DNA of 64,000 nucleotides, from the NCBI RefSeq assembly GCF_011761565.1, contig NZ_JAASRM010000001.1:1984139-2048138 (forward strand), in the 5' to 3' direction. Origin of the DNA: Rhizomicrobium palustre. GTDB lineage: Bacteria; Pseudomonadota; Alphaproteobacteria; Micropepsales; Micropepsaceae. The position numbers and the translations under genes were made by a program. The number at the start of each line of letters is the position of its first letter. Positions within the stretch are counted from its first letter, which is position 1. The notes beneath the pieces are model-generated. The model worked only from the letters and a program-made list of their open reading frames with translations. It was not told where the DNA came from and searched no databases. This document shows, one piece after another, positions 1-64,000 of the stretch.

Positions 1-1994
1 ATGTTGTCGGCGATTTCGCGGCGCTGGACGATGGTGAACTTGGTCTGAGCCTTGTTGGTGTATTCCCCAGCCTTGGCGACCATTTCCTTGATCTCGGCAG
101 GCGAGTAGGGATTTTCGGCCGCGATCTGAATGGCGGCGGATTTGCCGTCGCCAGCCGCGTTCACCGCGGTGGAGCCGCCGCGGGTGGCATCGCCGCCCGA
201 GTAGACATCCTTCAGCGTGGTCTCCAAGCCGTTCTCGACGATCAGCGTGCCCCATTTCGAGGTTTTGATACGGGGTTCGCTGTCCTTGATGATCGGGTTG
301 GAGTCATTGCCCAGCGCCATGATGACGAGATCAACCGCGATGGTCTCGGTCTGACCCGTCGCCACCGGCGAACGGCGACCGGAGGCATCGGGAGCGCCCA
401 GTTCCATGACGTCGAGGATGGCATGGCAGACCTTGTGATCGCCGCCCGAGACGAACTCGCGCGGGGACCGAAGGACGGCCAAGTTGATATCCTCTTCCAA
501 GGCATGGGCCAGCTCTTCCACGCGGGCCGGCATTTCCTTCTTGGTGCGGCGATAGACGATGGTGACATTCGCCCCCAGGCGCTTGGACGTGCGCGCCGCA
601 TCCATCGCGGTGTTGCCACCGCCGATGATGATGACGTTCTTGTCCTTCACGATGGGAAGCGGCGTCTCGTATTCGTCCAGACGCGCCTGCATGAGATTGA
701 CGCGGGTGAGGAACTCATTGGCGCTCATCACGCCATTGAGATGCTCGCCCGGGATGTTCATGAAGCGCGGCAGGCCGGCGCCGGTACCGACGAAGATGCG
801 ATAGAAACCGGCATCTTTCAGGTCCTGCAAGGTGGCCGTCTTGCCGACGACGAAGTTCTTCACGAACTTGCCGCCGAGACGGTTGATCTTGCCGACCACA
901 TTGTCGATCAGCGCGTTGGGCAGACGGAATTCAGGAATGCCGTAGCGCAAGACGCCGCCGAGGTCGTGAAAGGCCTCGAACACCGTCACCGGATAGCCTT
1001 CGACCGAGAGGAGGTAGGCGTTGATCAAACCGGCGGGACCGGAACCGACCACCGCGATTGGCGGCTTCTCGGCGCGAGCCCATGGCGTGACGTAGTCCTT
1101 CCACTCGTTCTCGTCGATGCCGTTCTTCTCTTCTTCCAGGCGCTGGCGTTCCGGCAGATACCATTCAAGCTGGCCGATTTCGATCGGCTGGCCTGAGATA
1201 TTGCAGACGCCTTGGCACTGGTGCTCTTGCGGGCAGACGCGGCCCGTCACGTTGGGCAGCGGGTTGAGCTGTTCGATCAGCTTCAAGGCATCCTTGAGTT
1301 TGCCTTGGCCCATGAGGTTGAGCAGATCCGGAATCTTGATGACCAGCGGGCAGCCGCCTTTTTTGCGGCCCTTGGCATCGAGACAGCCGGTCTGGCAGGG
1401 GCGGTCTTCGCACTGCTTGTCGCGCAGGACTTCAAGCCAGACGAAGAGGTCGACTTCGCGCATGGAGTAACCCAGCGCGCGATAGCCGAGATAACCCGTG
1501 GTCACCAGTTCGAAGTCGTTTTTGCGATCTTCGGCGGGGCGGACGTAGGGGTGAATGAAGTTTCCGCTCGGCCAGTTCTCCGACAAGCCCTTGAACATCG
1601 GGTATTTGTCGGAGAGATGCTTGTCGATCGCCTGGATGAACTTGCGCTTGAACTTGAGCGGAACCGCCCAGATGAACCGTTGCAGAATGGTCGACATTTC
1701 GTCGTCCTTCAGCAAGAGGTTCCACAGCACCTTGGTGAAGTCGGCGCCAAGTTCGTTCTGCTTGAACTCCCAGACAATCGCCGCCGTGCCGTCGTCAATG
1801 AAGACTTGGCGCAGAGACTTCGGATCGTTGAGGAGGCGCTTCCGCAGCAGCTGAAGCTGCTTTTGGAAGACCTGGAAGGCTTCTGTGCCTTCCAGCTCCT
1901 CGATCTGGGCTTCCGTCGTTTCGCGGGCCAGCGCTACCTGACGGTAGCGCGCAAGGTCCTCGCCGACGTTGTTTTTAATGGCCTCACTGCTCAT
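1..1994 (-). CDS. GltD-like FAD/NAD(P)H Fe-S oxidoreductase (3' end outside window)
   Basis: 664 codons are visible and the C-terminus lies beyond the window. The protein resembles the glutamate synthase small subunit and NfnB-type ferredoxin:NADP oxidoreductases. A long N-terminal part of about 180 residues without a recognised domain precedes the GltD-type cysteine-rich Fe-S region (CEDRPCQTGC near residue 195, CPQEHQCQGVC near 253). An FAD-binding GSGPAG motif follows near residue 315 and an NAD(P)-binding GGGNTAMDAA motif near 455. The ATG at 1992-1994 overlaps the end of nifJ, whose stop is at 1984-1986, so the two genes should be translationally coupled. With no glutamate synthase large subunit adjacent, the likely role is electron transfer between ferredoxin reduced by the PFOR and NADP(H); this is inferred from context. 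True glutamate synthase activity is less likely. Confidence 0.85.
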   Translation of the reverse strand, partial: MSSEAIKNNVGEDLARYRQVALARETTEAQIEELEGTEAFQVFQKQLQLLRKRLLNDPKSLRQVFIDDGTAAIVWEFKQNELGADFTKVLWNLLLKDDEMSTILQRFIWAVPLKFKRKFIQAIDKHLSDKYPMFKGLSENWPSGNFIHPYVRPAEDRKNDFELVTTGYLGYRALGYSMREVDLFVWLEVLRDKQCEDRPCQTGCLDAKGRKKGGCPLVIKIPDLLNLMGQGKLKDALKLIEQLNPLPNVTGRVCPQEHQCQGVCNISGQPIEIGQLEWYLPERQRLEEEKNGIDENEWKDYVTPWARAEKPPIAVVGSGPAGLINAYLLSVEGYPVTVFEAFHDLGGVLRYGIPEFRLPNALIDNVVGKINRLGGKFVKNFVVGKTATLQDLKDAGFYRIFVGTGAGLPRFMNIPGEHLNGVMSANEFLTRVNLMQARLDEYETPLPIVKDKNVIIIGGGNTAMDAARTSKRLGANVTIVYRRTKKEMPARVEELAHALEEDINLAVLRSPREFVSGGDHKVCHAILDVMELGAPDASGRRSPVATGQTETIAVDLVIMALGNDSNPIIKDSEPRIKTSKWGTLIVENGLETTLKDVYSGGDATRGGSTAVNAAGDGKSAAIQIAAENPYSPAEIKEMVAKAGEYTNKAQTKFTIVQRREIADN

Positions 1995-4900
1995 GAATGA
2001 TCTCCGCATCGCAATTGGCGGCGATACGCGCCAGCTTGGTCTTCAATTCGGCGCTCGGAGCCACCTTGGTTGCCGCGCCCGGGATGAGGTGCGCCACTTC
2101 CTTGGTTGAGCCATCGACCACCAGCTTGGTCTTTTCGAAGAGTTCAGGCAGTTCGGTGTAGCAGGTCTTGCAGTTGGTGCATTTGGACACGTCTTCGTCC
2201 ATCGCGACCACCGCGCCATTGGCCGGAGCTTCCGCCACCGCTGCCGCTGCCGCCGGAGCGCCGCCGCCATTGAGGGCAAAGCCGACACCGCCAGCCGCCG
2301 GAGCCTTGGAAGAGGCCGCAAGTTCGCTCATCGCGCGGGCAATGGAGTCGATCGCGTTTTCGCGGTCGTCCACCGCCGCCTTATAGCGGGCCTGCAGAGC
2401 TTCCAATTCCACCTTGTGACCAGCATCCAGCTTCTGGACGTTGACGCCCGCCAGATACTGCATGGTGCGCCAGTATTTGCGGCGTTCTTCCACCAGATGG
2501 ATGACCGTCTGGCTGACTTCCATCTTCACGAGCTCTTTCTTGTCGTTGACCGCATAGACGAACGGCACGACAGCGCTGCGCTCAGACACCGGCAGGTCGA
2601 TATATTCCACGACTGGAACCGCCGTCAGATTGGCAGCAAGCTTGCGGAACTGCTTCTTGAAGCGGGTTTCCGTACGCGCGAAGTCCGCCGGGGTGTAGGG
2701 GAGATCAAGAAGCTTGGTCTCGCCATTCTCGACATATTCGAGCGTGAAGGTCGCCCAGTCCTTTGTCGGTTCCGGATTGCCGTCGATGGAGAAGCGTGCG
2801 TGCAGGTCTGCACCTTTCCGGGGATCATGGATGAACACCGGGCTGATGCGGGCTTCCACCGCCATACGGGCATGTTCGCTGGCAGCAGCATCCGCAATGC
2901 CATGCTCGGCTTGGCAAGGCGTATAGACGTCCAGCAGCGACGGGCCGTCATTGTGGTTCAGGTATTCCATCACCGCATGCAGGAAGTGACCCTGCATCGC
3001 CGTGGCGGTCTGCACCACAAAGACATTGGGATGGAAGGCGGCGATCAGGCCGAGATCCTTGCGGTCTTCCTGCTTGCCCGCATGGGCCGCACCGAAGCGC
3101 GAAAGGTCCGAATCCTGACCAGTTAGCGACGAGGTAGAGGCCTGGCCGCCGGTGTTCGAATACACACCGGTGTTCAAGACCACGACCTTGATCGGGGTGG
3201 AGGTGGCGAGCACGCGCGACAGGGCACCGAAGCCGATGTCGTAGGTGGCGCCGTCACCGCCCATGGAGACGATGGTCGGGAGCAAGTTCAGTTCTTCGGT
3301 GGTGAACTGGTTCCAGCCGAAGGTGCGGAAGAACTTGTCATGGACCTGCGGGTCATACTCGTCTTCCAGTTCCAGCTTCGCCGTGCGGAGCGCGATCACG
3401 TCCGTGGTGGCTTCCTGGGCAATACCTTCAAAGATGCCCTTGGCAACAGCCGGGGTGTCCTGGAACAGGCTGTTCACCCAGGGATCGTTGTAGGGGTTGA
3501 AGGGGAAGGTCGAAGCATAAACGCTCGAGCAGCCGGTCGCATTGGCGATGACGGTCGAGGCAGGGCCATTGCCGGTCGGGCCGCTTTCGAGATTGAAGAG
3601 GCGCTTTTCGAGCGTCTTGATCGTCTTCTCGATGCGGGCGGCGCGGGCGGGTTCGTCCACCGAGGCAAGCTTGGCGGTCAGTTTCGCCAGGATGGCCTCA
3701 ACTTCCTTGGTGTGCTCTTTGCGGCGGCGTTCCTGGATCGCCCGATTGGTCGAGGTCACAAGGCGGATCGCCGTCACTTCACCGCAACCGCGGCAGCCGC
3801 CATGGCCGCCCGTCGTGGCGTAGTAGTTGTTACGGTCCAGCATCAGCCGCTTGATTTCACCATCGGGCTTGGTGGCGCTTTCGGTGAAGCGAGCGGGCGT
3901 GTTGGGCGTACGGCTGAGGAATTCGAAGCGGGTCTGGAGGTTTTCCAAGAGCGCTTCGTCCTGATGCTTGGTGACCAGCGCGTTCGGTCCGCAGACTTCC
4001 ACGCATTCCTGGCAGCCAGAGCACTTCCACGGATCGATGGACACGGAATAAAGCCCACCCGCACCCGGGCTCGTCTTTTCCATGGCATCGAAGAAGGGAC
4101 GGGTCCGCGCCACCGGGAAGACCGAAAGGGCGGTCGCCAGCTTGCCGAGGTTCTTCTTCAGGATGGCATTGTCCGTGCCGAGGGCTTCGACAGCCTGCGC
4201 CACGACGTCGTGGAGCGCCGGCGAGCCTTTGGCCTGGCGATAGGTCTCGCGCACCGCATCCGACAGGGCCGGGATCTGCTCTTTGATGGCATCGATCTGC
4301 GCGGGCGCAAGGTCGAGCTGGCGCACTGCCGTGTTGAGCAGGTCGCGGATGTCATGCACGGTGTTCGGGATCGCCGCATCCGGGCAAACCAGGGTGCATT
4401 CCATGCAGCCGGTGCAGAGTTCGGCGTTGAACAGGGGCACTTCACGGCGGAAGAGGCCCTTATCCTTGGCCGCGGCGCTGCCGGCGGGCAGGAACATGCC
4501 GGTACCCGGCAGAACCGGCGCTTCGCCGATGGTGCCATCGCGGAACGGTTTCGCCACCATATCCTCGAAATACTCATGGTCGAGGAAGTTGGAGGAGGCC
4601 GCCGGGCGGTTCGCCTTGCACAGGCTGGCCGAGATCGCATTGGTCTTGGTGCTGACCTGCACCGGGGCCTTTTCGGCTTCGAGGAATTCCGGCTTGGTGT
4701 AGTCCACCTTCTGGGTCGCCTCGAAGGCTTCCTTGATGACGGTGAGGTTGCCTTCGACAACCGCCGCACCCTTGGCGCCGAACTTCTTCTGCAAATCCTT
4801 GCGGATCTTCTCGAGCATGGCTTCTTCCGAAGCGTCCGCCACGATGCGATCGACATGGCCGCAAACCGCGCCGATGAAGGCGATGCCCATCATGCGGGTT

Positions 4901-6948
4901 TCGAGTTCCGGGGTCGGGGCATGGGGCTTGGCGACCTTGAAGCCGTCGATGACGAAGAATTTGATCTTCTTGTCACGGATGGTCTTACGGGCCGCGGCCG
5001 GCAGTTCCGCCCAGACTTCCAGCGGCGAATGCTCGGACTGCAGGATGAAGGTGCCGCCCTCGACAATGCCGCGCAGAGGATTGGAATGCGCGAACACCTT
5101 GTGGTCAGGGGAGACGACGATTTCGACATCCTCGATTTCGGCGTTGGATTGCAACACCGTCTCGGGGCTGAGGGTGATGTAGTAGTTGGTCGGCGCACCC
5201 GATTTTTCCGAGCCGTATTTCGGCGCGGCCTTGGAGTGCAGTTCCAGCACGGAAGCCAGAATATCCGTCAGGAGCTTGCCAGTAGCCATGGTGCCGTAGC
5301 CGCCCACAGAGTGGAAGCGGATGCGGAAGGCGCCCGGGGGCAACAGGTTCGGGTTGGCTTCGGTCTCGAGCTGCATCAGCTCGGTTTCCGGATAAGCTGC
5401 TTTAAGCTTTTCCTGGAGAGCGGCGATGCGCGGGGTCGGGTTCTTGGAGAAGAAGTTCGAACCCAGATAGATGAACGGCGCGTTCTTGGTTTCCATATTC
5501 TTGAACGCGGCGATCAGATGGCGGGGCTGCACGTCATGGGCGCCAAGGCCGAAGATGGCCGTGGTGAATTTGGGCAGCTTGTCGATGGCCGGGATGCCTT
5601 CATGGCGCGGACCAGCGGCATTTTCGACGCCCTTGAACATCGCCTGGGTCACGAAGGTGGTCAGCGCGGTGACGTCCGAGCGTTCCAGGATGGTGACGGC
5701 CTTCTTGCCTTTAAGAGCGGCGACGATTTCGGCTTCCGGGAAGGGCTGAAGGAGCTTCACGGAGATGACGCCGACCTTCTTGCCCTGGCTGCGCAGATAT
5801 TTCGCAACCGCCAGCGCATCGTCGGTGCCCGAACCGAGGCCGACCATGACGTTTTCCGCGTCTTCGCAGAAATAGGTTTTGATCGGAGCGTATTCGCGGC
5901 CCGTCAGCTTGGTGTATTCGGCCATGGCTTCGCGCACGAATTTCGGCACGTCGCGGACGAAGTGGGTGCGATGGTCAGCGGAACCGGCCTGGAAGTCGGG
6001 CTGGTTCTGCACCGCGCCGGTCAGGCCCGGATTGTGGATGTCGACCAGCGAGGGAACGCGCTGGCGGGTGCCCTTCTCATAGGCGTTGACCCACTGGCGC
6101 TTGAACTGCGCCTGGAGCTCTTCCGGCACGAATTCGAGGACCTTGGAGACGAGCTTGCCGTCATTGTCCTTCTCGATCGCGTCAGCATTCTTGTCGAGGA
6201 AGGCTACCAGGCTCTTATAGCCGTCCACCGCGAAATCGGCTTCGTGCTTGGCAAGGTACTGCTTGACCTGCCAGACGCGGCCCTTGGCGCCGAACAGCAT
6301 TTCCTGCGCCACGGTCGGGCAGGGGATGCGGTCCTGGGGATCGCCGAGGAACTCTTTGATGAGTTCTTTTTCCGGCATCAAGGTTTCGGACAGCATGTGG
6401 CTGGTGGTGAAGCCGTCCATCGTGTTGGTGACGGGGATCAGCGAGTTGGCGCTGACTTTATAAGAGATCACCGCAAGGTCGGCCGCTTCCTGGGGATTGG
6501 AGCCGAACAGGATGGTGTAGCCGGACTGCAGAAGGGCATAGACGTCGTCATGGCCCGCCATCACGTTCAGCGAATGCTTGGAGACGACGCGGGCCGCGCA
6601 TTGCAGCACGAAACCGCCGACGCGTTTGCCGACGGTGACATAGTGGGATTCGATGCCGTACAGGATGCCCTGGCTAGACGAGGCGTTGGAAATGTACTTG
6701 CCGCCCGTCAATGCCGCGCCCAGCGCGCCCGATTGGGCGGAGTGCTCACCTTCCGGCTCGAAGAAGAAGGGGTGCTTGCCCCATACGTTCACGCCGCCTT
6801 GGGCCCGGAAAGCCTCATAGAGTTCCGCAATTTCCGTGGACGGAGTGATCGGGTAGCCGATAACGCCGCCGCACACATTGCCCATGACTTCGGCTACGGC
6901 GCCGTTACCGTGAATGACTGTAGGTGTACCTGGATATTTTACGTTCAT
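1984..6948 (-). CDS. nifJ: NifJ-type pyruvate:ferredoxin (2-oxoacid) oxidoreductase, extended form
   Basis: This cytoplasmic enzyme oxidatively decarboxylates pyruvate, or a related 2-oxoacid, to acetyl-CoA and reduces ferredoxin. In order it shows the alpha domain (GYPITPSTE near residue 32; SNASSSQG near 88), the gamma domain (FHSVGGYGTMATGKLL near 545), two 4Fe-4S motifs (CTGCMECTLVCP near 845, CSGCQECVEVCG near 977), the TPP domain (GHGGCRGCGE near 1047, GDGATYDIG near 1230, NTGVYSNTGGQ near 1256), and a C-terminal single-cluster ferredoxin-like domain (CTNCKTC near 1588 with a final Cys near the end). At 1654 residues it is much longer than the roughly 1200 typical of NifJ. I chose the ATG at 6948 because it has a GGCGGA-like ribosome site. 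The longer in-frame start at 7077 would add about 43 unconserved residues and lies upstream of the transcription start implied by the FNR-like box. It is coupled to the GltD-like gene. Confidence 0.93.
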   Translation of the reverse strand: MNVKYPGTPTVIHGNGAVAEVMGNVCGGVIGYPITPSTEIAELYEAFRAQGGVNVWGKHPFFFEPEGEHSAQSGALGAALTGGKYISNASSSQGILYGIESHYVTVGKRVGGFVLQCAARVVSKHSLNVMAGHDDVYALLQSGYTILFGSNPQEAADLAVISYKVSANSLIPVTNTMDGFTTSHMLSETLMPEKELIKEFLGDPQDRIPCPTVAQEMLFGAKGRVWQVKQYLAKHEADFAVDGYKSLVAFLDKNADAIEKDNDGKLVSKVLEFVPEELQAQFKRQWVNAYEKGTRQRVPSLVDIHNPGLTGAVQNQPDFQAGSADHRTHFVRDVPKFVREAMAEYTKLTGREYAPIKTYFCEDAENVMVGLGSGTDDALAVAKYLRSQGKKVGVISVKLLQPFPEAEIVAALKGKKAVTILERSDVTALTTFVTQAMFKGVENAAGPRHEGIPAIDKLPKFTTAIFGLGAHDVQPRHLIAAFKNMETKNAPFIYLGSNFFSKNPTPRIAALQEKLKAAYPETELMQLETEANPNLLPPGAFRIRFHSVGGYGTMATGKLLTDILASVLELHSKAAPKYGSEKSGAPTNYYITLSPETVLQSNAEIEDVEIVVSPDHKVFAHSNPLRGIVEGGTFILQSEHSPLEVWAELPAAARKTIRDKKIKFFVIDGFKVAKPHAPTPELETRMMGIAFIGAVCGHVDRIVADASEEAMLEKIRKDLQKKFGAKGAAVVEGNLTVIKEAFEATQKVDYTKPEFLEAEKAPVQVSTKTNAISASLCKANRPAASSNFLDHEYFEDMVAKPFRDGTIGEAPVLPGTGMFLPAGSAAAKDKGLFRREVPLFNAELCTGCMECTLVCPDAAIPNTVHDIRDLLNTAVRQLDLAPAQIDAIKEQIPALSDAVRETYRQAKGSPALHDVVAQAVEALGTDNAILKKNLGKLATALSVFPVARTRPFFDAMEKTSPGAGGLYSVSIDPWKCSGCQECVEVCGPNALVTKHQDEALLENLQTRFEFLSRTPNTPARFTESATKPDGEIKRLMLDRNNYYATTGGHGGCRGCGEVTAIRLVTSTNRAIQERRRKEHTKEVEAILAKLTAKLASVDEPARAARIEKTIKTLEKRLFNLESGPTGNGPASTVIANATGCSSVYASTFPFNPYNDPWVNSLFQDTPAVAKGIFEGIAQEATTDVIALRTAKLELEDEYDPQVHDKFFRTFGWNQFTTEELNLLPTIVSMGGDGATYDIGFGALSRVLATSTPIKVVVLNTGVYSNTGGQASTSSLTGQDSDLSRFGAAHAGKQEDRKDLGLIAAFHPNVFVVQTATAMQGHFLHAVMEYLNHNDGPSLLDVYTPCQAEHGIADAAASEHARMAVEARISPVFIHDPRKGADLHARFSIDGNPEPTKDWATFTLEYVENGETKLLDLPYTPADFARTETRFKKQFRKLAANLTAVPVVEYIDLPVSERSAVVPFVYAVNDKKELVKMEVSQTVIHLVEERRKYWRTMQYLAGVNVQKLDAGHKVELEALQARYKAAVDDRENAIDSIARAMSELAASSKAPAAGGVGFALNGGGAPAAAAAVAEAPANGAVVAMDEDVSKCTNCKTCYTELPELFEKTKLVVDGSTKEVAHLIPGAATKVAPSAELKTKLARIAANCDAEIIHEQ

Positions 6949-7088
6949 GTTTTCCGCCCATTGCTTGTACGTTGATCGCACTATGGCGCGCCGAATAAGC
7001 GCACTTGTTGTTGTTGCTAAAGCCGCGCTCGTCTGCGAAATCGCGGTCAGCGATGTTCGCACCTTGCACTCCGGCATCGCCCCCGAAC

Positions 7089-7102
7089 ATGATTTGGATC
7101 AA
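7089..7102 (-). promoter_or_regulatory. Candidate FNR/FixK-type box upstream of nifJ
   Basis: On the minus strand the site reads TTGATCCAAATCAT, one base off the FNR consensus TTGAT-N4-ATCAA. Its centre lies about 147 bases before the chosen nifJ start. If it works as a class II site centred near -41.5, transcription would begin near 7054, leaving a leader of about 105 bases. Anaerobic activation of a PFOR would make biological sense. A single site with one mismatch could be chance. Confidence 0.5.
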
Positions 7103-7261
7103 GTTTCTCTCCTGGGCACCGGCGCTAAAAAATTTGCGGCCAGAAAAAGGCGATAAACTTGTGATGGTTATTGGGGAATAGTGCGTAAACGCGCAGCGGT
7201 GAGACGCAAAGGCGCACCGCGAATGCTGCTACAGATTCGTGACAGGATTGTAAGGCAGATC

Positions 7262-7297
7262 AGCAAAAGAAGTATGCAATGCACTTCTTTGTTTGCT
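7262..7297. repeat. Bulged inverted repeat (hairpin) in nifJ upstream region
   Basis: AGCAAA followed by AGAAGT is mirrored by ACTTCT and, after a three-base bulge, TTTGCT around a nine-base loop. It would fold into a 12-pair hairpin. There is no T-run after it on either strand, so it does not look like an intrinsic terminator. Its role is unknown; it may be an operator or part of a small RNA. Confidence 0.45.
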
Positions 7298-7493
7298 CCA
7301 CTAACTATCTGTGTTTGAGCTTCACCCGCATCTGCCGCTGCTCTGCAGCGTGAAATCGTGCTGCTTCGCAGCATGGGTGGTCGGCGGGTGCGCTAACCGA
7401 GCAGTCAAGCCCGTGCATCCAAAAGAGCTGTACCTCTTCGCCGTTGAATCCATAAGAAGATCAGACGGAATGGGCGGTATTGATAAAGGCGCC

Positions 7494-7535
7494 AAAAGAA
7501 AACGGCGACGGTCGCTTTCGCCACCGCCGCCGTTT
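7494..7535 (-). terminator. Rho-independent terminator of the small gene at 7562-7795
   Basis: Reading the minus strand, a 13-base arm (AAACGGCGGCGGT) pairs with ACCGTCGCCGTTT around a 10-base loop, with one mismatch, and is followed by TCTTTT. It starts 26 bases after the stop codon at 7562-7564. Confidence 0.8.
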
Positions 7536-7561
7536 CTCGGCCGCCAGGATTGGAGGAGAGG

Positions 7562-7795
7562 TTAGGAGTGAGGGGCGAACTTGAGGGGGGTGAAGTTGCC
7601 CTCATCCTGGCTGGTCCGGGGTTCTGCCGGCGGGGCCACGCGATAGGCCGCCGCAATCACGAGGTCGTCGCGTTCGCGCCAAAGGGTAAGGCCGCGTTCA
7701 CGCGCCAGAGCCGAGCGGCGCGGAGTTGTGCTGCGGTTCTGAGCCCGCTGCCTCGGAACGCCTTCACGGAAAATCACGCGGATCAAGGTACCCAT
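7562..7795 (-). CDS. Small basic hypothetical protein (77 aa)
   Basis: I do not recognise this family. The predicted product is 77 residues, rich in Arg in its first half, with no membrane segment or cysteine. The main support for a real gene is the strong intrinsic terminator 26 bases after the stop, oriented for this strand and not explained by any other gene. No good Shine-Dalgarno sequence precedes the ATG at 7793-7795. A conserved small protein is possible; so is the 3' part of a small RNA that merely contains an open frame. Confidence 0.5.
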   Translation of the reverse strand: MGTLIRVIFREGVPRQRAQNRSTTPRRSALARERGLTLWRERDDLVIAAAYRVAPPAEPRTSQDEGNFTPLKFAPHS

Positions 7796-8070
7796 TTGGA
7801 CTCACGAACCTTGTTGTTTCTGGAGATGATGAAACGCGAATGGAGCCGCGCTTGCTATGCGGATTGTCCCCTATTCCGCTGCGTTACCCCTGGTAACAAG
7901 GGTCGGTATTTAGCCGCATAAGCGCTTCTCCCGATCAGTATTTGCACGTTCAGTTATCCAATTTTTCATCGCAGATACGCGTGCGCGAGGGCGGCTTTGC
8001 GCTTCACAGATGCCAGTCTTCGGCTCTAGGGTTTGGCGATACCTTCCTGCCGCTTTCACAAGGATTTTCC

Positions 8071-10803
8071 ATGCTGCAGACGACCCGCGCCGCCGCATTG
8101 GCCGCGCTTCTGGTTTTGGCATTCGCGGTCACTACGAGCCCTGCCGAGGCCCGCCACCGCCACCATCCCCATCATGCCGTTGCAGCCGCTAAGGCAGATC
8201 CCGCTTCGGTTGAGAGCAATGTTCTTCGGGCCAAGCTGAAGAACGGTCTGCGTGTAATTCTGATTAAAAATACCTTATCACCCGTGGTGGCGACCTCTGT
8301 GAACTACCTGGTGGGCTCCGATGAGACCCCGGAAGGCTTTCCCGGCACCGCCCACGCGCTCGAACACATGATGTTTCGCGGCAGCCCGGGGCTCTCGGCC
8401 GATCAGCTCGCCAATCTTGGCTCGATCATGGGCGGGGAGTTCAACGCCAATACCCGCGAGGCGCTGACGCAATATCTCTACACAGTTCCTTCGGAAGATC
8501 TCGACATTGCGCTTCGCATCGAGGCCTTGCGCATGCGCGATGTCGATGCCGATCAGGCAGCTTGGGAGAAGGAGCGCGGCGCCATTGAGCAGGAAGTGGC
8601 GCAGGATATGTCGGCGCCGGGCTACAAGCTTTATGAGCGCCTGCGCAAAGAGCTCTTCGCCGGCACGCCCTATGAGCACGATGCGCTGGGCTCACGCCCC
8701 AGTTTCGAAAAGACCACGGGCGCGATGCTGAAGGATTTCCATCGCACCTGGTATGCCCCCAACAACGCCATCCTGGTCTTGGCGGGCAATCTCGATCCGG
8801 CCGCAACCCTCGAAAAGATCAAGACCCTGTTCGGCGATATCCCGGCCAAGAAGCTTCCGGCGCGCCCTAAGATGACCTTCAAGCCGATCAAGGCGGGCGG
8901 TATCTTCACGATCGATTCCGACATGGCGAATTTCACGCGTGTCATTGCCATGCGCTTTCCCGGCCTGAAATCGAAGGATTTTGCAGCGCTGGAAGTGCTC
9001 GCGGATGTCCTCTCGAGCCGTCGTTTCGCGCTCTTCGATCTGGTGGCGCAAGGAAAGGCGCTTTCGGCCTCTTTCAGCATTCAGCCTTTGAAGGAAGCCT
9101 CCATCGCCTATGCCTCGGTCAGTTATGCGCCGGGTGTGGATGGCAATGCGCTTGAGGCAGATGTGCGGGCGATCCTGCAAAAGGTGGTCAAGGAGGGCGT
9201 CCCGGCCGATCTCGTGGAAGCGGCCAAGCTGCAGGAGAAGCGCGCTACCGAACGGCAAAAGAACTCGATCACTGATCTCGCCGATGTCTGGTCGGATGCG
9301 GTGGCGCTTTATGGCCTGAAATCCCCCGACGAGGACTTGAAGCGGATCGAAAAGGTTACGGTGGAGGACGTGAACCGCGTCGCCCGCCAATATCTCAACC
9401 TCGATCAGTCTGTCTCTGGCCTGCTCCTGCCCAAGGGTTCAGGCAAGGCGGTCGCCTCCACCAGCGCCACGGGCGGTATGGAGACAATCAATCTTGGCGA
9501 GGCCAAATCGACCGAGCTGCCGGCTTGGGCCAAGACAGCGGTGAACCGCCTCTCGGTGCCCGAGACTGCGCTAAAGCCCGTGGTCTCCGTTCTGCCCAAC
9601 GGTCTTAAGCTGATTGTGCAGCCGGTCGCGGTCAGCGATACGGTCGGTGTCTTCGGCCATATCCGCAATCGCCAGGAGACGCAGGCAGCTCCGGGCAAGG
9701 ATGGGGTCGCGACGCTGCTCGGTGCGCTCTTTAATTTTGGCACCGAAAAGCATGATCGTCTTGCCTTTGAGAAGGAGCTCGACGCTATCGGGGCGCAGGA
9801 GCATGCCGGGACCGATTTCCAGATTCAGCTTCTGTCTCAAGATTTCGAACGCGGCGTGGAACTCCTCGCTGAGCATGAGCTGTCCCCGGCTTTGCCGGAG
9901 ATGGCGCTGAACGCGATCAAGCCTCAACTCGCGCAAAGCGTGGAATCGCGTAACCATACCCCCGGCTATCTCGCCCAGCGCGCCTTTGTGGAGCATCTCT
10001 ATCCGGCGACTGACCCCGCCTTGCGTCAGGCCACGGGGGCAAGCGTCATCACCCTCACACTCGACGATCTGAAGGCCTATTACAAAACCGTCTACCGCCC
10101 GGACATGACGACCATTGTGGTAATCGGCAATATCACCCCGGAACGGGCGCGTGCGGCCATCGAGAAGTATTTCGGCGGCTGGAAGGCGGAAGGCCCCAAG
10201 CCTGTGGTCGATCTGCCGGACGCGCCCCCCAACAAGCCCGCCACCATCACCGTGCCGGATAGCGCGCGCGTGCAGGATCAGGTCTTGATGGCCCTCAATC
10301 TGGCCCTGAACAGATCCAACCCGGATTACTACGCGCTTGAACTTGGCAATCAGGTCTTGGGCGGTGGCTTTTATTCGTCGCGGCTCTCGATTGATCTGCG
10401 CAAGAATGCGGGGCTGGTCTATTCGGTGGGCTCCTCGCTCGCAGCCGGGCGCACTCGCGGCTATTACGTCGTGCAATATGCCTCCGATCCCGAAAACGTT
10501 TCCAAGGCGGCCAATATCATCACGCAGAATCTGAAAGCGATGCAGGAAAAGCCTGTGCCGCAGGAGGAGCTTGATCGCGTCAAGGCGATGGTGCTGCGCC
10601 AGATTCCTTTGAGCGAGGACAGCGTGGATGAAATCGCGCATGGCTTCCTCGAGCGGTCCGATCTCGATCTGCCGCTGGATGAGCCGAGCTTGGCCGCCAA
10701 GCGTTATGCCGAGATAACCGCGGCAGAAATCCAGGCCGCCTTCGCCAAATGGATCCGCCCGGGCGATCTGGTGCGGGTCAGCCAAGGTCCGGAACCGAAG
10801 TAG
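8071..10803 (+). CDS. Secreted M16 family zinc metallopeptidase (two-unit)
   Basis: This 910-residue protein has the two-module build of M16 peptidases of the pitrilysin/insulinase clan. The N-terminal module carries the inverted zinc motif HALEH (H95, E98, H99), with a plausible third ligand near E175; the C-terminal module lacks the motif, as expected. Residues 1-28 form a signal peptide ending in A-E-A, followed by a His-rich stretch (HRHHPHH), so the protein should act in the periplasm. I chose the ATG at 8071 because AAGGA lies six bases upstream and the signal peptide starts there; the in-frame start at 7942 would bury it. The gene stands alone and shares a bidirectional terminator with the convergent oxidoreductase. 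Substrates are probably peptides. It is distinct from the second M16 gene at 59600. Confidence 0.93.
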   Translation: MLQTTRAAALAALLVLAFAVTTSPAEARHRHHPHHAVAAAKADPASVESNVLRAKLKNGLRVILIKNTLSPVVATSVNYLVGSDETPEGFPGTAHALEHMMFRGSPGLSADQLANLGSIMGGEFNANTREALTQYLYTVPSEDLDIALRIEALRMRDVDADQAAWEKERGAIEQEVAQDMSAPGYKLYERLRKELFAGTPYEHDALGSRPSFEKTTGAMLKDFHRTWYAPNNAILVLAGNLDPAATLEKIKTLFGDIPAKKLPARPKMTFKPIKAGGIFTIDSDMANFTRVIAMRFPGLKSKDFAALEVLADVLSSRRFALFDLVAQGKALSASFSIQPLKEASIAYASVSYAPGVDGNALEADVRAILQKVVKEGVPADLVEAAKLQEKRATERQKNSITDLADVWSDAVALYGLKSPDEDLKRIEKVTVEDVNRVARQYLNLDQSVSGLLLPKGSGKAVASTSATGGMETINLGEAKSTELPAWAKTAVNRLSVPETALKPVVSVLPNGLKLIVQPVAVSDTVGVFGHIRNRQETQAAPGKDGVATLLGALFNFGTEKHDRLAFEKELDAIGAQEHAGTDFQIQLLSQDFERGVELLAEHELSPALPEMALNAIKPQLAQSVESRNHTPGYLAQRAFVEHLYPATDPALRQATGASVITLTLDDLKAYYKTVYRPDMTTIVVIGNITPERARAAIEKYFGGWKAEGPKPVVDLPDAPPNKPATITVPDSARVQDQVLMALNLALNRSNPDYYALELGNQVLGGGFYSSRLSIDLRKNAGLVYSVGSSLAAGRTRGYYVVQYASDPENVSKAANIITQNLKAMQEKPVPQEELDRVKAMVLRQIPLSEDSVDEIAHGFLERSDLDLPLDEPSLAAKRYAEITAAEIQAAFAKWIRPGDLVRVSQGPEPK

Positions 10804-10833
10804 GCAGAGTGAGCCTATGCGTGGTTCTTAGCG

Positions 10834-10871
10834 AAAAGGGGCTTGATGGAGAGATTCGCCAAGCCCCTTTT
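10834..10871. terminator. Bidirectional intrinsic terminator
   Basis: A perfect 12-base stem (AAAAGGGGCTTG / CAAGCCCCTTTT) with a 14-base loop lies between two convergent genes. The A-run and T-run at its ends allow it to act in both directions. It directly abuts the stop codon of the minus-strand oxidoreductase. Confidence 0.9.
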
Positions 10872-11906
10872 CTATTCGCTATTCGCGACGCGAACTTTCT
10901 TATCGGATTTTCCCGCGTCCAGCATGGCATCGATGAGGTGATGCACCTTCAATGCCTCTTCGGCGGAAACACGCGGCGGGCGCCCTGTCGCGATGGCCCC
11001 GAAGAAATCAGCCCAGGCGGCCTGATGCAGATCATGCGGGAAGGCCATGGGATCGGCGGTTCCCCCAGTTGTGGCGCCCATGGTCGCGATGGGGGGCTCG
11101 AAGACTTCCGACGTGCCGTCCATCAGCTGCAAGCTATAGCCATAGCCGGAAAGCACCGCAGTGCCTTTGGTGCCGATGAATTCGATACGTTCGGCGGCGC
11201 CTGGATAAAAAGCGGTGGTGGCTTCGATCACGCCGAGGGCGCCATTCTGATAACGCACCGCTGAGGCGGCATAATCTTCGGTTTCCATCTGATGCAGGGC
11301 TGTGGTCGCGGTGAAGCCGCACACCTCTGCAACAGGTCCCGCGAGCGACAGCATCAGATCGAGCACATGAATGCCCTGTGTAATAAGCACCCCGCCGCCA
11401 TCACGTGCGAGTGTGCCGCGTCCGGGCTCGTCGTAATAGCTTTGCGGGCGCCACCATGGGATGCGGGTGGAGCAGGAGACGATCTTGCCCAGCCTGCCGC
11501 TTGCCAGAATTTCAGAAAGCTTCTCCGCCGCCGGTTTAAAGCGATGCTGCAGCATCACCGCGATGGTGACGCCCGCTTTCTTGCCTGCTTCCACCACGGC
11601 TTTCGCCCGCGTGGTGGAAACGTCCAGCGGCTTTTCGAGCAGGATATGTTTTCCTGCCGCCGCGACCTGTTCCACCAATTCCAGATGCGTATTCGGCGGG
11701 GTCAGAATGCCCACCGCGGTGATGTTGGGGTCGGAAAGGATCGCCCCTAAATCATCGGTGGTGGGGAAGGGAAATTTCGTCGCGAATTGCGCCCGCCTTG
11801 CCGCACTGGGGGCGTAGGCCAAAGCCACATCCGCCCCTAGATCGATCAGGCTTTTGGCATGCGGGGTCACGGCCATGCCGAGCCCGATCAGCGCAACCCG
11901 GGTCAT
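10872..11906 (-). CDS. Gfo/Idh/MocA family NAD(P)-dependent oxidoreductase
   Basis: At 344 residues this has the usual length of the family. The N-terminal Rossmann domain begins with ALIGLGMAVTPHAKSL, and the motif LEKPLDVS near residue 90 matches the conserved EKP loop that contacts the cofactor and substrate. The C-terminal half is the alpha/beta substrate domain. Members oxidise or reduce sugars, inositols or similar cyclic polyols in the cytoplasm; the substrate here cannot be read from sequence. The ATG at 11904-11906 overlaps the stop of the preceding membrane gene, so it is translated from the same transcript as the YqjD/YqjE-like pair, an odd partnership. Confidence 0.9.
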   Translation of the reverse strand: MTRVALIGLGMAVTPHAKSLIDLGADVALAYAPSAARRAQFATKFPFPTTDDLGAILSDPNITAVGILTPPNTHLELVEQVAAAGKHILLEKPLDVSTTRAKAVVEAGKKAGVTIAVMLQHRFKPAAEKLSEILASGRLGKIVSCSTRIPWWRPQSYYDEPGRGTLARDGGGVLITQGIHVLDLMLSLAGPVAEVCGFTATTALHQMETEDYAASAVRYQNGALGVIEATTAFYPGAAERIEFIGTKGTAVLSGYGYSLQLMDGTSEVFEPPIATMGATTGGTADPMAFPHDLHQAAWADFFGAIATGRPPRVSAEEALKVHHLIDAMLDAGKSDKKVRVANSE

Positions 11907-12319
11907 TTGCGGAAGAAGAAGCTCATCAGGAAGCGGCGCAGCGGCGGCACGGCGCCCAAGACCGCGCCTGCGACGATCGCCCCGATCATGACCTGAATCG
12001 GGTTTTTACCCGCAGAGCGATAAATCTGTTCGCCGATCATGCGCCCGATTTCGAGGCCGATCTCGGCGGTGGCGGGGCCGCGCTTCTTGCGCTCGCTCTT
12101 CTCCACGGCCTTGGCGATGGCAAGGCCGACGGAGAGAATGATCATCGACAGCAACAGCAGCACAGCCGCCGTTGACAGCGCTGCCAGAGCGGGCGCCAGC
12201 ACCAGCTTCAGCCCCTCGTAAAGCGCTACGCAGAGAAATGCGCCGGTCGCAATAAAGCAGACCGCGGCAATCAAAATCGCCGCGGTCATAATCGCGACGC
12301 GAATGGCCATCGCTTGCAT
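11903..12319 (-). CDS. YqjE/phage-holin-superfamily-like membrane protein
   Basis: This 138-residue protein has two long hydrophobic helices (about residues 7-33 and 40-66), a charged stretch (KSERKKRG) and a further hydrophobic segment near the basic C-terminus. The pattern and its place directly after a DUF883 gene match the yqjD-yqjE arrangement of enterobacteria, in which YqjE is a small inner-membrane protein of the holin-like superfamily. The gap to the upstream gene is six bases and the downstream gene overlaps by four. An alternative ATG three codons later (12310) is equally plausible. It should be read as a stress-related membrane protein, not as evidence of a prophage, since no other phage gene is present. 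Confidence 0.7.
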   Translation of the reverse strand: MQAMAIRVAIMTAAILIAAVCFIATGAFLCVALYEGLKLVLAPALAALSTAAVLLLLSMIILSVGLAIAKAVEKSERKKRGPATAEIGLEIGRMIGEQIYRSAGKNPIQVMIGAIVAGAVLGAVPPLRRFLMSFFFRK

Positions 12320-12325
12320 GAAGGT

Positions 12326-12595
12326 TTAACGGCGGCCGAAGAGCAAACCGACCAGCAGGCCGACGCCAAAGGCGACGCCCACTGCAACCACCGGTTCTTC
12401 ATGGATCTTCTGCTTCACGCCTTCGAGCTGTTCCTTGGCTTCGGCCCAGGTGTCTTCGGCGGCGCGCTCGACGCGGGCGGCAGCTTCCTGGCTGCGCTGG
12501 CGCACGAGGTCGGACAGGGTGTCGGCGATTTTCGAGAAACCGGCCTTCAGCTCACCCACATCATCCGACAGCTTCTTGACGTCTTCGTTTGCCAT
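12326..12595 (-). CDS. DUF883/YqjD-like membrane-anchored protein
   Basis: An 89-residue protein with an N-terminal amphipathic, probably coiled-coil region (about residues 5-60) and one C-terminal membrane helix (VAVGVAFGVGLLVGLLF) ending in GRR. This is the layout of the DUF883 family; E. coli YqjD is an inner-membrane protein that binds ribosomes in stationary phase. I chose the ATG at 12593-12595, because the extension upstream to 12730 is proline- and glycine-rich and unlike the family. It is the first gene of a three-gene minus-strand operon with the YqjE-like protein and the Gfo/Idh oxidoreductase. Confidence 0.82.
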   Translation of the reverse strand: MANEDVKKLSDDVGELKAGFSKIADTLSDLVRQRSQEAAARVERAAEDTWAEAKEQLEGVKQKIHEEPVVAVGVAFGVGLLVGLLFGRR

Positions 12596-12859
12596 GAGAG
12601 TTCCATCCTGTTTTGAGCAGGGTCCGGTTGAACCCTGGTGCGAATCTAGCCCCGGCAGTGTACCCGCACTGCGGTGTACCCCAAGCGGCGGCAACATAAT
12701 GCCGCAGCCCCGGCCAGGAGATTGAGTCATACGGGAAAATACTTGGCAAATACAGAAAGAAGCTTGGTCGCAGGCAAGAGCGATCAGATTTTGATATAGC
12801 GCAATGCCGAAGGCGCTTGGGGCCTCCTAAACAGGGCCGCTCCCGAGGGGAAACCAGCC

Positions 12860-13453
12860 ATGCAACATGCATTGATCGTCGCCCACCCCAATCCGAAGAG
12901 TTTTGTCGCTTGCCTCGCGGTTGCATATGCCGAGGCCGCCGAAGCGTTGGGCCATAAAACAATCATGCGCGATCTCTATGGCATGGAATTCGATCCTTGC
13001 CTCAAGGCAGATGAGATTCCCTCCGCCGCCGGTTACGCCCCGCGTCCAGATGTGGTCAGCGAGCGGGCTTTACTGGCAGATGTAGATGTCTTTGCCCTGT
13101 TTTATCCGTTTTGGCTGAATTCCCCGCCCGGCATGCTGAAAGGCTATCTCGATCGGGTGTTCGGCTATGGCTTTGCCTATGGAAAGGGCAGGGCCGGGAA
13201 TGAACCCCTGCTTGTGGGGCGCAAGCTTATCAGCTTCACCGCTTCGGGCACCCCCAGCGAATGGGTGAGGAAGTCCGGGGCTTGGGAAGCGGTTCGCACC
13301 CTGTTTGACGAGCATGTCGCCGCTGTATGCGGCTTAACCGTTACTGACCACATTCATTTCGGAAGTGTTGTCCCGGGAATCAGGGGCGACGTTGTGGCAC
13401 GCCACCAAGAGTCCGTACGTGAAACCGTGGCGAGACAATTCGGCCCACATTGA
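12860..13453 (+). CDS. Flavodoxin-fold NAD(P)H:quinone oxidoreductase
   Basis: A 197-residue cytoplasmic flavoprotein of the NQO1/MdaB/KefF family, which reduces quinones by two electrons with NAD(P)H. The N-terminus (LIVAHPNPKSF) is the FMN/FAD phosphate-binding loop of this family. FYPFWLNSPPGMLKGYLDRVF near residue 85 is the family's characteristic stretch, with Trp and the substrate-site Pro-Pro-Gly. A GAGG element lies upstream of the ATG. It runs in the same direction as the acyl-CoA synthetase that follows after 60 bases, possibly on one transcript. The physiological substrate is not evident; it may act in quinone detoxification or redox balance. Confidence 0.88.
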   Translation: MQHALIVAHPNPKSFVACLAVAYAEAAEALGHKTIMRDLYGMEFDPCLKADEIPSAAGYAPRPDVVSERALLADVDVFALFYPFWLNSPPGMLKGYLDRVFGYGFAYGKGRAGNEPLLVGRKLISFTASGTPSEWVRKSGAWEAVRTLFDEHVAAVCGLTVTDHIHFGSVVPGIRGDVVARHQESVRETVARQFGPH

Positions 13454-13513
13454 CCGGCTGGCCAAGTGAGCTTTCAAGGTTTAACAGGCCCAAAACCTAA
13501 AGAGGCGCGACGC

Positions 13514-16198
13514 ATGTCGATAAAGAACATTGACGCATTCTTTCATCCGAAAAGCATTGCACTGATCGGTGCGAGCACCCGCGATCGCTCCGTGGGCGGC
13601 ATCTTGATGTCGAATTTGCTGAATGGCGGCTTTAAGGGCCCCATTATGCCGGTCAATCCCAAGGCTTCTGCCGTCAATGGCGTGGTCGCCTATAAGGATG
13701 TGGCCAGCCTGCCGGTGACCCCTGATCTCGCCGTGATTGCGACGCCGCCCGGCTCCATCCCGCAGACCATCGAAGAACTTGGCAAGCGTGGCGCCCGCGC
13801 CGCCATCGTCATCACCGCCGGCCTGCGCGATATCAAAGACGAGCAAGGTGTCAGCCTTGAGCGCAAGATGCTCGACGCTGCCCGCAAATACGGTATGCGC
13901 ATCGTTGGCCCGAACTGCCTCGGCATCATCTCGACCCCGGATGGCATCAACGCCTCCTTCGCCGAAGTCCCCGCCAAAAAGGGCAAGGTCGCTTTCGTCG
14001 CCCAGTCGGGCGCGCTGGTTGCCACCATGCTGGATTGGGCCGTGGCCCGCGGCGTCGGCTTCAGCCATTTGATCTCCATGGGTGACCAGGCCGATGCCGC
14101 CTTCTGCGACATGCTGGACTATCTGGCCCAGGATCCCGATACCGACTCCATCGTGATGTATGTCGAAGCCGCCGGTCACGCTGCTGATTTCAGCGCCCGC
14201 GCCTTCATCTCGGCAGCCCGCGCTGCCGCTCGCGTCAAGCCGATCATCGCCATCAAGTCCGGCCGTAGCGCTGCTGCCGCTGCTGCCGCTGCTTCGCACA
14301 CGGGCGCTCTGGCCGGTGCCGATGGTGTCTATGACGCGACCTTCTCGCGTTGCGGTATCCTGCGCGCCAACGACCTCGACGAAATCTTCGACGCCATCGA
14401 AACGCTCTCCAAGCGCCTGCGCGTTTCCGGCGACCGTTTGATGATTGTGACCAATGGCGGCGGCGCCGGCGTGATGTCGGTTGACGCTCTGTCCGATCTC
14501 GGCGGCCAGCTCGTGACCGTGACCGACGACACCAAGAAGAAGTTCGACGCGATCCTGCCCGACACCTGGAGCCACGGCAATCCGGTCGACATCATCGGCG
14601 ATGCTTCCGGCAAGCGCTGGCACGATTCGGTGAAGATCGCCCTCGAAGCCCCCGATGTGGATGGCATCGTGTGCCTTTATTGCCCGACCGCGACCGCCTC
14701 GTCGCTGGAAGGCGCCCAGGCCGTGATTGAAGCCGCGAAGGGTTCGACCCGTCCGGTTCTGACCAACTGGCTGGGTTCTTCGGAAGAAACCGAAAAGGCT
14801 CGCGCCGCCTATCGCGCCGCTGGCATCCCGACCTTCGAAACCCCGGAAAAGGCCGTGCGTGGCTTCATGCACCTGGCCAAGTACAACCGCGTTCAGAACC
14901 TGCTGCAGGAAGTTCCCCCGTCCAAGGCGGAAAACTTCACGCCGAACTATGAGAAGGCCAAGTCGATCATCGATGGCGCCGTCAAGGCGAAGCAGCTCTG
15001 GCTCGACGCGATCAACCTCTCCGATCTCTTCGAATGCTACCAGATCCCGATCGCGCGTTCGAAGGCTGCCGTGACTCCGGCCGATGTGGCCGCGATCTCG
15101 GCCGATTGGAAGGCGCCGATCGTGATCAAGATCATGTCGCCCGACATCACCCACAAGTCCGACGTCGGCGGCGTGAAGCTGAACCTCGAGACCCCGGAAG
15201 AAGCCAAGGCGGCCGCCGAGCAGATGCTCGTCACCGTCAAGAAGAACTGCCCGGATGCGAAGCTGGAAGGCTTCCTGGTGCAGGAAATGATCAAGCGTCC
15301 GCGCGCTTATGAGCTGATCTGCGGCGTCGCCACCGACGTCACCTTCGGCCCCTACCTCCTGTTCGGTCAGGGCGGCGTGTCGGTGGAAGTGGTCAACGAC
15401 TCGGCTCTGGCTCTGGCGCCGATCAACACCACGCTCGCCATGGACATGATCACCCGCACCCGCATCTACAATCAGCTCAAGGGCTATCGTGACCGCCCCG
15501 CCGCTGCCATCAACGAAGTGGCCGATGTGCTGGTGCGCGTTTCCAAGCTGATCAGCGACTTCCCGGAAATCAAGGAACTCGACATCAATCCGCTGCTCGC
15601 CGATGAAAAGGGCGTGATCGCGGTCGATGCCCGCATCAAGCTCGGCGAAGCTGTTGCCGGCCCGCGCGATGCGCATCTGGCCATCAAGCCCTATCCGAAG
15701 GAGCTTGAAGCCCATGAAACGATCAGCGGCAAGGGTGAGTTCTTTGTCCGTCCCGTGCGTCCGGAAGACTACAAGGCGTTCAACGAATTCTTCGGCAAGC
15801 TGACGCCGGAAGACGTTCGTCTGCGCTTCTTCTCGACCATGCGTTCGCTGCCGACGGCGCTGCTCAGCCGCCTGACGCATATCGATTATGACCGCGACAT
15901 GGCCTTCGTGCTCTTCAACGACAAGAGCGAGATGATCGGCGTGGCCAACTTCGCTGCTGACCCGGACAAGTCGAAGGCCGAGTACTCTGTCATCGTCCGC
16001 TCCGACCTCAAGGGCCACGGCCTCGGCACCGCGCTGATGAAGCGCGTCGTCGAATACGCCAAGTCCTTCGGCGTTGGCGAGCTCTATGGCGATGTGTTCG
16101 AAGAGAACACCCAGATGCTGGCGCTCTGCAAAGAGCTCGGCTTCGCGGTCTCTGAAGGCAAGGATGGCATCGTCGTCACCTCGCTGAAGTTGAAATAA
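13514..16198 (+). CDS. ADP-forming acyl-CoA synthetase fused to GNAT acetyltransferase (Pat/Acd-like)
   Basis: This 894-residue protein has the domain order CoA-binding (about 1-130), succinyl-CoA-ligase-like (about 140-450), ATP-grasp (about 480-710) and a C-terminal GNAT acetyltransferase (about 735-890). That is the build and length of the protein lysine acetyltransferase Pat (PatZ, YfiQ), which acetylates acetyl-CoA synthetase. Unlike what is reported for Pat, the motif ASHTGALAG keeps a histidine (H262) at the position of the phospho-histidine of ADP-forming acetyl-CoA synthetases. It could therefore still make ATP from acetyl-CoA, the product of PFOR. The ATG at 13514 follows GAGGCG and begins the conserved SIKNIDAFFHPKSIALIGAS region. 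Codon use is strongly biased, suggesting high expression. Confidence 0.9.
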   Translation: MSIKNIDAFFHPKSIALIGASTRDRSVGGILMSNLLNGGFKGPIMPVNPKASAVNGVVAYKDVASLPVTPDLAVIATPPGSIPQTIEELGKRGARAAIVITAGLRDIKDEQGVSLERKMLDAARKYGMRIVGPNCLGIISTPDGINASFAEVPAKKGKVAFVAQSGALVATMLDWAVARGVGFSHLISMGDQADAAFCDMLDYLAQDPDTDSIVMYVEAAGHAADFSARAFISAARAAARVKPIIAIKSGRSAAAAAAAASHTGALAGADGVYDATFSRCGILRANDLDEIFDAIETLSKRLRVSGDRLMIVTNGGGAGVMSVDALSDLGGQLVTVTDDTKKKFDAILPDTWSHGNPVDIIGDASGKRWHDSVKIALEAPDVDGIVCLYCPTATASSLEGAQAVIEAAKGSTRPVLTNWLGSSEETEKARAAYRAAGIPTFETPEKAVRGFMHLAKYNRVQNLLQEVPPSKAENFTPNYEKAKSIIDGAVKAKQLWLDAINLSDLFECYQIPIARSKAAVTPADVAAISADWKAPIVIKIMSPDITHKSDVGGVKLNLETPEEAKAAAEQMLVTVKKNCPDAKLEGFLVQEMIKRPRAYELICGVATDVTFGPYLLFGQGGVSVEVVNDSALALAPINTTLAMDMITRTRIYNQLKGYRDRPAAAINEVADVLVRVSKLISDFPEIKELDINPLLADEKGVIAVDARIKLGEAVAGPRDAHLAIKPYPKELEAHETISGKGEFFVRPVRPEDYKAFNEFFGKLTPEDVRLRFFSTMRSLPTALLSRLTHIDYDRDMAFVLFNDKSEMIGVANFAADPDKSKAEYSVIVRSDLKGHGLGTALMKRVVEYAKSFGVGELYGDVFEENTQMLALCKELGFAVSEGKDGIVVTSLKLK

Positions 16199-16237
16199 GC
16201 CCTAGTTTTTGTAAGGAAATCTGGGAAAATACAGACG

Positions 16238-16269
16238 GGGGGCGGCTCTTTACAGAGGGCCGCCCCCCG
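16238..16269 (+). terminator. Strong hairpin after the synthetase-GNAT gene
   Basis: A ten-base perfect GC stem (GGGGGGCGGC / GCCGCCCCCC) encloses a 12-base loop 40 bases after the stop codon. Only a weak T-rich tail (GGTTCTATTC) follows, so termination is likely but less certain than at the other terminators here. Confidence 0.6.
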
Positions 16270-16311
16270 GTTCTATTCTAGGGTGCGCCAAGTTCGGGCG
16301 GCCCCCGGCTT

Positions 16312-17049
16312 ATGGCGCTTGAGGAGCACGCGTTGCACCGCAGGCTTGCCCAGACCTTGATCGAACATCCCGCAGACCGTCCAGCGGGTTGCGAGCATAA
16401 TTGCCGCTTCTTTTCCGATGCGGGCTGCATCAGCAAAGCGGAGATGGAAAGCCTTGGCGCGGCGGTACGTTTCGCGCGCAACGAGACGATCTATGCCAAG
16501 GGTGATGAGGCCCGCTATTCCTACAAGGTGGTGGAAGGGGCGGTGCGCCTTTCGCATATTTTCGCCGATGGCCGGCGCCAGATCGTGAATTTCTTCCTGC
16601 CGGATGAGACCTTCGGCATCGAGCTCTCCGAAGAGTATTCAGCCACGGCGGAAGCGGTGGGCGATGTGGTCGCTTTGCGATGCCCCAGGCTCTGTATTTC
16701 GCATCTGACCGAGGGCGATCCCGATATCAGCCAGAAGCGGCTTGCCATGTTTGCCAAAAGCCTCGCGGCAGCGGAGCGCCATGTCGCCATGTTGGGCCAC
16801 CAAAGCGCTAAGGAGCGGGTGGCTTCCTTCTTTCTGGCGCTGGAGATGCAGCGGCGCACTGGCGAATCCCACACCCTTGATCTGCCGCTGTCGCGCCAGG
16901 ACATCGCCGATTATCTTGGCCTTACCATCGAGACGACCTGCCGCGCGCTTTCCGAATTGAAGCGGCTGAATATCATTGCCGCGCCCAGCCGCAGGCGCAT
17001 CGTGATCCGCAACCTGGAGGGGTTGCGGGCCTTGGCGGAAGGCGCCTGA
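16312..17049 (+). CDS. Crp/Fnr family regulator with FNR-like cysteines
   Basis: This 245-residue transcription factor has a cyclic-nucleotide-binding-type beta-roll (about 45-150), a dimer helix (about 155-180) and a winged helix-turn-helix (about 190-240) with DIADYLGLTIETTCRALSEL as the DNA-reading part. The E-x-x-x-R pattern of the recognition helix fits TTGA-N6-TCAA half-sites. The N-terminus carries three cysteines (C27, C31, C39) and the beta-roll has C124, near the place of the fourth Fe-S ligand of E. coli FNR (C122). The spacing C-x3-C-x7-C differs from FNR's C-x2-C-x5-C. An oxygen-sensing 4Fe-4S cluster is plausible but not proven. A matching box lies 25 bases after the stop, before the stress-protein gene. 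Confidence 0.88.
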   Translation: MALEEHALHRRLAQTLIEHPADRPAGCEHNCRFFSDAGCISKAEMESLGAAVRFARNETIYAKGDEARYSYKVVEGAVRLSHIFADGRRQIVNFFLPDETFGIELSEEYSATAEAVGDVVALRCPRLCISHLTEGDPDISQKRLAMFAKSLAAAERHVAMLGHQSAKERVASFFLALEMQRRTGESHTLDLPLSRQDIADYLGLTIETTCRALSELKRLNIIAAPSRRRIVIRNLEGLRALAEGA

Positions 17050-17073
17050 AGCTTCGATTTACCCGTCCGCTAA

Positions 17074-17087
17074 TTGACAAGTCTCAA
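17074..17087 (+). promoter_or_regulatory. FNR/FixK-type box before the universal stress protein
   Basis: TTGACAAGTCTCAA is a perfect TTGA-N6-TCAA palindrome. Its centre is about 72 bases before the stress-protein ATG at 17153. A class II activator site centred at -41.5 would put the transcription start near 17122, which leaves a normal 30-base leader. This supports the start at 17153 over the upstream in-frame start at 17087, which overlaps the box. Confidence 0.75.
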
Positions 17088-17152
17088 TGTCTCGCGCCGC
17101 CAACAGGGCTTTCTTCCCTGAGGGCCACAGCTTTATTCACGTGAGGCATGTC

Positions 17153-18016
17153 ATGTCGTTCCGCAAAATCCTGGTGCCGGTTTCCGGTGTTAATCGTGAT
17201 CGTTTCGCGCTCGGAACGGCGCTCGCCGCGGCCAAGCCTTTCTCGGCGCATGTCGAAGCTCTGTTCGTGCATGCCGATCCGCGCGAGTGCGTGCCGTATG
17301 GCGAGCTGCCGCTGTCGCCCGACATCGTGCAGGATCTGATCGACACCGCCGCCGATCTCGAAAAGGCATCTTCTAAATCGGCGCGTTCCAATGTTGCCGC
17401 CATGGCCGATGAATCCTCAGTGCGCATCGTGGCCGCACCGCAGCGCGGTGAAGGGGTGACCATCTCTTATCTCGAACTGCGTGAGCATCTGCCGCGCGCC
17501 CTCGATAAGGCGGCGCGGCTCTGCGATCTCGTGGTCTTCCCCCCGATCCGGGAGACAGATGACGCCGAGGTGCAGGATGCTTTCATTCGCACGCTGATGA
17601 AGGTCGGCCGCCCTGTGCTGCTTTCTCCGGAGCATTGCCCCGCCACTGTCGGCCAGGCGGTGATTATTGGCTGGGATGGTTCGGTCGCCTCCGCCCATGC
17701 GCTGACTGCCGCCTTGCCCTATTTAAAACAAGCCGGACGTGTGGAAATTCTCACCGTCCAGAGCGGCGCCATTCCCGGTAATGGCAGCGATGTGGTTGCT
17801 TATCTTGCCTTGCATGGGGTGGAGGCGAAAACCCGCTCCCTTTCAAGGGGTGGCGCGCTGACGGCAGAGGTGCTTTTAGACGTCGCGGCCCATGAGGGAT
17901 TCGATCTTCTGGTGGCGGGCGGCTATGGCCATAGCCAGATGGCAGAGGCCATTTTTGGCGGGGTCACAGAACATATCGTGTCGCACCCGCGGATTCCGGT
18001 ATTCATGATGCACTAA
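17153..18016 (+). CDS. Tandem-domain universal stress protein (UspA family)
   Basis: At 287 residues the protein contains two Usp domains. The first begins with FRKILVPVSG and is degenerate; the second begins near residue 165 (AVIIGWDGSVASAHAL) and ends with the nucleotide-binding-type motif LLVAGGYGHSQMAEAIFGGVTEHIV followed by IPVFMMH. Tandem Usps are common in alphaproteobacteria and are often induced by oxygen limitation through FNR/FixK or response regulators. The ATG at 17153 follows GTGAGG by six bases. Position directly after an FNR-like gene and behind an FNR-type box suggests it is a direct target of that regulator; this is inference. Confidence 0.9.
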   Translation: MSFRKILVPVSGVNRDRFALGTALAAAKPFSAHVEALFVHADPRECVPYGELPLSPDIVQDLIDTAADLEKASSKSARSNVAAMADESSVRIVAAPQRGEGVTISYLELREHLPRALDKAARLCDLVVFPPIRETDDAEVQDAFIRTLMKVGRPVLLSPEHCPATVGQAVIIGWDGSVASAHALTAALPYLKQAGRVEILTVQSGAIPGNGSDVVAYLALHGVEAKTRSLSRGGALTAEVLLDVAAHEGFDLLVAGGYGHSQMAEAIFGGVTEHIVSHPRIPVFMMH

Positions 18017-18095
18017 ATCGGCGCCCTCATTCGCATTTTCCTTGCATTGCGTCCGCTCGCTAGGCTTTTCTCGGGCGGCAAAGGAACCATGCGAT

Positions 18096-20786
18096 ATGAC
18101 GACTAGCCTGCAGCTCGACAGCCGCGAAACCATTCGCCTTTTGGGGCGCATTTTAGGGCAGGTCATCAAAGAGCAATACGGCCAAGGGACGGTCGAATTG
18201 TCCCGCGGTCAGGCCGATTTGGACCTTGTGGAGCATATCCGCCGCCAATCGGTGGGCGAACATCGCACCGGCGTCAAAGAAGTGCCGCTGGATAAGCGCC
18301 TCTCCGAGCTCACCCCGCGCGAAGTGCAGCTTCTGATCCGTGCCTTCACGATCTTTTCCCAGCTCGCCAATATCGCCGATGACCATTGGGCGCATTCGGA
18401 AAAGGGGCCCGGCCCCTTGCAGCAGCTGGAGCATCATGCCCGCGTCAGCGCCCGTCAGGTTTCGGCCTATTTCAGCCAGGCGCTGCTGTCGCCGGTAATC
18501 ACGGCCCATCCCACCGAAGTGCGCCGCAAGTCGATTCTGGATCGCGAAACCGACATCGCCCAGCTATTGGACCGGCTCGACAGCGCCAATCTGCATGAAG
18601 GCGAAGATGTCGAGATCGAGCAGGGGCTGAAGCGCGAGATTCGCACCCTGTGGCAGACCCGCATGTTCCGCGCGGTGCGCATTCACGTCACCGACGAGAT
18701 CGAGAATGCGATTTCGATTTTCGCGCGCACCTTCCTCTCGGAATTACCGATGGTGAAGCGCCGTCTGGCGAAACTCTATGGCCTGAACGGTTCAGTACTG
18801 CCTTATCTCAAGCCCGGCTCCTGGGTCGGCGGCGATCGCGACGGCAATCCTTTCGTCACGGCCCAGACGCTCGAATATGCGGTGCGCCGCCAATGCGAGA
18901 CGGTGCTCGATTACTATCTGAATGAGATCAACACGCTCGGCTCGGAGCTCTCGGTCTCGGACGAATTCGTTGGCACCTCGGCGGCGCTGAATGCGCTGGC
19001 GGCGGGTCCCGATCACGTCTCGCGCCATCAGATGGACGAGCCTTATCGGCGCGCTCTGATCACCTGTTATTCGCGGCTCTCGGCGACTCGTAAGGTTCTC
19101 ACCGGCAGTGCGCCTGCGCGGCTGCCGCGCTGGGAAGCAGAGCCTTATGCGACGCCAGAGGAATTCTCCGCCGACCTCACGGTGATCATGGATTCGCTGA
19201 AGGAAAATGGCGATGCCGATTTGGCGGATGGCCGTCTTCTCACGCTGCGCGAAGCGGTGGGCTCTTTCGGCTTCCATCTCGCCACTATGGATATGCGCCA
19301 GAGCTCCGACGTGCATGAGCGCGTGGTCTCCGATCTGTTGCGCGTCGCCGGGGTGACCCCCGCGTATAGCGAGCTCTCGGAAAACGAGCGTATTCAGCTT
19401 CTTTTGAACGAACTGCAGAATCCGCGCCTGTTGCGCTCGCCTTATCGCGAATATGCCGACATTACCCGTTCCGAGCTCGATATCTGCGATAAGGCCGCCG
19501 AGCTGCGCCGCCGCTTTGGCGATGGCGCTATCACCAATTATGTCATCTCTCATACTGAGAGCATTTCGGACTTCCTGGAATGTGCGGTGGTGATGAAGGA
19601 AGCCGGGCTCTTTGTGCCGGGTGAAACCCCGCGCGCGGCTTTGCGTATCGTGCCTCTGTTCGAAACCATCCGCGATCTTCGCGCCGCAGATGACATCATG
19701 CGCGGCTGGCTCGACATGCCGTTTGTCCAGCGCCTGTTGGAAGGCCAAGGCTCGATCCAGGAAGCGATGATCGGCTATTCCGACTCCAACAAGGATGGCG
19801 GCTATCTCACCTCGAATTGGGAAATCCGCACCTCCATCGCGCGGCTGACCTATCTCGCCTCTGTGCGTGGCATCCGCATGCGCTTCTTCCATGGCCGTGG
19901 CGGTGCTGTGGGCCGCGGCGGCGGCTCGTCCTTTGATGCTATTCGCGCGCTGCCTTGCGGGGCATCCTCCAGCGGTATCCGCATTACCGAGCAGGGCGAA
20001 GTGGTGTCGTCGAAATACGGCAACCCCGATATCGGCAAGAAGAGCCTTGAGACCATCATCGTGGCGGCGCTGCTTTCGGAGCTGAACCACGAGACTGACG
20101 CGGCGGATGGCGAAGCGGCCATTCTTCTGTCCAATATGAGCGAGGAGGCCTTCAAGGCCTATCGCGCCTTGGTCTACGAAACCCCGGGATTCGATCAGTA
20201 TTTCCGCCAGTCGACGCCTCTGCCGGAAATCTCCGATTTGAAGATCGGCTCGCGCCCGGCTTCGCGCACCCAATCGGCCCGCATTGAAGATCTGCGCGCG
20301 ATTCCTTGGGTGTTCTCCTGGTCTCAGGCGCGCATCATGCTGCCGGGCTGGTATGGTTTCGGCACGGCCGTGCGCGAAACCGGTATCGACCATTTGCGTC
20401 CGCTCTATAAGAACTCGCCGTTCTTCCGTACGACTGTATCAAACATGGAAATGGTGCTCGCCAAATCCTCGCTCACCATCGCGCGGCGCTATTCGGAGCT
20501 GGTGGAAGACAAGGTGATGGCACGCGGGATTTTCGCCCGCATCGAAGAGGAATGGCGCCGGACCGTGGAAGCGATTTTGCAGCTTACCGAGCAATCAGCG
20601 CTGCTTGAACGCAGCCCGAAGCTGCGCAATTCGATTCGCCTGCGTTTGCCCTATATCGATGCGCTGAACCACTTGCAGGTGGATTTGCTCCGCCGACGCA
20701 GGGCGGGCGACGACAGCGAAGGCACCAGCCGCGCCATTCACATGTCGATCAACGGTGTCTCGGCGGGCCTGCGCAACTCCGGCTAA
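18096..20786 (+). CDS. ppc: Phosphoenolpyruvate carboxylase
   Basis: This cytoplasmic enzyme adds bicarbonate to PEP to make oxaloacetate, replenishing the TCA cycle or feeding reductive succinate formation under anoxia. The 896-residue length is normal. Catalytic motifs are present: AHPTE with H138 (same number as in the E. coli enzyme), GGDRDGNPFVT near 245, YSDSNKDGG near 560, the glycine-rich loop FHGRGGAVGRGGG near 600, EQGEVVSSKYGN near 632, and the C-terminal NG-x-x-AGLRNSG. The ATG at 18096 follows AAGGA by ten bases; the in-frame start at 18042 is less likely. The gene is followed by a hairpin and a convergent regulator. Confidence 0.96.
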   Translation: MTTSLQLDSRETIRLLGRILGQVIKEQYGQGTVELSRGQADLDLVEHIRRQSVGEHRTGVKEVPLDKRLSELTPREVQLLIRAFTIFSQLANIADDHWAHSEKGPGPLQQLEHHARVSARQVSAYFSQALLSPVITAHPTEVRRKSILDRETDIAQLLDRLDSANLHEGEDVEIEQGLKREIRTLWQTRMFRAVRIHVTDEIENAISIFARTFLSELPMVKRRLAKLYGLNGSVLPYLKPGSWVGGDRDGNPFVTAQTLEYAVRRQCETVLDYYLNEINTLGSELSVSDEFVGTSAALNALAAGPDHVSRHQMDEPYRRALITCYSRLSATRKVLTGSAPARLPRWEAEPYATPEEFSADLTVIMDSLKENGDADLADGRLLTLREAVGSFGFHLATMDMRQSSDVHERVVSDLLRVAGVTPAYSELSENERIQLLLNELQNPRLLRSPYREYADITRSELDICDKAAELRRRFGDGAITNYVISHTESISDFLECAVVMKEAGLFVPGETPRAALRIVPLFETIRDLRAADDIMRGWLDMPFVQRLLEGQGSIQEAMIGYSDSNKDGGYLTSNWEIRTSIARLTYLASVRGIRMRFFHGRGGAVGRGGGSSFDAIRALPCGASSSGIRITEQGEVVSSKYGNPDIGKKSLETIIVAALLSELNHETDAADGEAAILLSNMSEEAFKAYRALVYETPGFDQYFRQSTPLPEISDLKIGSRPASRTQSARIEDLRAIPWVFSWSQARIMLPGWYGFGTAVRETGIDHLRPLYKNSPFFRTTVSNMEMVLAKSSLTIARRYSELVEDKVMARGIFARIEEEWRRTVEAILQLTEQSALLERSPKLRNSIRLRLPYIDALNHLQVDLLRRRRAGDDSEGTSRAIHMSINGVSAGLRNSG

Positions 20787-20801
20787 GCCGAGATGAAAGC
20801 G

Positions 20802-20841
20802 AGAGCGAAATCGCCCTGAAGTTTGGGGGCGACTTCGCTCT
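20802..20841. terminator. Terminator-like hairpin between ppc and the XRE gene
   Basis: AGAGCGAA-A-TCGCC pairs with GGCGA-C-TTCGCTCT around a 12-base loop, giving 13 pairs with one internal mismatch. It lies 15 bases after the ppc stop and just beyond the convergent regulator's stop. No T-run follows on either strand, so its action as an intrinsic terminator is uncertain. Confidence 0.5.
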
Positions 20842-20853
20842 TGAGAGGCGGCT

Positions 20854-21282
20854 TTAGACCGTCTCTTCGCTCACAGCATAAAGCTCGGCGTTCTTGCCCT
20901 CGGCCAATTGCTTGGCGAGGTTGAGAATCGCGCGCCGGTGCTTGGCCGACGTGATCGAGGCATAGGCATCGAGCAGCTCGGTGGCGCCGGGCTCGCTCAG
21001 CGAAGCCAGATGCCGCGAGAAGGGTTCTGCCCCATTAGGACGATCAAGATCGCCGATAATATCGACGATGCCGCACTTCAGGGCCTGCGCGATTTCGACC
21101 AGGCGCGAAAAGCTGACGCGATTCGTGCCGTGTTCGTATTTTTGAACCTGTTGGAACGTGATCCCGACTTCGCGGGCGAGTTGCTCCTGAGAGAAGCCGA
21201 GCTCGCGGCGGCGGAGGCGGATGCGCGATCCGAGGGCCACATCAAGGGGATGCGGAGAACCGGTCTCCGTGGTCTTCGACAT
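20854..21282 (-). CDS. XRE-family helix-turn-helix regulator
   Basis: A 142-residue protein with an N-terminal Cro/C1-type DNA-binding domain (about residues 17-72: IRLRRRELGFSQEQLAREVGITFQQVQKYEHG). A short C-terminal helical part follows (about 95-130), of a type widespread in alphaproteobacteria. Such single-domain regulators often control cell-envelope or stress genes. It diverges from the exopolysaccharide operon across a 448-base region, so control of that operon is a reasonable guess. No ligand or Fe-S site is visible. Confidence 0.88.
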   Translation of the reverse strand: MSKTTETGSPHPLDVALGSRIRLRRRELGFSQEQLAREVGITFQQVQKYEHGTNRVSFSRLVEIAQALKCGIVDIIGDLDRPNGAEPFSRHLASLSEPGATELLDAYASITSAKHRRAILNLAKQLAEGKNAELYAVSEETV

Positions 21283-21730
21283 AACTGTGCCTTCTATCCT
21301 TCAAAAAGTAAGCACCCCAACTCCTGCAAGCGTCTGTGCCCCAGATTTTTAGTGCGCGTCCCTCGCGCAGCCGGGAGTTGAAGCGAATTCGATGCGATTT
21401 TCACCGCTTCTCTGGACCTAAAGTTAATCAGCCATTGTGGCGCAACTATAGCGATCCTTTACGCCTGGTTGCACCGCACTGTGCCCGGAGCAAATCCCCC
21501 ATATGTCTGCGCCGGTTGCGTGTGATCTTTGCGTTGCGTCGGGGATGAATTCAAGTCCGACTTGTTAGCGGCCTTTACCATTTGCTGTCCCGAAGCGGTA
21601 CGCTCGCCTCCTCGTATGTTTACCTATCTTGTACAAGCGGGCTCTTTCCGTCGCGATTTGGGACGGCAAATGTGCCTTTCTCCTGGCACCGCTCCTGCAA
21701 TGGCAGCCCCGAGACCTTTCGGGGGCAAGC
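21283..21730. other. Divergent regulatory region upstream of the exopolysaccharide operon
   Basis: No convincing gene is present. Short open frames lack ribosome sites and resemblance to known families. The region must hold the promoters of both the XRE gene and the operon starting at 21731. One palindrome, CTTGTACAAG at 21628-21637, is a possible operator, without further support. Confidence 0.5.
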
Positions 21731-22462
21731 ATGCAGCACGACATCGCCTATGACACCGCAGCCGGCAGCCAGAGCATTACGCGTGCGATTGGCCGTGTCA
21801 TCTCCCCTATCGCCTTTCTTCCGGCCGATGCTGCCGAGTTTTTCACGCCCGTAAATACCAACAAAAACTGGCTTTCCGGCGAGGGTAAACGGCTTTTCGA
21901 TCTTGCTATCGCCTTGCCTCTGCTCATCGTTCTCGCCCCCTTGCTAGCCGCGATCGCGCTGGCGGTGCGCCTGGAGACCAAGGGCCCGGCGCTGTTTCGC
22001 CAGACCCGCTCGGGAATGTGCGGGCGGCCTTTCAAGATTTTTAAATTCCGCACCATGACGGTGCAGGAAGACGGTGCCAGCGTGGTACAGGCGCGCGAGG
22101 CTGATCCGCGTGTCACCCGGCTTGGTGCATTCTTGCGCCGTTACAGCCTGGACGAGCTGCCGCAACTTCTGAACGTAATTTTGGGCGATATGTCGCTTGT
22201 CGGTCCTCGTCCGCATGCCATGGCGCACGATGATTTCTACCAAAGCCGTATCAGCGAATACCGCCACCGCTTCGCCGCCAAGCCGGGCATGACGGGCTGG
22301 GCCCAGGTGAATGGCCTGCGTGGACCGACCCCCGCCCTTGAGCAGATGACCTCGCGGGTTTCCCACGATGTGTTCTACGTCCGCCGTGCGAGCTTCTCCT
22401 TCGATCTTAAAGTTCTTCTCAGCACGCCGATCGAAATCATCCGGCCAAGGAACGCCGTCTGA
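21731..22462 (+). CDS. Initiating sugar-phosphate transferase (ExoY/WbaP-type)
   Basis: This inner-membrane enzyme of the bacterial sugar transferase family transfers the first sugar-1-phosphate to undecaprenyl phosphate and so starts repeat-unit synthesis. The 243 residues show one membrane segment (LFDLAIALPLLIVLAPLLAA, about 53-80) preceded by K-R-L-F-D. The family core follows: FKIFKFRTM, RYSLDELPQLLNVILGDMSLVGPRP with the catalytic Asp-Glu, and KPGMTGWAQVNG. I chose the ATG at 21731 behind a G-rich element; the in-frame extension to 21629 is not conserved. It is the first gene of the operon and overlaps the next start by one base (TGATG). Confidence 0.92.
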   Translation: MQHDIAYDTAAGSQSITRAIGRVISPIAFLPADAAEFFTPVNTNKNWLSGEGKRLFDLAIALPLLIVLAPLLAAIALAVRLETKGPALFRQTRSGMCGRPFKIFKFRTMTVQEDGASVVQAREADPRVTRLGAFLRRYSLDELPQLLNVILGDMSLVGPRPHAMAHDDFYQSRISEYRHRFAAKPGMTGWAQVNGLRGPTPALEQMTSRVSHDVFYVRRASFSFDLKVLLSTPIEIIRPRNAV

Positions 22463-23292
22463 TGCGCACGACGCTCGCCCGCAAAGCCGATCCGGCCGCC
22501 GCGCCCATGGCACATCTTCGTGAACGCCGCTCCGGCGCCCGTGTTTATTCACGCGCCACCGTGGGAGGTCTGCCGACGGCCTGCGTCTCGCGCCAGCAGC
22601 TTGTGCAGGTGATGGTGGGCGATTGTCTTGCCGCCCGCGAAGGCAACCGCGCGCCGAAACTGGTGTTCGCCTCTAACGGTCATGCTATCGCGATGGCGGC
22701 GATGGATATGAATTTCCGGGAGCTGTTTCACAAAGCCGATCTCATCCATGCCGATGGCGAGCCGGTGGTGTTTGCTTCCAAGCTTCTGGCTGCCACGCCT
22801 GTCCCGGAACGCAGTGCCACCACCGATTTTATTTTCGATGCGGCCAAGGCCGCCGGAGAGCATGGGCTCAAATTCTATCTCCTCGGCTCGACCGAAGAGA
22901 TCAACGCGCGCGCAGTCGAAAAGCTGAAAGAAGCTTATCCCGGCGTGGAAATCGTCGGCCGCCGCAATGGCTATTTCAGCCGCGACGACGAAGCCGCCAT
23001 TTGTGAGGACATCAACGCCTCCGGCGCGGATGTGCTTTGGGTGGGGCTTGGCGTGCCATTCGAGTACGAGTTCACCCTGCGCAACAAAATGCGGCTTAAG
23101 GCCGGCTGGGTCGTGACCTGCGGCGGCTGTTTCAATTTCGCCGCTGGCGATTACGTGCGGGCGCCGGGCTGGATGCAGAAAACCGGGCTTGAATGGCTGC
23201 ACCGGCTGTGGCGCGAACCGCGCCGTCTGTTCTGGCGCTATGCCATCACCAACCCTGTCGCGATCGCGATGCTGGCCATGAAAACTTCGTAA
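22462..23292 (+). CDS. WecG/TagA/CpsF-family glycosyltransferase
   Basis: The product has 276 residues and belongs to the family that adds N-acetylmannosamine-type or glucuronyl sugars to lipid-linked intermediates (GT26). Family signs include FASNGHAIAMAAMD near 70, the H-A-D-G-E/P motif (IHADGEPVVF) near 96, YLLGSTEE near 140, and VLWVGLGVPFEYEF near 190. RAPGWMQKTGLEWLHRLWREPRRLFWRY towards the end is a strong fingerprint. It is cytoplasmic or membrane-associated. Its start overlaps the stop of the initiating transferase, so it probably adds the second sugar of the repeat unit. Confidence 0.92.
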   Translation: MRTTLARKADPAAAPMAHLRERRSGARVYSRATVGGLPTACVSRQQLVQVMVGDCLAAREGNRAPKLVFASNGHAIAMAAMDMNFRELFHKADLIHADGEPVVFASKLLAATPVPERSATTDFIFDAAKAAGEHGLKFYLLGSTEEINARAVEKLKEAYPGVEIVGRRNGYFSRDDEAAICEDINASGADVLWVGLGVPFEYEFTLRNKMRLKAGWVVTCGGCFNFAAGDYVRAPGWMQKTGLEWLHRLWREPRRLFWRYAITNPVAIAMLAMKTS

Positions 23293-23349
23293 TCCAAACT
23301 GGCGCGCGCTTTGCGAGGTGATGCCCGAACGTTTCACTTGGGCACAGCC

Positions 23350-24615
23350 ATGTCATCTTTGGGTCTCGCCGACGGTAGCTCTGCCGTTCTGAAATCGGCC
23401 TACCGCTATGCGGTGTCGGCGGCTGGCCCGGTAGCGATTTCGGGGGCCCATTTCCTGGCCTCGCTGTGCTTTCTGCGCCTTTTGGCACCAGCCGATTTCG
23501 GCCATTTCTCCTTTCTTCTGATCGTGGTGCCGTTCTGCCTCTCGCTCACCGGCGCGGCCTTGGGGGCGCCCGCCTCCATGACCCGAGGCAGGGATGCGGT
23601 CACGGCCCGCGCGGAGCTTCTCACGCTGCAAAAGGCAAGTCTCATCGTCTCGCTCCTGGCCGGCATCGGCGTGACGGCCATGATGGCGCTGACGGGCGCC
23701 CATTTTGAAACCGCGCTGCTCTTCGGGCTTTATGGGGCGGGCACGACGCTGCGCTGCTTCGCCCGCTCGCACGCCAATGTGCTGGCGCGGATTGAACGGG
23801 CGGCGGGCTCTGATCTTGCCTATAGCCTCGTTCTGGTGATGGGGCTCGGCCTTCTAGCCGCTACGGGTCGTTTTTCGCTCGATACCGCCGCGATGATGAT
23901 GGTCGCCGCCACCGCGGTTTCGCTTCTCCCCTTTGGGCAGGACTATGCCGCCAGCCTTGCCGCCTCCCGCAATGCGCCGCTGAAAACCTATCTGCCGATG
24001 TGGCAGGCGGTCACCCGCTGGTCGCTTCTGGGCGTCGCCCTCACCGAGGTGGCGGTCAACTGCCATGCCTATCTCGTCACCTTCCTCAGCGGGCCGGGGG
24101 CGTTCGGCCTTTTGGCGCTGGGAGCCTTATTCATGCGTCCGGCCTCGCTGGTGCTGGGTGCCTTGCCGGATATCGACCAGCCGCTGATGACCAAGAAGCT
24201 CGCCGCGGGGGACGTCAAAGGCGCCTTTCGCGTGGTTAACGAATTTCGAACGGCAGCCGGTGCAGTCTTGGCGGGAACGGTAGTTTTGGCGGTCGTGCTC
24301 GTGGTGTTTTTTCCCACCTTGTTGCTGAAGCATTACGCGGTGAACGACGTCTGGGTGGTTCTGGCCTTCTGGACGGCGATTACAGCCTTGCGCGCCCTGC
24401 GCACGCCTGAGGCTGTGTTTGTGATGGCGACAGGCGGCTATTCCAAGCTCGCCTGGATATCGGCTGTATCGGGCGCGGTGGCATTGGCTGCCACGCTGGC
24501 GTTGCTGCTGTCTGCGGGGCCCCTCTATGCGCTCGGCGGTATCGCGCTGGGCGAAGTGGTGATGCTGGCCATGCTTCTCCCCCTCAACAAACCGTGGAGG
24601 GCGCGGCGTGGCTGA
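23350..24615 (+). CDS. Wzx-like polysaccharide flippase/membrane protein
   Basis: A 421-residue protein with about 12 hydrophobic segments and the fold pattern of polysaccharide-transport (MATE/MVF-like) flippases. It would move the lipid-linked repeat unit across the inner membrane. Sequence signs are the N-terminal segment with FLASLCFLRLLAPADFGHFSFLL, typical of the family's first helices, and the alternating short loops throughout. The start is uncertain: the ATG at 23350 has only a weak upstream G-rich element, and a TTG at 23311 is in frame. The C-terminus overlaps the GTG start of the next glycosyltransferase by eight bases. Confidence 0.82.
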   Translation: MSSLGLADGSSAVLKSAYRYAVSAAGPVAISGAHFLASLCFLRLLAPADFGHFSFLLIVVPFCLSLTGAALGAPASMTRGRDAVTARAELLTLQKASLIVSLLAGIGVTAMMALTGAHFETALLFGLYGAGTTLRCFARSHANVLARIERAAGSDLAYSLVLVMGLGLLAATGRFSLDTAAMMMVAATAVSLLPFGQDYAASLAASRNAPLKTYLPMWQAVTRWSLLGVALTEVAVNCHAYLVTFLSGPGAFGLLALGALFMRPASLVLGALPDIDQPLMTKKLAAGDVKGAFRVVNEFRTAAGAVLAGTVVLAVVLVVFFPTLLLKHYAVNDVWVVLAFWTAITALRALRTPEAVFVMATGGYSKLAWISAVSGAVALAATLALLLSAGPLYALGGIALGEVVMLAMLLPLNKPWRARRG

Positions 24616-25534
24616 AATCATTGTCGCCATCCCGACGTTTAAGCGCCCGGAAAGCCTCAAACGGCTTCTGATCGCGCTGGAAACTCTGGAAACCCAGCAT
24701 CGCGTGATCGTGGTGGTGGCCGACAATGACGCCGAAGACCGTCAGGGCTATGATCTCTGCCGCAAGCTGTCGCTCTCCTATCGCTGGCCGCTCGACCCGA
24801 TCCTGACACCTGAGCGGGGTATCGCTCAGGTCCGAAATTCGTTGGTCGTGCGCGCGCTGAGCTATCCTGCCGCTACCTATATCGCCATGCTGGACGATGA
24901 TGAATGGCCATCGGCGCAATGGCTCGATGAACTCGTGCGTGTGCAGGCGGAAACCGGCGCGGCGGTGGTAGAAGGCTCCATCCTGTTCGAGACGGGCGAG
25001 GGTGCTCCCGATTTTCAGCCCGGTTTCGATGGCGTCTCTTCCATGCGCCGTCCCACGGGACCGACGCCTATGCTGGAAGGGGCGGGCAATATCCTCATCA
25101 CGCGCGCGTGTCTCGAAGCCATGTTGGCGCCCTGGTTTGATCCGGATTTTGCACTGACAGGTGGGGAAGACAGAGATTTCTTCGAGCGGGTGAAAGCCTC
25201 TGGTGGACATTTCGCCTGGTCAGATGAGGCGCTCGCCTACACAAGTGTGCCCGCCTTGCGCCAAAATCTGGGTTGGGTGCTGCGCCGCGCCTATGGCATC
25301 GGCAATACCGAGATGCGGATATTCCTGAAATACCGCCCAACACTCGCCGCGCGCTTGCGCGAATGCGCCAAGGTGGTCGTCGCTTTATTCGCCATGCCGG
25401 TGATCGGCCTGGCCACGACACATTCGCCGCGCCGCTCGGCCGAGGCTTGGCGCAGGTTCTACCGCAATATGGGCAAGCTCGCTGCGCTCGCGGGGCATGT
25501 CCATCAACCCTATGCGGTGACCCATGGCGATTGA
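24608..25534 (+). CDS. Family 2 glycosyltransferase
   Basis: This 308-residue GT-A enzyme has the nucleotide-sugar-binding start IVAIPTFKRPESLKRLL and VVVADNDAEDRQG, and a metal-binding D-D-D-E run (MLDDDEWPSAQWLDELV) near residue 96. GGEDRDFFERV near 180 resembles the catalytic E-D region of the family. A hydrophobic stretch near the C-terminus (VVVALFAMPVIGLATT) may anchor it to the membrane. The GTG start at 24608 follows GGAGG by seven bases and overlaps the flippase gene. It probably adds a sugar within the repeat unit; donor and linkage cannot be read from sequence. Confidence 0.88.
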   Translation: MAEIIVAIPTFKRPESLKRLLIALETLETQHRVIVVVADNDAEDRQGYDLCRKLSLSYRWPLDPILTPERGIAQVRNSLVVRALSYPAATYIAMLDDDEWPSAQWLDELVRVQAETGAAVVEGSILFETGEGAPDFQPGFDGVSSMRRPTGPTPMLEGAGNILITRACLEAMLAPWFDPDFALTGGEDRDFFERVKASGGHFAWSDEALAYTSVPALRQNLGWVLRRAYGIGNTEMRIFLKYRPTLAARLRECAKVVVALFAMPVIGLATTHSPRRSAEAWRRFYRNMGKLAALAGHVHQPYAVTHGD

Positions 25535-26810
25535 TACCGCCGCGCCACTGATCTGGTTCGACGCCGCCCGCAAGAAGCGCGTGGAGGAGGCGATTGTTCT
25601 CGTCTTTCTGTTTCTCGCCTTCATCGGTGTGACCCCTTTCAAGGCGAGCGATACGCTGGCCGAGCAATTGGGCGCCGTCAGCCAGACAGGGGCGGGCGAT
25701 AGCCTGCGCCAGATCTGTTATCTCGCCGTCTTTGCGCTCATCGTGTTCGCCGCGATCCGCCGTCACGGCGCGGCCTTCCTGGAATGCGTGCCGTTCGTTT
25801 TGTTAGGGTTACTCTGCTGGTGTGTGGCGAGCGCGCTATGGTCGCCGGAACCCGCGGTCACGGTGCGCCGCGCGGGACTTGGCGTCGTTCTGGTGCTTTC
25901 AGGCTTTTTAAGTGTGGAGGCTGTGGGGGCACAAAAAGCACTGCGTATGTGGCGTTGGGTGCTGCTGGCCGTTCTTGTCATCAACTTTGTGTCGGTAAAA
26001 TTCGTAGCCGCCGCGGTGCATCCGCCGAGCGAGCTTGATCCCGCCTTGATCGGCAATTGGCGCGGCATTTATGGCCACAAAAATATCGCCGGTTCCGTCG
26101 CCGCCATGACGGCGCTGATTTTCGTCTTTACGCCGGGGCGAAGCCTTTACGGCAAGCTCTTCGACCTCGCCGTCGCGGCAGCGTCGCTGGTATTTCTCCT
26201 CGGCACCCATTCCAAATCGTCGCTGGGGCTTTTGCTCGTCGGTCTTTTGGCGGGTGGTATCTATCGCCTGGCCTGGAAGCGCGAACTCGATCGCGCCATC
26301 GCTTTGATTGCCGTCATGCTGGGGCTCATCGCCATCACGGTGTTTCTCATTGCCGATCAAAATATGCTGACGCGCGTGCTTGACGATCCCACCGGCTTCA
26401 CCGGCCGCACCGAGATATGGAAAGCGGAAGTCGCTTATATCCGCGATCATCCGATTTTCGGGGCGGGCTTTGGCACTTTTGCCAATACCGGCAAAGCCTC
26501 GCCGCTGGCCCATTATGTCGGAAGCTGGGTGACCTCGGCCAATCACGGCCATAACGGTTATCTGCAACTACTCGTCACGGTCGGCGGGGTAGGGTTTCTC
26601 TTTGCCTTTTTGGGGCTGGTGCTGTTGCCGCTCGCCGATTTCTGGCGCCGGGGCGCGGTGCCGATGAAGGCGCTGCTGTTCTCGCTCTTCGTCTTTCTCA
26701 TCCTGCACAATCTGATGGAAACCGATTTTCTCGAAGGCGACGGCGTCACCTGGGTCGGATTCATTCTGTTGCTCGCCATGCTGCGCAACTTGCGCAAGGA
26801 AACGCCATGA
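25524..26810 (+). CDS. O-antigen ligase/Wzy-like polymerase
   Basis: The 428-residue integral membrane protein has about ten to twelve helices and a large periplasmic loop containing RTEIWKAEVAYIRDHPIFGAGFG and ANHGHNGYLQLLVTVGGVGFLFA, the fingerprint of the Wzy_C/O-antigen-ligase family. In exopolysaccharide clusters such proteins (for example ExoQ) polymerise repeat units in the periplasm; in lipopolysaccharide clusters they ligate. In this setting polymerase is the better reading. It overlaps both neighbours (11 and 4 bases). Confidence 0.88.
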   Translation: MAIDTAAPLIWFDAARKKRVEEAIVLVFLFLAFIGVTPFKASDTLAEQLGAVSQTGAGDSLRQICYLAVFALIVFAAIRRHGAAFLECVPFVLLGLLCWCVASALWSPEPAVTVRRAGLGVVLVLSGFLSVEAVGAQKALRMWRWVLLAVLVINFVSVKFVAAAVHPPSELDPALIGNWRGIYGHKNIAGSVAAMTALIFVFTPGRSLYGKLFDLAVAAASLVFLLGTHSKSSLGLLLVGLLAGGIYRLAWKRELDRAIALIAVMLGLIAITVFLIADQNMLTRVLDDPTGFTGRTEIWKAEVAYIRDHPIFGAGFGTFANTGKASPLAHYVGSWVTSANHGHNGYLQLLVTVGGVGFLFAFLGLVLLPLADFWRRGAVPMKALLFSLFVFLILHNLMETDFLEGDGVTWVGFILLLAMLRNLRKETP

Positions 26811-27745
26811 CCCCGTTCTTCTCGGTCGTGATCCCCGTCTATAACCGCGCCCATCTGATCGGCGAGACGCTGCGCTCCGTCTTGGCGCAGAGTGAACAGG
26901 ATTTTGAGATCGTCGTCGTGGATGATGGCTCCAAGGATGATCCGAAGTCGGTCATCGAGGCTTGCGCTCATCCGCGCATCGTCTTCATTCGGCAGGAGAA
27001 TGGCGGTGGTGGCGCGGCGCGCAATACCGGCATTGATCGCGCCCGCGGGCGTTTCATCGCTTTCCTGGATTCCGATGACCGTTTTCTGCCGCATCATCTC
27101 GCCCATATGCGCGCGCTTCTGGAGCACACGGAAAATACCGGTGCCTATTCGCGCTTCATCGTCGATCGCGGGGCAGGGCGCACCTTGCTGAAACCGCCGC
27201 GCGCCATCCGTCCGGGTGAGGATATGGCGACTTATCTACTGTGTGATCGCGGCTTTCTCGCCACCTCCACCATTGTGGTGCCCGCCGAGTTGGCGCGAAA
27301 AATCCGCTTCGATGAAAATCTTCCGGCGGCGGAGGATACCGATTTCGCCATCCGCGCAACGCTCGCTGGCGCGCGCTTCCTGATGGCCAGCGAGCCGTCG
27401 ATGATCTGGCGTGATTGGGCGGACCCCAACCGGCTCTCTGCCGGGCGGCGTTGTGAATCCATGAAGGCCTGGATCGATAAGCTGAAGCCCGCCATCCCGC
27501 GCAAGGCCTATCTTGGCTGCATGGGTTGGGCTTATGCGAAATATGTGGCGATGAGCGATAAGCGCGCTGCCTTCGGGCTCTATCTGCGCGCCGTCTTGAA
27601 TGGCTGTTATGCGCCCGGCTTGGCGCTGATCGTCTTCTTGCAGATTTTTCTGCCAGACGGGGCCTATCGCGGCCTTGCCGATCGGGCGATTTCTTTTTTG
27701 GGGCGGTATTGGGACGCTCAGGCCAAGGAGAGGCCCAAAGCTTAA
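26807..27745 (+). CDS. Family 2 glycosyltransferase
   Basis: A 312-residue GT2 enzyme with the classic start FSVVIPVYNRAHLIGETLRSVLAQ, then EIVVVDDGSKDDP, NGGGGAARNTGIDRARG and the metal-binding FLDSDD near residue 85. A PAAEDTDFAIRA element near 180 supplies the acidic catalytic region. A hydrophobic C-terminal segment (YAPGLALIVFLQIFL) suggests membrane association. It overlaps the polymerase gene by four bases (ATGA). The specific sugar is unknown. Confidence 0.9.
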   Translation: MTPFFSVVIPVYNRAHLIGETLRSVLAQSEQDFEIVVVDDGSKDDPKSVIEACAHPRIVFIRQENGGGGAARNTGIDRARGRFIAFLDSDDRFLPHHLAHMRALLEHTENTGAYSRFIVDRGAGRTLLKPPRAIRPGEDMATYLLCDRGFLATSTIVVPAELARKIRFDENLPAAEDTDFAIRATLAGARFLMASEPSMIWRDWADPNRLSAGRRCESMKAWIDKLKPAIPRKAYLGCMGWAYAKYVAMSDKRAAFGLYLRAVLNGCYAPGLALIVFLQIFLPDGAYRGLADRAISFLGRYWDAQAKERPKA

Positions 27746-27803
27746 CACTTCCTTTTCTTCCCGTGTTCACGCCCCGTTGACTCGTCCGGTTTAGGCTTGC
27801 CGC

Positions 27804-28979
27804 ATGCGGACGAAAATTCTCCTCGTGACCACAGTGAACTGGCCCTCGGCGGCGCGGCTGGCGGGTGCCTTTGCCAATCTCGGCGCCATGGTGGAGGCGG
27901 TATTCCCGCGCGGCCATGTATTGAGGCTTTGCCGCTATCTCAGTAAGGCCTATCGCTATCGCCCGCTGGATGGGGCGGCCTCTCTTTCCGAGGCGATTGT
28001 GGCAGCAAAGCCTGACCGCGTGATACCTTGTGACGACCGCGCCTTATCACTGCTCTTGTCCCTTTCGGAATTTTCCCCGCTCCTGGAAACCTCCCTTGGC
28101 CCGCGCGGTGCTTACGAGGTCCTCACCGCGCGCGCGCCTTCCATCGCGGCGGCGCGGGAGATCGGTGTGTGCGCGCCCTTGACCTTGGCGGTCGAAAGCC
28201 GCGCCACCTTGCGGGATGCCCTTTACGAGGTTGGGCTTCCTTGCGTGATGAAAGCCGATGGAAGCTGGGGCGGCGGCGGGGTGAAATTCGTCTCCAGTTT
28301 TGGTGAGGCGACGCGCGCCTATGACGAGCTTGAAGGCCCGCCCAACCGCTTGCGCAGCTTGGCGCGGGCCATGATGCGGGGTGATGCGCATTTTCTTCTG
28401 GAAGCGCGTAATCCCTTGCCGTCGCGCGTAAATGTCCAGGCGCTGGTGCCCGGAAAGCCCGCCACCTCGGTTTTCGCCGCGCGCGAGGGCCAAGTACTCG
28501 CTGCGTTGCATATGGATGTGCTGTCCTGGAGCGGCGATACCGGCCCTGCGAGCCTGATGGCGCGGGTGGATGACCCGGTGATGCAGATCGCCTGCGAAAA
28601 GATCGCCAAGCGCTTTGCCCTGAACGGTCTTATCGGGCTCGATTTCATGCGCGATGCCCAAGGCGCGCCGCATCTCATCGAGGTCAATCCGCGTGCCACC
28701 CAGATCTGTCATCTGGCACTCAACGCTGACCTGCCCGCTGCGCTTTTGGGTGCGCTTGCCCGTGATCCGGTCACGACGGGACGTCAGATCGCGCTTTTCC
28801 CGCAGCTTCTTTCGGCGGGGATTCTGCCGCATACGATTTACCAGGATATCCCTTACGACGACCCGGCGGTGCTGGCTGAGGTGGCTGGCGCTCTTCTGCC
28901 GGAAGCCGAGGCGTTGTGCGAAATCGGCGAATTTCTGCGCCCGGATTATGCCCCGCCCATTCACCGTAAATCGGCCTGA
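27804..28979 (+). CDS. ATP-grasp domain protein in exopolysaccharide operon
   Basis: At 391 residues this resembles carbamoyl-phosphate-synthetase-like ATP-grasp ligases. The ATP-binding part includes VMKADGSWGGGGVKFV near 148 and the metal-binding GLIGLDFMRDAQGAPHLIEVNPRATQ near 275. The N-terminal 110 residues form a pre-ATP-grasp Rossmann-like part (ILLVTTVNWPSAARLAGAFANLG). Such enzymes join a carboxylate to an amine or similar nucleophile using ATP. Its place in the operon, 58 bases after the second GT2 gene, suggests modification of the polysaccharide, for instance with an amino acid, or synthesis of a precursor. No direct evidence for the substrate is visible. Confidence 0.8.
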   Translation: MRTKILLVTTVNWPSAARLAGAFANLGAMVEAVFPRGHVLRLCRYLSKAYRYRPLDGAASLSEAIVAAKPDRVIPCDDRALSLLLSLSEFSPLLETSLGPRGAYEVLTARAPSIAAAREIGVCAPLTLAVESRATLRDALYEVGLPCVMKADGSWGGGGVKFVSSFGEATRAYDELEGPPNRLRSLARAMMRGDAHFLLEARNPLPSRVNVQALVPGKPATSVFAAREGQVLAALHMDVLSWSGDTGPASLMARVDDPVMQIACEKIAKRFALNGLIGLDFMRDAQGAPHLIEVNPRATQICHLALNADLPAALLGALARDPVTTGRQIALFPQLLSAGILPHTIYQDIPYDDPAVLAEVAGALLPEAEALCEIGEFLRPDYAPPIHRKSA

Positions 28980-29044
28980 TTTGCTTACCGTTAACTAAAT
29001 CCTCAGCGCTGCGCCCTTAAATCGCTGGGCAGGCTGGCGAATGC

Positions 29045-31228
29045 ATGTCTAATCACGAACCAAACAAGGCTGTGACCGCGCCTCCCGAAGCCGTTTTCGG
29101 CTTTGGTGATTTTGTGCGCGTGGTGCGGGCACGGGCGGGGCTCATCCGTCTCGTGACGCTGGCCGTGTTGGTTGCGACAGCCGTGGTGATGTTCGCTCTG
29201 CCGACGCTCTATTCCACCTCGGCGGTGGTGATGCTGGATCAGCGCAAGAATGCGGTGGCCGATGCAGCAACGGTACTGTCGTCACTGCCAACCGACCCCT
29301 CTTCGGTCCAGAACCAGATCCATGTGCTGGCTTCGCGCGACCTTGCGCTGAAGGTGATCGAAAAATTGCATTTGGATGCTGATCCAGAATTCAATCCGGC
29401 GCTTGGCGGCGGGCAGAGCTTGAATCCCTTGCAGCTCTTGCGCGGCGCTCCTGCGGCCAGCGGACCCGGCAATCGCGATCAGATCGTTTCGGCCTTTCTC
29501 TCCCGCCTGGATGTCTCCAGCCTTGGCGTCTCGACGTCGATCGAAGTCACCTTCACGTCCAAGGACCCGGAAAAAGCGGCACGGATCGCCAATACGCTGG
29601 CGGAGAGCTATACCGAGACCCTCACCGCCGCCAAAGTTTCGGCGGCGCGCAAAGCGGCAGGCTGGCTCACCGAACGCATGCATCAGCTCGCCACCCAGGT
29701 GCAGCAGCAGGAATCGGCGATCGAGCTCTATAAAGCCGAGCACGACATTGTGGAATCCCAGCCCGGCACCTCGCTCACGGATCAGCAATTGGTGGCGATC
29801 AATACCCAGCTTGTGAATGCCCAATCCGAGCTTGCCGAGAAGCGCGCGGCGTATGATCGGGTCGCGGCGCTCGCCAAGACCGGCAATGGTGCGGCGGTGA
29901 CCCCCGTCGTCTCCAATAAGATGATTGGCGATCTGCGCGCTCAAGAGGCCGAGCTTGTGCGCCAGGAAGCCGATCTGGCCTCCCGTTATGGCCCCAACCA
30001 TCCCAAGATGGCCGCCATTCGCAACGAAAAACGCGACCTCGCCGCCAAGATCGATCGCGAAGTCACGGGCATCGCCGGGTCCATGGAAAGTGATCTCGCC
30101 GTCGCCAAGGCCCATGTTGGTGCCATCGAGGCGAGCCTTGCCCGTGTCAGCCGCCAAGCCCGCCAGGATGCGCAATCGCGTGTCCGGCTCAATGCCATGC
30201 AGGCCAATCTCGCCTCCACCCGCACCATGTATGAAAGCTTTGTGCAGCGCCTTCGCGCGGTTCAGGATCAGGATGATATCCAGCTCCCCGAGGCTGAGGT
30301 GATCTCGACCGCGCCCGTGCCGGTGGCGCCGTCCGCACCGCATCGCAAGCTCTTCATCGCAGCCTCGCTCCCGGGCGGGCTTCTTCTCGGCGTTCTTCTG
30401 GCCCTGGTCCTGGAACGGTTCGGAGCCCCGCTGGCGCCCCGTTCCACGCCGGAACGGGTGGTAGCGCCCCGGCCTGCCATGCAGCCCTTCCAAGCCCCCG
30501 CCATGGCCCTTGCTGGCACTTCCGCTCTCAGCCCCGAGCTTGACCGCGCCGCTCGGAATTTCGTGCGCCCGCGCGGCGCGGCACCGCAAAAGCCCGCCAA
30601 GCCAGTGGTGCTTCCGCCCGTTCTGGCCGAATTGGCCGGTTCGGCCGACATGCGCCTTGCCGATTGGGTTTTAGATAACCCGGCTTCTCCCTATGCCTTG
30701 GCGCTGAATACGCTTTTAGAGGCCCTGATGCCCCATCGCGATGCAGTGGGGCGGGTGGTGGCGGTCGCCGCGCCGGCGGCCGAGGCCTCCAAATCAGTAG
30801 CTCTTTTGGCGCTTGGCCGGGTGGCGGCGACCCGGGGCGTGCGCACCGTGCTTTTGGATGCTGATCTTGGGCGCTTGGTTCCGGCAAGCCCGCAAACCGG
30901 GCTTTCCGCCTATCTGGCTGGCCAGCCGCTGGCCTCGCTCCTGCGCAAGGACCAGCGCACCCATCTTCAGGTGATGGCGGCGAGCGGGCCGGTTTGGGCC
31001 GATCCCCGGGCGGATGGGCTCCTTCTGGCCCTGAAGCAGCATTTCGATCTGATTCTGATCGATGCCCCTGTGCCCCAGATCCCGGGACCCTGGCCTAAAC
31101 TCGGCCATTTGGCGGATTCGGTTGTGATTTATGCGCCCGCCAAGGCCGCGCAGGCCCAATTGGACGGCGCACTGCGCTCGCTAGTCGCAATGAGCGTTGC
31201 CGCCAAAGGGCTCATTTTGGCCGCGTAA
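29045..31228 (+). CDS. Wzc/GumC-like chain-length protein with degenerate kinase domain
   Basis: The protein has 727 residues. An N-terminal Wzz domain (first membrane helix about 36-58), a long periplasmic coiled-coil region (about 190-390) and a second helix (about 438-458) lead into a cytoplasmic BY-kinase-like domain. The Walker A' motif (VLLDADLG near 600) and Walker B (LILIDAP near 667) are present. The Walker A region, by contrast, reads APAAEASKS (K583) and lacks the usual glycines, and there is no tyrosine cluster at the C-terminus (it ends LILAA). Its role is control of polymer length and export. Autokinase activity is doubtful on sequence grounds. It is the last polysaccharide gene before a weak terminator. 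Confidence 0.88.
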   Translation: MSNHEPNKAVTAPPEAVFGFGDFVRVVRARAGLIRLVTLAVLVATAVVMFALPTLYSTSAVVMLDQRKNAVADAATVLSSLPTDPSSVQNQIHVLASRDLALKVIEKLHLDADPEFNPALGGGQSLNPLQLLRGAPAASGPGNRDQIVSAFLSRLDVSSLGVSTSIEVTFTSKDPEKAARIANTLAESYTETLTAAKVSAARKAAGWLTERMHQLATQVQQQESAIELYKAEHDIVESQPGTSLTDQQLVAINTQLVNAQSELAEKRAAYDRVAALAKTGNGAAVTPVVSNKMIGDLRAQEAELVRQEADLASRYGPNHPKMAAIRNEKRDLAAKIDREVTGIAGSMESDLAVAKAHVGAIEASLARVSRQARQDAQSRVRLNAMQANLASTRTMYESFVQRLRAVQDQDDIQLPEAEVISTAPVPVAPSAPHRKLFIAASLPGGLLLGVLLALVLERFGAPLAPRSTPERVVAPRPAMQPFQAPAMALAGTSALSPELDRAARNFVRPRGAAPQKPAKPVVLPPVLAELAGSADMRLADWVLDNPASPYALALNTLLEALMPHRDAVGRVVAVAAPAAEASKSVALLALGRVAATRGVRTVLLDADLGRLVPASPQTGLSAYLAGQPLASLLRKDQRTHLQVMAASGPVWADPRADGLLLALKQHFDLILIDAPVPQIPGPWPKLGHLADSVVIYAPAKAAQAQLDGALRSLVAMSVAAKGLILAA

Positions 31229-31254
31229 GTTGCTGAAAACTTTGACGCAATCGG

Positions 31255-31275
31255 CTCCCACTGGGGGTCTTTTTT
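31255..31275 (+). terminator. Weak intrinsic terminator after the exopolysaccharide operon
   Basis: A short CTCCC/GGGGG stem with a three-base loop is followed by TCTTTTTT, 26 bases after the wzc-like stop. The stem is small but the T-tract is good. Confidence 0.5.
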
Positions 31276-31396
31276 GTGTCCGCCAGATTAACCTGTCGAA
31301 TTATTTTATTGAGATTGCGGCAAGATATGGATACGCGATGCGCCGGTCTTGCTATCAGCATCCCCGTTTCGATCCACCGTAACAAAGCGAACTCCC

Positions 31397-32023
31397 ATGA
31401 GCGAACTGTCTCCTCCGCCGACGCGTACGAGCTTCGTTGGCGGGCTGCCCCCCATCGCCAAGCAGGCGGCGATTGGTGCGGGCATTTTCGTCGTTGCAGC
31501 ATTGCTGGGCTGGGTTGGCCGCGGCGTGCTGGCCGGCGCCCCCGACGTGCCCTCCATGCTGGTCTATCAGGACTGGCGCCTGTCTTGCCCGGCCCGCAAG
31601 GACAAAGATGCCAACTGCCGCATGAGCCAGGACATCATCGACTCCAAGTCCGGTCAGTCGGTGGCGAGCTTGGTCCTCTTCAAGGAAGTGGCCAAGGACA
31701 CCAAGAAAGAATCGACCGTTCTGGCCGTCAACGTGCCGCTTGGCGTGTTGCTTGAGCCGGGCGTCGGTCTGAAGTTCGGCAACGATCTCAAGACCTATCC
31801 CTATAAGACCTGCCTGGAAGGCGGCTGCCTGGCCACCGTCCCGGCGGATGAAGCGCTGATCAAGTCGGTCGCCACCACCGATGACGCGGCCATCTCGGTC
31901 GCCCGTCTCGATGGCAAGACGGTGCAGCTGCCCTTCTCGACGAAGGGTTTTGCCGACGCGCGTAAGGCGTTCAAGAACTTCGAAGCGAAGCGTTCCTCCT
32001 GGTTCTGGAGACTGTGGTCATGA
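31397..32023 (+). CDS. IalB-family (invasion-associated locus B) membrane-anchored protein
   Basis: A 208-residue protein with one N-terminal membrane helix (about 22-44, IGAGIFVVAALLGWVGRGVLA) and a periplasmic IalB domain. Family signs are YQDWRLSCP near 57, the paired cysteines around C64/C75 and C136/C141, and the closing LPFSTKGFADARKAF. IalB proteins are common in alphaproteobacteria, where they are secreted or periplasmic and mostly of unknown function; in Bartonella IalB affects erythrocyte entry. The ATG at 31397 is poorly supported by a ribosome site but begins the expected membrane leader. It is coupled to the second IalB gene by an ATGA overlap. Confidence 0.85.
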   Translation: MSELSPPPTRTSFVGGLPPIAKQAAIGAGIFVVAALLGWVGRGVLAGAPDVPSMLVYQDWRLSCPARKDKDANCRMSQDIIDSKSGQSVASLVLFKEVAKDTKKESTVLAVNVPLGVLLEPGVGLKFGNDLKTYPYKTCLEGGCLATVPADEALIKSVATTDDAAISVARLDGKTVQLPFSTKGFADARKAFKNFEAKRSSWFWRLWS

Positions 32024-32583
32024 AATCTTTCCGTATTGCCTTTGCCTTTGCCGCAGCGCTCCTCGCCGCGCCTGCCATCGCGCAGGATGCCGGTCCGCAA
32101 AAGCCCATGCAGCCGAGTGAAGAGAAGCTGTTCAAGGATTGGACGGTTCGCTGCTTCCCGGTGCCGTCGCCGTCGCCGTGCGAAATGATCGAAGTGCGCG
32201 TCGCCAAGAAGACTGGCCAGCGCATCCTCGGCGTTCTTCTGGCTTATGTTCCGGCCCGCAACGCCCACATTCTGCAGATCTCGGTGCCGCTCGGCATCTC
32301 GATCCAGAACGGCCTTGTCATCAATGCCGACACCTACAAGTCGCCGGTCCTGAAGTATCGCCGCTGCGATCAGATGGGCTGCTATGTTGAGGCGGCGGTG
32401 GGCGATGATGTGATCGGCCAGCTCTCCAAGGCGACCAAAGCCGAAACCCAGATCGTCACCGTTGATGGCCGTAAATTCAATCTGGTCTTTTCGCTGGATG
32501 GCTTCAACGAAGCGCATAACACGCTCGTCGAGCTGACCAAGGCAAAGGCCAAGGCTCCGGCTGCCGCCCCCGCCGCTCAGTAA
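32020..32583 (+). CDS. Secreted IalB-family protein
   Basis: The 187-residue protein has a cleavable signal peptide ending in PAIAQDA and an IalB domain: LFKDWTVRC, CEMIEVRVAKKTGQRILGVLLAYVP, LKYRRCDQMGCYVEA and FSLDGFNEAHNTL. It finishes in an Ala/Pro/Lys-rich tail. I chose the ATG at 32020, which overlaps the preceding stop and lies behind GGAG, over the GTG two codons upstream. The tandem of one anchored and one soluble IalB protein next to an exopolysaccharide operon suggests a shared envelope role; this is inference. A strong terminator follows. Confidence 0.88.
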   Translation: MKSFRIAFAFAAALLAAPAIAQDAGPQKPMQPSEEKLFKDWTVRCFPVPSPSPCEMIEVRVAKKTGQRILGVLLAYVPARNAHILQISVPLGISIQNGLVINADTYKSPVLKYRRCDQMGCYVEAAVGDDVIGQLSKATKAETQIVTVDGRKFNLVFSLDGFNEAHNTLVELTKAKAKAPAAAPAAQ

Positions 32584-32618
32584 GGCTGGCGCGGTAAATT
32601 TATCGTCATGCGAATACC

Positions 32619-32655
32619 AAGGGCGCGCGGAGAAATCCGGGCGCCCTTCTTCTTT
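32619..32655 (+). terminator. Rho-independent terminator after the IalB pair
   Basis: AAGGGCGC-G-CGGA pairs with TCCG-G-GCGCCCTT around a GAAA tetraloop, followed by CTTCTTT. It lies 36 bases after the stop codon. Confidence 0.88.
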
Positions 32656-32732
32656 CGCGACAATTACGACAAAGTGACCGGAAATTCCTTTGCTATCCGA
32701 CGGGTTGGCGCTGCCGCTCCGTTAGACAGCCT

Positions 32733-34274
32733 ATGAGCCGAGCATCCGGACCGAGCATGAGCAACCAGAATTTCGAAGCCGATCAGGCGCGCCGTAATTT
32801 CAATGAAGCCCGCCACCGCTTCGGCACCTCGCCGCAGGAGCAAAAGGGCTGGGTTTCGCGCCATATCCCGGGCGGGCCAAAGATCCTTTGGATTCTGCTG
32901 ATTGTTCTTCTGGTGGCGTTGTTTGTCTGGTGGATACTGCCCGGCAAATCCCGTTCCATGCCGCGTGGCATGATGGGCGGTCCGCAGCCGGTAGGCGTCG
33001 CCACGGTGCAAAAAGGCCCGATTGATGTGACGCTCAATGCGCTTGGCACGGTGACCCCGCTCGCCACCGTCAGCGTCCGTCCGCAAGTTTCGGGCACGAT
33101 CATCCGCTTCTCTTTTAAAGAAGGGCAGATGGTGAAGGCTGGCGATGTTCTCGCCGAGATTGATCCGCGCCCCTTCCAGGCCTCGCTCAGTCAGGCCCAA
33201 GGCGCTCTCACGCGCGATCAGGCAAGCCTCGCCAATGCGCGCCTCGAATTGAAGCGTCAGAAATCGCTGATGGCAGCCAATGCGACCAGCCAGCAGAATG
33301 TCGATAACCAGATTGCCGCCGTCAAACAGTATGAAGGCACGGTGATCTCGGATCAGGCCAATGTCACCTCGGCCCAGGTCAATCTTGGCTACACCAAGGT
33401 TTCGTCACCTGTGGCGGGGCGCGCCGGTATTCGTGGTGTGGATGTCGGCAATTTCGTCAGCGCCGGTCAGACCACCGCGATTGTTACCGTGACCCAGATC
33501 ACGCCGATTTCGGTGCTTTTCACCATTCCCGAAGATCAGGTCCATGCCGTGCTCGAGCGCTTCAACGCGGGCGAGGGGATGCAGGTGGATGTCTATGATC
33601 GCGCCCAGGCGGAGCACCTCGCCACCGGCCGCCTCACGGCGGTGGATAGCTATGTCGATACCTCGACCGGTACGGTGAAGCTGCGCGCCATGTTCGCCAA
33701 TGATGACGGCCAGCTTTTTGCCAATCAGTTTGTTAATGTCCGCCTGCTTGTAAACACGCTGCAGGGTCAGGTCATCATTCCGGCTGCCGCCGTGCAGCGT
33801 GGCGCCAGCGGCACCTTTGTGTTTGTCGTCCGCAACGACGATACCGATAAGTCCAAAAAGGTCGTCACCATGCGCGCCATCAAGACCGGCGTGCAGCAGG
33901 GCGATAAGGTGGCAGTGCTCTCCGGACTTAATCCGGGTGAAACCGTGGTGACCGATGGCGGTGATCGTCTGCGCGATGGCGCTGAAGTCTCGATCCCGAC
34001 CGGCCAGGCCGTGAAGGATGTGGCGGCGCCGTCTGGTTCGGGCGCGCCCTCCGGCATGAGCGAAAAGGAACGCGCCGAGCGCCGCGCCAAATTCCTCGCG
34101 GCTTGCGGCGCCGATCTCAAGAAATACTGCGCGGGCGCGACCGGGCGTGAAGCCATGATGTGCATGGCAGAGCATCGCGACGATGTTTCCGACACCTGCA
34201 AAACCGCGATGAAATCGATGCGCCGCCGCGGCCCAGGCGGTGGTCCTGGCGGCCGTCCCCCGGGCGGACCGTAA
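32733..34274 (+). CDS. mdtA: RND efflux periplasmic adaptor (MdtA-like) with C-terminal Cys-rich module
   Basis: This membrane fusion protein links the RND pumps to the outer-membrane channel. Its 513 residues comprise a cytoplasmic N-terminus, one membrane helix (about 50-70), the lipoyl/biotinyl half-motifs (VSVRPQVSGTIIRF, VSSPVAGRAGIRGV), an alpha-hairpin between them, and beta-barrel and membrane-proximal domains. After residue 440 it has an unusual tail with four cysteines (C458, C466, C477, C489) spaced like the Cys-rich repeat of GLG1-type proteins (PF00839), then a Gly/Pro/Arg-rich end. The first of two nearby ATGs (32733, 32757) is given; neither has a strong ribosome site. The permease genes follow after 15 bases. 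Confidence 0.88.
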   Translation: MSRASGPSMSNQNFEADQARRNFNEARHRFGTSPQEQKGWVSRHIPGGPKILWILLIVLLVALFVWWILPGKSRSMPRGMMGGPQPVGVATVQKGPIDVTLNALGTVTPLATVSVRPQVSGTIIRFSFKEGQMVKAGDVLAEIDPRPFQASLSQAQGALTRDQASLANARLELKRQKSLMAANATSQQNVDNQIAAVKQYEGTVISDQANVTSAQVNLGYTKVSSPVAGRAGIRGVDVGNFVSAGQTTAIVTVTQITPISVLFTIPEDQVHAVLERFNAGEGMQVDVYDRAQAEHLATGRLTAVDSYVDTSTGTVKLRAMFANDDGQLFANQFVNVRLLVNTLQGQVIIPAAAVQRGASGTFVFVVRNDDTDKSKKVVTMRAIKTGVQQGDKVAVLSGLNPGETVVTDGGDRLRDGAEVSIPTGQAVKDVAAPSGSGAPSGMSEKERAERRAKFLAACGADLKKYCAGATGREAMMCMAEHRDDVSDTCKTAMKSMRRRGPGGGPGGRPPGGP

Positions 34275-34289
34275 GGGCGGATAAAGGCC

Positions 34290-37200
34290 ATGAACCCTTC
34301 AGCGCCTTTTATCACCCGCCCGGTGGCGACGTCTCTTTTGATGATCGCCATCTTCCTCCTGGGCGTGCTCGGCTATCAGTTCCTGCCGCTCTCGGCGTTG
34401 CCCCAGGTGGATTATCCCACCATCCAGGTGCAGACCTTTCTGCCGGGTGCCAGTCCGGACGTGATGACGACCTCCGTCACCGCGCCATTGGAGCGCCAGT
34501 TCGGCCAGATGCCGGGCTTGAAGCAGATGTCGTCCATCTCCTCGGGCGGCGCTTCGATCATCACCTTGCAATTCGATCTGTCGCTGTCGCTCGATATCGC
34601 CGAACAAGAAGTGCAGGCCGCGATCAATGCCAGCAGCAACTTGCTGCCCTCCAGCCTTCCGGCCCCGCCGATCTATAATAAGGTCAATCCGGCTGACGCG
34701 CCGATCCTGACGCTTGCCGTTCATTCCAAGACCAAAACCCTCACCGATCTCGAGAACCTCGCCGAAACTCGTATCGCGCAGAAGATCTCGCAAATTTCCG
34801 GCGTTGGCCTTGTCTCCATCAATGGCGGCCAGCGTCCCGCCGTGCGTGTGCGCGCCAATATCCAGGCGCTCGCCCATTACGGCCTCAATATCGACGATCT
34901 TCGCACCACGATTTCGAACGCCAATACCAACGCCCCCAAAGGCAGTTTCGACGGGCCGAGCCGCTCCTACACCATCAACGCCAACGACCAGATCCAAGAC
35001 CCCAACGATTATAAGAAGATCGTGGTTGCCTATAAGAACGGCGCACCGGTCTACCTCTCGGATGTGGCGAGCGTCGATAACAGCGCCGAGAACACCAAGC
35101 TCGCGAGCTGGATGAACACCACGCCTGCGATCATTCTCAACATTCAGCGCCAGCCGGGCGCCAATGTGATCCAGGTCGCTGACAAGGTGAAATCGATCCT
35201 GAAGGATATCGAGGCGGGGCTGCCCGGCTCGGTTCAGGTTGATGTCGTCACCGACCGTACCAACACCATCCGCGCCTCGGTTGCCGATGTGCAGTTCGAG
35301 TTAGCGCTTGCCGTCGTGCTGGTCGTGCTGGTGATCTTCGTATTTCTGCGCAACGTCTCGGCGACCTTCATTCCCTCGCTCTCGGTGCCGCTTTCCATCG
35401 TCGGCACTTTCGCGGCGATGTATCTCTTCGGCTATTCGCTCAATAACTTGTCACTGATGGCGCTCACCATCGCGGCGGGCTTCGTGGTCGACGATGCGAT
35501 CGTGATGATCGAGAACATCACCCGCTATCTCGAAAAAGGCATGTCGCCGTTCGAGGCGGCAATGAAGGGCGCGGGCGAAATCGGCTTCACCATTGTGTCG
35601 CTGACCATTTCGCTGATCGCGGTGCTGATCCCGCTCCTCTTCATGCAAGAGGTGGTGGGGCGCTTGTTCCGCGAATTTGCCGTCACGCTCGCCATCACCA
35701 TCCTGATCTCGGCGGTGGTATCCCTCACGCTCGTGCCGATGCTTTGCGCCAAGCTTTTGCGCCATAGGAACGAGAACCGCCCGATGAGCCCCCTCGCGCG
35801 CAAATCGGAAGAATATTACGAGCGCCTGGTCGCGGCTTATGACCGCGGCCTGATCTGGGTTCTGGATCACCAGCGCTTCACGCTGATGGTTACAGTCGGC
35901 ACGCTGGTCTTCACCGTCTTTCTTTATGCGGTGATCTCCAAGGGCTTCTTCCCGATGCAGGATACCGGGCTGGTGCAGGGCATGAGCCAGGCCGGGCCCA
36001 CCGTCTCCTTTGCCGAGATGAGCAAGCGCCAAGAAGCGCTCGCCGCCGAACTGATGAAAGACCCCGACGTCGCCGGGCTTTCCTCTTTCATCGGCGTGGA
36101 TGGCACCAACACTACCCTCAATACCGGCCGCTTCCTGATCAATCTGAAACCCAAGGAAGATCGCTCCTCCAGCTTCTCCGATATTCTGGCAAGGCTTTCG
36201 GACACCTCTAAGCGCGTTACCGGCATCTCGCTTTATCTGCAGCCGGTGCAGGACCTCACCATCGACGCCACGGTCGGTCGGGCGCAATACAGCATCGTGC
36301 TGGAAGATGCCTCCACCGCGGTCTTGAACCAGTGGGTGCCGCGCCTCGTCGCCGAGATGCAGAAGCAGCCCGAGCTTGCCAATGTCTCGAGCAATTTCAC
36401 CGATAAGGGACTTTCGGCTTATATCAATGTGGATCGCGACAGTGCCGCCCGTTTCGGCATTACCGCGGCTACCATCGATAACGCGCTCTATGACGCTTTC
36501 GGTCAGCGCATCATCTCGACTATCTTCACCCAGTCGAACCAGTATCGCGTGATCCTGGAATCGGGCGGGCCCGAGCAGAAATCGCTCGCCGCGCTGAACG
36601 ACATCTATCTGCCGTCCTCCGGTGGCGGGCAGGTGCCGCTTTCCTCTATTGCCAAGGTCGAGGAAAAGCTCGCGCCACTCGAGAACGACCATCTCGGCCA
36701 ATTCCCGGCGGCCACCATCTCCTTCGACGCGGCGCCCGGCTATGCGCTTGGCACGGCGGTGGAGGCGGTGAAGAAGGCTGAGGCCAATGCGAAGATCCCG
36801 GGCTCGATCAATTCGGCCTTCCAGGGCTCGGCGCTCGCCTTCCAGTCGACACTCGGCAATGAGGTGCTCCTGATCCTCGCCGCCATCGTTACGGTCTATA
36901 TCGTGCTGGGCGTGCTCTATGAGAGTTTCATTCACCCGGTGACGATCCTCTCCACCCTGCCGTCTGCCGGCATCGGCGCACTGCTCGCCCTGATGGTCAC
37001 CGGTAACGAGCTCAACATCGTTTCCATCATCGGCATCATTCTTCTCATCGGTATTGTGAAGAAGAACGCCATCATGATGATCGACTTTGCGCTCGAGGCT
37101 GAACGCCATGAAGGCAAAACCGCGCGCGAGGCGATCTATCAAGCCGCGCTCCTGCGCTTCCGTCCCATCATGATGACCACCATGGCCGCCATGCTGGGTG

Positions 37201-37382
37201 CTCTGCCCTTGATGATCGGATCGGGCACGGGCTCTGAACTGCGCCACCCGCTCGGGCTTTCCATCGTCGGTGGGTTGTTGGTCAGCCAGCTTCTGACCCT
37301 CTTCACGACGCCGGTGGTCTACATTTACTTCGATGAGATGGTGACGCGTTTCCGCCGTCGCAAGGGTGGGGCTGCCGCATGA
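34290..37382 (+). CDS. mdtB: RND multidrug efflux permease (MdtB-like)
   Basis: A 1030-residue inner-membrane proton-driven pump with the 12-helix, two-large-loop architecture of the AcrB/HAE1 family. Diagnostic parts are the start [35 protein letters not shown] near 400 with the proton-relay Asp-Asp pair, and the C-terminal half with [22 protein letters not shown] near 935. The position as first of two permeases behind one adaptor is that of MdtB in MdtABC, which forms a hetero-trimer with MdtC. It overlaps the next gene by four bases. Likely substrates are detergent-like compounds, bile-salt-like molecules or novobiocin-type drugs, by analogy. Confidence 0.94.
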
Positions 37383-40300
37383 ATCTCAGCCGCCCCTTCA
37401 TCGAGCGTCCGGTCGCCACCACGCTTCTGACGATGGGTTTGGCGCTGGCGGGATTGGTGGCCTATTTCCTCCTGCCTGTGGCGCCACTCCCCAGCGTCGA
37501 CATGCCTGTCATATTCGTCCAGGCGAGCATGGCGGGGGCGAGTCCCGAAACCATGTCGACCAGCGTGGCGACACCTCTGGAGCGCCATCTCGGTACCATC
37601 GCGGGCGTCAATGAGATGACGTCCTCGTCCTCAACCGGCTCCACCCGCATCGTGCTGCAGTTTGATATGAAGCGCGACATCGATGGGGCGGCGCGCGACG
37701 TGCAGGCGGCGATTGTGGCGGCGCGGGCTGATCTTCCCACCGCGCTCAGGTCCAATCCGACCTATCGCAAAATGAACCCGGCGGACCAGCCGGTAATGAT
37801 CCTGGCCTTGACCTCGGACACGCTGACGCCGGGCCAAATCTATGACGCCGCCTCCACCATCCTTTCGCAGAAGCTCAGCCAGGTTTCCGGCATCGGTCAG
37901 GTGCAGGTCTCCGGTTCCTCCTTGCCGGCGGTGCGCGTTGATCTGAACCCGCGCGCGCTCTTCAAATACGGCATCGGTCTTGAGACCGTGCGCGCCGCCT
38001 TGAGCGCGGCCAATGCCAATGCCCCCAAAGGTGCCCTCGAAGTTGGCCCCAAGCGCTATCAGGTCTATGTCAACGACCAGGCGCGCACCGCCAATGACTT
38101 CAAGACTCTCATCGTTGCTTATCGTAACGGCGCGGCGGTCCGGCTCCAGGATGTCGCCAATGTCAGTGACGGCGTGGAGGACATTCGCAATCTTGGTATG
38201 GCCAATGGCAAGCCAGCGGTGCTGGTCATCCTCACCCGCCAGCCTGGCGCCAACATCATCGAGACAGTCGATAATGTGAAGAAGGTCCTGCCGGTGTTGC
38301 AGGCCTCGCTGCCGCCAGCGGTGCATGTGGATGTCGCCAACGACCGCACGCTTTCGATCCGTGCCTCGGTCACCGATGTGCAGATCACCATGGGCATCGC
38401 AGTGCTCCTGGTGATGGTTGTGGTCTATCTGTTCCTGCGCAACGGGCGCGCAACCATCATCCCCTCCGTGGCGGTGCCGCTCTCCATCCTCGGCACTTTC
38501 GGGGTGATGTATATCGCGGGCTTCACCATCGACATCCTGTCCTTGATGGCGCTGACCGTAGCGACGGGGTTCGTGGTCGACGACGCCATCGTGGTCTTGG
38601 AAAATGTCACACGCCATATCGAAGGCGGCATGCCGCGCCTGCAGGCGGCGCTGGTCGGCACCGGCGAGGTCGGCTTCACCGTCCTCTCCATGAGCATGTC
38701 GCTGATCGCGGTCTTCATCCCGATCCTTCTCTATGGCGGCCCCATCGGCAAGCTGTTCCAGGAATTCGCGGTGGTGCTGGCGGCCTCGGTGCTGATCTCG
38801 ATGGTGATTTCGCTTACCACCACGGCGATGCTCTGCGGCCATCTCGACCTTAAGCATGGCGAGGGCAAACAAGGCTGGCTGCTCAATGCTTCCGAACGCT
38901 TCTTCGAGGCCATGCGCAGCGTCTATACGCGCAGCCTCGGCTGGGCGCTCAACAACCCGCGTGTCTTCGTGTTCTGCTTCTTCGCGACGCTGGGGCTGAC
39001 CATTTTCCTCTTTGGCAAGATGCCCACCAGTTTGATGCCCGCCGAAGATACCGGCCAAATCCAGGGCAATATCCGCGCTGATCAGTCGATTTCCTTCCAA
39101 TTGATGCAGGGCAAGTTTCAGTCCTTTGTCCAGATCATCGCGAAGGACCCGGCGGTGCAAAGCGTGGTGGGCTTTACCGGCGGTGGCGGTGGCCCGCGCG
39201 GGGGCGGCACCAATTCGGCCTCGGTCTTCATCCAGCTTAAGCCGATCAATGACCGTGGCGGGCTATCGACCGATGATGTGGTCGATCGTCTGCGCAAGAA
39301 GCTCACCGGCATCGCGGGGGCGCGCATCAGCCTGATGGGCGCGCGGAATTTCCGCACCGGCGGGCGCTCATCGGATTCTTTCTATCAATATGCCATGCTG
39401 GGCGAGAGCATCGAAGATCTCGACAAATGGGTGCCCAAGATTGTCGACGCCTTGTCTGCCTTACCGGAGTTCGAGGACGTCAACTCCGACCGTCAGGATG
39501 CCGGGCTCGAGGTGCAACTTTCCATCGACCGTCAGGCAGCAGCGCGGCTGGGCATTTCCACCACTCAGATCACCTCGACCCTCTACGACGCCTTCGGGCA
39601 GCGCCAAGTTTCGACCATCTATGAAGACATGAACCAGTATCATGTCGTCATGGGCGTGGCGCCGGAATTTTGGCAGAGCCCGGAAACGTTGAAGGACATC
39701 TATGTTTCCAAAGCGGGCGGTGCGGTGTCGGGCAGCCAGGCGACCGCTGCGGTGGCAAGCACGGTGACGGCGCCGGCCGGCTCCACGGCTGCGGGCACGA
39801 CGGCGGATGCCTCCGCCGATAGCCGCCGCAATCAGCAGCTCAACGCCCTGGTCTCCACCGTGAGCGGCTCCGCCTCCACGGCTTCGGCGCTTTCCACTTC
39901 CAAAGAAACCATGGTGCCGCTCTCGGCTTTCACAAGCTATGGGCCGGGGCTGACGCCGCTCTCCATCGGTCACCAAGGCCCCTTCGTGGCGACGACGATT
40001 TCCTTCAACCTCGCCAAAGGCAAGACGCTGGGCGATGCGGTCGCGGCCATCAACAAAACCATGGCTGATCTTCATGTGCCGCAAAGCATCCATGGCGAGT
40101 TCGGCGGTAATGCGCGGCTGTTCCAGCAGAACACCGGCAATATGGGCATTCTCATCCTCACCGCCATCATCGCGGTCTACATCATCCTGGGTGTGCTCTA
40201 TGAGAGCCTGATCCATCCCATCACGATCATTTCTACCTTGCCGTCTGCGGGGCTCGGCGCGCTGATCGCACTCTTGGTGGCGCGCAAGTTCAACGATGCC

Positions 40301-40714
40301 ATCGATCTCAACATCATCTCCGAGATCGGTCTTATCCTGCTCATCGGCATCGTGAAGAAGAACGCCATCATGATGGTGGATTTCGCATTGGATGCGGAGC
40401 GCCGCCGCGGCCTCACCCCGCGCGAGGCGATCTATGAAGCCTGTCTTTTGCGTTTCCGCCCGATCATGATGACGACCTTCGCTGCCATTCTGGGCGCGCT
40501 GCCATTGGCTTTCGGCTTTGGTACCGGCGCAGAGCTGCGCCAGCCGCTCGGTATCGCGATTGTGGGCGGGCTGATGGTCAGCCAGCTTCTGACGCTCTAC
40601 ACGACGCCGGTCATTTATCTCTACATGGATCGCTTCCGGCTTTGGGCCGGGCGGCGCTGGAACCGCTTCTACGCCCGTCTCCTGGGCGATCCCATTCAGG
40701 ATGCGGCGGAGTAA
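37379..40714 (+). CDS. mdtC: RND multidrug efflux permease (MdtC-like) with low-complexity insert
   Basis: This 1111-residue RND pump partners MdtB. It has the start [35 protein letters not shown] near 400 with the Asp-Asp pair, and [22 protein letters not shown] near 990. Compared with the sister protein it is about 80 residues longer. Most of the difference is an Ala/Ser/Thr/Gly-rich insert at about residues 780-845, in the second periplasmic loop of the pore/docking region, just before the conserved MVPLSAF. The insert has no recognisable domain. The gene ends the operon at a strong terminator. Confidence 0.94.
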
Positions 40715-40725
40715 CCCGCCAATAA

Positions 40726-40752
40726 AAAAGGCCCCGGACATCGGGGCCTTTT
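40726..40752. terminator. Bidirectional intrinsic terminator (mdtC / mlaA)
   Basis: A perfect 11-base stem (AAAAGGCCCCG / CGGGGCCTTTT) with a five-base loop is flanked by A-run and T-run. It lies between convergent genes and can serve both. Confidence 0.93.
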
Positions 40753-40773
40753 CTTTTATGCGGTGTTCGATTT

Positions 40774-41505
40774 TTAGAAATCCGGCGTGTCGCCGTCCGA
40801 AGTATCGGGCATGCCGTTGCGAATTTCTGAATTGCGATACTGGCGATAGAGGCTGCGCGTTGTGGCATAGACGTCGATCGAGGTACGTTCGATCTGATCC
40901 AGCGTATCGATATTGCGGGCACGGAAATCCAGGATCGAAACGCCGGAGCGCACCGCATACCAGGTGTCGGAGCCATGGAAGCGGATATAGGTGGTCGGAT
41001 CCATGAAGGTGTCGGCTACGCGGCCGGCGAGATCACGCGGCGGATTCGGGCCCATGAAGGGCAGCACCAGATAGGGGCCTTCGCCGACGCCATAGACGCC
41101 GAGAGTCTGGCCGAAATCCTCATCGTGGTCGGGAATGCCGATCATGCTCGCCGCATCGACAAGACCGCCGATGCCCAGCGTGGTGTTGACCACGAAGCGG
41201 AACATGGTCTGACCCGCACGTGAGCCTTCGCCTTGCAGAACGTCATTGGCGAAAACCACGGGCTTATCGAGGTTGGTCAGGAAATTGTGCACGCCGGTAC
41301 GGGCTGGCTGGGGCACGACGTAATTGTACGCCTTGGCCACCGGCTTGGCGAAATTGTTGTCGATCTTGGTATTGAGCCGGGTGATGGCGCGGTTGGTCGG
41401 CTCATAGGGGTCATTCTGGGCAAGCGAAGCTGGGTCGCTCGTCTGCGCGCAACCCGCGACCAAAACGGCCATCGCCACCATACCCAAAAGCTGCTGTCGC
41501 ATCAT
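40774..41505 (-). CDS. mlaA: MlaA/VacJ-family outer-membrane lipoprotein
   Basis: A 243-residue lipoprotein with the lipobox LVAGC (C19). The MlaA domain shows DPYEPTNRAITRLN, the central FVVNTTLGIGGLVDAA, DEDFGQTLGVYGVGEGPYLVLPFMGP and DPTTYI. MlaA extracts misplaced phospholipids from the outer leaflet of the outer membrane and hands them to the Mla pathway. The other mla genes are not in this window. The C-terminus is short and acidic (DTSDGDTPDF). It is transcribed alone and shares a terminator with mdtC. Confidence 0.95.
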   Translation of the reverse strand: MMRQQLLGMVAMAVLVAGCAQTSDPASLAQNDPYEPTNRAITRLNTKIDNNFAKPVAKAYNYVVPQPARTGVHNFLTNLDKPVVFANDVLQGEGSRAGQTMFRFVVNTTLGIGGLVDAASMIGIPDHDEDFGQTLGVYGVGEGPYLVLPFMGPNPPRDLAGRVADTFMDPTTYIRFHGSDTWYAVRSGVSILDFRARNIDTLDQIERTSIDVYATTRSLYRQYRNSEIRNGMPDTSDGDTPDF

Positions 41506-41614
41506 AACCCCACTGGGACCTTCTCATCATCTGGCGCCGCACACTAAGTCGACAATGTGCAACGCCGAGATGAATATCGGGTTTCATCTGTTCCCCTTCA
41601 AGGGGGATCACCCC

Positions 41615-42403
41615 TTAGATTCCCGCATACCAGCTATAGCCCTGGTCTTCCCAATAGCCGCCGCGGCCTCCGCCGATACCATCAAGCGCCGATACAAGCT
41701 CGATTTTATTGATGTATTTCGCCATTTTATAGCCGAGTTGGCGCTCCGCCCGAAGTCGCACCGGCGCACCATTGGCAATTGGCAATGGCCGTTCATTAAG
41801 CTCATAAGCGAGAATTGTTTGCGGGTGCGTGGCCTCGAGAAGGTCGAGACTCTCGTAATAAAGCTGTGGTACCTCCTCGGGACCGGCCATATTGTCTGCG
41901 CAGTAAAAGACGACGTAACGGGCCGCCGCTTTTGGCTTTGCCGCAGCCAGAACGCTCGCCAAGGGTGTGCCCTTCCATTGCCCTATGCAGCTCCAGCCCT
42001 CAACGCAATCATGACGCGTTATCTGCGTGCGGGCGGGAAAGGCTTTCAGCGCATCCAGGGTCAGTAACAGCGGCCGTTCCACTAAGCCCATAACGGGAAT
42101 CTTCCAGTTCTTAAAACCGTTTGCGGCGTGGCTGCTATAATTCTCCCCTTCGGGGCGAAGCGTGCCGTTGGCGCGGAAGACCGGCGCGATATCGGCCTTA
42201 CTGAATTCCGGCGCCAAGGCATGGCCGCCTGCGAAAAGCCGCTGGGCGCGCCGCGTCAGATGTTCCACCTCATGTAAGAGATCAGACACCCACCGCTTTT
42301 CGGAAAGCCGCGAGCAGCCTGCAAGGCCGACTCCGAGTAAGCCAAGGCTCGCCCCGGCGCGGGTCAGAAATTTACGACGACCATCATTGCGCTCCTCAGC
42401 CAT
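41615..42403 (-). CDS. Periplasmic molybdopterin-dependent oxidoreductase (MsrP/sulfite-oxidase family)
   Basis: This 262-residue protein begins with a twin-arginine leader (RRKFLTRAG) whose hydrophobic part ends LGVGLAGC, so it may be a Tat-exported lipoprotein. The oxidoreductase molybdopterin-binding domain carries the molybdenum-ligand region ITRHDCVEGWSCIGQW, with C133 as probable ligand, followed by LLEATHPQTILAYELNERPLP and APVRLRAERQLGYKMAKYI. The next gene encodes a cytochrome b, overlapping by eight bases, which would supply electrons from the quinone pool as in MsrPQ-like pairs. The substrate could be sulfoxides, methionine sulfoxide or another oxo-compound; sequence does not decide. 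Confidence 0.9.
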   Translation of the reverse strand: MAEERNDGRRKFLTRAGASLGLLGVGLAGCSRLSEKRWVSDLLHEVEHLTRRAQRLFAGGHALAPEFSKADIAPVFRANGTLRPEGENYSSHAANGFKNWKIPVMGLVERPLLLTLDALKAFPARTQITRHDCVEGWSCIGQWKGTPLASVLAAAKPKAAARYVVFYCADNMAGPEEVPQLYYESLDLLEATHPQTILAYELNERPLPIANGAPVRLRAERQLGYKMAKYINKIELVSALDGIGGGRGGYWEDQGYSWYAGI

Positions 42404-43223
42404 GGTCTTCCTCCGTCACCCGATACCGGCCCGTAATCATGGATCTCAAATTGTTCCAGGCGCCCGACAAAATCACCATGGCGATATGGATGAGGAAAAA
42501 TCCGAAAAACGAAAAGGCACAGAGAAAGTGAATGGTGCGGGCGCTTTGCCGTCCGCCAAACAACGCCAATAGTCCAGGCACGGCGGCATCCATGGTCGGC
42601 GACATGGTGAGCCCGGTCAGTAAGACGAGCGGCCCAAGCCCGAAGATCACGACCGTGTAGGAAATCTTTTGCAGCACGTTGTAACGGGCGGTGTGGGCGA
42701 AGCGCAGCCTGAGATGATCCAGAATATCGCGCGGCAGGGCACGCCAATCCTCCCCTTTGGGAAGGAGGTCGCGGGTCAGATGTCGGCGGGCGACGGCCCA
42801 AAGCGCGAAAACAAGCCCGTTGAGAATGAAGATCCAGGCAAAGGCGAAATGCCAAAGCCGCCCCATCGCCAGCCATTGCGGGCCGGGCAGGGTGGCCCAG
42901 GCGGGAAAGCCGCGCGCCGTGACCATTCCTTCGCTCTCAGAGGCGCCGAACAGCCCCGTGGTGTTGAAGGCGCGGTCCCCGATAGTGGTCACGCCCTTGA
43001 TCCCATTCGCCCCCTCCTCAGCCGTCATGGAGAGCAGGGGGTGGTCGAAATCGGAGGTTTTGCCCCAGTAAAGCGCCGGGTGGGCATTGAAAATCTGCAG
43101 CCCGCTCATGAAAAGGACGATGAGACAACCGGCATTGATCCAGTGGGAAAGGCGCACCACCAGCGTGTGGCGCTCGACCAGCGGCCCCGCCGGGCCGCGG
43201 ATTTTGGCCCAAAAGCCTTTCAT
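42396..43223 (-). CDS. Cytochrome b561/thiosulfate-reductase-type membrane subunit
   Basis: The protein has 275 residues with four to five membrane helices and the family's early histidine (RLSHWINAGCLIVLFMSGLQIF). Further helical histidines (LWHFAFAWIFILNGLVFALW, IHFLCAFSFFGFFLIHIAMVI) would bind two b-type haems. It is the first gene of the pair and overlaps the molybdoenzyme gene, so it most likely passes electrons between the quinone pool and that enzyme. A loop between the first and second helices (about 45-90) is longer than usual and contains the sequence around TAEEGANGIKGV. Confidence 0.9.
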   Translation of the reverse strand: MKGFWAKIRGPAGPLVERHTLVVRLSHWINAGCLIVLFMSGLQIFNAHPALYWGKTSDFDHPLLSMTAEEGANGIKGVTTIGDRAFNTTGLFGASESEGMVTARGFPAWATLPGPQWLAMGRLWHFAFAWIFILNGLVFALWAVARRHLTRDLLPKGEDWRALPRDILDHLRLRFAHTARYNVLQKISYTVVIFGLGPLVLLTGLTMSPTMDAAVPGLLALFGGRQSARTIHFLCAFSFFGFFLIHIAMVILSGAWNNLRSMITGRYRVTEEDHG

Positions 43224-43388
43224 CTGTTGCCCCTCCTAGCCTGCACGAATATTCTGGCATCGTAACAGCGCCCGGCCGGCCTTGCGATGCGTTGCCACCG
43301 GTAGACTGTCGTGAATAGACATTCGTTTGGCGGGCTGTTTAGTTACACCACAGTGACCCAGCCAGGGTCCGAGCCCAGGAACTTCCCC

Positions 43389-44801
43389 ATGTCCAAGCCC
43401 CTCCATCTCGATCCCGACCGTTTCTTTCAAGCTGATGGCGTTACCGGTAACATTGCGCGCCGGCTCTTCGCCGAGATCGAAAATCTTCCGATCATTTCTC
43501 CCCATGGCCATACCGACCCGTCCTGGTTCGCGAACGACACGCCGTTCGAGGATGCGACCAGCCTCTTTCTCTGGCCGGACCACTACGTCCATCGCATGCT
43601 CTACAGCCAGGGAATCAAGCTGACCCAACTGGGCATGGCGCCCAAGGGCGGCACCGCCGAGCCCGACCGCCGCAAGGCCTGGAAGATTTTCGCCGAGCAT
43701 TATTATCTCTTCCGCGGCACCCCCTCGCGCACCTGGCTCGACCACGCTTTCTCGACCGTGTTTGGCATTGACGTGCGCCTGGATGGCGAGACTGCCGATC
43801 ACTATTACGATGTGATCAAGGAGAAGCTGGCGACGCCCGCGTTCAAGCCGCGCGCCCTCTTCAAGCGCTTCAACATCGAGCTTCTGGCGACCACCGAAGG
43901 CGCCACCGATCCCTTGGTGCATCATCAGAAGATCAAGAAGGAATGGGATGGCCGTGTCATCACCACCTTCCGCCCCGATGGCGTGGTCAATCCCGATATC
44001 GATGGCTTTGCCAAGAACATGGCCGATCTCGCCGAGATCACTCATGAAGACGTTGCCACCTGGAAAGGCTATCTCGCCGCGTTGAGGAACCGCCGCCAGT
44101 ATTTCCGCGAAATGGGCGGCGCGACTGCGACCGATCATGGTCATCCCACGCCGATCACCGCCGATTTGCCGGAAGTGGAATGCCAGCGCATGCTCGATCG
44201 CGCCCTAAAGGGTGCGTTGACGCCGACCGAGGCTGAGATGTTCCGCGGCCAGATGCTGACCGAGATGGCGCTGATGTCCATCGAAGACGGCATGACCATG
44301 CAGATTCACCCCGGCTCTTTCCGCAATCACAATGCGGAACTTTTCGCGGGCTATGGCCCGGATCGCGGCGCCGATATCCCGATGCGCGCCTCTTATGTCG
44401 ATAATCTGAAGCCCTTGCTCGACAAGGTCGGCAATCGCAGCGATCTCACCATCCTGCTCTTCACCCTGGATGAATCGAACTACGCGCGCGAGCTGGCCCC
44501 GCTTGCTGGTCACTATCCCTGCCTGACGCTGGGCCCGGCATGGTGGTTCCATGATTCACCGGAAGGCATGATCCGCTTCCGTCGCAACTGCACGGAAACG
44601 GCTGGCTTCTACAACACCGCAGGCTTCAACGACGATACCCGCGCCTTCCTCTCCATCCCGGCTCGCCATAACGTCGCCCGCCGCATGGATTGCGTCTATC
44701 TCGCCGAGCTTGTCGCCACCAAGCGCTTGCCGGAAGAGGAGGCGGTCGAAGTCGCCAAGGCGCTTGCTTACGATCTGCCGAAAAAGGCCTATCACCTCTA
44801 G
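43389..44801 (+). CDS. uxaC: Glucuronate isomerase
   Basis: This cytoplasmic enzyme converts D-glucuronate to D-fructuronate, or galacturonate to tagaturonate, at the start of hexuronate breakdown. The 470 residues match the family, with ISPHGHTDPSWFAND near 40 (metal-binding His-x-His), the conserved ATTEGATDPLVHHQKI near 165, and HPGSFRNHN near 310. The C-terminal part with RRMDCVYLAELV is also typical. The ATG at 43389 follows AGGAAC, and the upstream in-frame start at 43311 is unlikely. No other hexuronate gene is adjacent, so the rest of the pathway must be elsewhere. Confidence 0.95.
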   Translation: MSKPLHLDPDRFFQADGVTGNIARRLFAEIENLPIISPHGHTDPSWFANDTPFEDATSLFLWPDHYVHRMLYSQGIKLTQLGMAPKGGTAEPDRRKAWKIFAEHYYLFRGTPSRTWLDHAFSTVFGIDVRLDGETADHYYDVIKEKLATPAFKPRALFKRFNIELLATTEGATDPLVHHQKIKKEWDGRVITTFRPDGVVNPDIDGFAKNMADLAEITHEDVATWKGYLAALRNRRQYFREMGGATATDHGHPTPITADLPEVECQRMLDRALKGALTPTEAEMFRGQMLTEMALMSIEDGMTMQIHPGSFRNHNAELFAGYGPDRGADIPMRASYVDNLKPLLDKVGNRSDLTILLFTLDESNYARELAPLAGHYPCLTLGPAWWFHDSPEGMIRFRRNCTETAGFYNTAGFNDDTRAFLSIPARHNVARRMDCVYLAELVATKRLPEEEAVEVAKALAYDLPKKAYHL

Positions 44802-44820
44802 GCCCACAGTTAAGCCAACA

Positions 44821-44852
44821 AAAAAGCCCTCGCCGAAAGGCGGGGGCTTTTT
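44821..44852. terminator. Bidirectional intrinsic terminator (uxaC / TPR gene)
   Basis: A 14-base stem (AAAAAGCCCTCGCC / GGCGGGGGCTTTTT, one G-T pair) with a GAAA tetraloop, followed by CTT. It lies 19 bases after the uxaC stop and serves the convergent TPR gene as well. Confidence 0.92.
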
Positions 44853-44874
44853 CTTATCAGCTTTCAGGAAACGC

Positions 44875-45531
44875 TTATTTCTTCGCTTTTTTGGCCGCTT
44901 CCGCTTCGGCTGCAGCTTTGGCTTCCACCGCCTTCTGGGCGTCGGCGAGCTTATCCTTCAGGAATTGGCGGTCAGGATCGAGCGACACGGCATCTTTCAG
45001 CTTCTCCACCGCACCCGCCGGATCATCCTTCATCAGCAATTGCGCTTGAGCGACATCGAGGTTGATGCGCGCCGACTTATTGTCGGGCTGTACCTTCAAG
45101 ACTTCCTCGAATTTGGCCACAGCGCCCGCGTAATCACCCGCTTTCAGCGCAGCAATACCATCGGCATTGGTCTTCTGGCCTTTGATGGCCATAAGATTGT
45201 CCTTGGCGGCCTGGAAGTTCGGCATCAGCGTCAGGGCTTCTTCCAGGTAGGCCACGGCGGCGGCATCGTTCTTGGCCTCGTGTTTGGCGACGGCGGCGGA
45301 GTTCAGCGTGCGCGCCGCGTTTTCCTTGAAGGATTTGTTCTTGGGCGCCAGTTGCAAAGCTTCGCGGTGCTTAAGCACGGCGTCGTCGAATTTGCCCGCT
45401 GCTTCCAGATCCAGCGCGGCGATTTCCGCGTCATCGGCGGCCGCTGAGCCGGCATAGGCGCTGTGCCAGCCCGTCACTGGTGCTGCCGCCAGAACTGCGG
45501 CAAGGCCAAGAATTTTAATCGAAATCCGCAT
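44875..45531 (-). CDS. Periplasmic tetratricopeptide-repeat protein
   Basis: A 218-residue protein with a signal peptide (ILGLAAVLAAAPVTGWHSAYA) and about four TPR-like helix pairs, for example FDDAVLKHREALQLAPKN, AAVAYLEEALTLMPNF and YAGAVAKFEEVLKVQPDN. It ends in a long Ala/Glu/Lys coiled-coil tail. The ATG at 45529-45531 follows GGGAG by seven bases; the in-frame extension to 45621 is rejected because it would hide the signal peptide. It is probably a scaffold for protein contacts in the periplasm, with no partner evident from context. Confidence 0.85.
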   Translation of the reverse strand: MRISIKILGLAAVLAAAPVTGWHSAYAGSAAADDAEIAALDLEAAGKFDDAVLKHREALQLAPKNKSFKENAARTLNSAAVAKHEAKNDAAAVAYLEEALTLMPNFQAAKDNLMAIKGQKTNADGIAALKAGDYAGAVAKFEEVLKVQPDNKSARINLDVAQAQLLMKDDPAGAVEKLKDAVSLDPDRQFLKDKLADAQKAVEAKAAAEAEAAKKAKK

Positions 45532-45705
45532 AGCAATCTCCCCCGTTCCAGATTTTGTGGTTCCGGTTTTCCGAGCCGGAATTTTAGTGCAGTGTGTTTG
45601 CCTCGGCCACGCAGGCGACAATTATGTCGCATGGGGCCGGAGCGCCACGAGGCTTTCGCGTTCGGGCGCTATTATTCGGGTCCATTCGACAACAGAGGTG
45701 AGCCT

Positions 45706-46380
45706 ATGCACATCCAGACAAGCTTCCTTTTCGATCTTGACGGGACGCTGGTCGACAGCGTGTACCAGCACGTGCTGGCCTGGATGGAGGCGCTGGATGC
45801 CGAAGGCGTCGATCTCTCCGTCTGGCGCATTCACCGCAAGATCGGCATGAGCGGGGGCCTGTTCGTCGATCAGTTCCTGCGTGAGACCGGTCTCACTACC
45901 ACGCCGGAGCTCTTGAACCGCCTGCGCGAGCGCCACGCCGCTGCTTATAACCGCAACGTGCACATGGTGAAGCCGCTGCCGGGCGCCAAAGAACTGCTCG
46001 CGGCGCTCAGCGAGGGCGGCATTCCATGGGCCATCGCCACCTCGGGCCGGCTCGAGACCGCCAAGCCCAATCTCGATGCCTTGGGCGTCGATCCTTCCAA
46101 GAATGTCGTGATCACGCGCGACATGGTGCAATACGCCAAGCCCGACCCGGACCTGTTCCTGACCGCGGCGGGCAAGCTCAATGTGCCGATCACGAGCTGC
46201 ATCGTCGTAGGCGATTCGATCTGGGATATGCTGGCGGCCTTGCGTTGCCGCGCCCTCGGTGTTGGGCTTTTGTCCGGCGGCTATGGCCAGGACGAGCTTG
46301 AGCGTTCCGGCGCCATGCGCGTCTATGAAGATCCCAAGGATCTGCTCAAGCATCTCGATGAAGTGGGCGGGCGGCGCTAA
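45706..46380 (+). CDS. HAD-superfamily hydrolase (phosphoglycolate phosphatase/beta-phosphoglucomutase-like)
   Basis: The 224-residue cytoplasmic protein has all four HAD motifs: FDLDGTLVDS (nucleophile D9 and D11), TSG in the second motif near 108, Lys in YAKPDPDLF near 144, and the acidic VVGDSIWDM near 167. The helical cap between the first two motifs classes it as subfamily IA. Substrates are usually small phosphorylated compounds such as 2-phosphoglycolate or sugar phosphates. The ATG at 45706 follows AGAGGTG; the in-frame start at 45463 would put an unrelated tail before the nucleophile. Confidence 0.92.
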   Translation: MHIQTSFLFDLDGTLVDSVYQHVLAWMEALDAEGVDLSVWRIHRKIGMSGGLFVDQFLRETGLTTTPELLNRLRERHAAAYNRNVHMVKPLPGAKELLAALSEGGIPWAIATSGRLETAKPNLDALGVDPSKNVVITRDMVQYAKPDPDLFLTAAGKLNVPITSCIVVGDSIWDMLAALRCRALGVGLLSGGYGQDELERSGAMRVYEDPKDLLKHLDEVGGRR

Positions 46381-46387
46381 CCGCCCT

Positions 46388-48355
46388 TTAGAGCTCCACC
46401 TGTGCGCCCAGCTCAACCACGCGGTTGGGCGGCAGGTGGTAGTAGCGCGCGGGCGCCAGTGCGGTGGCGGCGAGCCAGCGATAAAGCCACAGCCGCCAGC
46501 GCCCCAAGACGGGCTGCTCGGCTTCCACGATGGTGTAGCGGCCGAGAAAATAGCTCGTCATTTCCGGTTCGATGGCAAGGCCGAACTTGCGCGCTTCCAA
46601 AAGCGCCTTGGGGATGTCCGGCGTTTCGAAAAAGCCATGCCGGATTTGCACCGCATAAAAGCCCTTGCCGAGCTTTTCCACGTCTAGCCGTTTTTCCGGC
46701 GTCACCGTCGGCACTTCACAGACCTGTACGGTTAGAAGCACGACCCGCTCATGCAGCATGCGGTTATGCTTGAGATTGTGCAAAAGCTGGCCCGGCACCG
46801 AATCCTGGCGCGGCGCCAGGAACACGCCTGTGCCCTGCACGCGCACTGGAATGCGGTCCACGCTGGTCATGAAGGTCGAAAGGGCGATGGCATGGTCGCG
46901 CTGGCGGTCGGCCTGCGCTTTACGTCCGCGCCGCCAGGTATCCATCACCGCGAACACGCAGAAGGCCATGAAGAGGGGCAGCCAGCCGCCATCGAAAATC
47001 TTCAGCGCATTGGAGGCGAGGAAGGCGAAATCGATCAGAGCCAAAAGACCGAACACCGGCAGCACGAAAATAGGCTTCCAATGCCAGTGCTTGATGGCGA
47101 CGATGCCGACCAGCACGGTGGAAAGCCCCATCACGCCTGTCACCGCGATGCCATAGGCCGCCGCCAGCGCGTTGGAGGTGCGGAAGATCAACACCACCAG
47201 CACCACGCCGATGCAGAGATAGAGGTTCATGCGCGGCACATAGATCTGGCCGGACTCATGCGCCGAGGTATGGCGGATTTCCATGCGCGGAAACTGGCCG
47301 AGCTGCACCGCCTGCTGGGTGATGGAATAAACGCCCGAGATCACCGCTTGGCTGGCGATGATGGTGGCGATGGTGGCCAGGATCACCAGGGGATAATGTG
47401 CCCAATGCGGTGCCACCGAATAAAAGGCGATCGGGGCGTTGGCCGGATCGCGTAGGATCGCCGCGCCTTGGCCGAAATAGGTTAGCACCAGCGCCGGAAA
47501 GACAAAGCACAGCCAGGCAAAACGGATCGGGCCTTTGCCGAAATGACCCATATCGGCATAGAGCGTCTCACAGCCCGTCACCGCCAGCACGATGGAGCCG
47601 AGCGCCACAAAGGCCGTCCACGGTTCCTCAACAAAGAGGTTGAGGCCATAAACGGGGTTCAGCGCGTAGAGGATTTGCGGCGTCTTGGTGATGGAGCCAA
47701 GCCCCAGCGCGGCCAGCACTAAAAACCACACCACCATGATCGGGCCGAAGAGGCGGCCCACTTGTTCCGTGCCCCGCGATTGCAACAGGAACAGCCAGAT
47801 CAGGATGAAGAGCGACAAGGGCAGCACGAAGGGTTCGAAGCTTTTGCTTTCGACCGAAAGTCCTTCCACCGCCGAGAGCACGGAAATCGCAGGCGTCAGA
47901 ATGCCGTCGCCGACAAACAGCGCGAGGCCGAAGATCGCCGCCATGGCGATGGCCATCTTGGCCTTGCGGCTCATGCGGTGGCAGCGATGGGCGAGCGAGG
48001 CAAGAGCCAGAATGCCGCCTTCGCCATCATTATCGGCGCGCATGATCAGGAGGACATACTTAACAGTCACCACCAGGATCAGTGCCCAGACGATCAGCGA
48101 GGTCACGCCCATGATCGCATCGGCGAGCGCCACATGGCGTCCGGCCGCCAAAGCGGATTCGCGCAGCGCGTAAAGCGGGCTGGTTCCGATATCGCCATAA
48201 ACGATGCCCAAGGCACCTATGGTGAGGACCAGATTACGCTTGAATTTATCAGGTTGCGCCGGCGTAGCAGAGGCAGGCAGGACAGCGATATGTTCGCTCA
48301 AAGAATGGTGACGAGACGGGCTCGCTCCCGGTTGTTTCACGGCGGCTGACGCCAT
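46388..48355 (-). CDS. kup: Kup-type potassium uptake protein
   Basis: At 655 residues this is a typical KUP/HAK/KT potassium:proton symporter. The N-terminal signature GIVYGDIGTSPLYALRE near 54 is diagnostic. Twelve hydrophobic helices and a C-terminal cytoplasmic domain (about 480-655) follow. The upstream 537-base region has a pair of unusual hairpins on the other strand but no known riboswitch that I recognise. The gene is transcribed alone, converging on the HAD hydrolase, with stop codons only eight bases apart and no visible terminator between. Confidence 0.95.
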   Translation of the reverse strand: MASAAVKQPGASPSRHHSLSEHIAVLPASATPAQPDKFKRNLVLTIGALGIVYGDIGTSPLYALRESALAAGRHVALADAIMGVTSLIVWALILVVTVKYVLLIMRADNDGEGGILALASLAHRCHRMSRKAKMAIAMAAIFGLALFVGDGILTPAISVLSAVEGLSVESKSFEPFVLPLSLFILIWLFLLQSRGTEQVGRLFGPIMVVWFLVLAALGLGSITKTPQILYALNPVYGLNLFVEEPWTAFVALGSIVLAVTGCETLYADMGHFGKGPIRFAWLCFVFPALVLTYFGQGAAILRDPANAPIAFYSVAPHWAHYPLVILATIATIIASQAVISGVYSITQQAVQLGQFPRMEIRHTSAHESGQIYVPRMNLYLCIGVVLVVLIFRTSNALAAAYGIAVTGVMGLSTVLVGIVAIKHWHWKPIFVLPVFGLLALIDFAFLASNALKIFDGGWLPLFMAFCVFAVMDTWRRGRKAQADRQRDHAIALSTFMTSVDRIPVRVQGTGVFLAPRQDSVPGQLLHNLKHNRMLHERVVLLTVQVCEVPTVTPEKRLDVEKLGKGFYAVQIRHGFFETPDIPKALLEARKFGLAIEPEMTSYFLGRYTIVEAEQPVLGRWRLWLYRWLAATALAPARYYHLPPNRVVELGAQVEL

Positions 48356-48892
48356 GCCTCGCGACGCTCGCGAAGGTCGCGGAACATATTCGCGTTTGTA
48401 GGCGGCGCAAGCGGCAAAAAGACCGATGCCCCCTCAAAATCCCTCTTTTGCCCGGAAATAAGGCACTCTTTTCTGCGAGGCACCTATGCGGAACTTGCAG
48501 GTGTAGACTTCCGAAGCGCAATCCTGCGTCCAGGCATGAATGTCGGCAGAATTTACCACGTGGGTCACCCCATCAGCCCTGCTGATGGTGCCGCCCGCAT
48601 GTTGATGGCTCAACCATCAAGTTTTGGCCGGCTTGCCTCTGTTTCAGCTTGGCCGGGGTTTTACCGAAGGCACCCGTCTCATTTGCTTCAATCGGCCTTC
48701 TGGCTGGGGATCATAGAGGATGCACACAAAGGCGGGGAACGCGCTTACCCATTTCGCGTTGTCTTGCAGCGCCGGGTAGGGGCGTTGGCCTTGTCCCTAC
48801 ACCCGTTCTCTTGCGCTCTGCATGTATCAGGAGGGTGATGTAATGCACGGAAAGCCTGAAAAAGCGCAACGCGTAGCGGCAGTCTCGCGACT
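48356..48892. other. Divergent intergenic region between kup and the transglutaminase-like gene
   Basis: No convincing gene is present. The small open frame at 48536-48838 lacks a ribosome site and a plausible composition. The region contains the two hairpins listed at 48570-48620 and, just after them, two copies of GGCCGG (48626-48631, 48651-48656) about 25 bases apart. It presumably carries the promoters of both flanking genes. Confidence 0.5.
48570..48620 (+). repeat. Two tandem hairpins with interchangeable arms
   Basis: CCATCAGC-CCT-GCTGATGG (8-base perfect stem, 48570-48588) is followed by TTGATGG-CTCAA-CCATCAA (7-base perfect stem, 48602-48620). Both stems share the core TGATGG/CCATCA, so the arms could also pair between hairpins. 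The unit may be a set of operator half-sites or a switching RNA leader. It lies about 270 bases before the transglutaminase-like gene. Confidence 0.5.
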
Positions 48893-49762
48893 ATGATCAT
48901 TCGCGCTGGCTTTTCGATCTCCTTCACGTGTACGGCCCCGACGCCGATGCTGCTTTTGCTTAATGTGCGTCCCGAACGGGAAGCAGATTTGCTCGCGCCG
49001 GAGAATTTCCGAGCTTTTCCGGAGGTGCCTCTGCGGCGCTATCAGGACCGTTTCGGGAATACCTGCACGCGCCTTGTCGCGCCGGTGGGGCAGATTACCT
49101 TCACCAATGACTTCCTGATAGAGGACAGCGGCTTGCACGAGCTTCTGCCGATTGGCGCCCCAGAGGCGCCGGTGGATAGTTTGCCCGATGACATTCTTAT
49201 GTACCTCATGGGCAGCCGGTACTGCGATACCCAGCGCTTGATGACCATCGCTTGGGAATTATTCGGTAATGTCGCGCCGGGATGGGCACGGGTGGAGGCG
49301 ATCCTCAATTACACCCATAACCATCTCACTTTCGGCTACGGCTATGCCCGCAACGACCGCACCGCGTTTGACGCCTATGCCGAGCGTGTCGGCGTCTGCC
49401 GGGATTTCGCCCACCTCGCCATCACGCTATGCCGCTGCATGAATATCCCTGCCCGCTATTGCACAGGATACCTCGGCGATATCGGCGTCCCAGCCGATCC
49501 CAACCCGATGGACTTCTCGGCGTGGTTCGAGGTCTATCTTGGTGGCGCCTGGCACACGCTTGATGCCCGCCATAACGAGCCGCGGATCGGACGCATCTTG
49601 GTGGCGCGCGGTATGGATGCAACCGATACCGCCATCAGCATGGCTTTCGGCTCGGCGAACCTGTCGGAATTCACGGTTGTCACGGAAGAAGCGTCTGATC
49701 AGCAGACCGGCTTCCAAAGCGCGGACAATTCGGTCTCGACGTCTCTGGGTGTCGCGAGCTGA
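48893..49762 (+). CDS. Transglutaminase-like protein with probable loss of catalytic His
   Basis: This 289-residue protein belongs to a transglutaminase/cysteine-protease-like family with an N-terminal beta domain (IIRAGFSISFTCTAPTPMLLLLNV) and a C-terminal core. The nucleophile is in RVGVCRDFAHLAI (C169) and the acidic residue in LDARHN (D224). The expected His sits in D-F-H-A-W-F-E in related proteins as I remember them; here the codon is TCG and the motif reads DFSAWFEVYL (S209). A nearby His (H221, AWHTLD) might substitute. No signal peptide is visible. The end of the gene overlaps the convergent dus gene by 64 bases. Confidence 0.85.
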   Translation: MIIRAGFSISFTCTAPTPMLLLLNVRPEREADLLAPENFRAFPEVPLRRYQDRFGNTCTRLVAPVGQITFTNDFLIEDSGLHELLPIGAPEAPVDSLPDDILMYLMGSRYCDTQRLMTIAWELFGNVAPGWARVEAILNYTHNHLTFGYGYARNDRTAFDAYAERVGVCRDFAHLAITLCRCMNIPARYCTGYLGDIGVPADPNPMDFSAWFEVYLGGAWHTLDARHNEPRIGRILVARGMDATDTAISMAFGSANLSEFTVVTEEASDQQTGFQSADNSVSTSLGVAS

Positions 49763-50697
49763 CACAGCCGGACCTTGGCGGCGCGCCGGGCCTCTGCGTT
49801 TGCCGGATAGGGAGCCTGCTCGATGTAGGCGGCGAGATGTTTGCGGAACACACGCAGCCCGAAGCGCTCGCCATAGAAGTCTAGCGTATCGCGAAGATGC
49901 GCCAGAGCGATGGTAAGGCGCTCCTGCATTGCCGGTTCCTGCATCGGACGGTTGTCGTTCAGCGCCTGATCGATGGCCGCTGCGATCCAAGGACGTCCAC
50001 ACGCGCCGCGCCCGATCATCACCGCATCCGCGCCCGATAGCGCAAGGGCTTGGCGTGCGGAGACGTCATCAACGATATCGCCATTCACGATCACCGGCAG
50101 GCGCGTTGCCGCTTTCACGGCGGCCACCGCCGCCCAATCGCAGCTTCCCTTGTAAAACTGATTGCGGGTGCGCGCATGTACCGTCAGCGCTTTAACACCG
50201 GCATTTTCCGCCCGCACCGCGAGCTCGGGCGCGTTGCGGTTTGCATCATCCCAGCCCAGACGCATCTTCAAGGTAACCGGCCGCGTGGTGGCGCTGACAG
50301 CCGCCTCAATTAGCCGCTCGGCCTTGTCGAGATCTTGCATCAGAGCTGCGCCGCAGAGAACGCCCGTCACCTCGCGGGAGGGACAGCCCATATTGAGGTC
50401 GATAATGTCGGCGCCTGCCTCTTCCGCGAGTTTTGCGCCAAGCCCGATCCAATGCGCCTCACGCCCGACAAGCTGCACGATGTTGAGCGCCTCTCCGGAA
50501 GGCTCATCCATGGCGGCGCGCTGCACCACATCGCGGCGGCCTTGCGCGAGCTGATCTGCGGCCACCATTTCGGTCACGACATAGCGCGCGCCCTGCTGCG
50601 CCGCCGCCCGCCGGAAGGGAAGGTCCGAAACGCCGCTCATGGGGGCCACCAAAGCCCGCATGCCAATTGCGACACCGCCGATGGAAAAATCCGTCAT
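49699..50697 (-). CDS. dusB: tRNA-dihydrouridine synthase
   Basis: This flavoenzyme reduces uridines in the D-loop of tRNA using NADPH. The 332-residue length fits. The TIM-barrel core includes LVAPMSGVSDLPFRR near the start, VVTEMVAADQL, VQLVGRE, the catalytic-Cys region IDLNMGCPSREV (C105), HARTRNQFYKGSCDW near 188 and VNGDIVDDVSARQAL near 215. A C-terminal four-helix part follows. The family branch is DusB/DusA-like; the symbol is a best guess. The overlap of its last 64 bases with the transglutaminase-like gene on the other strand is unusual in a window with otherwise well-spaced convergent genes. Confidence 0.92.
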   Translation of the reverse strand: MTDFSIGGVAIGMRALVAPMSGVSDLPFRRAAAQQGARYVVTEMVAADQLAQGRRDVVQRAAMDEPSGEALNIVQLVGREAHWIGLGAKLAEEAGADIIDLNMGCPSREVTGVLCGAALMQDLDKAERLIEAAVSATTRPVTLKMRLGWDDANRNAPELAVRAENAGVKALTVHARTRNQFYKGSCDWAAVAAVKAATRLPVIVNGDIVDDVSARQALALSGADAVMIGRGACGRPWIAAAIDQALNDNRPMQEPAMQERLTIALAHLRDTLDFYGERFGLRVFRKHLAAYIEQAPYPANAEARRAAKVRLCQLATPRDVETELSALWKPVC

Positions 50698-50740
50698 GGG
50701 GGTGATGTGGCAGAGCAGCGGGCTGGGGGCAAGTCCATCC

Positions 50741-51307
50741 TCAGCCGCGCGGCAGGCGCTTAGGGTCGAAACCTGGCCCCATGTTCAAAATCGTGACCCG
50801 GCCAAAATCGATCACCTGTTCCCCGCTGCCCAAGAGCATACCCGCGCTCAGTGTGCCCACAGGGTAATCGCGTTTTGCGGTGCCCGAGACGTAATATGTC
50901 CGCCATTGCTTGCCGAGGATGCAATGGGTTTCGCGGCTGACATTCCGGCCCGAAACACCAGCCTCATAAATCTGCGCTGTCACCATCACAAGATCGCTGC
51001 CTTCGGCTGGCTTCTGCGCTCTGGCTTCAAATTTGAGAATCAGCACATCGCCCTTCTTCACCGCCATGGGAACAGCCGTCACCGTGCCCGCGTCCCAGAG
51101 GTTTTTCGGCTTGGGGATCACGCTAACCCTTTGGGCGGCGCCTTCTTTTGGCTCATCGGCGGTGACGTATTTCGCGCTGGCATTGCCCCAGACGATCCAG
51201 AAGACCCCGGGGGTGGACTTGGCAGCAAGATCCCCGCCCCATGCGGGAAGCACGGCGAAGGCCAGTAAGGCGAGGCCACGCCCGATGGCGTTGAAATGCT
51301 GTCTCAT
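50741..51307 (-). CDS. Secreted protein with carbohydrate-binding-like beta-sandwich
   Basis: A 188-residue protein with a signal peptide (residues 1-26, ending in LPAWGGD) and one beta-rich domain. GDVLILKFEARAQ near 97, QWRTYYVSGTA near 143 and FGRVTILNMGPGF at the end resemble the CBM4/9-type jelly roll. Such modules bind sugars on their own or assist hydrolases, though none is encoded nearby. The ATG at 51305-51307 is chosen because it opens the signal peptide; the long in-frame extension to 51691 overlaps the divergent kinase gene. Function unknown beyond a probable envelope or extracellular place. Confidence 0.72.
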   Translation of the reverse strand: MRQHFNAIGRGLALLAFAVLPAWGGDLAAKSTPGVFWIVWGNASAKYVTADEPKEGAAQRVSVIPKPKNLWDAGTVTAVPMAVKKGDVLILKFEARAQKPAEGSDLVMVTAQIYEAGVSGRNVSRETHCILGKQWRTYYVSGTAKRDYPVGTLSAGMLLGSGEQVIDFGRVTILNMGPGFDPKRLPRG

Positions 51308-51444
51308 GGCGGGCGCCTTATTGTTGTGCCTTCGTATAATCCGTGTGCGCCCGTTAAGATCGGTAAAAAGACCTCTCGCGCGGGCCGAGAGTGGCCGAAA
51401 AGTCCGGTGGCGCGTATAAGTAGTTTCCCTCTGTACACGGATAG

Positions 51445-51460
51445 AAAGCATCAATGCTTT
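51445..51460. repeat. Palindrome in the divergent region upstream of the histidine kinase
   Basis: AAAGCAT-CA-ATGCTTT is a perfect 7-base inverted repeat with a two-base centre, 37 bases before the kinase ATG. Its tight symmetry suggests a dimeric repressor or activator site; no regulator can be assigned. Confidence 0.45.
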
Positions 51461-51496
51461 GCCGCCTAGGGTTAATCGTCCTGGAGCGGCGGACGG

Positions 51497-52909
51497 ATGA
51501 ACATCTATTGGCAGATCACAATCCTGGAAACGCTGGAGAACGTGGCGGTTTTTGCCGTCGCGGTGGTGGCGTTTGGACAGGTGTATCGAAATGCCAGCCG
51601 TCTCTTTCCCAAACATTCCTGGGCGGGGTCCGCCGCGGTAGGCGTGCTCTTCGGGCTTTCGACCTCGCTGTCTCTCTTGCTTCCCATCCATGTCGGTGGT
51701 GGGGCGCTGACGGGCACGGACTCTGCGCTTCTGGGGCTCGTGGGCTTTCTGGTCAGCCCGCTTGCCGCTTTGATCGCTTTCACGCTCTCCCTTGCCGCGG
51801 AATTCGTCTCAGCCCAGAGCGCTGAGCGTCTGGATCTGGTGAGCATCGCCATTTCGCTCTTCGCCACTTTGGCGGGGTTGGCAGGGCGCTTCGCCTTAAG
51901 CCTTGCGGGGCATAAGCGCCGGGCCTCTTACCTGCATCTGCCGGCTTTCGGCGTGTTGCTCGGCCTCTCTGCCACCGCCGCGACAGGGCTTGTCTATGGT
52001 GAAGCCGCGGCGCGGGACTGCGCCTCTGCTTCCATTCTTGCCGGGATCATGGCTGCCACCGCCCTTGGCACGCTGCTTATTCATGAAACCCGGCGCGATA
52101 GAGCCGAACGCGAACTGCGCGAAAGCGAGGCACGGCTTGCACTACAGACTCGGGAATTGGCGGCTGCCCGCGATGCGGCCGAGCGCGCCAATGAAGCCAA
52201 GAGCGCCTTCCTTGCCAATATGAGCCATGAGCTGCGTACGCCGCTCAATGCCATCATCGGCTTTTCCGAGATCATGTCGGGGGAGAGTTTCGGACCCTTG
52301 GGCTCGCAGCGGTACAGGGAGTATGCCTGCGATATCCATGATTCCGGGCTGCATCTGCTCAGCCTCATCAACGATCTTCTCGATGTCGCCAAAATCGAGG
52401 CGGGCCGGATGGATGTGCAGAAGAGCCGCGTGGATGTCTCGCAGGCCTTGGATGTTGTCGCACGGTTGATGACGGCGAAGCTGCGGGAAAAATCGCAATC
52501 TTTGCGTACCGAGATCGCCCCAGAAACGCCGCCGCTTTATGTCGACGAGCGCGCCTTCAAACAGGTCATGCTCAACATCCTTTCCAATGCCGTAAAGTTC
52601 ACCCAGCTTGGCGGCGAGATTGCGTTACTGGCTGAGCCAGGTGAGGAGGGCGGGGTAGAGATCCGCTGCATCGATAATGGTCGTGGCATTCCCAAGGACA
52701 GGCTGGAGGCTGTTTTCTCGCCCTTCAATCAGATCGATGCGAGGTTTGATCGTGTCGAAGGCGGCACGGGGCTCGGCCTGTCGCTGGTGCGCGGCCTTGT
52801 CAAACTCAATGGCGGAAAAGTCTGGCTCGAAAGCGATGCTGGCAAGGGCTGCACGGTCGTGCTGGTGCTTCCAGCCGCACCCCCGGAAGCCGCCACAGCT
52901 GCGGCCTAA
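51497..52909 (+). CDS. Membrane sensor histidine kinase
   Basis: The protein has 470 residues. Five to six membrane helices (about 1-195) contain short glycine-rich turns of the 5TMR/LytS type, followed by a short coiled coil (about 198-235). The phospho-acceptor helix is [22 protein letters not shown] (H244), and the catalytic ATPase domain has N box ([10 protein letters not shown]), G1 (DNGRGIP), F and G2 ([10 protein letters not shown]) motifs. It is of the hybrid-independent, PleC/DivJ-like subfamily common in alphaproteobacteria. No response regulator is adjacent, so the partner is elsewhere. The ATG at 51497 follows GGAG. Confidence 0.92.
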
Positions 52910-53217
52910 AAACACTCGTCTTCCAGCTTGATGAGCGCCGCCAGAGCATCAGCGTCTTTGTGTTCTTCGAACAGCTCGACCATGTAATAGGTGTGGGCGT
53001 GCAAGAGCAGCAGCTTATCGGCAACCGGCACCGCATCGGCCTCTGCCTTGGCAAGTCGTTCCTTGAAGCGGTCCCAAAAGGCGTTGCTATGAGCCGGGTC
53101 ATCGATATAGCGGCGCAGATGATTCAGGACGGCGGCCATATTCGCCTCGAAATCGATCTTAGCGAAACTGACATAACGGTCGGCTCGTCCGTCGGCGGGC
53201 GGGTCGCGATCGGGCAC
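52906..53217 (-). CDS. cowN: CowN-like nitrogenase-protection protein
   Basis: This 103-residue protein matches the CowN family, small soluble proteins that sustain nitrogen fixation in the presence of carbon monoxide. Family signs are [14 protein letters not shown] near residue 13, [21 protein letters not shown] near 36, and the acidic C-terminus [23 protein letters not shown]. It starts with GTG at 53217, preceded by AGAGGA at a good distance, and lies 14 bases after the MBL-hydrolase stop, probably in one operon with it. Its stop overlaps the histidine-kinase stop by four bases. No nif structural gene is in the window, though the PFOR at the left edge can feed nitrogenase in other bacteria. 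Confidence 0.85.
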
Positions 53218-53231
53218 GGCATTTTCCTCTA

Positions 53232-53894
53232 TTAGAACGGATTGCGCAGCGCGCCATCGCTTACGAACGGATTACTGCGGCGTTCGTCGCCGAAGCTCGA
53301 CATGGGGCCATGCCCCGGCACAAAACGCATGTCATTTCCAAGCGGCCAAAGCTTCTCGGTGATGGAGGCGATCAGGGTCATGTAGTTGCCGCGCGGAAAA
53401 TCCGTGCGCCCGATCGAGCCTTTGAACAGCACATCGCCGCAAAAGGCGATCTTCGCTTCAGTATCGTAAAACACCACATGCCCGGGGGTATGGCCGGGGC
53501 AATGGACCACCTGCAGTGTCGCCTCGCCAAACGAGACGGTATCGCCATCGTTCAGGAAGCGGTCCGGGGTGCAGGCTTCGGCCTTTTCAAAGCCGCGCGT
53601 CTTGCGGTTTTCCTCCAAGGCCTCGAGCAGAAAGGTGTCGTCCTGATGCGGGCCTTCGATCGGCACACCGGTACGGCGCCGAAGTTCGTTAGCCCCAGAG
53701 GCATGATCGAGATGGCCATGGGTGAGAAAAATCTTTTCCACCGTGATGCCGTTCTCTGCTACCGCGGCGAGCAGGCGCCCCACTTCGCCTCCTGGATCGA
53801 TGATGGCGCCTTTCTTCGTCGCCTCGCACCACAGAATGCTGCAGTTCTGCTGATAAGGGGTGACGGGAAAAATCGCGGCACGAAACTGGGACAT
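53232..53894 (-). CDS. Metallo-beta-lactamase-fold hydrolase (glyoxalase II-like)
   Basis: A 220-residue protein with the zinc motif THGHLDH near residue 60, [14 protein letters not shown] near 130 and [16 protein letters not shown] near 151 (bridging Asp). VPGHGP near 194 supplies the last His. This set is typical of the YcbL/glyoxalase-II-like branch, which hydrolyses thioesters such as S-lactoylglutathione. The ATG at 53892-53894 begins the conserved [20 protein letters not shown]; the in-frame start at 53957 adds an unconserved basic stretch. It is followed after 14 bases by cowN and preceded by recQ with a 72-base gap. Confidence 0.9.
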
Positions 53895-53966
53895 GGAAGC
53901 CTGCACGAAATCACGGCGCCATCTTTGCCTGCGGACGGCCGCTTGTGAACCCGTCAAATCGGCGCG

Positions 53967-55775
53967 CTAGCGGTTCAAATAGCCGGAGACTGCCTCCAGA
54001 AACACCGCCCCAAATTCTTGCAGTTTGGTCTTGCCGACACCATTCAGGCTGGCGAACTCGGAAAGATCGCGCGGCGCTTTGCGGGCCATTTCCTGCAAGG
54101 TGCGATCCGGGAAAATCAGATAGGCGGGCACGCCGCGTTCTTGCGCCAGTTCCAGCCGCACCCGCTTCAGCGCCGCGAAAAGATCATCGCGCGCGGGGCT
54201 CAGCGGTTCATCTGTGCTCTGTTCGCGGCGGCGGGCGCGGGCCTCGATACGGGCATTGAAGCGCTTCTGACCGCGTAAAAGCTGATCACCTTCAGGTGAG
54301 AGCGAGAGCCCGCCAAATCCGGCGACGTCATGGATGAGATAGCCGCCCGCGACCAATTGGCGGATCAGCGAGCGCCATTCTTCTTTCTTGCGGTGTTTGC
54401 CTGAGCCATAGCCGTTCAGTTGGTCATGCCTGGCATTCTCTATCTTTTCCGTTGCCGCGCCGCGCAGCACATCCACGATATGGGTGGCGCCATAACGCTC
54501 GCCGGTTTTCGCGATCACATCAAGCACCATCCAGGCTTCGCCCGTGGCATCGAAGGTCGCGGCGGGCTCCAGGCAGGCATCGCAATTGCCGCAAGGCTCG
54601 GCGCTTTCGCCGAAATAGGAAAGCAGCGCCTGGCGCCTGCAGCTCGTCGCCTCGCAATAGGAGAGCAGCGCGCCCAGGCGTTGATGTTCGCGCCGCTTAT
54701 GCTCGTCGGAGCTTTCGGCCTCGTCGATGAAACGGCGGCGCATGGTGATATCGCCCGCGCCATAGAGCATGTAGGCTTCGGCAGCGTCACCATCGCGGCC
54801 CGCGCGGCCGATCTCCTGGTAATAGCTTTCGGGGCTCGCGGGCAGATCGGTGTGAAAGACATAGCGCACATCGGCTTTATCGATGCCCATGCCGAAAGCG
54901 ATGGTGGCTGCCATCACCGTGTAGGGCTCGGTCATGAAGGCGTTCTGATGGGCCTCGCGCTGTTCCGCGCTCATCCCGGCATGATAGGCGAGTGCCTTAA
55001 CGCCGTGCTCACGCAGGAATTCGGCGGTCTCCTCGGTCTTCTTGCGCGAGAGGCAATAGATGATGCCGCTCTGGCCTTTGTGATCTTTCACAAAAGCGAG
55101 GAGCTGCTTCTTCCAATCCTGTTTGGGCGCGACGGTTAAGCGGATATTGGGCCGGTCGAAACCGAGCACGATTTCATCCACTTTGCCACCGAACAGCCGC
55201 TGCGCGATGTCGGCGCGGGTCGATTCATCGGCTGTGGCCGTCAGCGCCATGATCGGCACATTGGGAAAGGCGGGGCGCAGCCGCGAGAGGGCTTCGTAAT
55301 CGGGGCGGAAGGCGGGACCCCACTGCGAGATGCAATGGGCTTCATCCACGGCGATCAGCCGTACCGGCAAGCGCGAGAGCGCTGCCAGCATGGACTCCGT
55401 CATCAGCCTTTCGGGCGAAAGATAGAGAAGCCGCACCGCGCCCGCCGCGACCCGCCGCCAAGAGGCGACATTTTCTTCCCGGGAACGCGAGGAATTGATG
55501 GTCTCCGCCGCAACACCGGCGAGGCGCAAGGAATCCACCTGATCCTGCATCAGCGCCATCAAAGGCGAGACCACGATGCAAAGCCCGCCCAGCGCGAGTG
55601 CGGGCACCTGAAAGCACAAGGATTTGCCGGAACCGGTGGGCATAACGCAGAGCACATCGCGCCCCGACAGCGCAGCCGACATCGCCGCTTCCTGCCCGCG
55701 GCGGAAATCGGCATAGCCGAACACATCTTTCAGTATCTGCCGGCAGGAATGCGCCGGAAGAGGCACCGCGCCCAT
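53967..55775 (-). CDS. recQ: ATP-dependent DNA helicase RecQ
   Basis: This 3'-5' DNA helicase acts in recombination and replication-fork repair. The 602-residue protein shows the Q-motif region FGYADFRRGQEAAM, Walker A MPTGSGKS near 45, the DEAH box VDEAHCISQWG near 142, motif VI (YYQEIGRAGRDG near 315) and a zinc-binding site with CEATSCRR and CGNCDAC near 375-400. A winged helix and a C-terminal HRDC domain (about 520-600) follow. Length and order are those of E. coli RecQ. The ATG at 55773-55775 opens the conserved core. Confidence 0.96.
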   Translation of the reverse strand: MGAVPLPAHSCRQILKDVFGYADFRRGQEAAMSAALSGRDVLCVMPTGSGKSLCFQVPALALGGLCIVVSPLMALMQDQVDSLRLAGVAAETINSSRSREENVASWRRVAAGAVRLLYLSPERLMTESMLAALSRLPVRLIAVDEAHCISQWGPAFRPDYEALSRLRPAFPNVPIMALTATADESTRADIAQRLFGGKVDEIVLGFDRPNIRLTVAPKQDWKKQLLAFVKDHKGQSGIIYCLSRKKTEETAEFLREHGVKALAYHAGMSAEQREAHQNAFMTEPYTVMAATIAFGMGIDKADVRYVFHTDLPASPESYYQEIGRAGRDGDAAEAYMLYGAGDITMRRRFIDEAESSDEHKRREHQRLGALLSYCEATSCRRQALLSYFGESAEPCGNCDACLEPAATFDATGEAWMVLDVIAKTGERYGATHIVDVLRGAATEKIENARHDQLNGYGSGKHRKKEEWRSLIRQLVAGGYLIHDVAGFGGLSLSPEGDQLLRGQKRFNARIEARARRREQSTDEPLSPARDDLFAALKRVRLELAQERGVPAYLIFPDRTLQEMARKAPRDLSEFASLNGVGKTKLQEFGAVFLEAVSGYLNR

Positions 55776-55883
55776 TCACCCATCACCCGAATCGCTATCC
55801 CCCTTGGTAGCCGATTTTGCGGGGCGGGCGGGCGGAATAGTGTGGGAGATAGACGTGGGCGCCTATCCATCCAGATCCGAGAA

Positions 55884-56294
55884 TCAACGTTCGTACCAAT
55901 CCGGCGGTTCGCCACCGAGAATAATGCAGCCACCGACGCTGGATTCCATGGCCACCATTATTTGGCGCTGCTCCTCCGGGGTTTTGGCCGTTTTTTGAAT
56001 CTCTGCTCTGGACGGTCCGCATTGGGGGCGAGAATAGAGGCGGGAGGGATAATCCCGTAACGCAGGCTCGAATGGATGTGGGCTCGCAGTCACCCAAATT
56101 ATAAAGGCCGTCGTCACTGCAACAAGACCGACGCCTCCTCCGATGCTTGCTACCCGGATTAGGGTTCGCCGTGGGACCTTTCTCATTGCAGCGACCGCGG
56201 TTGGAATCGCACCTGCAATCAGCACCGCGTTAATCAGTAGTGTCGACCAAAGGGATAGTTCTTCGGCAATGTTGTGGAATTCGTTCCAGCTCAA
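55884..56294 (-). CDS. Small hypothetical membrane protein
   Basis: I do not recognise this family. The predicted protein is 136 residues with two membrane helices (about 14-36 and 48-70). A periplasmic C-terminal part of about 65 residues carries two cysteines (RPQCGP, GGCIILGGEPPDWYER). I place the start at a TTG (56292-56294) because GGAGGGG lies five bases before it; an ATG at 56342 in the same frame has no ribosome site. Its composition differs from neighbouring housekeeping genes, and it borders the AT-richer region on its upstream side, so it could belong to an acquired segment. Confidence 0.5.
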   Translation of the reverse strand: MSWNEFHNIAEELSLWSTLLINAVLIAGAIPTAVAAMRKVPRRTLIRVASIGGGVGLVAVTTAFIIWVTASPHPFEPALRDYPSRLYSRPQCGPSRAEIQKTAKTPEEQRQIMVAMESSVGGCIILGGEPPDWYER

Positions 56295-57056
56295 GCGCCC
56301 CTCCTTTGTGCGGGTGAAGGCACAAGATGCCCTGACTGCCACGGCGCTCAGCTATTTCCGGGAAATGCGAACGTTAATTCCTAGAAAATGGCGCCGGAGG
56401 GAGCCATAAGTGTGGTTTAAGTAACTGAAAAACAAAGGAAATCAAATTTTTGAATTTTTCAGATACCCCCAAATATGCCCCCAATTACTGATCAGGATTT
56501 TTGTCACCTGCGGCTGGAGGGCAAAGTGCACCGTCTTTGTCACATCGTTCGACCCTAGCTGCATGTGGGGCTGTCACAGGCTCTATAGGGGGGCGGCTCT
56601 GTTCACTAGCTGATGCGGGCAATCATACGGTGCATCGCCGCCGAACAGGAAAGAGCACCCTTCGTATGTAACCACATAGATGTTCATGTTGAGTCTGCTG
56701 TGCGTGCGAGGGGCAGGCTATCGCGCTCTGAAACGACTTTACTCGATCCTTCGCCTTTTCACTCGATCTATGCGGGAATTGTTTGTGAATGCAACAAGCA
56801 TCCTAATGCACACGCATGAGCCTATGAAGGTTTTCGATTCATCCTGCAATTGTCTGAACCGTTTTGGCGTCAGTCCTGTGGTGCCCACAATTCGGGCGTT
56901 TGTTGCAAAAACAATGTCCATAGTGACTGATAGTTGGCCGTTCTTGTACTTAATGAGAAATTTTATTGATGGTTCGCTGACACTTTTTTTCCGTTGCCCG
57001 TCATTCAACTTGGGAAGGCCAATGGGGGCCGCTCTTTTCGGTTTGGCGGGGTAGTT
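56295..57056. other. AT-richer intergenic stretch before the receptor-protease-transporter locus
   Basis: About 760 bases with lower GC than the rest of the window and no convincing coding frame. Open frames at 56680-57054 (plus) and 56739-57008 (minus) lack ribosome sites and family resemblance. The left part holds the G/C-run motif at 56463-56486. The right part must contain the promoter of the TonB-dependent receptor; I saw no clear Fur, RirA or Irr box. Confidence 0.55.
56463..56486 (-). other. Integrase-associated attachment-like motif
   Basis: On the minus strand two GGGGG runs occur 12 bases apart, reading TTGGGGGC and TTTGGGGGTAT. From memory, paired motifs of this kind occur next to P4-type tyrosine integrase genes and their att sites. 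No integrase or tRNA is present here, so this would be a remnant, and the resemblance may be coincidental. Confidence 0.3.
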
Positions 57057-59576
57057 ATGATGCGTTTGGGAATGAATGGGGCAGCCATACTTGCAGTTGC
57101 TGCGATTGGGCTTGCATCACCGGTATGGGCAGGCGAGCAGACATATTCCATCAATGTCGCTGCGGGATCGCTGGATTACGTTTTAACCCAGCTCGCGTCG
57201 CAAACCGGGCATCGGATCGTTTTTGATCCTTCGCTTGTAGCAGGCCTCAAGTCTTCGGGGATCTCTGGGAATTACAATCCTGAGGCGGCGTTCGAGCAGG
57301 TGCTCGCCGGGACTGATCTTCTCTTCAAAGTTTCAGAGGGCGGTGAATGGATCATTCTGGCGCGCAATAAGAACGCTGCGCCGCGCTCCGTCTCGGGCAA
57401 GCTTTTGAGCACGGTGCGCGTGCAGGCGGATGGGAAGTCCTTCATCAGGGCTGGCGATAACGGCTCCAGCGATCCGATCGCCACCGAAGGCACCGGCAGC
57501 TACACCGCGAAGGCCACGGTGCTCGCGTCCAAGACGCCATTGTCCATCCAGGAAACCCCTGCAGCGGTTTCGGTGATGACTCGCCAGATGCTGGACGACC
57601 GCCAGATCACAAGCCTTTCCGACAGCCTCAGCCAGCTTCCGGGTATTACGGTGGCACAGGGCGGCATCATCTCGCGCGGTTTTGCAATCACCAACATTCA
57701 GATCGATGGCGGCTCGCCGATCAACGTCGGCCAAAACAGCAGCGATTACCGCTCCGATTATTCCATGATCGATGACCTGTCCATCTATGACAGTGTTGCG
57801 CTTTTGCGCGGCTCTGCCGGGCAGTTCACGGGCGTCGGCGATCCCGGCGGTGTCATCAGCCTGGAGCGCAAGCGTCCGCTGGACCACGAAATGGTCGCCG
57901 TCGAACAGGGGTTCGGTTCTTATGACCACTACCGCACCGTGGTCGATGCCTCGTCGCCCTTTCTGTTCGGCGATCTCATGCGTGCGCGCCTGGTTTTGAC
58001 GCGGGAGACGAACAATTATTTCTACGACATCGCCTCGCGTTCTTTGCAGCAGGGCTATCTCAACGTCGAACTGGATCCGACACCATCGACCACCGTCAAT
58101 CTCGGCATGAAGGTCAACAGCTCCCGCAATACGCCGTGGAGCGGCCTGCCGACTTTGGATAGCGGTGCCATCGTTCGCTTTCCGCGCAACGCCTGCCTTT
58201 GCACGCCTTGGAGCTATGTTAAGACGTCGGGCCAGGAATATTTCGCGGAAGTTGGTCAGAAGCTCGGGGAGGATTGGTCCTTCCACCTCAATGCTTCCGC
58301 CAATATCCAGCACTCCAAGTCGGAGATATTCCAATACAAAATCGGCCGCGGCTATACCGGCGTCGTTGCCGGTGATCCCTTTTCCACGGTCGTTTCCACC
58401 TTCAAAACGCCGACCAAGTCGAACCAATATCTCCTCGATGCCAGCATGAACGGCAAGTTTTCCGTCCTGGGCGTCGATGTCGATGTGACGGGCGGCACCA
58501 ATGTTCAGACCATCAATCAGAAGATCACCGGCACGTCTCTGGCGTATTGGTATAACAATGCCGATATCATCAACTTCGATCCGAACAACTTCCCCAAACC
58601 GGCGGATTCTCAATATTACGACAACCAGGATGCCACGCCGCTTTCCAAGCAGACACAGGCCGGCGGCTATCTGACGGTGCGCATCTCGCCGGTGAATTGG
58701 CTGCATCTGACGGTGGGCGAGCGCTACAGCTACTACTCCTTCAAAATCATGCAGTACGGGCAACTCACTTCCTCGAGCTATGACAATCTGCCGACGCCGA
58801 GTTTCGGCCTGGTGGTCGATCTCAGCAAAGACACGTCTTTGTTTGCGACCACGCAGTCGATCTTCGATAGGGGCAATTACCTGAAGAAGTCCGGCGGTCT
58901 GGTCGATCCTTCGACCGGTTCGAATATGGAAGCCGGCATCAAGCAAAGCTGGGATGGCGGCAAGTTGATCGCCAGCCTTTCCGGCTACTACCTCAAAAAG
59001 AACAATATACCGAATTTCGACCCAACTGCCGGGTTCTCCATCGACCCGACGACGCAGGCGCAGTGCTGCTTCATCAGCGACGGCACCCAATACGAAGACC
59101 ACGGTGTAGAGTTCTCGTTGCAGGGCGCTTTAACCGATCGCCTGCAGACCGACATCTCCTATACCTTCAGCGAATTCAACGCCCATAACGGTTATCTGAC
59201 GAGCAATAGCCCGGTGCCTCTGACGGCGCCGAAGCATATGGCGAAGATTTGGTTTTCGTGGCGGCCCGAAATTCTCGACGACAAGCTCGTTTTGGGCTTT
59301 GGCGGGCATCTCGAAAGCAAGCTCACCGCGTCCGCGGAAACCATCTCCTGGGATCCGGTGAAAGGCAAAACCGTGTACATCTTCACGAAAACGCCCAGGC
59401 CGGGTTTTGGCGCCTGGGATGCGATGGTCAAATACGACATCACCGAGAACATTTCGGCGCAACTCAACGTCACCAATGTTTTCGACCAGACTTACTTCTC
59501 CAGCGTCCAGGTGGGCTCCGGAAATATTTACGCCCAGCCGCGTTCCTATCTGCTGACATTGCGCGGTCAGATCTAA
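57057..59576 (+). CDS. TonB-dependent siderophore-type receptor with STN signalling domain
   Basis: This 839-residue outer-membrane receptor begins with a signal peptide (cleavage after SPVWA), then an STN domain (about 28-85: YSINVAAGSLDYVLTQLASQTG, with GNYNPEAAFEQVLAGT). A plug domain follows (about 150-280: SVMTRQMLDDRQITSLSDSL, with GGIISRGF) and a 22-strand-type barrel ends in RSYLLTLRGQI. STN domains normally contact a FecR-like anti-sigma factor, yet none is encoded upstream. The first of two adjacent ATGs (57057, 57060) is used, behind a GGGG element. It is 23 bases before an M16 protease gene and in line with an ABC transporter, an arrangement seen in protease-associated import systems. 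Confidence 0.92.
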   Translation: MMRLGMNGAAILAVAAIGLASPVWAGEQTYSINVAAGSLDYVLTQLASQTGHRIVFDPSLVAGLKSSGISGNYNPEAAFEQVLAGTDLLFKVSEGGEWIILARNKNAAPRSVSGKLLSTVRVQADGKSFIRAGDNGSSDPIATEGTGSYTAKATVLASKTPLSIQETPAAVSVMTRQMLDDRQITSLSDSLSQLPGITVAQGGIISRGFAITNIQIDGGSPINVGQNSSDYRSDYSMIDDLSIYDSVALLRGSAGQFTGVGDPGGVISLERKRPLDHEMVAVEQGFGSYDHYRTVVDASSPFLFGDLMRARLVLTRETNNYFYDIASRSLQQGYLNVELDPTPSTTVNLGMKVNSSRNTPWSGLPTLDSGAIVRFPRNACLCTPWSYVKTSGQEYFAEVGQKLGEDWSFHLNASANIQHSKSEIFQYKIGRGYTGVVAGDPFSTVVSTFKTPTKSNQYLLDASMNGKFSVLGVDVDVTGGTNVQTINQKITGTSLAYWYNNADIINFDPNNFPKPADSQYYDNQDATPLSKQTQAGGYLTVRISPVNWLHLTVGERYSYYSFKIMQYGQLTSSSYDNLPTPSFGLVVDLSKDTSLFATTQSIFDRGNYLKKSGGLVDPSTGSNMEAGIKQSWDGGKLIASLSGYYLKKNNIPNFDPTAGFSIDPTTQAQCCFISDGTQYEDHGVEFSLQGALTDRLQTDISYTFSEFNAHNGYLTSNSPVPLTAPKHMAKIWFSWRPEILDDKLVLGFGGHLESKLTASAETISWDPVKGKTVYIFTKTPRPGFGAWDAMVKYDITENISAQLNVTNVFDQTYFSSVQVGSGNIYAQPRSYLLTLRGQI

Positions 59577-59599
59577 AGCAAACCTGGAGGATGTTGGGT

Positions 59600-62320
59600 A
59601 TGAGTGGTTCGTTCGACCAAGCCAAGGCGAGAGCGTGGCGTCTCGATGCAGCAGCGCTGTTGCCGATGCTGCATATGGCTTGGCATAGGGAGGTGCTTGC
59701 CAATGGCCTCACCGTCATTGTGCATAGCGATCCCTTGGTCCCGATGGTGTATGTCGATCTGACCTATCGTGTCGGGGCGATGGACGAGCCGCGGGGAAAA
59801 ACGGGGTTATCGCATCTGTTCGAACATCTGATGTTCACCGGAACAGACCGCTTCCCCGAGAACTACTCGACCCGCATGCAGGAAGCCGGGGCGGTCATGG
59901 TCAACGCCATGACCTCCCACAATCTGACGCGCTACTACCAGACCGCACCGGCTGCGATGCTCGATTTCATTCTGCAGGCGGAAGCCGACAGAATGGAAAA
60001 TTTTGTGCCGTCTCTCACCCATGAAAAGCTCGAACAGCAGCGCGCGATCGTGCTGGAAGAAAAGAGCGAAACGGAAGGAAAGCCATACGGAAAGATCAAT
60101 ATCTGGATGGCGGAAGGATTGCTGCCGGCGGGCCATCCGCGCCATCACCCCATCATCGGGTATGCGGACGACGTTAAGGGCGTGACGCTGGAAGTCGCGC
60201 GAGAGTGGGGTGCCAAACACTACACCCCCGCCAATGCCGTGCTGGTCATTTCGGGCGGTGTCGATGTGGATGCCGCGATTGCCTCGGTGAAGCGCTTCTT
60301 TGGACCGATTGAACCGGGCCGGGCTTCCGAGCAGGTCGTGGCGCGTTCCGGGCCGTGGCAGCCTGCTTCTGCACTCAGGGCCCAGGCGGCCATCGAAGTG
60401 CCGGGTAGACTCTATGCCTGCTGGTCCACGCCATCGGTCTGCACGGAGGGCCGCGATAACGTCGCATTGGAATTGGCGGCGCGCTTGCTCGCCGACAAGG
60501 CAGGCCCCTTGCATAAATACTTCGTCGAAGAACGCGGCGTGGCGGCTGGCGCGGGCGCCGTATTATGGCCCGGTCGGGGCTGTGGCAATTTCATCGTCGA
60601 TCTCACCTTGAAGGCGCCGGGCACGGAGTCTCTGTCGGAAGACGTCAGCCGCGTGATCACGCAATGGCTGGAAAATCCAATTCCTGATGGGCAGTTCCAA
60701 GCTATTCGCACGGCCTGCTTGGCGCAGTCGGTTGCCGCGCTGGAAAGTTTCGAGCGCAAGGCGCGCCTGCTGCAGGATGGCGAAGTCTTTCATGGCGATG
60801 CAGGCTGGTTCTTGCAGGAAGGGCGTATTCTCGCCGAGCTTACGGAAGAAGATGTGCGTTCGCTGGCAAAGCGCTGGTTGCGCCCGGAATTCTTTTCCCT
60901 GTTTGTCGATGCCGCACCGAAACTGAGCGCCGATGGGGCGCACACGGACGATAAGGTGGTGTCCTTCTCGCTGGATAATATCGCAGCCAGACCGCCACAG
61001 TGGCAGGAGGCGGTGCTCGCATGCGGGGCGCGGATTCGCCTTGTCCGCCGTCCAGGCGACGCGAGTTTTCACCTCCGGGCAATCGGCAAGGGCGGCATTG
61101 CCGCCGAACCGCGCGGCAAAGAGGGTATTGCGACGCTCGCCGCCTCAGCGCTTCAATTCGGGGCGGGACCGGATGACGGCAAAGCCCTGGCAGCAAGGCT
61201 TTCGGGCAGCGGTCTCAACGCGCGGCTGTCGGCGGCGGTTTCGGCGCAGCAAATGGATATCTCCGGCACGCGTCCTGCGCTCCACGCGGCCATTGCGTTG
61301 CTAGCCGATGTGATTCAGGAGCCGCATTTCTACGGCGAGGATTTCGAACGGCAGCGCTCCGCTATGGCGGGTATGGCCGAAACGCGTGCACAGCTGGCGC
61401 GTCAAAAAGCGATGCGGGCGCAATTCGCTGCGCTTCTCGGCAACGCGCACCGCTTGGCGTCGGCATGGCCCACCTCTCCCGAGCTGGCGCGTTCGGTGTC
61501 CACGCAAGACGTACTGTCTTTTCACGAAAGCGCGTTCGATCCGTCGCACACCGTCTTCTTTCTCGCTGCGGATATCGAACTCGACAGCATCGTTGGCATG
61601 CTGAATGCGGCGTTCAGCGCGCCGCGGCACCCGGTTTCCGGCGTGGCCGCAAGCGAGGAGGTCGGCCTCCGGCGCCAAGGCGGGATTTATCTCTTCGATG
61701 CGCCGGGCAGCACCTCGGTCGAGATTGCCGCACGTTGGCTGATGCGGCCGAGAAACGCCGACGTGGAAGCTGCGGCGCTTGCCTTCATGGAGGCGTTTTG
61801 CGGCAGCTTCACCTCGCGGGCCAACCAGCGCATTCGCGAAGAGCTGCGCTGGAGCTACGGCGTCACCGGTCAGATGTTCCAGCTGTTTCCGCGCGATCAC
61901 CTTCGGCTTTGTACGCTCGATACGACCGTGGCGGTGCCGCAGGCCGCAGCCTCCATCGGCGAGATCGAGACCATGCTTTCGGGGTTTCGCCAGGACCTCC
62001 CGCCGACGCAAGGCGAGATCGATCGCTTTAGAAGGTCGGAGCGGCAGCGTCTGGCGCGCATGAGCGAAACACCGATCCGCGCAATCGAAGCGATGGAGGA
62101 CATGTACTACCGCGGTGTGGCCAGCGGGGATCTGTCTTCCTATGTCGAGGCCTTGGAGGCGCTGGATACCGGTCGTATCATGGCTTTGTCGGATGCGATT
62201 ATGCCTGCTGGCGGCGAATTGGTGTGGACCGTGATTGGCGATGCCGCCATTGTCGGACCGCAGCTTGCGGACGCCGGTTACGCGGTTGGCGATACCGCCA
62301 AGCTTTGGGGCGATGCATGA
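59600..62320 (+). CDS. M16 family zinc peptidase of the import locus (PqqL/FusC-like)
   Basis: A 906-residue M16 peptidase of two half-barrels. The active site is HLFEH (H72, E75, H76), with a third ligand near E153 (QRAIVLEEKSE). The second half has no zinc motif. PqqL of E. coli and FusC of Pectobacterium, about the same size, cleave proteins brought in by an adjacent TonB-dependent receptor. Those act in the periplasm; here the N-terminus (MSGSFDQAKARAWRLDAAA) shows no signal peptide. The ATG at 59600 has GGAGG nine bases upstream; the ATG at 59591 touches that GGAGG and is less likely. The stop overlaps the transporter ATG (ATGA). Confidence 0.9.
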   Translation: MSGSFDQAKARAWRLDAAALLPMLHMAWHREVLANGLTVIVHSDPLVPMVYVDLTYRVGAMDEPRGKTGLSHLFEHLMFTGTDRFPENYSTRMQEAGAVMVNAMTSHNLTRYYQTAPAAMLDFILQAEADRMENFVPSLTHEKLEQQRAIVLEEKSETEGKPYGKINIWMAEGLLPAGHPRHHPIIGYADDVKGVTLEVAREWGAKHYTPANAVLVISGGVDVDAAIASVKRFFGPIEPGRASEQVVARSGPWQPASALRAQAAIEVPGRLYACWSTPSVCTEGRDNVALELAARLLADKAGPLHKYFVEERGVAAGAGAVLWPGRGCGNFIVDLTLKAPGTESLSEDVSRVITQWLENPIPDGQFQAIRTACLAQSVAALESFERKARLLQDGEVFHGDAGWFLQEGRILAELTEEDVRSLAKRWLRPEFFSLFVDAAPKLSADGAHTDDKVVSFSLDNIAARPPQWQEAVLACGARIRLVRRPGDASFHLRAIGKGGIAAEPRGKEGIATLAASALQFGAGPDDGKALAARLSGSGLNARLSAAVSAQQMDISGTRPALHAAIALLADVIQEPHFYGEDFERQRSAMAGMAETRAQLARQKAMRAQFAALLGNAHRLASAWPTSPELARSVSTQDVLSFHESAFDPSHTVFFLAADIELDSIVGMLNAAFSAPRHPVSGVAASEEVGLRRQGGIYLFDAPGSTSVEIAARWLMRPRNADVEAAALAFMEAFCGSFTSRANQRIREELRWSYGVTGQMFQLFPRDHLRLCTLDTTVAVPQAAASIGEIETMLSGFRQDLPPTQGEIDRFRRSERQRLARMSETPIRAIEAMEDMYYRGVASGDLSSYVEALEALDTGRIMALSDAIMPAGGELVWTVIGDAAIVGPQLADAGYAVGDTAKLWGDA

Positions 62321-64000
62321 GCAGCCCAGAGGCTGGTTCCTCCGGCTCACATGTGCAATCTGATCCCCAGAACTTCCGCCTGAACGCTCTTTTCTTCCGG
62401 CGGCTGGGCGGTCTCTTGCGCCCCTATTGGTTTCGCAAAGGCGCATGGCTTTCTTGGGCTATGCTGCTGGTGATGACCTTCGCCGGGTCCACCTACAGCA
62501 TCGTGGGTGGTGTGGTTTCCACGCTGACAGCGCGTCAGGCCGATGCCTTGGTCGCAAAGCAGGTAGGGCAGTATTGGTGGTTCTGGGGGCTGCTGACCGG
62601 CCTTGTGGTTCTGCGCTATCTCACCATCAATCTGCAGAATTACGTCAGTGCACGGCTTAATTTGGGCTGGCGCCAGTGGCTGAGCACGGAGCTCATCGAC
62701 CGCTATTTGCGCAACAAGACCTACTATCAGATCAACATCGATCGCGATCTCGACAATCCGGATCAGCGAATCCAGGAAAGCGTCTTTCCTTTTTGCGATG
62801 CCATGACCCAGGTTCCCCAGCGCGTGATGACGGCGGGGATCGATATCATGGTGCAGGTCGTCATTCTGATGGCGATTTCGCCCGCGATGTTCGTCGCGAC
62901 ATTGGTCTTTACGGCGGTTCAGGCCGTCCTGACCTTGGTGGTCTATAAGCCGCTCATTCGTCTGCAATGGAACAGCACGATTTCGGAAGCGGATTTTCGC
63001 TATGGCCTGCTGCACGTCCGCGATAACGCCGAGACGGTGGCGTTCTATAGAGGCGAGGAAGCCGAGCGCAAGCATCTCCTGGCGCGCCTCACCGATGCGG
63101 TCAAGCGGCAGCTCGACATCAAATACTATCAGATCAGGGTGAACATCTTTTACCAGATCCTGGAAATTGTTTGGGACGTTATGCCGATGTTCCTGATCGC
63201 GCCGCTCTTCTTCCAGGGGCATATCAGCTTCGGTGCTATCGCGCAGGGCGCTGCCGCCGCGATGATGATCAAGCAGAGCCTTGGTCTGTTCAGCCAGTTC
63301 ATCCCGATCCTCAGCGCTGCTGCGCCCAATGTCGTTCGTCTGGCCGAGATTCAGGAGAAGTTCGATCGCCTCGACGCCGATGCGCCGCGGGACGAGAAAT
63401 CTTCTCGCACTCCCCGCATCAATCTGGTGCGCGGCGCCGAAATGGTTCGATTGCAGGATCTCTCGCTCACCACGCCGGGCGGGGAGCAGAGCCTGTTTCG
63501 GAACCTCGATTTGACGGTTCCCAATTCCAGGCGCTTGTTGATCACGGGCCAGACGGGGGTTGGGAAAAGCTCTCTGCTGCGCGCTATCGCAGGATTGTGG
63601 AACCGCGGCAATGGCGTGGTCGAAGTCCCCTCTTCGGACAAGATGCTATTCCTGCCGCAAAAGCCTTACATGGTGCTGGGTGATCTTCGCAGCCAGCTTA
63701 TTTATCCCCGCCAGGAATCGGACATTAGCGACGAGGCCCTCGAGAAAGTGCTGGAGCGGGTTCGCCTGGGCGGCCTGGCGCAGCGCTTTGGCGGATTTCA
63801 GTCAGAACGCGATTGGGCGCGCGTACTCTCCTTAGGGGAGCAACAGCGCATTGCCTTTGCGCGGATTTTGACAAACCGGCCGTCCTACGTTTTGCTCGAC
63901 GAGGCAACCAGTGCCGTCGATTTGGCAACGGAAGAACTGCTGTATCAGCTTTTATTGGAAACCGGGGCTACGGTTATCAGCGTGGCGCACCGCACAAGTG
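62317..64000 (+). CDS. SbmA/BacA/YddA-type ABC transporter, fused permease-ATPase (3' end outside window)
   Basis: 561 codons are visible. The N-terminal part has six membrane helices (about 40-330) of the ABC_membrane_2/SbmA-BacA type, with LTINLQNYVSARLNLGWRQWLS and RNKTYYQINIDRDLDNPDQRIQE, the conserved family stretch. The ATPase domain has Walker A GQTGVGKSS near 411, a Q-loop near 450, an LSLGEQQRIAFARIL signature near 508, Walker B YVLLDEATSAVD near 527 and the H-loop SVAHRTS at the window edge. YddA-like proteins lie beside PqqL and YddB in E. coli. It would move peptides or a small ligand across the inner membrane. It starts inside the stop codon of the protease gene. Confidence 0.9.
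   Translation, partial: MSSPEAGSSGSHVQSDPQNFRLNALFFRRLGGLLRPYWFRKGAWLSWAMLLVMTFAGSTYSIVGGVVSTLTARQADALVAKQVGQYWWFWGLLTGLVVLRYLTINLQNYVSARLNLGWRQWLSTELIDRYLRNKTYYQINIDRDLDNPDQRIQESVFPFCDAMTQVPQRVMTAGIDIMVQVVILMAISPAMFVATLVFTAVQAVLTLVVYKPLIRLQWNSTISEADFRYGLLHVRDNAETVAFYRGEEAERKHLLARLTDAVKRQLDIKYYQIRVNIFYQILEIVWDVMPMFLIAPLFFQGHISFGAIAQGAAAAMMIKQSLGLFSQFIPILSAAAPNVVRLAEIQEKFDRLDADAPRDEKSSRTPRINLVRGAEMVRLQDLSLTTPGGEQSLFRNLDLTVPNSRRLLITGQTGVGKSSLLRAIAGLWNRGNGVVEVPSSDKMLFLPQKPYMVLGDLRSQLIYPRQESDISDEALEKVLERVRLGGLAQRFGGFQSERDWARVLSLGEQQRIAFARILTNRPSYVLLDEATSAVDLATEELLYQLLLETGATVISVAHRTS

Follow-up and report, generated by a model that had tools for sequence, protein, structure and literature searches.

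A putative polypeptide import operon with a signal-peptide-free M16 protease in Rhizomicrobium palustre

Protease-associated import is known from the FusA/FusC/FusD system of Pectobacterium and the YddB/PqqL/YddA system of E. coli. To our knowledge, the known cases of TonB-dependent protein import finish with periplasmic digestion. Both FusC and PqqL are periplasmic proteases (PMC6793856). A literature search of openly accessible papers recovered work on Fus and Ydd, and no account of the variant described below.

The window, the whole 64,000-nucleotide stretch analysed here, covers positions 1984139-2048138 of the 4.26-Mb one-contig genome of Rhizomicrobium palustre. Near its right end begins an island of eight co-directional genes coding for a TonB-dependent receptor, an M16 protease, an ABC transporter, ExbB, ExbD, TonB, a FecI-type ECF sigma factor and FecR, with the ABC gene stopping slightly beyond the window end (Table 1). 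The 23 bases between the receptor and M16 genes, the 4-base overlap between the M16 and ABC genes and the intact HxxEH motif agree with the first-pass annotation of these three genes. From ABC to FecR, neighbouring genes overlap or are 5 bases apart, save for 98 bases 5' of the sigma gene. Since all eight genes lie on the same strand with tight spacing or overlaps, they likely form a single operon, as judged from the gene layout.

Table 1. Features of the focal operon; coordinates without prefix are positions in the window
Feature	Coordinates	Strand	Remarks
TonB-dependent receptor, siderophore-receptor (FpvA/FauA/FhuE) type, signal peptide	57057..59576	+	839 aa; signal peptide followed by STN, plug and barrel
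Receptor STN signalling domain, residues 54-100	57216..57356	+	Pfam PF07660, E 6.3e-11
M16 metalloprotease, single chain, without signal peptide	59600..62320	+	906 aa
M16 zinc site HLFEH, residues 72-76	59813..59827	+	histidines and glutamate invariant in alignment of ten module M16s
M16 third zinc ligand E154	60059-60061	+	conserved in alignment of ten module M16s
ABC transporter, PF06472 membrane domain + ATPase, 600 aa	62317..64000, on to genome 2048257 (L002:8456-10258)	+	
ExbB	L002:10264-11109	+	beyond window end
ExbD	L002:11093-11512	+	beyond window end
TonB	L002:11509-12252	+	beyond window end
ECF sigma, FecI type	L002:12351-12872	+	beyond window end
FecR/DUF4880 anti-sigma	L002:12865-13827	+	beyond window end

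We propose, with rather better than even confidence, that this is a self-contained, horizontally acquired operon for polypeptide import, in which ligand-induced uptake over both membranes would be followed by M16 digestion in the cytoplasm. Once the ligand binds the STN receptor, FecR and the ECF sigma factor would relay the signal and switch the operon on, the dedicated TonB-ExbB-ExbD proteins would power passage over the outer membrane, and the PF06472 ABC transporter would take the intact ligand over the inner membrane. In many relatives a cytoplasmic thioredoxin, at times fused to the M16, would first reduce the disulphides of the ligand, which the cytoplasmic M16 would then degrade. The signalling and transport steps are read from domain content and protein families. 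Observed directly are which genes are present, how they are ordered and where they recur, their domains, the lack of signal peptides, the fusions of thioredoxin to M16 and the placement in clades. As ligand we consider a peptide or small protein with disulphides most likely, perhaps a metal-binding or antimicrobial peptide derived from a host or competitor; candidates range from nutrient proteins or peptides to metal-peptides and antimicrobial peptides.

Sequence searches placed the window receptor nearest FpvA and FauA, and the top fold matches of its structure model were FpvA structures. FusA and YddB were absent from its sequence matches and from the 50 fold matches listed, and BLAST against YddB gave no real similarity. 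The models of receptor and M16 are moderate (pLDDT 72 and 74; M16 pTM 0.48). On sequence and predicted fold, the window receptor is of the FpvA type with an STN signalling domain and falls outside the FusA/YddB family, whereas Hyphomicrobium receptors associated with the same ABC clade fall within it. The domain search found no STN match in YddB, in line with the earlier remark that the classical receptors lack this domain. An STN receptor, a FecI-type ECF sigma factor and FecR, the components of cell-surface signalling, occur here in one operon. One point against a polypeptide ligand is the siderophore-receptor fold, with which a small compound other than a peptide could also be the ligand.

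The proximity to the ferripyoverdine receptor FpvA, in sequence and in predicted fold, lends itself to another reading, namely siderophore or chalkophore piracy, in which a metal-peptide (pyoverdine-, ornibactin- or methanobactin-like) would be taken up and the protease would strip the peptide, freeing metal and amino acids. FecI/FecR regulation is typical for iron carriers, and one relative (L071) possesses an Asp/Glu racemase. We nevertheless consider such piracy unlikely: the focal operon contains no periplasmic binding protein, ferric-siderophore permease or reductase, and an M16 with a thioredoxin is ill-suited to D-amino-acid or cyclic non-ribosomal peptides. The Fur-box signal did not rise above that of shuffled sequences, in a test in which the E. 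coli control was likewise not discriminating.

The favoured reading, polypeptide import, places digestion inside the cell. The M16 N-terminus is MSGSFDQAKARAWRLDAAALLPM, and hydropathy revealed no signal peptide whichever of the two in-frame ATGs is taken as the start, confirming the initial observation. Module M16s from Sphingomonas, Pantoea, Klebsiella, LSJC7 and Rhodanobacter gave the same result; the controls PqqL and pitrilysin showed clear signal peptides in this test, as did the window receptor. These calls were based on hydropathy and the N-terminus rather than on a dedicated predictor. Because the M16 has no signal peptide, the protease and its digestion step are probably located in the cytoplasm; by this comparison with PqqL and pitrilysin it departs from the periplasmic proteases of Fus/Ydd systems.

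In the M16 tree, the window M16 pairs with the module M16 of Sphingomonas sp. Leaf21 as its sister (99), with that of L071 next (96). The grouping with FusC and PqqL that the first-pass annotation had proposed to check did not hold: a tree uniting the window M16, FusC and PqqL in one clade was rejected (p-AU 2e-59, from a quick tree with long branches), as was one joining the single-chain module M16s with FusC and PqqL (p-AU 4e-5, long branches again calling for caution). PqqL and FusC lead the M16 fold ranking with low TM-scores; given these scores and the moderate model, the fold ranks were left out of the membership decision. A PqqL search of 299 genomes produced no match and is uninformative. 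Module M16s occupy at least two positions in the tree, single-chain proteins on the one hand and two-chain proteins in Hyphomicrobium and Methylobacterium on the other, which we read as one transporter clade having apparently recruited a protease repeatedly. Since two M16 lineages accompany one ABC clade, the protease seems to be functionally required in the module.

Housekeeping M16 peptidases were considered as well. The 28%-identical M16s from same-genus and other same-class genomes (L023-L026) are unlinked to ABC or receptor genes, and a housekeeping identity for the operon M16 was rejected. The window also holds a second, unrelated long M16 gene (7897-10800), the product of which has a hydrophobic, export-like N-terminus and falls, in the tree, a long way from the M16 of the operon.

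In the ABC tree, the module transporters form one clade (SH-aLRT 100, stem 0.83), and YddA sits in a separate clade, also with SH-aLRT 100. The SbmA_BacA profile scored the window ABC at 24.8 bits versus 118.7 bits for YddA. The SbmA/YddA type first assigned to the transporter must accordingly be withdrawn, the separate clades and the weak score ruling out a YddA/SbmA-BacA identity; orthology of the set with YddA/PqqL/YddB is likewise ruled out by the M16 and ABC trees, the pairwise comparisons and the p-AU test. What stands of the original comparison with Fus/Ydd is the kind of system, and what falls is membership, the M16 not being of FusC/PqqL type and the receptor being of FpvA rather than FusA/YddB type; the earlier idea that this may be a distinct subtype is likewise supported. 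Among 385 same-class genomes the best ABC relatives reach only 36% identity. A plasmid search yielded a distinct ABC group at 43-48%, in Methylobacterium bullatum, Klebsiella pneumoniae and two Pantoea agglomerans plasmids, and in addition a Paraburkholderia ABC. This Paraburkholderia sabiae protein (L057:11971-13110), which also falls within the module clade, is encoded close to a very large NRPS gene and has no module around it.

Exporter-fold ABC proteins can export, which counts against import, and cytoplasmic M16-type proteases serve some peptide pathways, PqqF for example. The operon might on these grounds serve maturation and export, with the cytoplasmic M16 trimming a ribosomal peptide precursor, the ABC protein exporting the resulting metallophore and the receptor recovering it. 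We regard this as highly improbable, because a search for a precursor ORF common to the focal operon and its relatives found none, the operon has no modification enzyme, and neither the thioredoxin fusions nor the FusA-type receptors of the relatives fit.

Import, as proposed above, is a property that would be shared by a larger group of loci. The order TBDR-M16-ABC-ExbB-ExbD-TonB-sigma-FecR is identical in Sphingomonas endophytica and Sphingomonas sp. Leaf21, and the closest copies of the operon are sphingomonad. Two Pantoea agglomerans plasmids carry all components (ABC, FecR, TBDR, M16, sigma, TonB, ExbD and ExbB). A Klebsiella plasmid has sigma, TonB, ExbD, ExbB, two M16s, a thioredoxin-domain protein, a TBDR and two ABCs, with no annotated FecR within the stretch read. 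When species genomes were scanned with the ABC alignment, further members came from both Sphingomonas, a Sphingomonadales MAG, Pantoea coffeiphila, Enterobacteriaceae LSJC7, Rhodanobacter, Marinomonas spartinae, Hyphomicrobium, Sphingobium and Methylobacterium. In loci that span 15 kb or more, an M16 gene adjoins 17 of the 18 ABC genes of the clade and a receptor gene lies near 16 of them, versus none of 60 related ABC genes outside the clade in either case. These 60 outgroup loci, 18 of them from the same class as the focal genome, gave no match to the M16, receptor, TonB/ExbBD, sigma or FecR profiles, which were built partly from clade relatives and so favour detection within the clade. An M16 or receptor was not detected within reach at L058, L066, L069 and L077, some of which are short contigs. 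The receptor gene lies beside the M16 gene, as in Fus/Ydd systems, at the focal locus and in its relatives. The set recurs with conserved order, beyond chance. The gene-order check suggested at the outset came out positive and, with an M16 that is not of the housekeeping kind, this lends good support to the original call of protease-associated import. At one sphingomonad MAG locus (L071:11208-13093), a LuxR-type regulator and the Asp/Glu racemase replace sigma and FecR 3' of TonB.

Many carriers have plant-associated names or sources, and SbmA/BacA/BclA importers are protective versus host peptides (PMC12003926). Both points would suit detoxification of an antimicrobial peptide, whereby a plant or bacterial peptide is sensed, moved past the periplasm and destroyed in the cytoplasm, in analogy to the aid that BacA/BclA give rhizobia in surviving NCR peptides. 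We judge this quite improbable, since a dedicated high-affinity TonB-dependent receptor would draw the poison in, a pattern that nutrition fits better, and the SbmA_BacA score of the ABC is only 25 bits against 119 for YddA.

A further component, a thioredoxin-domain protein without signal peptide, is present in many module relatives. Three Hyphomicrobium proteins (L060:4677-6320, L070:3653-5371 and L070:11416-13425) join thioredoxin to M16 domains in one chain, which would place both activities in a common compartment and on a common substrate, and suggests that the substrate is a disulphide-bonded polypeptide. The thioredoxin gene is absent from the focal operon, three sphingomonad loci of the same order and the two P. 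agglomerans modules, where the cell's own thioredoxin may suffice. The receptor-slot protein of L070 has FusA (4e-33) and YddB (1e-16) as its only PDB matches; its counterpart in L060, 48% identical to it, matches YddB too. With FpvA-like and FusA/YddB-like receptors and both M16 types around it, a single ABC clade is paired with receptors of two unrelated types and with two types of protease, which ties this locus more strongly than anything else to Fus-type polypeptide import. More tentatively, the whole group could be a rare yet widespread mobile module that brings intact disulphide-bonded polypeptides through both membranes to the cytoplasm for unfolding and digestion by thioredoxin and M16 as a pair; with its interchangeable receptors, it would be the counterpart of Fus in the cytoplasm.

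At four loci (L063:7213-8085, L064:17464-18351, L069:12229-13104 and L055:16187-17026), the thioredoxin gene is followed by one for a protein of about 290 aa, from a poorly conserved family that matches nothing in Pfam, and at L050 and L061 a similar stretch is apparently fused to thioredoxin. The plasmid of Sphingomonas NY01 has M16, receptor, ABC and thioredoxin (L055:8872-16190), with an ABC that groups with YddA; from this locus, thioredoxin may also accompany Ydd-like systems.

The surroundings of the focal operon point to horizontal acquisition. Synteny with same-genus genomes ends at recQ, at approximately 55.75 kb of the window, and GC content is 55% at 56-60 kb versus approximately 61% nearby. 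Past the operon lie genes for TraD, a MobA/TraA relaxase-helicase and a tyrosine integrase abutting tRNA-Ser (L002:14479-17873; L154:1295-2777). A search for an att repeat of tRNA-Ser on the left side of the island gave none, and the left boundary was not found either. The operon likely lies within a genomic island, and this island is probably mobilisable.

Since both protease and thioredoxin are without export signals, the module predicts polypeptide entry into the cytoplasm through a defined ABC clade, and some 20 named loci, several of them in culturable plant-associated bacteria, are open to testing. The exchange of FpvA-type for FusA-type receptors around this one clade connects siderophore-style signalling to protein piracy. 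Among described systems, FecA/FpvA cell-surface signalling shares the STN receptor, the FecI-type sigma and the FecR with the focal locus, but it imports small metal carriers with neither an M16 nor a PF06472 ABC. The peptide microcin J25 likewise passes a siderophore-type receptor, FhuA, and an inner-membrane peptide importer, SbmA, to reach the cytoplasm (from a reference cited in PMC12003926); that route hijacks separate loci and has no protease and no dedicated regulation. The E. coli Ydd cluster brings together the same three functions, but the focal receptor has no detectable similarity to its counterpart, the M16s share 26% over 232 aa only, the ABC (26%) belongs to another clade, and PqqL is periplasmic (PMC6793856). 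Fus of Pectobacterium resembles the focal locus in combining a TonB-dependent receptor, a two-domain M16 and an ABC protein, and Hyphomicrobium members of this ABC clade even have a FusA-family receptor; the focal operon differs in its FpvA-type receptor with STN, in an M16 that falls outside FusC/PqqL and has no signal peptide, and in including FecI/FecR and TonB/ExbBD. The locus represents a form of protease-associated import that is new and recurrent and in which digestion is probably cytoplasmic, and it looks related in function to the piracy of iron from plant ferredoxin, with different parts and with cleavage moved to the cell interior.
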